Source: a virus. Taken from it: a stretch of 30,579 nucleotides of DNA. Each line of letters opens with the position of its first letter. The first letter of the stretch is position 1. The DNA is taken from the IMG/VR virus record IMGVR_UViG_3300011010_000060, positions 1 to 30,579 of that record; one strand, written 5' to 3'. Positions 1 through 30,579 of this stretch are shown in pieces. The notes beneath the pieces are model-generated. The model did not search any database. It saw nothing but the letters and a program-made list of their open reading frames with translations, and had not been told where the DNA came from. Made by a program: the position numbers and the translations under genes.

Positions 1-1109
1 ATCCAAGAATCATCCAAGATGACAAGTTCCAAAAGTTAGTCAAGTCAATTAAGGAATTCCCTGAGATGTTAAACATCAGACCAATCGTGGTCAATGCGGA
101 TATGGTTGTACTTGGTGGGAATATGCGACTAAAGGCTTGTAAGGAAGCAGGACTGAAAGAGGTAGCAATAATCAAGGCAGAAGACCTGACAGAGGACCAA
201 CAGAAGCAGTTTATCATAAAAGATAATGTCGGGTTCGGTGAATGGGATTGGGAAGACCTTGCAAATAATTGGGATGCTGAACAGTTGACAGATTGGGGGT
301 TAGATATTCCCGACTTTAAACCTGAGGTCCTTGAAGCAGAAGAAGATGAGTTTGAAGTACCTGATGGTGGGATTGATACCGATATCGTTCTTGGGGATTT
401 ATTTGATATAGGTGAGCATCGTTTGCTTTGTGGGGATTCAACAGATAGCGACCAAGTTTCAAAGTTGATGAATGGACAGAAGGCAGATATGGTATTTACT
501 GACCCTCCTTATGGTATTAGTGTAGTTAAAAATGATATGGTAGGTGCAGACTTTGGTGTAGCAAAGAAAGGTAAATATAAACCTATTGCAAACGATGAAA
601 CAAAAGATGTTGCACAAGAGTTCTATCAGACTTGCATAAGTTTAGAAATGAAAGATTTTATTATTTGGGGAGGTAATTACTTTACCGACTTTTTACCATT
701 CAGTGATGGTTGGTTGATTTGGAATAAAAGAGCAGGAACAGACATAAGAAACACTTTTGCAGATGGTGAAATGGCATGGTGCAGTTTTCATACACCCATA
801 AGAATTTATGACCAATTATGGAATGGAATGATTAGAGAAGGTGAAAAAGAAAAAAGGGTACACCCTACTCAAAAACCTATCAGAATGCTTGGTGAGATTA
901 TAGAAGACCATGTTAAAGGAAATATCATTTATGATGGTTTCTTGGGTAGCGGTTCAACAATGGTAGCAAGTCACCAAAAGCAAAAGGTCTGCTTTGGAAT
1001 AGAGATGTCGCCTGATTACTGCCAAGTCATAGTGGACAGGATGGTTAAACTTGACCCAACTTTGGAAGTTAAAAGAAATGGTAAAAAATATATCAAAACA
1101 TCGGAATAA
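1..1109 (+). CDS. ParB-like domain fused to N4/N6 DNA methyltransferase (5' partial)
   Basis: Reading frame is already open at base 3, and the 21 residues before the first ATG (66) continue a ParB-like nuclease fold, so the true start lies left of the window. Counting from the ATG at 66, residues 1-40 carry the ParB-type GNMRLKACKEAG motif. A SAM-dependent amino-methyltransferase follows: DPPY catalytic motif at 146-149, HPTQKP at 266-271 and the SAM-binding FLGSGS motif at 292-297. The DPPY-first order with the recognition region between is that of the beta class. It probably methylates adenine or N4-cytosine in phage DNA, either against host restriction or to mark DNA for packaging; the latter is inference from its place directly before the terminase genes. 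The ParB part may bind DNA or be a degenerate nuclease. The methyltransferase call is firm; the target sequence is unknown. Confidence 0.9.
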   Translation, partial: PRIIQDDKFQKLVKSIKEFPEMLNIRPIVVNADMVVLGGNMRLKACKEAGLKEVAIIKAEDLTEDQQKQFIIKDNVGFGEWDWEDLANNWDAEQLTDWGLDIPDFKPEVLEAEEDEFEVPDGGIDTDIVLGDLFDIGEHRLLCGDSTDSDQVSKLMNGQKADMVFTDPPYGISVVKNDMVGADFGVAKKGKYKPIANDETKDVAQEFYQTCISLEMKDFIIWGGNYFTDFLPFSDGWLIWNKRAGTDIRNTFADGEMAWCSFHTPIRIYDQLWNGMIREGEKEKRVHPTQKPIRMLGEIIEDHVKGNIIYDGFLGSGSTMVASHQKQKVCFGIEMSPDYCQVIVDRMVKLDPTLEVKRNGKKYIKTSE

Positions 1110-1116
1110 CATCGGA

Positions 1117-1497
1117 ATGGCAAAGCAGATAAAACAAGAACACGGAGGCAGTTTGACAAGACCTGAGAAGGGTGAAACAATGAATCCAAACGGCAGACCG
1201 AGAAAATATGTATCACTTCTCAAAGAGCAGGGGTACAAACTGGCGGAGGTTAACGATTGCATCCAAGCAATTATGTCTATGGATATGCAGGAACTCAAAT
1301 CGGTATGGGATAACCCGAAAGCAACTGTACTGGAGAAGACCATTGCAGGGGCATTGAGGAAATCATTAGAGAAGGGTAGTCTTTATTCCATTGATACCTT
1401 ACTGACAAGGGTGTACGGCAAACCAAAGGAAACGGCACACATAACCAATGATGGGAAGATTGAGGTCATATTTACTAAGGGCAAAACGATTCTATGA
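1117..1497 (+). CDS. Putative small terminase subunit
   Basis: A 126-residue protein starting at the ATG 7 bases after the methyltransferase stop. An in-frame ATG at 1180 has a better purine-rich leader (AGAAGGG) and is the alternative start; a longer form from 1051 would overlap the methyltransferase. From the ATG at 1180 it begins with NPNGRPRKY, an AT-hook-like GRPR core often seen at the start of phage small-terminase-like proteins, followed by a mostly helical region ending in TRVYGKPKE. It overlaps terL by 4 bases (ATGA). Small terminase subunits bind the packaging site and hand DNA to the large subunit. The call rests mainly on position, size and the basic N-terminus; the helix-turn-helix expected of TerS is not obvious by eye. 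Confidence 0.6.
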   Translation: MAKQIKQEHGGSLTRPEKGETMNPNGRPRKYVSLLKEQGYKLAEVNDCIQAIMSMDMQELKSVWDNPKATVLEKTIAGALRKSLEKGSLYSIDTLLTRVYGKPKETAHITNDGKIEVIFTKGKTIL

Positions 1498-2651
1498 TAA
1501 TTGAACTACCTGAAGCACATAAGAACCAAGAGATCATTATTGAATCCCCTGCAAGGTTTAGGGTGGTGATGTGTGGCAGGAGGTTTGGCAAGTCAGAACT
1601 CTCACAGGTAGAGATTATAAAGAATGCCATTGTGGGGCAAACTGTTGCCTATATTACCCCGACTTATAACCTTGCCAAGACTTTCTTTGACAAGTTAGCA
1701 AAAGCAGTGCCATTCGCCTCTAATCGGTCCGACCTTACTCTTGAGTTCCCAAATGGGGGTTCGGTTCAATTCTTTACGGGGGAACGCTTAGACAACCTGC
1801 GAGGCAGGAAGTTCCACCTGGTAGTGATTGATGAGGCAAGTTTCATACCTGATCTTGAAGGCGGTTGGTTAAACTCAATCAGACCTACCCTAACGGATTA
1901 CAAGGGAAGGGCATTGTTTCTCTCAACTCCAAAGGGTAAGAATTACTTTTACTCATTGTTTATGAAAGGGAACGGAGGGGAGGAAGATTGGCAAAGTTTC
2001 AAGTTCAGCACGTATGACAATCCGTACATAGATAAGTCAGAGGTTGATAGTGCAAGGATGCAACTGCCCGAGGTAGTCTTTGAGCAGGAGTATATGGCGA
2101 ACCCTGCTGAGAATGCTGCCAATCCTTTCGGGTCTGCTTACATTCGCCAGTGCATCTTCCCGATGTCTACCAATCAAGTCGCTTGTTATGGCATTGACCT
2201 TGCCAAGTCTGTTGACTGGACTGTGGTGATAGGTTTAGATAAGAACGGGTCTGTATGCCATTACGAACGATTCCAAAGGGATTGGAGGCAGACAAAGGAG
2301 TATATCATCAACTTACCCAAAGCACCCATCTTGATGGATAGCACGGGGGTAGGAGATCCAATCTTTGAAGATATGCAACGTGAAGGGTTAAATGTTCAAG
2401 GGTACAAGTTTAGCAGTACATCAAAGCAGATGCTTATGGAGGGTCTTGCTTCTGCCATTCACCAAAGGAAGATCACATACCCCCCAGGTCCCATTGTGGA
2501 TGAACTTGAAATCTTTGAGTACCAGTATACCTCATTCGGGGTAAAGTATTCAGCACCTCAAGGATTCCACGATGATTGCGTGGTTAGTCTGTCCCTTGCT
2601 TGGCAACACCTCCAAAAGAATGTGGGGAGTGGGAGATATTCCTTTGCGTAA
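1494..2651 (+). CDS. terL: Terminase large subunit (packaging ATPase/nuclease)
   Basis: A 385-residue two-domain packaging motor. The ATPase half shows a Walker A-type GRRFGKS at residues 28-34, Walker B VVIDEAS with D113/E114, and a coupling motif FLSTPKG near 142-148. The nuclease half has the RNase-H-like acidic residues: D235 in YGIDLAK, D282 in LMDST, and D360/D361 in FHDDCVVSLSLAW. All catalytic positions are present and the length is at the short end for the family, so it looks complete. It works at the portal vertex, pumping DNA into the prohead and cutting concatemers. It starts at an ATGA overlap with the preceding gene, implying translational coupling. The next gene is 422 noncoding bases away, and the portal is about 11 kb downstream, an uncommon separation. 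Confidence 0.96.
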   Translation: MIIELPEAHKNQEIIIESPARFRVVMCGRRFGKSELSQVEIIKNAIVGQTVAYITPTYNLAKTFFDKLAKAVPFASNRSDLTLEFPNGGSVQFFTGERLDNLRGRKFHLVVIDEASFIPDLEGGWLNSIRPTLTDYKGRALFLSTPKGKNYFYSLFMKGNGGEEDWQSFKFSTYDNPYIDKSEVDSARMQLPEVVFEQEYMANPAENAANPFGSAYIRQCIFPMSTNQVACYGIDLAKSVDWTVVIGLDKNGSVCHYERFQRDWRQTKEYIINLPKAPILMDSTGVGDPIFEDMQREGLNVQGYKFSSTSKQMLMEGLASAIHQRKITYPPGPIVDELEIFEYQYTSFGVKYSAPQGFHDDCVVSLSLAWQHLQKNVGSGRYSFA

Positions 2652-2673
2652 AAATAAATATTTGCTAAAAAAG

Positions 2674-2702
2674 TTAGTTTATTGAAATATTGTTTATATT
2701 TG
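2674..2702 (+). promoter_or_regulatory. Putative Bacteroidota-type promoter after terL
   Basis: TATATTTG at 2695-2702 matches the -7 consensus TAnnTTTG of Bacteroidota primary-sigma promoters. The -33 element is weak (TTAG at 2674-2677, 17-base spacer). Transcription would start near 2709, just ahead of the hairpin series at 2714-2805, in the only long gene-free stretch of the window. It would drive the tail/head operon through a structured leader, or make a short RNA ending at 2805. Confidence 0.5.
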
Positions 2703-2713
2703 CTAAGTCAATC

Positions 2714-2799
2714 CGAATTGATATTCGCAGTATTTATTCGGGTTTGATTTAAGCAACCCGCTTACGTTAAACCCATACAACTGCGAAATGTGTGGGTTT
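2714..2799 (+). ncRNA. Structured leader RNA with competing hairpins and loop pairing
   Basis: Three hairpins in series: CGAAT/ATTCG at 2714-2718 and 2723-2727; CGGGTT/AACCCG at 2739-2744 and 2755-2760; and an 11-pair stem (one G-U) at 2769-2779 with 2789-2799. The 9-base loop of the third contains ACTGCGAA (2780-2787), an exact complement of TTCGCAGT at 2724-2731, which would form a pseudoknot and break hairpin 1. Also, GGGTTT at 2740-2745 can pair with AAACCC at 2769-2774, destroying both hairpin 2 and the terminator stem. Mutually exclusive pairings ahead of a T-run are the architecture of attenuators and riboswitches. It matches no RNA class I recognise. The pairings are visible; regulation or an independent small RNA is inference. 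Confidence 0.5.
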
Positions 2800-2805
2800 T
2801 CTTTT
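2769..2805 (+). terminator. Intrinsic terminator, possibly conditional
   Basis: An 11-pair stem (AAACCCATACA with TGTGTGGGTTT, one G-U pair), 9-base loop, then a T-rich run TTTTCTTTT that starts inside the stem at 2797 and ends at 2805. It could stop read-through from terL or end a short transcript from 2709. Its left arm can alternatively pair with 2740-2745. Confidence 0.65.
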
Positions 2806-2922
2806 GCCCATACTTGAATAATGCAAGTAGACCACTACCTCTCAAAGTTCTGAAATCAAGGAGTTTAAATCTGTTAAATGAAAAGAAGGATGTAACTTTT
2901 TCCCTTTTCAGCCGACTAACCC

Positions 2923-2946
2923 GATTACCTATGTGACGGAGTAGAT
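2923..2946 (+). repeat. Left copy of nested direct repeat pair
   Basis: GATTACCT (2923-2930) followed by GGAGTAGAT (2938-2946). The same two words occur in reversed order on the other side of the stem-loop, at 3020-3039. Confidence 0.5.
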
Positions 2947-3019
2947 GGTCAGTGGTTGCTTACTCTTGGGGGAGGGGGGCAACTTCTGTCCTGACCAACT
3001 TCCCTCATAACCTTGTTCG

Positions 3020-3039
3020 GGAGTAGATTAAGATTACCT
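3020..3039 (+). repeat. Right copy of nested direct repeat pair
   Basis: GGAGTAGAT (3020-3028) then GATTACCT (3032-3039), both in the same orientation as at 2923-2946. A third GATTACCT lies at 13306-13313, 11 bases before the ATG at 13325. Confidence 0.5.
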
Positions 3040-3073
3040 TATACACTTAACCACATTTAAACTATTTAACATT

Positions 3074-3751
3074 ATGAATTGGTCCAATGTAACAGTATTC
3101 CAATACCAGCAGATTAATGAACTCTATGCTAATAGCAAGGAACTTACCGACCTTGATATATCTGTAAAGGTTGCCTCAATACTTACTAACCAAACGGAGA
3201 ATCAGATTGATTCATTACCCGTTAAGGAACTTGCACCATTGCTTGAGTCTATCTCATTCATCAACGATGAGATTAAACCCGAAGCGGTCAAGGTGCTAAA
3301 GATTAACGGCAAGAGGTATAAGTGCGTTTACGATGTGCGGAATATCCCTGCATCCAGGTATATTGAATCAAAGCACTTCAGTAGTGATGTGATGGGTAAC
3401 TTGCACAAGATTATGGCGTGTATGGTCATTCCCCAAAGGAGAGGGTGGTTTGGATGGGTTAATGCTAAGTACGATGCAGGTAAGAATAGTGATTACTCAC
3501 AAGATATGCTTGAAGCAGCTATCGTTTCCGTTCTTGGTTCGGTGGATTTTTTTTATCAAGTATACAAGATTTGGATAAAGAATTCAAGGGATTATATGGT
3601 CCAACAGATGATGGAGCAGGGAGTGGAGAGGATGAAGGCGGAAGAAGTGCATCAGGTTTTATGTTCCATTATGGATGGATATACCAAACCAAACTGGTTG
3701 CCGACTTTGAAAGAATCACACTTGACGAAGCATTTAACTTACCTGTCTTGA
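3074..3751 (+). CDS. Tail assembly chaperone, zero-frame product
   Basis: A 225-residue protein, first gene of the tail/head operon, starting at an ATG in an AT-rich leader. Residues 1-70 (start MNWSNVTVFQYQQINELY) and a following NGKRYKCVYDV segment resemble the chaperones that Bacteroidota phages encode upstream of their tape measure. Such proteins (like lambda gpG) coat the tape measure during tail assembly and are usually absent from the virion. The frame crosses T8 at 3547-3554, where a -1 shift would join it to a second open frame. The zero-frame tail (about 65 residues after the slip site) is helical and polar and could itself be functional. The function call is from pattern memory plus the frameshift architecture; a generic tail protein is the alternative. 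Confidence 0.7.
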   Translation: MNWSNVTVFQYQQINELYANSKELTDLDISVKVASILTNQTENQIDSLPVKELAPLLESISFINDEIKPEAVKVLKINGKRYKCVYDVRNIPASRYIESKHFSSDVMGNLHKIMACMVIPQRRGWFGWVNAKYDAGKNSDYSQDMLEAAIVSVLGSVDFFYQVYKIWIKNSRDYMVQQMMEQGVERMKAEEVHQVLCSIMDGYTKPNWLPTLKESHLTKHLTYLS

Positions 3752-3834
3752 ACTTTCTCAATGACCTTGCCTACCTTAAAGCAAAGATGGAACACGATAA
3801 CGAATTAATAAGGAAGAGTTATGGCAAAAGTTAA
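3074..3834 (+). CDS. Tail assembly chaperone, -1 frameshift fusion product
   Basis: Reading 160 codons of the zero frame to 3553 and then the -1 frame from 3553 to the stop at 3832-3834 gives a fusion of about 253 residues, equivalent to lambda gpGT. The downstream part has an acidic, Gly-rich linker (GAGSGEDEGG) and then a domain with TKLVADFERITLDEAFNLPV and FLNDLAYLKAK, which looks like a genuine conserved fold and has no start codon of its own except TTG. In gpGT systems the extension recruits major tail protein to the tape measure. The end overlaps the next gene by 14 bases. If the eight-T run is an error, this is simply one continuous gene. Confidence 0.6.
3547..3553 (+). other. Probable -1 ribosomal frameshift site (T TTT TTT)
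   Basis: In the zero frame the codons are GAT TTT TTT TAT (3545-3556), giving the slippery heptamer T TTT TTT. Slipping back one base after 3553 gives TTA TCA and a frame open to 3834. No clear stimulatory stem-loop follows. An eight-T run is also a place for sequencing error, but the overlap with another plausible frame favours a programmed shift. Confidence 0.6.
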
Positions 3835-4513
3835 CTTTGATTTACTTATAGATGATGCAGCGATAGCATCGGAGGCAGGTAAAAAGTCAGACTATGCCTC
3901 AGTTGGAGAGTTGCCATTCGTTGAGCAGACCATCATTAATTATGCTGCAAAGTTTATTATCCAGGTACAGAAGAACTTAATTAAGGCAAACAAGACTGAC
4001 ACGGGCAGACTTGAAACGGATATTCAAGAAGGTTCACTTATCAAAGAGGGAGGGTCTTACTCAATTGATGTAGGTTATCCTGCATCTTCCGAAGGTGCGA
4101 GATACTATGACTTTGTTAATAAAGGTGTTAAAGGTTTTAAGTCAGGTACACCGAACTCCCCATATAAGTTTAGATCAGCGTTCCCATCTATGAATGGACC
4201 AATGGTTAACGCCATCCAAAAGTGGGTTAAGCGTAACGCACTTGCTCAGAGGAAGGAAACACAGAAGTTCAACCTTTCGGGTTTACAGAAGAAGAGAAAA
4301 GCGGTTTCAGAATTAAACACTGGCAGGACCACTGCCTACCTCATAGCACGGAAGATAAAACAAAGGGGATTACCCAAGACAGGATTCTTTGACAATGCCA
4401 TAGACCAGGTGTTCAATGAGCAATTTTATAGCAAGATGGCAAAAGCGGTGGGGGGAGATGTGAGGGTATACATAAAACAAGCGACTTCGCTAATTAACGA
4501 TGAGAACAAGTAA
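3821..4513 (+). CDS. HK97 gp10-like tail/neck protein
   Basis: A 230-residue protein whose ATG lies inside the end of the frameshifted reading frame. The centre has YYDFVNKGVKG followed by SPYKFRSAFPSMNGPM, and the C-terminal third has ARKIKQRGLPKTGFFDNAIDQVF. This arrangement (residual Phe/Tyr 'YYDFV...G' plus a late 'TGFFDNAI' helix) is the usual look of HK97 gp10-type neck or tail-completion proteins, which join head to tail. No signal peptide or membrane segment is present. The position inside the tail block suits a tail-completion role. The family assignment is by eye and moderate; a minor tail protein is the alternative. Confidence 0.55.
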   Translation: MAKVNFDLLIDDAAIASEAGKKSDYASVGELPFVEQTIINYAAKFIIQVQKNLIKANKTDTGRLETDIQEGSLIKEGGSYSIDVGYPASSEGARYYDFVNKGVKGFKSGTPNSPYKFRSAFPSMNGPMVNAIQKWVKRNALAQRKETQKFNLSGLQKKRKAVSELNTGRTTAYLIARKIKQRGLPKTGFFDNAIDQVFNEQFYSKMAKAVGGDVRVYIKQATSLINDENK

Positions 4514-4515
4514 CT

Positions 4516-5703
4516 ATGGCAATAACAGTAAATAGCATCCCCGAACAATACGCATCCCTTCACGATGACCTTTGGTTTGTAGCGACAAGCACCAACGTAG
4601 CATCAACAAACTTTAAGTATGTGTTTGACATCTACGTTGATTCGGTATTGATAGCAAGAATTAAGCAGTTCCCCGATGTAACAAGCAACAAGGGGATATT
4701 CAACGCAGGGAATATAATGCGTAACTATGCTCAATCCTATTTTATCCCCAATGCATTTCAGAACTTATTTAGCGGTTCAAATGATAATATTTATAAAGAA
4801 TATACCATCAAATATGGCGAAGAGTACGGAGGGGTAACGTACACAAACTTAGTTACTCAGACCTATGTAGCATTCAACTTTTATTATCCCGACTTTTACA
4901 ATCCTGCCCAATCTCCGACCTATTATAAGTCATACATTAATAAATGGTTGACCAATAGGGATTTAAGTAATGTTGAATGTGCATTTACGGACAAGTTGCA
5001 CATTGGGTATATGAATGCGAGTGGGGTAACTACAAACCTATCTCCATCACTACAACTCTACAACGAGAACGGGAGTACAAGCGGAAGTGCATTAACTACG
5101 GGAACTGATCCACAAAATACCTTTAGTTTGCTTGATATCTCCCCAAGTGGTATCAATGATTGGTATGGTTCAAATGTCATAACATCAAGCACCTATGCTT
5201 ACGGAATCAAGTTGTATAATGGTACTGCATTCGGTCCTGAGGCAAAGGTGAAACTTGTTTGCAACTTTAATTATACACCCGTTGCCTTGCACTTCCTAAA
5301 TCAATTAGGAGGGTATGATACAATGCATTTCCGACTTGTCAATAAAGAATCAAGGAACACAGAATCAAAGCAATACGAAGGAAACAAATGGAGGTACAAC
5401 TCCACTGCGGTTGCAATGCGGTCCTATGATGACTACCTCCGAATCAACCCAGGTGCGACAAAGTATGTGGTTGAGCATAGCACCCTTTACAAACTGCGAA
5501 GTAATTACTTAAATGTTACCGATTATAATTGGTTAGCGGAGTTAATCCAATCACCCGAAGTCTACTTTGAGCAAGGGGGTTACTACTATCCCGTGGTAAC
5601 GATGACGAGTAACTGGGAAGAGAAGAAAAGGATAGCAGATAAGATGTTCAACCTTGAACTTGATGTGCAGATAGCGAACAAAAAATATAGTCAATTCCGA
5701 TGA
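4516..5703 (+). CDS. Tail/baseplate structural protein
   Basis: A 395-residue protein starting 2 bases after the previous stop. It is rich in Tyr, Asn, Ser and Thr with alternating hydrophobics, the composition of a beta-rich virion protein, and has no signal peptide, membrane helix or catalytic motif. It lies between the gp10-like protein and a 680-residue protein with which it overlaps by 4 bases (ATGA), so the two are probably translated together and belong to one substructure. Similar pairs precede the tape measure in Bacteroidota phages and are generally annotated as virion or baseplate proteins. A distal-tail (Dit-like) role is possible but not shown by any motif. Confidence 0.6.
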   Translation: MAITVNSIPEQYASLHDDLWFVATSTNVASTNFKYVFDIYVDSVLIARIKQFPDVTSNKGIFNAGNIMRNYAQSYFIPNAFQNLFSGSNDNIYKEYTIKYGEEYGGVTYTNLVTQTYVAFNFYYPDFYNPAQSPTYYKSYINKWLTNRDLSNVECAFTDKLHIGYMNASGVTTNLSPSLQLYNENGSTSGSALTTGTDPQNTFSLLDISPSGINDWYGSNVITSSTYAYGIKLYNGTAFGPEAKVKLVCNFNYTPVALHFLNQLGGYDTMHFRLVNKESRNTESKQYEGNKWRYNSTAVAMRSYDDYLRINPGATKYVVEHSTLYKLRSNYLNVTDYNWLAELIQSPEVYFEQGGYYYPVVTMTSNWEEKKRIADKMFNLELDVQIANKKYSQFR

Positions 5704-7742
5704 GGACTGAGATATACATAGACAACTACCAACTTGATCTGACAAAGGATATCTCCGCAGAGTTTACCTATGCGATAGATGAAATACAAGACTTTGCAAC
5801 AAGGAACACATCATTTAGTAAAACTATAATCCTACCTGGCAATGATACAAATAATAAGTTATTCGGTAATATATTCGACTTCGGGATATCTAACCAAGAT
5901 AATCCAGCAGAACCCAACGTGGGTTACAACTTCAATGCTACCAAGTCAGTACCATGTATCATCTTGGTAGATAAGATACAAATCTTTAAGGGCGTTCTTA
6001 GGATGCTTGAGATATTGATTGATGGCAAGAGCATTGAGTATGAGGTCTGTGTGTTCGGAGAGTTAGGTGGATTTATCAATGCACTTGGAAACAAAAAGTT
6101 AGAAGATATAGACTTTGGGATAGCGGACCAAACGTGGAACGCAGCAACCATTGCAACGAGTTGGGATAACATAAGCGGAACGGGGGTTTACTATCCTCTC
6201 ATTGATAATGGCGGTGTATCGGTTACTCCTGGGGGAAGTTACAAAGTAGACTTTTCTTTTGATGCCTTTAGACCTGCTTTGTTTGTCAAGCAATACCTTA
6301 CCAAGATACTTGATAATTCGGGTTATACTTATGAGTTCCCTTTGCTAAGTACGGCATTGATGAATCGGTTAGTAATACCGAACAATCAAAAGACATTAAC
6401 AAAAAATGGTACAACTCAATTCATAGCAACTCCAAACAATGTTAACTACCCGATAGCATCAAAGGTTGCCTTTACTGCAACACAACTTGGACCATTTCTT
6501 GTTAATGTTGCAAATAATACGTTTACCTACAATAGTGCAACCACTACAACAATCAACTTGCAAGTAGTTGTAAGCGGTGCAATCATTGACCCGAACACTA
6601 CTTTCTTTAATATTGCATTGAGAAAAAACGGAGTAGACATTTCCTCGCAAGGGTATGTTCCAAACACATTTGACTACATATTCACTGCCGATTTGTCTGC
6701 AAACAATATCTCTGTAACGAATACGGACTTCTTTGATATTTTTGTGATATCGGATGCAGGTAGTGGATTCGGTTATGACATAACTGGAGATACAATATTG
6801 GTGGGTACGGATGTTATTAGTCAAGTTGATGTCAGTTACGGAGATACTATAATTGTAAATGATACAATACCGAAAGGAGTTTTCCAAAAGGATTTCTTTG
6901 CATCCATTGTCAAGATGTTTAACCTTTATGTGTATGAGGATAAGTTAGTTGAGAAAAAACTAATTATAAAACCATTCATTGACTTTTACGATGGAACAAG
7001 GGTAGATTTTACAGATAAAGTTGACAGAGGAAGTGTGATAAGGTTAAAACCAATGTCAGAGTTTACTGCACGTTATTATGATTATAAGTACAAGCAGGAC
7101 AATGATTTTTTTGCAGAAAACTACCGAAAGAAGTATAATGAAGGGTATGGTGATTTTATCTATGATAGCGAGAATGAATTTGTTAAGGAAGTAGATGCAA
7201 CCGAATTAATCTTTGCAGGTACAGTCATAACCCAATACACGGGAACTGATAAGATATATTCATCAATTTACAAGAAGTCCAATGCCAATGCCTCTGAGGA
7301 TAAGATGGATTCCGTTATAAGGATTCTACAAGCAAAAAAGGTAACGGGTATGGCATCTTGGAAACTTAAACATACATCAGGGCATGATACATACACGGCA
7401 TACGGATATGCTGGACACGTTAATGACCCAATAAATCCAACGGATGATATTAATTGGGGCGCACCTAAGCAGTTGTTTTTCACTACCTCATCGTACACGG
7501 CAGCAAACTTGTTCAATGGTTATTGGTCCGAGTATATTGCAGAGATAACGGATAAGGATAGCAAATTACTGACCTGCTCATTGAAGTTGAATGAGATTGA
7601 TATCTATAACCTTGATTTTAGCAAACTAATTTATATTGATGGTTCACTTTGGCGGTTAAATAAAGTCATTGATTATAACCCGATGGACTTTAACGTGACT
7701 AAAGTGGAACTACTTAAAGTAATTGAATTAACATACGTTTAA
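5700..7742 (+). CDS. Large tail tip/baseplate protein
   Basis: A 680-residue protein, overlapping the previous gene by 4 bases and ending one base before the tape-measure ATG. The N-terminus (IYIDNYQLDLTKDISAEFTY, then RNTSFSKTIILPGN) is one I associate with conserved tail proteins of Bacteroidota phages. A middle region (about 230-380) is Thr/Asn-rich and Ig-like in look; the C-terminal part has aromatic-rich strands. By size, composition and neighbourhood it is a candidate for the tail-associated hub (Tal/gp27-like), but there is no lysozyme, peptidase or other enzyme motif. Function beyond tail structural protein is inference. Confidence 0.6.
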   Translation: MRTEIYIDNYQLDLTKDISAEFTYAIDEIQDFATRNTSFSKTIILPGNDTNNKLFGNIFDFGISNQDNPAEPNVGYNFNATKSVPCIILVDKIQIFKGVLRMLEILIDGKSIEYEVCVFGELGGFINALGNKKLEDIDFGIADQTWNAATIATSWDNISGTGVYYPLIDNGGVSVTPGGSYKVDFSFDAFRPALFVKQYLTKILDNSGYTYEFPLLSTALMNRLVIPNNQKTLTKNGTTQFIATPNNVNYPIASKVAFTATQLGPFLVNVANNTFTYNSATTTTINLQVVVSGAIIDPNTTFFNIALRKNGVDISSQGYVPNTFDYIFTADLSANNISVTNTDFFDIFVISDAGSGFGYDITGDTILVGTDVISQVDVSYGDTIIVNDTIPKGVFQKDFFASIVKMFNLYVYEDKLVEKKLIIKPFIDFYDGTRVDFTDKVDRGSVIRLKPMSEFTARYYDYKYKQDNDFFAENYRKKYNEGYGDFIYDSENEFVKEVDATELIFAGTVITQYTGTDKIYSSIYKKSNANASEDKMDSVIRILQAKKVTGMASWKLKHTSGHDTYTAYGYAGHVNDPINPTDDINWGAPKQLFFTTSSYTAANLFNGYWSEYIAEITDKDSKLLTCSLKLNEIDIYNLDFSKLIYIDGSLWRLNKVIDYNPMDFNVTKVELLKVIELTYV

Positions 7743-7743
7743 T

Positions 7744-9471
7744 ATGGCAGAAGAAATAATTGGCGTCAAGGTCAAAGTTGATGCAGGGGATATCGGGAAG
7801 TCGGTTGGTTCATTAAAGCAACAACTAAGGGAAGCACAGAATGAAGTAACGGCATTGTCTGAGAAGTTTGGTGCAACCTCAAAGGAAGCAATCAATGCAG
7901 CGAAGAAAGCAGCAGTTTTAAAGGATTCCATCGGTGATGCGAAAGCGTTAACGGATGCATTCAATCCCGACCAAAAGTTTAAGGCATTATCCTCATCTCT
8001 TGCAGGTGCAGCAGGAGGATTTGCAGCATTACAAGGAGCAGTCGGATTGTTTGGTAATCAAGCGGAAGCGGTTGAGAAAACCTTGTTAAAGGTCCAATCT
8101 GCTTTGGCATTGTCGCAAGGTCTTGAAGCGGTTGGAAATAGTATAGACTCGTTTAAGGTCTTAGGCGGAGTTATCAAAGATTCGGTTAGCAAAGCCTTTG
8201 GAACGCTTAGGAGTGCCATCATATCAACAGGAATAGGTGCATTGGTTATCGGAGTAGGTTTACTTATTGCGAACTTTGAAACAGTTAAAAAGGTAGTCCT
8301 AAACTTTATCCCTGGTCTTGGTAAACTTGCCGACTTTGTTGGTAAACTTGTAAATAAAGTTACAGACTTTGTTGGTATCACCAGTGAGGCAGGTAGGGCA
8401 ACTGCAAAACTTATTGAAGATAATGACAAAGCAATTAAGAATAGCGAGAGATTTCTTGAACTTAATGGAGATAAATACGATGAATATACCCAACGTAAAA
8501 TAAAGGCAAATCTTGAATTCAAAAAGAAACAAAATGAGTTTCAGAAAGATGAGCAATTATCAGAAGATCAGAAGAACGTATTAATAAGACAAGCAAGAGA
8601 AAAGGCGAATAGAGAAATTTCCAAGTCTGATGAAGATAGAAATAAATCATTTAAAGATGCAAATAAAAAATTATCAGATGAGCAAAAAGCATTTAGAGAA
8701 GAGCAAGATAAAATAATAAAAGAAGAAGCAGCAGCAAGGCAAAAGGTATTAGATGATTCATTAGCAGCAGAATCTAAAGCGTTCCAATTACAACTACAAG
8801 CAGCAGATAATAGAACAAAGGCAGCAGCAGAACAAGCAAAACTTGATGAAGAATATTTAGAAAAGCAATTTGAGTTAGAAAATTTAGTACAAGAAAAACA
8901 ACAAGAAACATCAAATAAAAAAATATTACTTGATAAAAAGACTGCTGCTGATGAACAAGCAATCCTTGATGCAAGATTGAATGCTCAACTACAATTTTTA
9001 AATTCAATAGGTAGCGTTTTTGGTACTTTAGCAGGATTGTTTGAACAAGGTACTGCTGCAAGTAAAATTGCTGCTATTGCCGAGATTGGTCTTGGTACTG
9101 CAACAGGTTTTATAAATGGTTTAGATATTGCACAAAAGTCTGCAAAGGGAACTGGTCCTGCTGCTGCTTTTGCATTCCCTATATTCTACGCATCACAGAT
9201 TGCTGCTGTTTTAGGTGCAGCAGGTAAAGCAAAGCAAGTCTTATCTCAAGTCAAAGGTGGTGCAGGTGCGGTAAATTTACCATCAGGTAGTGGTCTTGCA
9301 TCTGCTCCTGTCAGTCCACAATTATCAACTGTAAACACAGTTACACAATTAAATCAAGCATCCATAAACCAAATGGGATCAGCAGCAGGAAGGGCATACG
9401 TTGTTGAATCTGACATCACAAACCAACAAGAAAAAATAATAAGAATAAACCGAGCAGCAAGGCTTGGATAA
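7744..9471 (+). CDS. Tape measure protein
   Basis: A 575-residue protein starting with charged helical sequence (about 1-75, LKQQLREAQNEVTALSEKF heptads), a Gly/Ala-rich segment, a hydrophobic stretch near 161-176 (GIGALVIGVGLLIANF), a long Lys/Glu/Gln-rich coiled coil at roughly 225-400, then an Ala/Gly-rich region with several small-residue helices. This is the classic composition of a tape measure, which sets tail length and is delivered into the cell envelope during DNA entry. At about 0.15 nm per residue it would give a tail of roughly 85 nm, short for a siphovirus. The central coiled-coil DNA is AT-rich with GCA repeats, normal for such proteins. Confidence 0.85.
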   Translation: MAEEIIGVKVKVDAGDIGKSVGSLKQQLREAQNEVTALSEKFGATSKEAINAAKKAAVLKDSIGDAKALTDAFNPDQKFKALSSSLAGAAGGFAALQGAVGLFGNQAEAVEKTLLKVQSALALSQGLEAVGNSIDSFKVLGGVIKDSVSKAFGTLRSAIISTGIGALVIGVGLLIANFETVKKVVLNFIPGLGKLADFVGKLVNKVTDFVGITSEAGRATAKLIEDNDKAIKNSERFLELNGDKYDEYTQRKIKANLEFKKKQNEFQKDEQLSEDQKNVLIRQAREKANREISKSDEDRNKSFKDANKKLSDEQKAFREEQDKIIKEEAAARQKVLDDSLAAESKAFQLQLQAADNRTKAAAEQAKLDEEYLEKQFELENLVQEKQQETSNKKILLDKKTAADEQAILDARLNAQLQFLNSIGSVFGTLAGLFEQGTAASKIAAIAEIGLGTATGFINGLDIAQKSAKGTGPAAAFAFPIFYASQIAAVLGAAGKAKQVLSQVKGGAGAVNLPSGSGLASAPVSPQLSTVNTVTQLNQASINQMGSAAGRAYVVESDITNQQEKIIRINRAARLG

Positions 9472-9482
9472 AATAAAACAAA

Positions 9483-11045
9483 ATGGAGAAGAATATACCG
9501 ATTTTTAACTTGGAGATAACCAGCGACCTTGAAGATGATGTTGAGGTAGATACAATTAGTTTGGTTGACAGACCTGCTATAGAGAGGTCCTTCCTTGCCT
9601 TTGCAGATGATTACGCAGAAGGAATGCCTCACTATACAAAAGATGGTGTACTGTGGACAGGACCAACACACAAAGATGCAGATGGAAGGTTAATGACTGG
9701 TGAGGTACACGATGAGAATAGTCAATACCTTTACCACATTGATGAATTAGCGGAAGTTGGACCAAGAGGAGGGATAAGAGAATCAGACAAAGCACCCAAG
9801 TCGGACACTAAAAACCCGAACCCGAAAGGTGAAGGGAGTGCCAAAGGTGATGCATCGGGTAAGAAGGGTGCAAAAGTTACAGAGGACCAAGAGAAAAGTT
9901 TGCAGAAAAAGGTTGATGAGTTTAATGAAAAAGAAAGCAATACTAAGAATGGCAATGCTACTCTTGGGGCGTTAAAGTCAGTTTTCCAAAGGGGATTGGG
10001 TGCATTTAATACCTCACGCAGTCCTGTGGTAAGATCAGCAGAACAATGGGCATTTGCACGGGTTAACGCATTTCTTTACCTGCTAAAAAATGGCAGACCT
10101 CAGAATCCAAAATACACTACCGATTACGATTTACTACCAAAGGACCATCCCAAAGCAGAAAAGTTTGCAGAATCAAATATGATTGAATGCCAAAACTGCG
10201 GTCACTCGTGGGAGTACGAAGAAGGGGGCGAGGATGTTTACAAATGCCATCTCTGCCAATACGAAAACCAACCTCAAGTATTTGCGGAATCATACACCGA
10301 CTATCCCGAGAGTGCAAAGAACAACGCACAAAGAGCATTGGATTGGGCAGAGAAAAACGGATGGGGAGAATGTGGCACGGAGGTTGGAAAGATAAGGGCA
10401 AATCAAATCGCAAAGGGTGAACCCGTTTCCCGTGAAACAATCGGAAGGATTAGCGGATTTAAACGCCATCAAGAAAATAAAGATGTACCATATTCCGAAG
10501 GATGCGGAGGTCTTATGTGGGATGCTTGGGGAGGTACTTCAATGATTGAATGGGCAAGTAACAAGTTAAAGAAAATAGACAGACAAAACTTTGTTATCCA
10601 GGATGAGGACCAACAAATCATAAGCGGTCCATTAATGTTGGCAGATACTCCGATATATCGCAATGACCACAACGGAGAGTATTATGTAGTGTTCACAAAG
10701 GAAACAATAAAAAAGATTGCACAACGATACTTTAAAAAAGGGTATCAAGCAAACGTGAACTTGATGCACGATTCGGGGCAATCCGTTGAAGGTGTTACCA
10801 TGTTTGAATCTTTTATCAGCGACAAGGTTAGGGGCATCTACCCGATGAAAGGATTTGAGGATGTACCCGATGGGTCCTGGTTCGGTTCGTTTAAAGTTGA
10901 CAATGCGGAAGTATGGGCAGAGATAAAAGCAGGAAAGATAAAGGGATTCTCCGTTGAGGGGCAATTTAACTACCGAAAAACAGGCGATAAGAAGATAGAA
11001 CAACTATGGCAGAACGTATTGAAGGTACTTGCTCAAATCGCCTAA
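9483..11045 (+). CDS. Composite prohead protease (XkdF-like) with zinc ribbon
   Basis: A 520-residue multi-domain protein. N-terminal: DTISLVDRPAIERSFLAF, typical of XkdF-like phage serine proteases. Inserted after it: a module with YTKDGVLWTGPTHK, a basic low-complexity linker (about 97-135), a domain with FARVNAFLYLLKNGRPQNPK and DYDLLPKDHP, a four-Cys zinc ribbon (C236, C239, C255, C258), and an RALDWAEKNGWGECGTEVGK domain ending in GGLMWDAWGG. The C-terminal part returns to XkdF character, with likely catalytic H429 (LMHDSG) and S490 (GFSVEG). It sits directly before scaffold and capsid genes, where the protease that matures the prohead belongs. The protease call is good; roles of the inserted domains are unknown. 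Confidence 0.75.
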   Translation: MEKNIPIFNLEITSDLEDDVEVDTISLVDRPAIERSFLAFADDYAEGMPHYTKDGVLWTGPTHKDADGRLMTGEVHDENSQYLYHIDELAEVGPRGGIRESDKAPKSDTKNPNPKGEGSAKGDASGKKGAKVTEDQEKSLQKKVDEFNEKESNTKNGNATLGALKSVFQRGLGAFNTSRSPVVRSAEQWAFARVNAFLYLLKNGRPQNPKYTTDYDLLPKDHPKAEKFAESNMIECQNCGHSWEYEEGGEDVYKCHLCQYENQPQVFAESYTDYPESAKNNAQRALDWAEKNGWGECGTEVGKIRANQIAKGEPVSRETIGRISGFKRHQENKDVPYSEGCGGLMWDAWGGTSMIEWASNKLKKIDRQNFVIQDEDQQIISGPLMLADTPIYRNDHNGEYYVVFTKETIKKIAQRYFKKGYQANVNLMHDSGQSVEGVTMFESFISDKVRGIYPMKGFEDVPDGSWFGSFKVDNAEVWAEIKAGKIKGFSVEGQFNYRKTGDKKIEQLWQNVLKVLAQIA

Positions 11046-11097
11046 GAATGACCTATATGGTACATTGGAAAATACTAACTATTTATTGTCAAAAGTT

Positions 11098-11685
11098 ATG
11101 ATGACTACTTTAGAAGCAATTAACAAGATTAAACAAATGTTCGCAGAAGCAGGGGAATTGCCATCTGCAATGCCATTGCAATCTGTTGCTGAGTACAGTT
11201 TGAAGAGTGGAGCAAAGGTTATGATTGATAAGTACGAAGTCGGTGGTAAGGTTACATTGGTAGATGATGGCGGTAACCAAGTTCCTGCACCTGCTGGAGA
11301 GCATGAGTTGATAGATGGTTCGGTAATGACTTTGGATGAGAACTCTATCATTTTGTCAATTAAAGCACCTGAGGTTGAACTCCCTGAAGCACCTGAGGTT
11401 GAAATTGAATCAAACAAGCAGGAAGAAGAGGACATGATGAAGAAGAAGATTGAAGAAATGCAGAAGCAACTTGATGAGATTAAGATGGCATACGATGCCA
11501 AACTTGCCTCTCAAGAAGCAAAGTTCAGCAAGGGTATGAGTGATATTTCTGATGTGTTAGTGCAACTTTTAAGCACACCGTCAGCAAATGCTACTGAGCA
11601 ACCCAAAGAAAAGTTTAATCAGCACATTGAAAAAAAGGAAGATAAAATTAGTCGTTTCCTTGATTTCGCTAAATCAATTAAGTAA
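11098..11685 (+). CDS. Scaffolding protein
   Basis: A 195-residue protein between protease and capsid genes. The frame is open from 11029 with an ATG inside the protease gene, but homologous-looking sequence (MTTLEAINKIKQMF) begins at the tandem ATGs 11098/11101, the preferred starts. Residues about 20-95 form a small beta-rich domain (KVTLVDDGGNQVPAPAGEHE and LIDGSVMTLDENS); residues about 108-145 are a strong coiled coil with EEED and KKKIEEMQKQLDEIK. A coiled coil just upstream of the capsid gene is typical of scaffolds, which fill the prohead and are removed by the protease. The N-terminal domain may bind capsid protein; that is inference. Confidence 0.7.
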   Translation: MMTTLEAINKIKQMFAEAGELPSAMPLQSVAEYSLKSGAKVMIDKYEVGGKVTLVDDGGNQVPAPAGEHELIDGSVMTLDENSIILSIKAPEVELPEAPEVEIESNKQEEEDMMKKKIEEMQKQLDEIKMAYDAKLASQEAKFSKGMSDISDVLVQLLSTPSANATEQPKEKFNQHIEKKEDKISRFLDFAKSIK

Positions 11686-11715
11686 AAATTTCTCAAACAA
11701 TAAAAATTAAATAAA

Positions 11716-12666
11716 ATGAGTTTTTCAGTAGGAACATTGGCAGCATATACAAAAGAGAACGAGGGTCTCCTTGTTGCATCTTCTGTACTTGGCAGCAAAA
11801 CTGCATCTTTGATTAAAGAGCAGGGAAACGTGATGGTAGGTGTTAAGTCCTCCGAAACCATCAACATAATGGACACAGATGCTATCTTCCAAGATGGTTC
11901 ATCTTGCGGATTTAACGCATCAGGTCTGACTTCTTTCACACAAAGGACTGTAACAGTAGGTAAGATTAAGGTTAACGAAGCACTTTGCTTGAAAGACCTT
12001 GAGAGCAAGTATTTGCAAAAAGCACTTCCTGCTGGTTCTTCTTACGATTCAATGATTTACTCTGAAGAGTATTCAAAGCGTAAGGCAGAGAAAATTGCTT
12101 TGCAACTTGAAAACTCAATTTGGCAAGGTAACACAGGAAGCGTTGATGTAAACTTGAATAAGTTTACAGGTTTGACTTCTTTGATTACCTCCGCAGGTGG
12201 ATCAGTTGTAAATGCAAACAGTGTACCTTTTCATGGTTCAGTAGAAACTGCCATTACCGATGCAAATGTTATCAGCATTTTTGATGATATCTACAAAGCA
12301 ATCCCTGCTCAAGTAGTTGATAAAAGCGACATTACTATCTTCTGCGGAATGGATGTGTTTAGGACTTACACCGTGAAGTTGAAAACATCTAACTTGTTTC
12401 ATTACAAATATGATGAAGCAGCAAATGGTGAGTTTTTCCTCCCAGGTACTAACGTGAAAGTTATGGCGGTTCAAGGTTTGAACAGCACTGGCAAGATTGT
12501 TGCTACAAGGGTATCAAACTTGTTCTTGGGTACAGACCTTTTGAATGAGGAAGAGAGGTTTGAAATCTTCTACGCTAAAGAAGCAGATCAAGTCCGCTTT
12601 GTAGCAGAATTCAAAATGGGTGTAAACTTTGCATTCCCTGATGAGATTGTTAAGTTTTTTGTTTAA
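11716..12666 (+). CDS. Major capsid protein, HK97 fold
   Basis: A 316-residue protein placed after protease and scaffold. It begins near MSFSVGTLAAYTKENEGLLV and contains a long helix region (EEYSKRKAEKIALQLENSIWQGN), an IFCGMDVFRTYTVKL segment and a C-terminal strand set ending RFVAEFKMGVNFAFPDEIVK. This is the arrangement of HK97-fold capsid proteins: spine helix, then A-domain, then closing strands. Length fits. No obvious N-terminal delta domain is present, consistent with the separate scaffold gene. A promoter candidate overlaps its stop codon and a GC-rich hairpin follows 15 bases after the stop. Confidence 0.82.
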   Translation: MSFSVGTLAAYTKENEGLLVASSVLGSKTASLIKEQGNVMVGVKSSETINIMDTDAIFQDGSSCGFNASGLTSFTQRTVTVGKIKVNEALCLKDLESKYLQKALPAGSSYDSMIYSEEYSKRKAEKIALQLENSIWQGNTGSVDVNLNKFTGLTSLITSAGGSVVNANSVPFHGSVETAITDANVISIFDDIYKAIPAQVVDKSDITIFCGMDVFRTYTVKLKTSNLFHYKYDEAANGEFFLPGTNVKVMAVQGLNSTGKIVATRVSNLFLGTDLLNEEERFEIFYAKEADQVRFVAEFKMGVNFAFPDEIVKFFV

Positions 12667-12675
12667 ATAACTTTG
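12647..12675 (+). promoter_or_regulatory. Putative promoter downstream of the capsid gene
   Basis: TAACTTTG (12668-12675) fits TAnnTTTG, with TTG at 12647-12649 and an 18-base spacer. The expected start, about 12682, falls at the first base of a stable hairpin. It would give the 12725 gene a second transcript. The -33 element is short and lies in coding sequence, so chance is possible. Confidence 0.4.
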
Positions 12676-12681
12676 ATGGTG

Positions 12682-12700
12682 AGGGGTGGTTTCCATCCCT
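12682..12700 (+). other. GC-rich hairpin after the capsid stop codon
   Basis: AGGGGTGG pairs with CCATCCCT around a TTT loop (8 pairs, one G-U). No T-run follows, so it is a poor terminator; it may protect an mRNA end, act as partial terminator, or be a 5' stabiliser if transcription starts at 12682. Confidence 0.55.
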
Positions 12701-12724
12701 TGCCTTCATTATAAATTTTATATT

Positions 12725-13237
12725 ATGCCGTGTGCATTAACTCAAGGTTACGTATTGGATTGTAAAGAATCCATTGGTGGCATCAAAGCGGTTTGGTTTA
12801 TTCCATTCGGTGATGTTACTACAATTACAGAGGCATCAGGTGTTGTTACTACTATCACTAAGGCATCAGGAAAGGTGTTTTATAAGTACCAACTTGTAAA
12901 GCAAACCTCTTCACTAACCGAAAACATTACTGCCTCTGTTGAGAATGGTACTGTTTTCTATGCACAAGAATTGTCAATCATCCTTAATAAACTTCAAGCA
13001 TCTACAAGAAATGAGATTTTGCTTTTGGCAAAAAACAATCTCCTTGCGGTGGTTCAAGATGGTAACGATAAATACTTCTTGCTCGGTAAGGTAAATGGTG
13101 CTGATTTGACTGGTGGTAATGGTGCGACTGGTACTGCTTTTGGAGATAGGAATGGTTACACATTGACCTTCACGGGAAATGAACCTGCACTTGCTCCTGA
13201 GGTTTCAAGTGGTATTATAGCAGGATTAACTGTGTAA
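12725..13237 (+). CDS. Major tail tube or head decoration protein candidate
   Basis: A 170-residue protein starting MPCALTQGYVLDCKESIGG. An in-frame ATG at 12686 is rejected because it sits inside a hairpin and the sequence before 12725 does not look coding. It is a Ser/Thr/Gly-rich beta protein with a helical middle (ELSIILNKLQASTRNEILLL) and a C-terminal GYTLTFTGNEPALAPEV, a strand pattern reminiscent of tail-tube subunits. Its own leader, promoter candidate and a strong terminator downstream (13263-13290) suggest an abundant protein expressed as a short transcript. The small-protein-after-capsid position would also fit decoration. The fold cannot be decided from sequence alone. Confidence 0.5.
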   Translation: MPCALTQGYVLDCKESIGGIKAVWFIPFGDVTTITEASGVVTTITKASGKVFYKYQLVKQTSSLTENITASVENGTVFYAQELSIILNKLQASTRNEILLLAKNNLLAVVQDGNDKYFLLGKVNGADLTGGNGATGTAFGDRNGYTLTFTGNEPALAPEVSSGIIAGLTV

Positions 13238-13262
13238 ATAGGCAAGGTTTAGATTTGAGTAG

Positions 13263-13290
13263 GGCATCCATTTCGGATGCCTTTCTTTTT
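13263..13290 (+). terminator. Intrinsic terminator
   Basis: Perfect 7-pair stem GGCATCC/GGATGCC with an ATTTC loop followed by TTTCTTTTT. It ends the head transcript before the portal block, 25 bases after the stop at 13237. Confidence 0.88.
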
Positions 13291-13324
13291 GGGTAAAAGT
13301 TAGCGGATTACCTATTTAGACATA

Positions 13325-13702
13325 ATGATACAACTCACACAAGGAGCAACGGAGTTTATTTACCTTACTTTAACGGAGAAGCAAACACTTGCCTCACCTA
13401 ATTACTTGTTCCGTTTTGTCAATCGTACTACACGGGATGAGGTTACTTTCGTGCTTTTGTTTGCTCTTGATGTTTCAATCTACAAGGATAGATACAACAA
13501 GTTCAGCATCAAAGTACCGAAGTATTTTGGATTGGGATATGTCGGGGAGTGGTTGTATTATGTCTATGAGCAATCAAGTGCTTACAATGTAGACTATACC
13601 CAAGCGACTACACTCCTTGAGGAAGGCATTATGAAACTGTCACCATCAACCACATTTGAGTACACACAATACGAGGTTGACAATACATACATAACAAGAT
13701 GA
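13325..13702 (+). CDS. Conserved phage protein, possible neck/structural
   Basis: A 125-residue protein starting MIQLTQGATEFIYLTLTEKQ. It has a beta-rich first half (NYLFRFVNRTTRDEVTFVLL), then RYNKFSIKVPKYFGLGYVGEW and YYVYEQ. I recognise the pattern as recurrent in Bacteroidota phage structural clusters but know no biochemical role. It follows a terminator by 34 bases; the leader contains GATTACCT (13306-13313), a word shared with the 2923-3039 region, and a poor promoter match. It overlaps the portal gene by 4 bases (ATGA), so the two are probably co-translated and the protein may belong to the head vertex or neck. Confidence 0.55.
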   Translation: MIQLTQGATEFIYLTLTEKQTLASPNYLFRFVNRTTRDEVTFVLLFALDVSIYKDRYNKFSIKVPKYFGLGYVGEWLYYVYEQSSAYNVDYTQATTLLEEGIMKLSPSTTFEYTQYEVDNTYITR

Positions 13703-15687
13703 TGAATGATTTAGTCATATTAAACTTTCAAGAAGCAAGGCAACCTGAGTACAGGGAGAAGAGGGGCAAGGGTTACATTGAGTTCGGTGAGAGAAACGAT
13801 TACCCAAACTACCTTTTGCAACTTTATAACAAGTCTGCAAAGCACAATGCTATCGTAAAAGGTAAGGTTAACTACATCATAGGAAACGGATGGAAGAGTG
13901 ATGAGGTAGACCCGATAGCGGACCAATTCATCGCACAACCGAATCAGTTTGAATCCTTGAATGAATTGACAAGGAAGGTATCTATTGACATAGAAATTTT
14001 TGGCGGTGCTTACCTTGAGGTTATTTGGTCCGTTACGGGTGGTCAGTTAACCGATGTCTTACACATTGATTATACCAAGATCAGGTCCAACACGGATAAC
14101 ACACAGTTTTGGTACAAGAAAGATTGGAATGAAAGAAAGGATGAGTTAATCCCATTGATGGCATTTAATACAAAGGTCAGGCAAGGGAAGCAGATACTTT
14201 ACATAAAGGAGTATAGACCAGGTTTAGACACCTATGCTCTTCCAGGTTATATGGGTGCATTGAACTATATTGAATCAGATATAGAAGTCAGCAGACACGT
14301 TTTGGGGAATGCTCAAACGGGATTCAGTGCATCCAAACTTATTACCCTTCCAAATGGCGAACCTTCTCCCGATGAGAAGAGGAACATTGAAAGAAGGTTT
14401 ACGGATAGGTTTAGCGGTAGCGATGGTAAGAAGTTTATCTTATCCTTTACAACTGATCCTGCAAGGAAACCAATTATTGAGGACTTAGGAGCAAGTGATA
14501 TTACAAAAGAGGATTTTACGAGGGTTGACTTAATTATACAAAACAACTTGTTTGCAGGTCATCAGATAACCTCACCAAGTCTTTTCGGTATTGCCGAACC
14601 TGGGCAACTTGGAAGCAGAACGCAGATGCGTGATTCTTATGAGATATTTAAAAACACCTATGTAAACGATAAGCAGCAGTTCCTTGAAGTAATCTTCACT
14701 CAACTTGCTGCGTTAAAGGGTGCGACTTCTGAGGTTAGTATTATACCCGTTGAACCTATCGGGTTTGAGTTGAGCGAGGCAGCACTTTTGCAGATTGCAC
14801 CGAAAGAGTGGTTATTGGAGAAAGCAGGGATAGATGTTGCAAAATATGCACCAACTGAAGCAACTCAACCATCAGCAAACCAAGAACAAGTTGAGGTAAA
14901 CGATAACTTAAAGAATCTAAGCGGTAGACAATACCAGCACTTGATGCGAGTAATTAGGCAATACTCTCAAGGTAAAATTACCAAAGAGATTGCGGTTACT
15001 ATGCTCAAGTCAGGTCTTGGAATGAATGACAATGAGATAAATGCTATGCTCGGCATAGATGAGGACCCAATGACCGAGGACTTTAGTTTCTCCGCACTTG
15101 ATGAGGACACTGTTATAGGCTTATTTAGAGAGGTTGGTGAACCTAAAGAGGATTATAACATAATCCAATCCAAGGCGGTTTTTAGTGCCAAGGATGCGTT
15201 TGCAGAGGGAGATTTGATAGACAAGACACTTGACAAGCAAATCCTTGCCTTGATTGACAAGGATAGGAAGATAAGCATTGATGACATTGCGAAGGCGGTA
15301 AGGAAAAGCAGAGAGGTGGTACAGGGAAGATTGTATTACTTGGTTGAATCGGGTGCGGTAAGTTATGACCCAAAGATTGAAGAAAGGAAACTTACCAAAC
15401 CATTAAGCAAGTTGGTTGATGATATGGATATAACAACCTTTGAGATTAAGTATTCTTACGAGTGGAAACCGATTGTACCAAAAGAGGATAGAGATTCTTT
15501 AGAAAAACCATCAAGGTCTTTTTGCAGAAAGTTATATGGAGAGCAAAGGCTTTGGAGTAGAAGCGGAATAGAGATGTTGAGTGCAAGACTTGGTTACTCG
15601 GTATTTGACCGAGGCGGTGGATGGTGGGGAGATTCACCAAGTTGTAGGCACGAGTGGAGAAGAAACGTAGTAGTAAAAAAGAAATAA
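13699..15687 (+). CDS. Portal protein fused to winged-helix and minor-head domains
   Basis: A 662-residue protein. Residues 1 to about 400 are an HK97/SPP1-type portal: ERNDYPNYLLQLYNKSAKHN, KVNYIIGNGW, NELTRKVSIDIEIFGGAYLEV, and QLGSRTQMRDSYEIFKN near the end. Residues about 408-452 form a helical segment (LMRVIRQYSQGKITKEIAV). Residues about 511-556 (LDKQILALIDKDRKISIDDI, then RKSREVVQGRLYYLVESGAVS) look like a winged helix. The last 60 residues (SRSFCRKLYGEQRLWSRSGI, ending SPSCRHEWRRNV) resemble the C-terminal end of phage minor head proteins, with two cysteines. The portal forms the DNA channel at the head vertex. The fusion puts portal and internal head functions in one chain. The portal call is strong; the added domains are inferred. 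Confidence 0.85.
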   Translation: MMNDLVILNFQEARQPEYREKRGKGYIEFGERNDYPNYLLQLYNKSAKHNAIVKGKVNYIIGNGWKSDEVDPIADQFIAQPNQFESLNELTRKVSIDIEIFGGAYLEVIWSVTGGQLTDVLHIDYTKIRSNTDNTQFWYKKDWNERKDELIPLMAFNTKVRQGKQILYIKEYRPGLDTYALPGYMGALNYIESDIEVSRHVLGNAQTGFSASKLITLPNGEPSPDEKRNIERRFTDRFSGSDGKKFILSFTTDPARKPIIEDLGASDITKEDFTRVDLIIQNNLFAGHQITSPSLFGIAEPGQLGSRTQMRDSYEIFKNTYVNDKQQFLEVIFTQLAALKGATSEVSIIPVEPIGFELSEAALLQIAPKEWLLEKAGIDVAKYAPTEATQPSANQEQVEVNDNLKNLSGRQYQHLMRVIRQYSQGKITKEIAVTMLKSGLGMNDNEINAMLGIDEDPMTEDFSFSALDEDTVIGLFREVGEPKEDYNIIQSKAVFSAKDAFAEGDLIDKTLDKQILALIDKDRKISIDDIAKAVRKSREVVQGRLYYLVESGAVSYDPKIEERKLTKPLSKLVDDMDITTFEIKYSYEWKPIVPKEDRDSLEKPSRSFCRKLYGEQRLWSRSGIEMLSARLGYSVFDRGGGWWGDSPSCRHEWRRNVVVKKK

Positions 15688-15688
15688 G

Positions 15689-16282
15689 ATGAGCAGAAAT
15701 ATATTATTTATATCAGTAGATACGATAAAGGACAGAACAGGGTTGCACGTTAACGTAGACCCTAAGTTGGTCTTTCCCGATATACTTTATGCACAGGATG
15801 CATATATCCTCCCTGCTTTGGGTACGGCACTTTATGAGAAGTTACAGACAGGTATTGAGTGCGGAGATTTAGATTGCGATGAGGAAACCTTGCTTAACAC
15901 CTACATAACACCTTGTTTGGTTTATTATGTTATGAGTGAGTTGCCAATGGCGTTATCATATCAATTCTATAATAAGGGTGTAGTAAGGAAGTCGGGAGAT
16001 AACCAAACCGAACCAAGTGCATCAGAATTGGCAGATGTGGCGAATAGGTACGGAGCAAGGGCAGAGTTTTACAAGCAAAGGTTAATCAAGTTCTTGAAAC
16101 AAGAATCCCAAGCAAGTGCAAAATATCCTGAGTACATAAACCCTGGCACTGGAGTAGATACGATTGTTCCCGACAATGATGCCTACACTACTACCATTTA
16201 TCTCGGTGATTACGATTGTGGCAGATACAAAACATTTGAAGAAAAATATCAAGGAAATATAAATCGTTGTTGTGGCGAATAA
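15689..16282 (+). CDS. Head-tail connector-like protein (DUF6712-like)
   Basis: A 197-residue protein starting one base after the portal stop. It is mostly helical: NVDPKLVFPDILYAQDAYIL, LPALGTALYEKLQ, LLNTYITPCLVYYVMSELP, then RYGARAEFYKQRLIKFLKQE. The layout matches the gp6/gp15-type adaptor proteins that extend the portal ring, and resembles the family often listed as DUF6712 in Bacteroidota phages (recalled, not searched). The C-terminal 50 residues are polar with three cysteines at the very end. Direct adjacency to the portal supports an adaptor role. Confidence 0.65.
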   Translation: MSRNILFISVDTIKDRTGLHVNVDPKLVFPDILYAQDAYILPALGTALYEKLQTGIECGDLDCDEETLLNTYITPCLVYYVMSELPMALSYQFYNKGVVRKSGDNQTEPSASELADVANRYGARAEFYKQRLIKFLKQESQASAKYPEYINPGTGVDTIVPDNDAYTTTIYLGDYDCGRYKTFEEKYQGNINRCCGE

Positions 16283-16341
16283 AACATACACTAAAAAAAA
16301 CCAAGAGAAACTTCGTGTTTACCTTGAAAAAATAAAAAAGG

Positions 16342-16788
16342 ATGACCCTAAACCAAATAGTAAAGACAATAGAGGACTTGGGAAATGCCCATCAGCAAAT
16401 CAAAACAACGTACTACGGGAACGCTTTTGATTTCTTGAGCAAGGGTACTGACAATGTCTACCCTGCTTTATTTTTTGACCTAACGGGTGCATCCATCAAT
16501 GGTAAGAGTTCAACCATCAACTTTACATTGTTTTTTTGCGATAGGGTACTTCCCGAGCAATCAAATGAACAAGAGGTATTGAGTGACCAATTACTAACGG
16601 CACAGGATATCATTGCACAATTACACTTTAATGACTTTGACTTTGTTCTTCAAGATGCGGTAACGCTTGACTTTTTCACGGAGGACACTCCCGAATATCT
16701 TGCAGGAGTTAGTGCTACTATTGCTCTTGACTTACCATACTTACAAAATAGGTGTGAAGTTCCAACAGACTACACATACCCATCATAA
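16342..16788 (+). CDS. Tail completion/terminator-like protein
   Basis: A 148-residue protein starting MTLNQIVKTIEDLGNAHQQI. Features are an N-terminal helix, NVYPALFFDLTGA, a strand (INFTLFFCDRVLP), then EQEVLSDQLLTAQDIIAQL and strands to the end. The alpha/beta layout, size and position after the connector resemble tail terminator proteins, which cap the tail tube where it meets the head. Its 59-base leader is A-rich, without a clear ribosome site. The exact role is inference. Confidence 0.5.
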   Translation: MTLNQIVKTIEDLGNAHQQIKTTYYGNAFDFLSKGTDNVYPALFFDLTGASINGKSSTINFTLFFCDRVLPEQSNEQEVLSDQLLTAQDIIAQLHFNDFDFVLQDAVTLDFFTEDTPEYLAGVSATIALDLPYLQNRCEVPTDYTYPS

Positions 16789-16809
16789 ATCTATTTAAAA
16801 TAAAAGATA

Positions 16810-17157
16810 ATGGCATCAGATTTCAGACCAGGAACACTTGATATACAGATTTGGAGGAATGACACTTGGCAGCAGGTGTTTACTCTATTGGCAGATACTA
16901 CACCGATAAACTTATCAGGTGCAACAGTTTACATACAGGTCCGTAAAGGGTGTGGCGGTACTCTTGCTTTGACTTTAACTAATGGAAGCGGTGTGACTAT
17001 CGGAGGGGCAAGTAACAATCAAATAACAGTCAACAAGTTAGTAAATATTGAAAAGGGAAACTACGTTTATGATTTGCAGGTAACTTTTTCTGATACTACT
17101 GTAAAGACATACCTGGAAGGTGATTTTATTGTTTATGATGATGTAACTAAACCATAA
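16810..17157 (+). CDS. Small beta-sandwich virion protein (BppU N-terminal-like)
   Basis: A 115-residue protein, DFRPGTLDIQIWRNDTWQQV, then INLSGATVYIQVRKGCGG, LALTLTNGSGVTIGG, YVYDLQVTFSDTTVKTYLEG and a final FIVYDD. The pattern matches the N-terminal beta-sandwich domain known from baseplate upper protein BppU and similar phage proteins, which anchors receptor-binding proteins to the tail. It lies 5 bases before the long fibre gene, so it probably forms the fibre attachment. Confidence 0.55.
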   Translation: MASDFRPGTLDIQIWRNDTWQQVFTLLADTTPINLSGATVYIQVRKGCGGTLALTLTNGSGVTIGGASNNQITVNKLVNIEKGNYVYDLQVTFSDTTVKTYLEGDFIVYDDVTKP

Positions 17158-17162
17158 TTGAG

Positions 17163-19940
17163 ATGAGTATTGATGTAAATGTTACGAATGATTTAGTAAT
17201 AGTAACTGAAACAACTGAGGACATAACGGTTAACGTTAGCAATGCAGCAGGTCCTGCTGGGCAAGGTGTTCCCGTTGGTGGAACTACGAATCAAGTATTA
17301 AAGAAGTTAAGTGGTACGAATTACGATACTTATTGGGCAGTTGATAACGAAGGTGTACCATATAGCGGTGCATCGGGAAACGTAAACCTCGGAGCATTTA
17401 CTTTAACCGCTGCATCAATAATAAAAAGCGGTGGCATATCTTCTCAGTTTCTCAAGGCAGATGGTTCGGTTGATAGTTCAACGTACCAAGCAGCCTTAAC
17501 ATTAACCACCACAGGAACAAGTGGTGCTGCGACATTTAGTTCAAATACTTTAAATATTCCACAATATCAAGGGGTTCTTACTAATCCCGTAACAGGTACG
17601 GGTGCAACGGGACAAGTTGCTTATTGGACAGGGGCATCGGCACAGGCAGGGAATAACAATCTGTTTTGGGATGCTGCGAATAGTAGGTTGGGGATTGGGA
17701 CTAATGCACCAAGTGCAAGTTTACACATTGTTAAATCAACTGTTAATGATGCTTTATTGATAGTAACACCTAACAATAATACTTCTTTATATCCTTTCTT
17801 TTTAGGTGGTTCAACACTTACTGCTGATAATTATTTAAGAGCAAATGCTTCTGTTATTGAATTTTTTAGGAATGGAGTTGCTGCTACAATTAGAACAGTT
17901 GGTTCAAGCAATAATTTAGTGTTACAATCATCAAGTGATTTATTATTAAATACTAATGGATCAAATGAAAGAGTAAGGATATTTACTACAACGGGTAATG
18001 TTGGAATCAACACAGGAGCAACCGATGGCGGTCAGCGTTTGCAGGTGATGGGTGATGCGTTTATAAAGGGGAGTGGTGCAACATTTAGCACAGTTTCATT
18101 ACAGGTTCAGAATAGTGCAGGAACAAATTTATTTAGAGTATACAATAGCGGACAACTTAGATTAGGCAATACAGGTTCATCTCCTTTAATTTTTCCACAA
18201 GCTGATTTGGGTACTGTTGAAGATTTATCAGGAAGAAATTTATCATTCTATTCCTATACGGGTTCACAATCTGCAAGTTCAGGTAGATATTTTTTTGGTG
18301 GTGAAAACATGGTTCAAACCACAGGTGCAAATTATAATATTTATTCAAGGAGTCAGTTTTTCCCAACAAGTGGAACTGCAACACTTGCTGATATTTATAT
18401 CAATCCACAAATAAGTCAAACGGGTGGAGCAAATGGAATTTCTCGTGGTTTATATGTTGACCCAATTCTTACCGCTGCTGCTGATTGGCGGTCAATTGAA
18501 TGGAGTAACAATAGCGGTTGGGGATTGTATGGGGCAGGAACTGCGAATAATTACCTTGCAGGGAAACTTGTAATCGGAACAACAACAGTCAGCACCTTTG
18601 CTCTTGATGTCAACGGAACTGCAAGGGTTAGTGGGGCAGCAACATTCTCAAGTAGTGTAGTTGCAAGTGGATTAATAAGTTCAACAACAGAATACAGATT
18701 TAATAACTCAACATTTAGTAGATTTGGTATTGTTGATGGTGGTGGCGCTTTTGCAGGTGGTTACAATTTCAACATAAACGAAAATAATCCTCAACACGAT
18801 TCAACAGGTTCATTATCTGCATATTATTACAGAAGTTCTGGTATTATTAGTTTTTTTACAAATAGTAGTCAAGCAAGTGGTACATCAGCATCAGAGAGAG
18901 TTCGCATCACCGCAGCAGGAAGATTGCTTTTGGGAACTACCACAGAGAGTACGTTTTTGTTAGATGTCAACGGTACAGGAAGATTTTTAGGTGATGTAAG
19001 GATTGTATCTAATACACCGCAAGGCGGACTTACAGTTGCCAATACTCAATCAGATATTCCAACATTCAAATTAGCAATAACTAATGTTGCCAATGTTGAT
19101 TTGGCTTTAAAAAATCTATCAGGTGATTATAGTTTTGAAAACGGAGTAGGTACGCCAATAGTTACCTTTAAAAGTGGAGGCAATGTTGGTATAGGTACTT
19201 CATCGCCAAGTTTCTTGTTAGATGTTAATGGTACAGGAAGGTTTAGTGGTGTATTGACATTAAGTTCAACTATTAGTAACGGAACTTATACTTATACACT
19301 TCCAAGTGCAACGGGAACTATTGCCCTTACAAGTGCGTTAAGTGGTTACCTACCATTAACAGGAGGAACTTTAACAGGTGCATTAAATGGAACAAGTGCA
19401 AGTTTTAGTAGTACTCTTACTGTAAGTAGTAGACTAACATTAAACGGAGTTGGAACATCTGAAATATATACAACAGATGCATCGGGGTTGTATTTAACTG
19501 CTGAAACAAATGGTGGAATGTATCTTGCATCTGAAAATAGATTTATTTTTAGGAAAGCAACAAGTCCGTTTACAGAATATATGCGTATTGAAAATACGGG
19601 TGATGTTTTAATTAGTGGAGTTCTTCGTGAAACAGTAACCGCAAATAGACAAACAGGATCATACTCAATTGTATTAACAGACAGGGGTAAGTTAGTTGAA
19701 ATGAACGTGGCAACTGCAAACAACTTAACTGTTCCGCTTAACTCATCAATCGCATTCCCAATCGGTACAAAAATTGATGTAGCACAATACGGAGCAGGGC
19801 AGACTACATTAGTTGCAACGAGTGGTGTTACAGTAAGAAGTGCAGGAGGTGCGTTAAAATTAGCGGTACAATATAGCGGTGCATCTTTGGTAAAGATAGG
19901 AACTGATGAGTGGTATTTATTCGGAGATATAACTGTATAA
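17163..19940 (+). CDS. Long tail fibre with repeated LDVNGT modules
   Basis: A 925-residue, Gly/Ser/Thr/Asn-rich fibre. The N-terminal part has VSNAAGPAGQGVPVGGTTNQ, a collagen-like start. The body contains degenerate modules of the form VGIGTSSPSFLLDVNGTGRF: near residues 178-188, 280-300, 470-495, 590-612 and 673-695. The C-terminal 100 residues (from about LRETVTANRQTGSYSIVL, ending GTDEWYLFGDITV) form a small distinct domain repeated in many Bacteroidota phage fibres. No intramolecular chaperone (S74-type) triad is apparent. It would recognise the host surface. The repetition at the DNA level near 18950 and 19210 gives scope for recombination. Confidence 0.85.
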   Translation: MSIDVNVTNDLVIVTETTEDITVNVSNAAGPAGQGVPVGGTTNQVLKKLSGTNYDTYWAVDNEGVPYSGASGNVNLGAFTLTAASIIKSGGISSQFLKADGSVDSSTYQAALTLTTTGTSGAATFSSNTLNIPQYQGVLTNPVTGTGATGQVAYWTGASAQAGNNNLFWDAANSRLGIGTNAPSASLHIVKSTVNDALLIVTPNNNTSLYPFFLGGSTLTADNYLRANASVIEFFRNGVAATIRTVGSSNNLVLQSSSDLLLNTNGSNERVRIFTTTGNVGINTGATDGGQRLQVMGDAFIKGSGATFSTVSLQVQNSAGTNLFRVYNSGQLRLGNTGSSPLIFPQADLGTVEDLSGRNLSFYSYTGSQSASSGRYFFGGENMVQTTGANYNIYSRSQFFPTSGTATLADIYINPQISQTGGANGISRGLYVDPILTAAADWRSIEWSNNSGWGLYGAGTANNYLAGKLVIGTTTVSTFALDVNGTARVSGAATFSSSVVASGLISSTTEYRFNNSTFSRFGIVDGGGAFAGGYNFNINENNPQHDSTGSLSAYYYRSSGIISFFTNSSQASGTSASERVRITAAGRLLLGTTTESTFLLDVNGTGRFLGDVRIVSNTPQGGLTVANTQSDIPTFKLAITNVANVDLALKNLSGDYSFENGVGTPIVTFKSGGNVGIGTSSPSFLLDVNGTGRFSGVLTLSSTISNGTYTYTLPSATGTIALTSALSGYLPLTGGTLTGALNGTSASFSSTLTVSSRLTLNGVGTSEIYTTDASGLYLTAETNGGMYLASENRFIFRKATSPFTEYMRIENTGDVLISGVLRETVTANRQTGSYSIVLTDRGKLVEMNVATANNLTVPLNSSIAFPIGTKIDVAQYGAGQTTLVATSGVTVRSAGGALKLAVQYSGASLVKIGTDEWYLFGDITV
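18948..19250 (+). repeat. Near-identical DNA repeats in the fibre gene
   Basis: Two modules, at about 18953-18990 and 19208-19245, share TTGTTAGATGT, a 6-base variable part, then GGTACAGGAAG. A more divergent third copy lies at about 18598-18630. They encode the LDVNGTGRF motif. Confidence 0.7.
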
Positions 19941-19941
19941 C

Positions 19942-20763
19942 ATGAGTTTAAATTTAGGTATCATAGCATCTTCAAGAGGTACGGCTGCTCCTGTTGGTAT
20001 TACTCCTTTATTGGATTTGTACCCTGGTGCAGCACTTGCTTTTTCTTTGCGTAAGTTGAGGACTGCTTATGCAGGTTCAGCAATAAGGGTAAGAAGGTCA
20101 AGTGATAATACAGAAATGGATATTGGTTTTGATGGTGGTGGTGGATTAGATACAACCGAATTAACAACATTTGTAGGTGCAGGAACAGGTTATGTCAAGA
20201 TATGGTATGACCAAAGTGGTAACGCAAATAATGCAACTAATTCAGACATTAATTTAGTGCCAATAATAGTTCAATCGGGTGTATTAGTTACAGATGGTGG
20301 TAAGGTTGCGGTGATTCCTGTTCGGAATATGAACTTCACTGCTATAAGTGGTTCAGTGCCAAATTATTCAGGTTATAGTGTAATGTCAAGAACAAGTGCA
20401 ACAAATATTTTAACAAGTTTTTCTGGTAGTAGTTCTCCATTTATCAGTTTAATTTATTCAAACTCCTTTGCTTACAATCAAAATTTAACAAACGAGATAT
20501 CGTATAGTTTTCCTTCAACAGGTAGGTTTTTATTTTCAACATTAAACATTAGCAACAATCAAAGTGCATTTGTAAACGGAACATTAAAAACAGTTGTTAA
20601 AGTTACAAATACAATTTCAAATGCTTTTGATAGGTTTTTATCAAGGTCGGCATCAGAACCATTTAGTGGAAAAACACAAGAACACGTTTTCTACGAAACT
20701 AATCAATCTGCAAACAATTCAGCAATAAACTCAAACATAAATTCATATTATTCAATTTTTTAA
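19942..20763 (+). CDS. Fibre-associated protein with arabinofuranosidase-B-like domain
   Basis: A 273-residue protein starting 1 base after the fibre stop. Residues about 30-110 contain FSLRKLRTAYAGSAIRVRRS, a DIGFDGGGGLDTTEL stretch, and VKIWYDQSGNANNATN, a pattern I associate with the catalytic-type domain of fungal alpha-L-arabinofuranosidase B found in phage tail proteins. The rest (about 120-273) is a lectin-like beta region. It may bind, or cut, surface polysaccharide. Whether the active site is intact cannot be judged by eye. No signal peptide. It belongs to the fibre block and may be a second receptor-binding protein. Confidence 0.65.
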   Translation: MSLNLGIIASSRGTAAPVGITPLLDLYPGAALAFSLRKLRTAYAGSAIRVRRSSDNTEMDIGFDGGGGLDTTELTTFVGAGTGYVKIWYDQSGNANNATNSDINLVPIIVQSGVLVTDGGKVAVIPVRNMNFTAISGSVPNYSGYSVMSRTSATNILTSFSGSSSPFISLIYSNSFAYNQNLTNEISYSFPSTGRFLFSTLNISNNQSAFVNGTLKTVVKVTNTISNAFDRFLSRSASEPFSGKTQEHVFYETNQSANNSAINSNINSYYSIF

Positions 20764-20765
20764 TT

Positions 20766-21050
20766 ATGGCAAATATTACACCAACGGCAGTATGGTATCA
20801 GGGAGAGCAGCATCAAGCAAACGTATTTACACTATATTCAACGGGTGATAATCTTTTGGATTCAGCATTATTTAGGTATCAGTTAATTGAAGAAATTATC
20901 GTCAGTCCAGAACAGCAATCAAGTCAAACATTGTTGATGGGAGAACTATCTATCAATGGTGAGGATTATGCTTTGTGGGATGCAGAGGTAGACGCAAACG
21001 CATGGATTTACAATTGGGCAGCAAGTCAACTTAACTTAGTAATTATTTAA
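20766..21050 (+). CDS. Small fibre-cluster protein, paralogue A
   Basis: A 94-residue protein starting MANITPTAVWYQGEQHQANV. The C-terminal part has LSINGEDYALWDAEVDANAW followed by IYNWAASQLNLVII. It is a paralogue of the next gene: both have a strand-rich N-terminus, a GELSINGEDY-type or GNLTIDGADY-type centre and an AWIYNW ending. It follows the fibre genes by 2 bases, so it is probably a fibre tip, cap or fibre-assembly protein. No known domain recognised. Confidence 0.6.
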   Translation: MANITPTAVWYQGEQHQANVFTLYSTGDNLLDSALFRYQLIEEIIVSPEQQSSQTLLMGELSINGEDYALWDAEVDANAWIYNWAASQLNLVII

Positions 21051-21061
21051 ATAAATAAACA

Positions 21062-21361
21062 ATGGCAAAACAAATCATACCCGTTGATATATGGGTAAAT
21101 GGAGAAAGCAAGACAGCAGAGTTCCTTCAAGTAACCTGCATCAATGACAACTACGAATCAAGTGCTACTAACTACTGGCAGTTATTCACCAAGGTTGTGG
21201 ATGCTAAAGGTGTTGAATCACAAGGTGAGCAAGTTGCTCAAGGTAACCTCACCATTGATGGTGCAGATTATATCGCTTGGGGTGACCAACCTGCGATGGC
21301 AATTAACGCTTGGATTTACAACTGGAGTGCGGATAAGTTAAATTTAGTAATTTTACCTTAA
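21062..21361 (+). CDS. Small fibre-cluster protein, paralogue B
   Basis: A 99-residue protein, second of the tandem pair. The start is MAKQIIPVDIWVNGESKTAEF; the end is INAWIYNWSADKLNLVILP, matching the preceding gene. The pair has diverged strongly in the first 60 residues while the end is well kept, as expected if the C-terminal part contacts a common partner. The function is not recognised; a fibre accessory is the best guess. Confidence 0.6.
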   Translation: MAKQIIPVDIWVNGESKTAEFLQVTCINDNYESSATNYWQLFTKVVDAKGVESQGEQVAQGNLTIDGADYIAWGDQPAMAINAWIYNWSADKLNLVILP

Positions 21362-21371
21362 ATTAAATACT

Positions 21372-21503
21372 ATGAACCTGACAGAACTGAAAGCACAAGC
21401 GTATGACATCCTTGCTCAAATTGAGTACCTTCAGAAGCAACTTCAAGAAACAAATGCTAAGATTGGCGAAGAACTCCAAAAAGAGAAAAACGAAAATGGA
21501 TAG
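21372..21503 (+). CDS. Small coiled-coil protein of the lysis cluster
   Basis: A 43-residue peptide, MNLTELKAQAYDILAQIEYL then QKQLQETNAKIGEELQKEK. It is a single amphipathic coiled coil with regular Leu/Ile heptads. Its end overlaps the next gene by 8 bases. Similar short helices lie at this position in Bacteroidota phages; the role is unknown. Confidence 0.6.
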   Translation: MNLTELKAQAYDILAQIEYLQKQLQETNAKIGEELQKEKNENG

Positions 21504-21654
21504 CAAAAGTATTGGAATGTGTGTAGCGACTATACTGATAAAACTTTGGGCAGATCTTGCCCTTAGTCAAGTCGGTGTAGTCGTTGCCATTTTAGCAGGA
21601 ATCTCAACGATTGTCTACAATGTTTACAGGATGATTAAAGAATTAAAAAGATGA
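21496..21654 (+). CDS. Small membrane protein, holin candidate
   Basis: A 52-residue protein (ATG at 21496, overlapping the previous gene by 8 bases; a longer frame from an earlier start would overlap it fully). It has a hydrophobic first half (IGMCVATILIKLWADLAL) and a clear membrane segment VGVVVAILAGISTIVYNVY before a basic tail RMIKELKR. Two short membrane helices with a basic C-terminus immediately before further lysis genes fit a holin. Either this or the following gene may be the holin, or the two may form a holin/antiholin pair. Confidence 0.6.
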   Translation: MDSKSIGMCVATILIKLWADLALSQVGVVVAILAGISTIVYNVYRMIKELKR

Positions 21655-21836
21655 GGCAGTTTTTTACCGAGGAAAGCAATCGTTTAAGCATGAAACGCCT
21701 TTGTGCCTTTGTTGGTACTTTGTCAATTTGTGCGACTATGATTGCTAAACCTACTGAGGTAGCGATTTATTCGGTTACATTTTTAGTATCATCAGCACTT
21801 GGGTTCGCATCTGCCGAAAAAATATTTAAGAAATGA
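21651..21836 (+). CDS. Small membrane protein, second holin candidate
   Basis: A 61-residue protein overlapping both neighbours by 4 bases. It starts MRQFFTEESNRLSMKRLCAF, followed by two hydrophobic stretches, VGTLSICATMIA and EVAIYSVTFLVSSALGFASA, and a basic end EKIFKK. No signal peptide. Two membrane helices and location in the lysis cassette suggest holin or holin partner. Confidence 0.6.
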   Translation: MRQFFTEESNRLSMKRLCAFVGTLSICATMIAKPTEVAIYSVTFLVSSALGFASAEKIFKK

Positions 21837-22285
21837 AGTACATATTTTTACTTATTCTATTGATTGGATGCAATCCAGTTAAGCAGGTTTTGAGAGATCA
21901 GGACAAGTTAGAGCAGATTGCGAAAATTGTAATTGCAGGGGGGTGGTGTGCCAATGATACTACCTTTATTACAAAGTCAGATACCTTGGTTGAGTTTGAC
22001 ACTTTAATCAACGTAAAATTGCAAGTTGATACTCAAAAAGTAAACGAATTTGTTTACATCACGAATTGGAAAACAAGGGATGTTGTTAAGTCTGTAACGA
22101 TTCACGATACCTTGAAGTCCTACATAGTAGACAATTCTCGTGTGAGGTTATTACAGACCGATTCAGCACGTTTAAGTGGCGAGGTGATAGAATGGAAAGG
22201 CAAGGCAAAAAGAAGGCAGTTATGGATATTTGCATTGATTGGAGTTTGGTTATTAATTAGATACCTAAGAGATAGAATTTTATGA
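21833..22285 (+). CDS. Unimolecular spanin
   Basis: A 150-residue protein. Residues 1-13 are a lipoprotein signal with lipobox LIGC at 10-13, so Cys13 should be lipidated in the outer membrane. The C-terminal end has a membrane helix (WIFALIGVWLLIRYL, about 131-145) anchoring it in the inner membrane. Between them is a periplasmic stretch with beta and helical character. One protein touching both membranes is the defining layout of unimolecular spanins (such as T1 gp11), which fuse the two membranes in the last step of lysis. It lies directly before the endolysin and overlaps neighbours by 4 bases each side. An alternative is an Rz-like protein whose partner is lost. Confidence 0.72.
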   Translation: MKYIFLLILLIGCNPVKQVLRDQDKLEQIAKIVIAGGWCANDTTFITKSDTLVEFDTLINVKLQVDTQKVNEFVYITNWKTRDVVKSVTIHDTLKSYIVDNSRVRLLQTDSARLSGEVIEWKGKAKRRQLWIFALIGVWLLIRYLRDRIL

Positions 22286-22725
22286 AACTAAACAAGGCAG
22301 GTGCAGACTTAATTAAAGAGTTTGAAGGGTGCAAATTAAAGGCGTATCGGTGTTCAGCGTTGCGGTGGACAATTGGATTCGGTAATACCTTTTATGAAGA
22401 TGGTTCACCAGTAATGCAAGGTCATGCAATAAGTCAGCAAAAGGCAGAGGATATGTTTGAATTGATTGCAAATGAGTTTGCTGCAAAAGTGGCAAAATTA
22501 GTAACGTCTAACGTAACTGATAACCAATTCGGGGCATTGGTTTCATTCGCATATAATTGCGGAGTAGTCAACTTGCAGAAGTCTACACTTCTTAAAAAGG
22601 TTAATGCCAATCATAATGACCCAAGCATAAAAGCAGAGTTCTTGAAGTGGAACAAGGCATCAGGCAAAGTTCTTGCAGGTCTTACAAGAAGAAGGGAAGC
22701 AGAATCTAATCTTTATTTCAAATGA
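22282..22725 (+). CDS. Endolysin, GH24 lysozyme
   Basis: A 147-residue muramidase that cuts the N-acetylmuramic acid-N-acetylglucosamine bond of peptidoglycan. It carries the family E-8aa-D/C-5aa-T pattern: E15 (EFEG), C24 in the position of T4 Asp20, and T30 in TIGFGN. The later FAYNCG and LTRRREAESNLYF motifs are also typical. It has no signal peptide, so release would depend on a holin. Position in the lysis cassette and full length make the call safe. The Cys instead of Asp occurs naturally in GH24, and from memory T4 enzymes with Cys there retain activity. Confidence 0.92.
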   Translation: MKLNKAGADLIKEFEGCKLKAYRCSALRWTIGFGNTFYEDGSPVMQGHAISQQKAEDMFELIANEFAAKVAKLVTSNVTDNQFGALVSFAYNCGVVNLQKSTLLKKVNANHNDPSIKAEFLKWNKASGKVLAGLTRRREAESNLYFK

Positions 22726-23687
22726 CAAAAGTACAAATCTGTGTTGATTATCGGGAAAGGTTCGGATGGGATATGCCGACCTTAAAACTTGCAAGGATTA
22801 TTTACCAAGATAATCCTTTACTTTTTACATCTCTTGACGCAGTACGAAGTGCCTTGAGAAGCATTGAAGGAAAGGGTGGTCAACGGGTAGGAATAAGAAA
22901 AAAAGTTGAGGAAAGACCTAAAAACCCTTATAATTTACCACAATCGGATGAGGCAATTTATGAACCTTATCAACTTGATGCAAAGAGGTTACTGGTATTA
23001 TCTGACATCCACATTCCTTACCATAGCATTGATGCATTAACCTGTGCTTTTGATTACGCTAAAAATGAGAAACCAGATGCCATCCTTTTGAATGGTGATA
23101 CTCTTGATTTCTTTGGATTGAGTAGGTTTGCTAAAGACCCAAAGGCAAGGTCCTTTGCTCACGAATTAAACACCTTTAAGGAGTTTATAGACATCGTTAA
23201 AAAGACATTTGATGCTAAGATTTACTTTAAAATTGGAAACCATGAGGAAAGGTACTTCCATTTTCTTTGGATGAAGGCACACGAGATAGTTGGAGTTGAG
23301 GAGTTTGAACTTGAGAACATAATTAAGTCAAGGGCAGAAGGCATTGAAATAATCAAGGACAAGAGGATTATGAAAGCAGGTGACTTAAATATTTTACATG
23401 GACATGAGTTCGGAGGTTCGGTATTTAGTCCCGTAAACATTGCAAGGGGATTATTTTTGAAAGGTAAGGTTAGTGCTATGCAAGGACACAATCACCAAAC
23501 ATCAGAACACTCTGAGAGCAACATGAACGGGGAAATAACTACTACCTGGTCACTTGGTTGCCTCTGTGAGTTGCATCCTGCCTACCTTCCTATTAACAAA
23601 TGGAATCACGGATTTAGTGTTATTGATATTGACGGGCAAAACTTTGAGGTAAGAAATAAAAGGATATTTAAAGGCAAAGTTCTTTAA
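22722..23687 (+). CDS. Metallophosphoesterase
   Basis: A 321-residue calcineurin-type phosphoesterase. Metal-binding motifs in order are DIH at 95-97, GDTLD around 125-129, GNHEE at 172-176, LHGHE with H226/H228, and GHNH at about 254-257. The N-terminal 90 residues (MTKVQICVDYRERFGWDMPT, a helical region with LDAVRSALRSIEGKGG) look like a DNA-binding or adaptor helix bundle. It overlaps the lysozyme by 4 bases. Substrate unknown: nucleic acid ends, nucleotides or a protein are possible. Such genes recur in phages, where they may repair DNA or counter host defence. Confidence 0.82.
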   Translation: MTKVQICVDYRERFGWDMPTLKLARIIYQDNPLLFTSLDAVRSALRSIEGKGGQRVGIRKKVEERPKNPYNLPQSDEAIYEPYQLDAKRLLVLSDIHIPYHSIDALTCAFDYAKNEKPDAILLNGDTLDFFGLSRFAKDPKARSFAHELNTFKEFIDIVKKTFDAKIYFKIGNHEERYFHFLWMKAHEIVGVEEFELENIIKSRAEGIEIIKDKRIMKAGDLNILHGHEFGGSVFSPVNIARGLFLKGKVSAMQGHNHQTSEHSESNMNGEITTTWSLGCLCELHPAYLPINKWNHGFSVIDIDGQNFEVRNKRIFKGKVL

Positions 23688-23689
23688 CT

Positions 23690-23929
23690 ATGGAAGAGGA
23701 CCTCATTTTAGGAAAAGAAGAAGAGGTTGAATGTTTTGAGGAAGAGATAGGACATTCCTTTCCCGAGTACATATCTTGCTCGGTTGAGGTCCTGACAATG
23801 CTTGAAACCGCTAATCCTATGACCCGTGAAGAGGTTGAAAAGACGCAAGAATTAAAGAAACTTTGCATGGAAATGCTTGAATTTTCTGTTAAATCCATGC
23901 ACGGAATGCTATTTACTAATGACATTTGA
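23690..23929 (+). CDS. Small acidic hypothetical protein
   Basis: A 79-residue acidic protein (MEEDLILGKEEEVECFEEEI then GHSFPEYISCSVEVL), with a helical second half. Not recognised. It starts 2 bases after the phosphoesterase and is the last gene of the left operon, followed by the terminator at 23960. Confidence 0.55.
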   Translation: MEEDLILGKEEEVECFEEEIGHSFPEYISCSVEVLTMLETANPMTREEVEKTQELKKLCMEMLEFSVKSMHGMLFTNDI

Positions 23930-23959
23930 CTGTTTTTAATTGTGTATTAATGTGATTCT

Positions 23960-23991
23960 CCCCCATTGTTTCTACTTTGGGGGTTCTTTTT
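23960..23991 (+). terminator. Intrinsic terminator closing the late operon
   Basis: Stem CCCCCA (23960-23965) with TGGGGG (23978-23983), a 12-base loop, then TTCTTTTT. It ends the left operon 30 bases after the last stop codon. Confidence 0.85.
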
Positions 23992-24033
23992 GTGTGAATC
24001 GCAAAGAAATATTTAAAAAAAGATTAAAAATTG

Positions 24034-24064
24034 TTTGGTAGTATGAAATAAAGTATTATCTTTG
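24034..24064 (+). promoter_or_regulatory. Strong Bacteroidota-type promoter of the early operon
   Basis: TTTG (24034-24037), 19-base spacer, TATCTTTG (24057-24064) match the primary-sigma consensus exactly in both elements. Transcription should start near 24070, giving an AT-rich leader of about 26 bases to the ATG at 24096. The promoter directly follows a terminator and starts the run of small early genes. An inverted repeat GATATATC at 24064-24071 overlaps the expected start site and could be an operator. Confidence 0.85.
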
Positions 24065-24095
24065 ATATATCAAATCACAATAAAAAACACACAAA

Positions 24096-24242
24096 ATGAT
24101 TAAGGCATTCAAAATTTACAAAGATGGAGTTACTGCTAATTGGGTTACTATCTTAATTCCCGAAAATGATTTCACTGACAACTTATTGAATTATAAAATT
24201 AGCAAGTACATTTATTTAGGTTACAAAATTGAAATGATATAA
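24096..24242 (+). CDS. Small early protein
   Basis: A 48-residue protein (start MIKAFKIYKDGVTANWVTIL, end YKIEMI), the first gene after the early promoter. It has strands and aromatic residues but no known motif. One base separates its stop from the next ATG. Function unknown. Confidence 0.6.
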   Translation: MIKAFKIYKDGVTANWVTILIPENDFTDNLLNYKISKYIYLGYKIEMI

Positions 24243-24243
24243 G

Positions 24244-24321
24244 ATGAAAAAGTCAACACTCCAAACCATCGCAATCATCATCCTTGCCTTAGTAATTTGC
24301 TCTGCTGATAACTGGTTCTAA
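24244..24321 (+). CDS. Membrane micropeptide
   Basis: A 25-residue peptide, MKKSTLQTIAIIILALVICS then ADNWF. A basic N-terminus and one hydrophobic helix suggest an inner-membrane peptide, or a very short secreted or lipoprotein-like precursor (VICSA). It lies in the early operon right after another tiny gene. Function unknown; a superinfection-exclusion or host-regulation role is speculation. Confidence 0.45.
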   Translation: MKKSTLQTIAIIILALVICSADNWF

Positions 24322-24342
24322 TCACAATCTAAAATAAACACA

Positions 24343-24597
24343 ATGGAAAACAATGCACTCCCCAAATGGGGAGACTTGAACACTTATGAACGCCACAAGT
24401 TAGTGGGCGAGTTAATTGATTCAATGATTTATAGCGCAGAAGCCTTACAACACCTTCAAGCAACTATTGAGCAGTTCCGCTTGATGGGTTATGTGCGGTC
24501 CATTATAATGCCTCAAAATAAACCACAAGAGGTATGTCCCGAATGCGATGGGAAAGGTTGCAATGAATGCGTAATAATTTTAAATGATGAAATATGA
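24343..24597 (+). CDS. Small protein with DnaJ-like zinc motif
   Basis: An 84-residue protein with a helical N-terminus (WGDLNTYERHKLVGELIDSM) and a C-terminal CPECDGKGCNEC (C65, C68, C73, C76), a CxxC pair set like one DnaJ zinc module. It probably binds one zinc ion. It overlaps the next gene by 4 bases. Such modules in small phage proteins usually mediate protein or nucleic acid binding. Confidence 0.65.
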   Translation: MENNALPKWGDLNTYERHKLVGELIDSMIYSAEALQHLQATIEQFRLMGYVRSIIMPQNKPQEVCPECDGKGCNECVIILNDEI

Positions 24598-24752
24598 AAA
24601 CCTGCACATATTGTAAGAAGGAGAAACCGATAGAATTATTCAACAAAAATAGGTCAACTAAAGACAAGCACGCAAGTAGGTGCAAGGCTTGTGAAAAAGC
24701 AATCAAGGATAACAAGAAAGATATCTTTTCAGATTTGTATAAAATTTTTTAA
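24594..24752 (+). CDS. Small zinc-finger protein (HNH-nuclease-N-terminus-like)
   Basis: A 52-residue protein with C4/C7 and C30/C33 around a basic, aromatic centre (KKEKPIELFNKNRSTKDKH). This Cys-pair layout is the same as the zinc-binding front of many phage HNH endonucleases, but no His-Asn-His follows. It is a stand-alone zinc finger, or the remnant of a homing nuclease. ATGA overlap with the preceding gene. Confidence 0.65.
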   Translation: MKTCTYCKKEKPIELFNKNRSTKDKHASRCKACEKAIKDNKKDIFSDLYKIF

Positions 24753-24769
24753 TAATCAAAATCAATAAA

Positions 24770-24940
24770 ATGACAAAGGAAGAACTAAGAAAGACAAGAA
24801 GAGCAAAAGAAATAACCCAAGAGAAGTTGGCAGAATTGTCGGGTATCTCATTGGCAACAGTCAACCGAGCAGAGAAAACTGGTAAGGTCCGACTTGGAAC
24901 GATGCAAAAATTATTCCAAGTATTAGAAGAAATATCTTAA
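24770..24940 (+). CDS. XRE-family Cro/CI-like repressor
   Basis: A 56-residue helix-turn-helix protein: TQEKLAELSGISLATVNRAE (16-35), then KVRLGTMQKLFQVLE. It is the size of Cro-type regulators with no second domain. It would bind operators as a dimer; the promoter at 24034 is the natural target, with GATATATC at the start site as one candidate operator. Presence of a repressor does not prove lysogeny since no integrase is in this window. Confidence 0.85.
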   Translation: MTKEELRKTRRAKEITQEKLAELSGISLATVNRAEKTGKVRLGTMQKLFQVLEEIS

Positions 24941-24968
24941 TTTTAAATCAAATCAAATCACAAACACA

Positions 24969-25250
24969 ATGAAAAAACAAGTCACAACTAATGTCCGCAT
25001 CCCTGCGGATTGGTTAAAGGTCAGCATTAATGACATCATGATTATGGTAACGGCAACCATTAACGATGTGGAGGATTACATTGATGTCCAAGTACGGGAG
25101 ATTCATATGCCAGGGTATCACTGCCTTAACATCTTGCCTCAATACTATTTATCATTCTATGAGTTGGTAGAGCAGAAGTGCATAGATGCTTTTACCTTCA
25201 AGATGGATTCAGAGTATGACCACGAATACTACTGCGACTATGCACTATGA
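24969..25250 (+). CDS. Hypothetical early protein
   Basis: A 93-residue protein starting MKKQVTTNVRIPADWLKVSI; the remainder is mixed alpha/beta and strongly acidic at the end (EYDHEYYCDYAL). A-rich leader of 28 bases contains ATCAA repeats. No family recognised. Confidence 0.55.
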   Translation: MKKQVTTNVRIPADWLKVSINDIMIMVTATINDVEDYIDVQVREIHMPGYHCLNILPQYYLSFYELVEQKCIDAFTFKMDSEYDHEYYCDYAL

Positions 25251-25578
25251 GAGAATAGAGATGACCCTTTCGGTCAAAGGTGAAGTCCGTGCTACTGCCT
25301 ACCCTTTGAGAAATCACGAAAGCATAGAGAGGCAACGCAAACAATGGTATTTTTTTTACGGCTTAAAAAGTATTATGGAATGGGAGATATACATATCTTA
25401 TACATCCAAAATGCAAAACTCTTCACCCTTTAAAATAGAAAAATCATTTCCTTACATTACAAAATCACAACATAATGACACAACAGAATCAAGACCAACA
25501 GACCTCTATTGCGAACCAGTTAATCTTGCAGGGGGACTTATCCAAACTGTCGGCAAACGACAAAGTCAGGTATTATAA
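25240..25578 (+). CDS. Hypothetical protein overlapping the annealing gene
   Basis: An open frame of about 112 residues from the ATG at 25240 (or 105 from 25261). The first 60 residues (LRNHESIERQRKQWYFFYGL then MEWEIYISY) look coding, whereas the last third overlaps the start of the 25475 gene by 104 bases and looks incidental. It may be a real short gene, with the long overlap an accident. Not recognised. Confidence 0.4.
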   Translation: MHYERIEMTLSVKGEVRATAYPLRNHESIERQRKQWYFFYGLKSIMEWEIYISYTSKMQNSSPFKIEKSFPYITKSQHNDTTESRPTDLYCEPVNLAGGLIQTVGKRQSQVL

Positions 25579-26194
25579 CGGGTACTGCGAAAGAATGGGA
25601 TTAGACCCATACACAAAACCTTTTGACCTATTAAGACTTAACGGCAAAGAGATACTTTATTGCACAAGATCAGGTACTCAGCAACTTAACAAACTCCACA
25701 AGGTATCTCACACCATTACCAGCAGAGATACCAATGCCGAGGCAGGGGTTTACATTGTAACTTCTAAGGCATCCCTTCCTGATGGTAGGTGTACGGAATC
25801 AATCGGGGCAGTAAACATCGCAGGTCTTAAAGGTGAGATGTATGCCAATGCCATTATGAAGGCAGAAACAAAGGCAAAGCGGAGGGCAACACTTGACCTC
25901 TTGGGATTGGGTGTTATTGATGAATCAGAGGCAGAAAGCATCCCTAATGCATCCGTAGGGGCATTGCAAACAATGGTTGAAGCAATCCCTGAGATGGAGG
26001 TTGAAGCGGTTGAGGTTATTGAAACCGAGGCAGAAGAGAAGTTAACCATTGGTAGACTGATGATTGCGATTAAGAAAGCAGAAACCATTGCAGAACTTAA
26101 GAGCATTTACGAAACAAATAAACACAAAGTAGAAACCAATAAATTTGTCAAAGATGAACTTAAGCAACGAAAATCAGAACTCCTTAAAGGTTAA
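25475..26194 (+). CDS. Putative single-strand annealing protein
   Basis: A 239-residue protein with LSANDKVRYYNGYCERMGLD, PYTKPFDLLRLNGKEILYC, GVYIVTSKASLPDGR and AIMKAETKAKRRATLDLLGL. The GLDPYTKPF part recalls the RecT/Redbeta type, and the late KAETKAKRRA helix recalls the Ala-rich helix of Erf/Rad52-like annealing proteins. The C-terminal 90 residues are acidic and helical. It lies upstream of a small partner gene and an SSB-like gene, the normal arrangement of a recombination module. The family is a memory-level call. If right, it pairs complementary single strands during phage replication. Confidence 0.5.
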   Translation: MTQQNQDQQTSIANQLILQGDLSKLSANDKVRYYNGYCERMGLDPYTKPFDLLRLNGKEILYCTRSGTQQLNKLHKVSHTITSRDTNAEAGVYIVTSKASLPDGRCTESIGAVNIAGLKGEMYANAIMKAETKAKRRATLDLLGLGVIDESEAESIPNASVGALQTMVEAIPEMEVEAVEVIETEAEEKLTIGRLMIAIKKAETIAELKSIYETNKHKVETNKFVKDELKQRKSELLKG

Positions 26195-26606
26195 TGAAAT
26201 AAAGGTGGGGGATATTGCCCCCACTAAATTTGCCATTGAACTTATGGCAGATGCCATCCAAGAGCAGGTTAATGATGGACTGCTTAATCCCTTAGAGTTA
26301 GCAATTAAGTTCAACGGATTAGAACAATTAGTTAAGTCGGTAAAGACCCGAATAACCGAGAATGTTCTTTCAGAACTTATGAAGCATCCTAAAGGAAAAG
26401 CAGAGGTACTTGGTGCATCGGTATCGCAAATGGATAGTATCAAGTATGACTTCACGGACCTACCTGGGTGGTTGGAAATTGAAGAGCAGATTATGATGCT
26501 CAAGGAAAAGCAGAAGGAGATTGAGGACAAAGAAAAAACATACCATAAGGGCAACCTACCCGTTAAGTCAGTAACTTCAACCTTCAAAATTCAACTTTCT
26601 AAATAA
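26154..26606 (+). CDS. Recombination-module accessory protein
   Basis: A 150-residue protein starting at ATG 26154, overlapping the annealing gene by 41 bases (a TTG at 26145 would be the earliest start). It begins MNLSNENQNSLKVNEIKVGD; the middle is helical, then YDFTDLPGWLEIEEQIMMLK and KEKQKEIEDKEKT (coiled coil), and it ends with strands TSTFKIQLSK. A GC-rich hairpin (26205-26224) lies within its first codons. Located between annealing and SSB-like genes; role unknown, probably a partner. Confidence 0.6.
   Translation: MNLSNENQNSLKVNEIKVGDIAPTKFAIELMADAIQEQVNDGLLNPLELAIKFNGLEQLVKSVKTRITENVLSELMKHPKGKAEVLGASVSQMDSIKYDFTDLPGWLEIEEQIMMLKEKQKEIEDKEKTYHKGNLPVKSVTSTFKIQLSK
26205..26224 (+). 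other. GC-rich hairpin after the annealing-protein stop
   Basis: GTGGGGG pairs with CCCCCAC (7 pairs, loop ATATTG), starting 11 bases after the stop at 26194. No T-run follows, so it is not a standard terminator. Confidence 0.6.
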
Positions 26607-26612
26607 ACAAAT

Positions 26613-26876
26613 ATGCAAAAATTAATTAGTCTTAACATTGATGTTAGTAAAATTGATGCCAAACGCCTCTACAAAGGTAAGAAAGGGCAGTACCTATCCG
26701 CAACCTTGTTTCTCAAAGAAGAGGTTGATCAGTACGGAAACAACGGATTCATTGTAGAATCCATTACCAAGGAGGAAAGGGAAGCAGGACAGAAAGGTAC
26801 AATCATCGGTAATGCCAAGTTTTTGGTAGCAGGTGGACCTTCTAAGCAAGAAGAGATATCTGACTTACCTTTTTAA
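26613..26876 (+). CDS. Mini SSB-like protein
   Basis: An 87-residue protein. The body (ISLNIDVSKIDAKRLYKGKK, then YLSATLFLKEEVDQYGNNGF) has the alternating-strand character of an OB fold, and the last residues EEISDLPF resemble the acidic SSB tip (DDDIPF) that recruits replication proteins. It is about half the length of bacterial SSB. Position after the annealing and accessory genes fits. It would coat single-stranded DNA. The tail motif is seen directly; the fold is inference. Confidence 0.6.
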   Translation: MQKLISLNIDVSKIDAKRLYKGKKGQYLSATLFLKEEVDQYGNNGFIVESITKEEREAGQKGTIIGNAKFLVAGGPSKQEEISDLPF

Positions 26877-26887
26877 ATTAATCACAA

Positions 26888-26912
26888 GGGTGGGGTTGTA
26901 ATGACCTCACCC
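26888..26912 (+). other. GC-rich hairpin after the SSB-like stop
   Basis: GGGTGGGG pairs with CCTCACCC (8 pairs including one G-U), loop of 9, starting 12 bases after the stop at 26876. It contains the ATG at 26901, which favours 26931 as the start of the next gene. No T-run. Confidence 0.6.
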
Positions 26913-26930
26913 ACAATTAAACCAAATCAA

Positions 26931-27395
26931 ATGCAAATCACATTAGACAATCACGAGCAGGAAATCGTTAGAGGAATCGCATTAGCAAGGCATAACAATA
27001 ACATTGAAAGAGGAAGCAGGGACTTTAAGATGGGGAACGGGGATGACCTTCTCATAAACTTAGAAGGAACAGGCGGAGAGTTCGCATTTTGTAAACTGCA
27101 AAACATTTACCCCGACATGACCATTAACCACCCTATCCCTTTTGATTGTTACATAAAAGGTCACGGATTCATTGATGTTAAAAGTACCAAAAGGACAAAT
27201 GGAATGCTTTTAGTAGGTGTTTGGAAATCAAGGTCAATACCCGACTATTATGCATTAATGGTGGGAGAGTTTCCGACTTATGAGTTCAAAGGTTTCTTTC
27301 CAGGTGATGACTTATTTAATGATGGCAACCTTGTTGACCTCGGACACGGACCAACTTACGGAATACCTCAAGACCGTTTAAAAATGGAGTTATGA
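26931..27395 (+). CDS. Restriction-endonuclease-fold nuclease candidate
   Basis: A 154-residue protein starting MQITLDNHEQEIVRGI; the earlier ATG at 26901 lies in a hairpin and is rejected. It has a conserved E50 (GTGGEFAF), D72 (PIPFD) and D82-V-K84 (FIDVKST) in the order expected of a PD-(D/E)XK core, then YALMVGEFPTYEFKGF and DLGHGPTYG. The pattern resembles a protein common in phage replication modules. It may be a structure-specific nuclease or resolvase; a non-catalytic relative is possible. Its stop overlaps the next ATG by 4 bases. Confidence 0.55.
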   Translation: MQITLDNHEQEIVRGIALARHNNNIERGSRDFKMGNGDDLLINLEGTGGEFAFCKLQNIYPDMTINHPIPFDCYIKGHGFIDVKSTKRTNGMLLVGVWKSRSIPDYYALMVGEFPTYEFKGFFPGDDLFNDGNLVDLGHGPTYGIPQDRLKMEL

Positions 27396-28138
27396 ACACA
27401 GGACAAATAGTAAAGAGCAAATCAACCGAGAGGTTTACAACTTTACCAAATCAGTTGATAAAGTCAAAATGTTTAACACTTGATGAAAAAGGTCTTTTGA
27501 GTTATTTATTATCACTTCCATCGGATTGGGTTATCTACAAAAAGAATCTTTACAACAACCTTCCCGATAAACCTGGCAGCATAGATAGGGCATTTAAGGG
27601 GTTGCAGTCTAAAGGTTATATCTTATCAATAAAGATGCATGACCAAACCACAGGGAGGTTTGTTGGATGGAATCATATTGTTTATGACATACCTGCCGAG
27701 AATGAAGATAACCGAGTTCGGGAAAACCCGACATCGGAAATTACCGACTTCGGTGAAAGTGCCATTATACAAAAGACTAATTCAATACTAAAGAAAGATA
27801 TAATACAAATAAAAGATTTAGAGTTCATTTCAGATGATTGGGAAGATGTTTGGAAGGGATGGATGGAATATAAAAAAGTTGAGCATGGTAACAAGTTTAA
27901 AAGTTCTAAAACAGAACAAACTGCCATAAACAACTTGGTTGAACTTGCAGGTGGAGATTTGGAAACTGCGAAAAAAGTTATCAATCAAAGCATATCAAAT
28001 AACTACAAAGGATTATTTAAACTTAAAATCACAAACAATGTTACCACTAAATCAAGCACTGACATCTATGCACAACGCAGAGCAGAACTCCATCAGTACA
28101 CTGATAAGATTGACCAACTCCGAGGAATTAGACCTTGA
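27392..28138 (+). CDS. Winged-helix replication protein (DnaD/RepA-like)
   Basis: A 248-residue protein. Residues about 14-78 are a winged helix: FTTLPNQLIKSKCLTLDEKG then LLSYLLSLPSDWVIYKKNLY and SIDRAFKGLQSKGYILS, the layout of phage replication-initiation proteins. The middle is a linker; the C-terminal third has WKGWMEYKKVEHGNKFKSSK and TEQTAINNLVELAGGDLETA, a repeated pattern in replisome-organiser C-termini. It would bind the phage origin and load the replication machinery. It overlaps the next gene by about 100 bases. Confidence 0.65.
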   Translation: MNTGQIVKSKSTERFTTLPNQLIKSKCLTLDEKGLLSYLLSLPSDWVIYKKNLYNNLPDKPGSIDRAFKGLQSKGYILSIKMHDQTTGRFVGWNHIVYDIPAENEDNRVRENPTSEITDFGESAIIQKTNSILKKDIIQIKDLEFISDDWEDVWKGWMEYKKVEHGNKFKSSKTEQTAINNLVELAGGDLETAKKVINQSISNNYKGLFKLKITNNVTTKSSTDIYAQRRAELHQYTDKIDQLRGIRP

Positions 28139-28790
28139 GAGGTTTAAACTATCAAGAACATCCCTACCGATATCCTTATTAAGTGGTGCATTGGTAGTGG
28201 ATGAACTTATCAACGGAATGCAGAAACTTGGGGTAAAAGGTGACAAGATGCCAACTAATGCAGACCTTTTGATTATGTACAAGTCCATTATGGAGGAATA
28301 CCCGAATATTAAAATAGGTGAACTATCCCTTGCTTTTGACTTAGCAGCAAAGGGTAAACTTGACATTGATGCAGAAACTTATCAGAACTTTTCAATGCTT
28401 TATCTGCACCGAATCCTCAGGGCATTCGCAAGGTATGGGATGCAGAAACTCAATGAGATTAAACCAGCAGAAGATAAAAAATGGAATCCAAGATTTGTCA
28501 CGGATGATGAAAAGATAGAAACTGCGTTTGATTGTTACAAAAAGTTTAGGATTTGGGATAGCATTATCTTTGGGGTAGATGTGTTCCATATTCTTCACAA
28601 ACAAGGGAGAATCATTGTTGATGCGGAGAATACCTATGACAAGGTCCTGAGGTCAATGAATGACAGAATGTTTGATGGTTCAAGTCAGGACAAGATAGAC
28701 ATAAAGAACAAGATGAAGGATGATGACTACATGGAAAACCAGTGTAAAAGAATGGCGGTAGCAGATTATTTTGATAAATTAATTAAATAA
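28038..28790 (+). CDS. Replication-associated helical protein, hypothetical
   Basis: A 250-residue protein starting at ATG 28038 (28068 is possible; the frame is open further back, but inside the preceding gene). It has helices with PTNADLLIMYKSIMEEYPN and IGELSLAFDLAAKGKLDID, then YQNFSMLYLHRILRAFARYG and a polar C-terminal half ending VADYFDKLIK. The first part resembles a conserved protein adjacent to replication initiators in Bacteroidota phages, possibly a helicase loader. No ATPase motif is present. Function is inference from neighbours. Confidence 0.5.
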   Translation: MLPLNQALTSMHNAEQNSISTLIRLTNSEELDLERFKLSRTSLPISLLSGALVVDELINGMQKLGVKGDKMPTNADLLIMYKSIMEEYPNIKIGELSLAFDLAAKGKLDIDAETYQNFSMLYLHRILRAFARYGMQKLNEIKPAEDKKWNPRFVTDDEKIETAFDCYKKFRIWDSIIFGVDVFHILHKQGRIIVDAENTYDKVLRSMNDRMFDGSSQDKIDIKNKMKDDDYMENQCKRMAVADYFDKLIK

Positions 28791-28800
28791 AAGCATAAAT

Positions 28801-29439
28801 ATGAAAATATTAATTGCTTGTGAGGAAAGTCAAGCAGTATGCAAAGAATTTAGGTTATTGGGTCACGAAGCATATTCTTGCGATATTCAAGATTGCTCAG
28901 GTGATAAACCCGAATGGCATATAAAAGGTGATGTTATTGAGCAACTTGATAAAGGATGGGATATGATGATTGCTTTCCCTCCTTGCACACATTTGGCAGT
29001 TAGTGGTGCTGCTTGGTTTGAAGAAAAGAGAAAAGATGGTAGGCAGCAGGAAGGTATTGATTTTTTTATTAAGATGGTAAATGCACCAATTAATAAAATA
29101 GCAATAGAAAACCCAATCGGAATTATGTCAAAACTTTATCGGAAGCCTGACCAAATAATACACCCTTATTACTTTGGTGATGAAACAAGCAAAGCAACTT
29201 GTTTATGGTTAAAAAATATGCCTAAATTAAAACATAATAAATATAATAATATGTTTGAAAAAACTACATGGGTTAACCCAAAATTTACTGAATTTATATG
29301 TGCAGATGGTAAAGTAAAGAAATTTTCTACAACTGCTGATAAATGGTATAAAAATGCAGAAGAAAGGAGCAGGGAAAGGTCTAAGACATTTCCAGGAATA
29401 GCAAAAGCAATGGCAGAACAATGGGGCAAAAATATATAA
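28801..29439 (+). CDS. Cytosine-C5-methyltransferase-like protein without recognition domain
   Basis: A 212-residue protein starting MKILIACEESQAVCKEFRLL. It has a SAM-binding type start (ILIACEESQ... HEAYSCDI), the catalytic PPC at 60-62 (FPPCTHLAVSG) and ENP at 103-105, then ATCLWLKNMPKL. These are motifs I, IV and VI of C5 cytosine methyltransferases, but the normal target-recognition domain is missing and the total is much shorter. This compact form is common in phages. It may methylate free or specific substrates, or be inactive. The catalytic Cys is intact. Confidence 0.75.
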   Translation: MKILIACEESQAVCKEFRLLGHEAYSCDIQDCSGDKPEWHIKGDVIEQLDKGWDMMIAFPPCTHLAVSGAAWFEEKRKDGRQQEGIDFFIKMVNAPINKIAIENPIGIMSKLYRKPDQIIHPYYFGDETSKATCLWLKNMPKLKHNKYNNMFEKTTWVNPKFTEFICADGKVKKFSTTADKWYKNAEERSRERSKTFPGIAKAMAEQWGKNI

Positions 29440-29441
29440 AT

Positions 29442-29747
29442 ATGGACTTAACCGCAGGAATGTTAACAAAGTTTGCACTTATCAATTTAGAATCCAAAGG
29501 TTACTATGTTTGGCGTAATAACAACTTGTCTGTGCCTGGCAGGAAGTTCATTGGGGAGAGAGGTGTGGCAGATGTAACAGGATTCTGCAAGAAAACAGGC
29601 AAGGCGGTTTATTGTGAGGTTAAAACTATTAAGGATAAACTTAGCGACTTTCAGATAGTTTTTCTCAATAGAGCAAAAAATGCTGGTGCATTGTGCTACC
29701 TTGCCACAGACAACAAAGGAATCCCCGAACTGAATGAATGGATCTGA
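29442..29747 (+). CDS. VRR-NUC nuclease
   Basis: A 101-residue stand-alone VRR-NUC protein (ATG 29442; an earlier ATG at 29421 would overlap the previous gene). It has D44 (GVADVTG), E59 and K61 (YCEVKT) and Q71 (SDFQ), the PD-(D/E)XK catalytic set. The family cuts branched DNA, such as Holliday junctions, and recurs in phage replication clusters. The length is typical of phage copies. Its end overlaps the sigma-like gene by 10 bases. Confidence 0.88.
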   Translation: MDLTAGMLTKFALINLESKGYYVWRNNNLSVPGRKFIGERGVADVTGFCKKTGKAVYCEVKTIKDKLSDFQIVFLNRAKNAGALCYLATDNKGIPELNEWI

Positions 29748-30253
29748 CCAAGAACGATATCATCACAGGTCTATATACCGACAAGGATATAGACAATGCC
29801 ATTAAGAAGATGCAACCTTTTGAGTTGCAGGATGACTTGAGGCAGGAGATGTTTATGGTACTTTGCGAGATGGATGAGGTAAAGTTCATGTCAATGCATA
29901 CGGGTGGTTTTTTAAAGTTCTACCTGGTCCGTACAATGCTCTCAATGATAAAGTCCGATAGGTCAACCTTCTTTAATAAATTTCGGAGGGTATTTACCGA
30001 ATGGACTGAGAAGCACGATGCACCCGATTATAACGATACAATTCAAACCGATGAGATAACTGTAAAACTAAACAATAGTCTAAAGATACTCCATTGGTAC
30101 GAACTTGAGATACTACGCTTGTACTCCGAGAACGGGCAAAACATAATGTCCCTTTCACGGGAGACTGGCATTCCTTACAGGTCCCTTATGAAAACGATTA
30201 AAAAGACCAAGACATTACTTAAATATAAAATCAAAAACCATGTTGTTACTTAA
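29738..30253 (+). CDS. Sigma-factor-like protein
   Basis: A 171-residue protein resembling an ECF-type sigma. Residues about 20-60 (FELQDDLRQEMFMVLCEMDE) are like sigma region 2 helices, and the C-terminal part (LHWYELEILRLYSENGQNIM then SLSRETGIPYRSLMKTIKKT) is a region-4-like helix-turn-helix. It could direct RNA polymerase to phage promoters, a way to activate the late operon; this is inference. It overlaps the preceding gene by 10 bases and the following by 14. Alternatively it is a general DNA-binding protein of similar fold. Confidence 0.65.
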   Translation: MDLTKNDIITGLYTDKDIDNAIKKMQPFELQDDLRQEMFMVLCEMDEVKFMSMHTGGFLKFYLVRTMLSMIKSDRSTFFNKFRRVFTEWTEKHDAPDYNDTIQTDEITVKLNNSLKILHWYELEILRLYSENGQNIMSLSRETGIPYRSLMKTIKKTKTLLKYKIKNHVVT

Positions 30254-30491
30254 AATTGTTATCGCATCCCTTTTCTCCGTTTTCTATATTATTGACATGG
30301 CAAGACTGCCTGAGAAGTTAAATGTCAATTTTAAACCATTTAACTGCAATATGTGCCTATCCGTATATGTTGCCATTGCTTTATACTTCTTGCCCGTAAT
30401 GGTCACAAATTGCGTTCTCGTAGCATTTGTCGCAGGGGTATCTGCTCCGCTATTTAGAAACCTTATGAATAACATATTCTTCAAAAAATAA
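30240..30491 (+). CDS. Small membrane protein with CxxC
   Basis: An 83-residue protein with hydrophobic N-terminal (about 1-18) and a second pair of hydrophobic stretches (about 40-75), and a CNMC motif at 36-39 between them. It overlaps the sigma-like gene by 14 bases. Inner membrane location is likely; role unknown. Confidence 0.55.
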   Translation: MLLLKIVIASLFSVFYIIDMARLPEKLNVNFKPFNCNMCLSVYVAIALYFLPVMVTNCVLVAFVAGVSAPLFRNLMNNIFFKK

Positions 30492-30496
30492 TCACA

Positions 30497-30579
30497 ATGA
30501 CACATGAAGATGAAAAGTTTTTACAAGACAATATCTACAACTTTGAGTGCGTAAAGATTGGGTTCATGAAGAACCTACC
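30497..30579 (+). CDS. Truncated gene at the right edge
   Basis: ATG at 30497 opens a frame that runs off the window (27 codons: MTHEDEKFLQDNIYNFECVK, GFMKNL). It starts 5 bases after the preceding stop. Too short to identify. Confidence 0.5.
   Translation, partial: MTHEDEKFLQDNIYNFECVKIGFMKNL

What the first reader, a model, noticed from the sequence alone, without database searches (positions are those of the whole stretch)
2674..2805. Promoter and attenuator-like RNA with pseudoknot potential between terL and the tail operon
A TAnnTTTG promoter is followed by three hairpins and a terminator within 110 bases. The terminator loop (2780-2787) is an exact 8-base complement of 2724-2731, and 2740-2745 can pair with the terminator left arm at 2769-2774. 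These alternatives can switch the terminator on or off. It matches no riboswitch or phage antitermination RNA that I know. It may control entry into the late operon, or be an independent RNA of about 95 bases (a packaging RNA is a speculative option because terL is adjacent).
Basis: partly seen in the sequence, partly recalled or inferred. Interest (0 to 1): 0.72.

Follow-up and report, generated by a model that had tools for sequence, protein, structure and literature searches.

The report
Bistable phage RNA before large RNAs
Just after the packaging gene of an uncultured phage lies a previously undescribed, strongly conserved RNA of about 97 bases with its own promoter and stop signal, apparently built to flip between a 'stop' and a 'read-on' shape, and in every relative found it sits directly in front of one of at least five unrelated large structured RNAs.

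Summary
Window 2695-2805 is a promoter (TATATTTG, 2695-2702), three hairpins and an intrinsic terminator. The 8-base complement between loops 2724-2731 and 2780-2787 is exact; alone it is weak evidence (7% of shuffles have one). About 60 further IMG/VR contigs carry the RNA. In them the 7-bp core of that pairing changes on both sides at all 7 positions, is paired in 42 of 42 distinct sequences, and never uses G-U. The promoter stands exactly 4 bases upstream in 50 of 51 copies. Rfam, GenBank phages and plasmids have no match.

Terminator and antiterminator folds are nearly isoenergetic across homologues, and the balance is lost when antiterminator-specific bases are randomised. A bistable attenuator is therefore my best explanation, but no trigger or transcript is shown.

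Packaging RNA is unlikely: a relative with 96% identical TerL lacks it, and others carry it among replication genes. Every copy with readable downstream sequence precedes one of at least five unrelated large structured RNAs (window 2823-3028 is one), so the unit is a two-RNA cassette.

The parts
2674..2702 (+). Bacteroidetes-type promoter: weak -33 element TTA (2674-2676), 18-nt spacer, -7 element TATATTTG (2695-2702)
   Evidence: TAnnTTYG ends exactly 4 nt before the RNA's GTCAAT in 50 of 51 distinct loci, including phages with unrelated flanks; a TTG at the -33 position in 28
2707..2805 (+). the ~97-nt RNA (predicted 5' end at or just before 2707, 3' end in the T tract about 2799-2805)
   Evidence: cmsearch with model R1: 98.7 bits here, 61-113 bits in homologues, one copy per record; fold z = -6.1; no Rfam match
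2707..2748 (+). hairpin P1: 2713-2723 with 2731-2741, and a weaker lower stem 2707-2711 with 2744-2748
   Evidence: 5 pairs of the upper stem have changes on both sides; the lower stem is broken in L131 and in the GGGTCT variants
2724..2730 (+). 7-nt loop of P1, one half of loop-loop helix K
   Evidence: 7 of 7 pairs compensatory, 42 of 42 sequences fully Watson-Crick
2740..2748 (+). GGGUUUGAU, left strand of the antiterminator helix (also lies in P1 and could pair with the P2 loop AACCC 2755-2759)
   Evidence: invariant apart from U38C in 5 of the 44 aligned copies; 97.9% of cells paired with 2766-2774
2750..2764 (+). hairpin P2 (TAAGC / AACCC loop / GCTTA)
   Evidence: 3 of 3 pairs counted have changes on both sides, 96.8% of cells paired
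2766..2774 (+). GUUAAACCC (family consensus AUURRACCC), right strand of the antiterminator helix; 2770-2774 is also the terminator's left arm
2770..2805 (+). intrinsic terminator: stem P3 2770-2780 with 2788-2798, then the U tract
   Evidence: 99.3% of cells paired, 3 pairs with changes on both sides; T-rich tract in all 51 loci
2781..2787 (+). 7-nt terminator loop, other half of helix K
2823..3028 (+). large structured RNA, type A (~206 nt), directly downstream, before the start codon at 3074
   Evidence: 25-sequence alignment A2: 10 pairs with changes on both sides, covariation score reached by 0 of 500 shuffles and no slid register; of 31 contigs with it, 30 have the 97-nt RNA just upstream and the other begins at its contig end
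2939..2946 (+). internal copy of direct repeat GAGTAGAT in the type A RNA
   Evidence: changes together with the 3' copy across relatives (coordinates)
3021..3028 (+). 3'-terminal copy of direct repeat GAGTAGAT
   Evidence: the conserved RNA ends here

Best explanation
A new family of bistable transcription-attenuator RNA that forms the 5' half of a two-RNA phage cassette. RNA polymerase starts at the promoter at 2695-2702 and makes a ~97-nt leader. In the terminator state, hairpins P1, P2 and P3 form; P3 plus its U tract releases a small RNA, and the P1 and P3 loops can kiss over 7 bp. In the read-through state, helix K (2724-2730 x 2781-2787) and a 9-bp antiterminator helix (2740-2748 x 2766-2774) form instead, P1 and P3 are broken, and polymerase continues into the large structured RNA (2823-3028) and the next gene. 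Shown computationally: the promoter, P1, P2, P3, helix K, conservation of the exclusive helix, the small energy gap between the folds, and the constant linkage to a large RNA. Inferred: that the switch operates in the cell, what triggers it, and what the large RNA does.
For: Stems P1, P2 and P3 covary. Helix K is paired in 42 of 42 distinct sequences, 7 of 7 pairs compensatory, no G-U. The exclusive helix 34-42 x 72-80 is 97.9% paired, and its bases 72-75 (AUUR) have no partner in the terminator fold yet are conserved. Forcing helix K gives a fold with the antiterminator helix in all 42 homologues, 0-6.2 kcal/mol above the minimum. The two folds differ by 1.1 kcal/mol on average, with the antiterminator better in 15 of 42; randomising columns 71-75 raises the gap to 5.2 kcal/mol. 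The promoter is at a fixed offset in unrelated contexts. Large RNA types A, B/E and C lie directly behind the small RNA wherever upstream sequence is held.
Against: The antiterminator helix shows no double-sided compensation: six pairs vary on one side only, and the GGGUCU variants break one pair. Helix K fits exactly the two 7-nt loops, as a kissing interaction in a single stable fold would, so its covariation does not require a switch. The pairing energies ignore pseudoknots and co-transcriptional folding. No transcript, ligand, protein or host is known. In five of 42 sequences the antiterminator fold is 5 kcal/mol or more above the minimum.
Confidence: 0.5

Rival explanations
1. A stand-alone small RNA with one stable fold: P1 and the terminator hairpin are locked by a 7-bp kissing loop that protects the RNA or presents a protein-binding surface. 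It acts in trans, and the downstream large RNA is a partner or a neighbour in the same cassette.
For: Own promoter and terminator at fixed positions. K matches exactly the two 7-nt loops, whose closing pairs are mostly kept (A3 columns 17-25 paired in 40 of 42 sequences, 86-94 in 38 of 42). Strict Watson-Crick pairing suits a kissing complex. The terminator fold is the unconstrained minimum, with at least 8 terminator pairs, in 26 of 42.
Against: It does not explain why AUUR just upstream of the terminator is conserved and complementary to the invariant UUGAU/GGGUUU strand, nor the near-equal energies.
Confidence: 0.33
2. A lambda pR'-tR'-like late leader: a short transcript ends at the terminator until a phage antitermination protein modifies polymerase and opens the tail/structural operon.
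For: Promoter, short RNA and terminator stand directly before structural genes in the TerL-linked phages.
Against: The same cassette lies among replication/recombination genes in 50-60 kb phages. Near relatives with the same late genes lack it. The next gene varies (methylase, HNH, recombination gene, structural gene).
Confidence: 0.08
3. A packaging RNA related in role to phi29 pRNA, because terL is adjacent.
For: Adjacent to terL in 25 of 33 loci with TerL of at least 80% identity.
Against: Absent from the whole 33.2-kb record L004 (TerL 96% identical) and from other TerL relatives. Present away from terL in other phages. No Rfam match, phage pRNA included.
Confidence: 0.03
4. A mobile RNA element: the two RNAs travel as a unit, and the covarying direct repeat at the large RNA's 3' end reflects guided or site-specific insertion.
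For: Presence/absence polymorphism, several insertion contexts, swap with a protein gene at one site (L152 versus L157), covarying direct repeats.
Against: One copy per record. No IS110 transposase or reverse transcriptase in 25 carrier records. No target-site duplication seen. Exchange by ordinary phage recombination explains the polymorphism.
Confidence: 0.06

Closest known systems
Transcription attenuators / riboswitch expression platforms (terminator-antiterminator pairs)
   Same: A leader RNA with its own promoter, an intrinsic terminator, and a conserved upstream strand complementary to the terminator's left arm.
   Different: No aptamer or leader peptide recognised; the strictly covarying loop-loop helix is unusual; what follows is a large non-coding RNA, not a biosynthetic gene.
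HK022 put RNA (phage antitermination RNA; structure paper PMC9378689)
   Same: A phage leader RNA that could affect termination in cis.
   Different: From my knowledge, put is two hairpins with no terminator of its own and acts on downstream terminators; here the terminator is part of the RNA. Not tested experimentally.
ColE1 RNA I / RNA II kissing loops
   Same: Two 7-nt loops fully paired, with loop sequence free to change if the complement is kept.
   Different: Here both loops lie in one molecule, and the host is a phage, not a plasmid origin. Recalled from general knowledge.
GOLLD and ROOL large phage-associated RNAs (PMC12286853)
   Same: Large non-coding structured RNAs, some found in phages; comparable to the downstream RNAs.
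   Different: No Rfam match in the window or the carrier loci scanned; the RNAs here are 200-460 nt and are led by the small bistable RNA.
phi29 packaging RNA (Rfam Phage_pRNA)
   Same: Small phage RNA near packaging genes.
   Different: No Rfam match; dispensable in close relatives; found away from terL.

Membership tests
Any Rfam 15 family | covariance model score at or above the gathering threshold | tested here: not met
   0 matches in the window; best sub-threshold match to 2600-3120 is trpB, 23.7 bits against 59 needed
Transcription attenuator (terminator/antiterminator switch) | intrinsic terminator directly in the leader | tested here: met
   P3 99.3% paired, T-rich tract in all copies
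Transcription attenuator (terminator/antiterminator switch) | conserved mutually exclusive antiterminator helix | tested here: inconclusive
   9 bp, 97.9% paired, energy balance depends on it, but no double-sided compensation
Transcription attenuator (terminator/antiterminator switch) | regulated read-through in response to a signal | not testable with these tools
   needs transcription assays or RNA-seq
Kissing-loop RNA | covarying complementarity between two hairpin loops | tested here: met
   K: 7 of 7 pairs compensatory, both hairpin stems covary
phi29-type packaging RNA | required by, and constantly present with, its packaging motor | tested here: not met
   absent from the record with 96% identical TerL and from many TerL relatives
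lambda-type late leader (pR'-tR' with Q) | constantly located upstream of the late operon | tested here: not met
   several carriers have it among replication genes
HK022 put RNA | suppresses pausing and termination downstream in cis without protein | not testable with these tools
   needs transcription assays
IS110-type bridge RNA / RT-linked RNA | linked recombinase or reverse transcriptase gene | tested here: not met
   PF01548 and PF00078 absent from 25 carrier records

The most novel reading that the evidence does not exclude
A modular two-RNA phage system: one constant bistable small RNA acts as the gate or partner for at least five structurally unrelated large non-coding RNAs, carried as an exchangeable single-copy cassette. 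The large RNAs share a trait, best shown in type A, of an internal segment repeated at their own 3' end. This would be a kind of RNA-only accessory system not described before.
Probability: 0.3. Interest if true: 0.85.

Novelty: new variant of a known kind. Interest (0 to 1): 0.63.

Why it matters
Phage genomes are usually read for proteins. Here a compact cassette of two structured RNAs, undetected by Rfam and absent from GenBank phage and plasmid collections, recurs across aquatic Bacteroidota-type phages with selection visible on nearly every helix. If the switch works, it is a new phage attenuator class with a very clean loop-loop helix for study. If the large RNAs are the cargo, these phages carry an unknown RNA-based function that can now be tested directly.

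Tried and rejected
Rfam at gathering and at relaxed E-values on the window and 14-19 carrier loci: only tRNAs reached threshold. BLASTN of three cassette versions against GenBank phages, and of the window's against plasmids: no match. Exact pattern scan of 84,980 species genomes: none. TerL relatives in genomes: only Pollutibacter soli, about 60% identity, without the RNA by model search. Packaging RNA rejected. IS110 and RT linkage rejected. Complement of the covarying direct repeat searched near the type A RNA: one chance-like hit in about 20 readable loci. The P2-loop pairing GGGUU x AACCC was considered as a further pseudoknot: 93.7% paired in A1, with L162 suggesting a U-A to C-G change by eye, but not proven. 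My own regex test of it was unreliable because it also caught the terminator arm, so I do not rely on it. A loose pattern hit, L091, is a chance match in a GC-rich coding region. Literature searches found no description of this RNA; the library holds open-licence papers only.

Full report
WHAT WAS CHECKED. The window is a 30.6-kb virus record. The stretch 2652-3073 between terL (1494-2651; phrog_2 terminase large subunit) and the gene at 3074 has no listed ORF of 60 aa or more. All coordinates in the finding are right. The sequence folds with z = -6.1 against shuffles. The exact 8-base loop complement is not remarkable alone: 141 of 2000 dinucleotide shuffles have one.

HOMOLOGUES. TerL was used to fetch 80 IMG/VR loci. 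The element follows terL, sometimes after inserted ORFs, in 25 of 33 loci with TerL of 80% identity or more, and in none with TerL of 77% or less. Pattern scans and further fetches brought the total to about 60 contigs besides the window, including phages of 50-63 kb without a neighbouring terL. Each of 25 carrier records tested has exactly one copy. The near-complete-sized record of L004, TerL 96% identical, has none, so the RNA is an accessory. No copy was found by exact pattern in 84,980 species genomes, nor by BLASTN in GenBank phages or plasmids.

STRUCTURE. On 44 aligned copies (A1) and 49 model-aligned copies (A3), hairpins P1, P2 and P3 all show changes on both sides. The pairing between the P1 loop and the terminator loop (K) is paired in every cell, with all 7 pairs compensatory and no G-U at all. 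At least 19 different loop sequences occur. Shuffled and slid controls are far lower. A3 was fitted to P1, P2 and P3, so counts for those helices lean towards them; K was not part of the model. A divergent relative, L162, read by eye, keeps K as ATTGGGG x CCCCAAT.

PROMOTER AND TERMINATOR. A Bacteroidetes-type -7 element (TAnnTTYG) ends exactly 4 nt before GTCAAT in 50 of 51 distinct loci, also where the flanks are unrelated, and a T-rich tract follows the terminator stem in all. The Bacteroidetes promoter consensus (TTG, about 19 nt, TAnnTTTG) is established knowledge. The predicted transcript is about 97 nt.

SWITCH. It excludes P3 and the lower part of P1. It has no double-sided compensation, so covariation alone does not prove it. 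Two facts favour it. Its 5' bases AUUR have no partner in the terminator fold yet are conserved. Also, the antiterminator fold (K nested, exclusive helix, P2) is nearly as stable as the terminator fold across homologues: mean gap 1.1 kcal/mol, antiterminator better in 15 of 42, rising to a 5.2 kcal/mol gap when columns 71-75 are randomised. K is used in both readings: nested in the antiterminator fold, kissing in the terminator fold. I therefore take an attenuator as most likely (0.5) and a stably kissed small RNA as the main rival (0.33).

THE SECOND RNA. Directly after the terminator comes a large structured RNA. The window has type A (2823-3028), whose own structure is supported (10 pairs with changes on both sides, no shuffle reaches the covariation score). 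Of 31 contigs with type A, 30 have the small RNA just upstream, and the last begins at the contig end. Types B and E, C and D (L104, L152) are unrelated to A in sequence, and every copy found also follows the small RNA. At one site the RNA cassette of L152 is replaced in L157 by a protein gene with its own leader. So the natural unit is a cassette: small RNA plus one of at least five large RNAs.

A PUZZLE. In type A, an internal segment (window 2939-2946) is repeated at the RNA's 3' end (3021-3028), and both copies change together across relatives: GAGTAG, GTATAG, GAATAG, TAATAG, GACTGT, GAGAA (L088 and L121 read by eye). Similar repeats with about 70-85 nt spacing occur in some copies of B, C and E. 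No complement to the repeat was found nearby except one isolated hit. IS110 transposase and reverse transcriptase are absent from carriers. I have no explanation.

VERDICT. Observation confirmed. Interpretation partly supported: structured, switch-capable and promoter-driven, yes; specific to the late operon or to packaging, no. Nothing here is experimental: transcription, switching, trigger, host and function are all untested.

Noticed in passing
window 2939-2946 and 3021-3028; same positions in L003, L007, L088, L090, L099, L120, L121, L131: Covarying direct repeats inside the type A RNA and at its 3' end; both copies change together, with no complementary strand found nearby in nearly all loci.
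   Followed up: partly
L005, L010, L104, L126, L086, L152 (downstream of the small RNA): At least four further large structured RNA types (B, C, D, E), unrelated in sequence to the window's type A and unmatched in Rfam.
   Followed up: partly
L125:6384-6491 (-), L092 and L027 next to the cassette: tRNA-like genes beside the cassette; the L125 one matches the Rfam tRNA model over 108 bases, longer than a normal tRNA, and ARAGORN does not call it.
   Followed up: no
L157:1226-1330, also L154 and L158: A different promoter-leader with self-complementary GGCTCATT/AATGAGCC before a protein gene, in the same slot where L152 has the RNA cassette: another possible structured leader.
   Followed up: no
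L007, L028, L089, L110, L119: Variant small RNAs with GGGTCT and an extra P2 insertion (GACCTCT...AAAGAGTTCTCTTT), found in both TerL-linked and unlinked phages.
   Followed up: partly
window 2806-2812: GCCCATAC just after the terminator repeats the terminator's left arm and can pair with its right arm in the long-range minimum fold; not conserved in relatives.
   Followed up: partly
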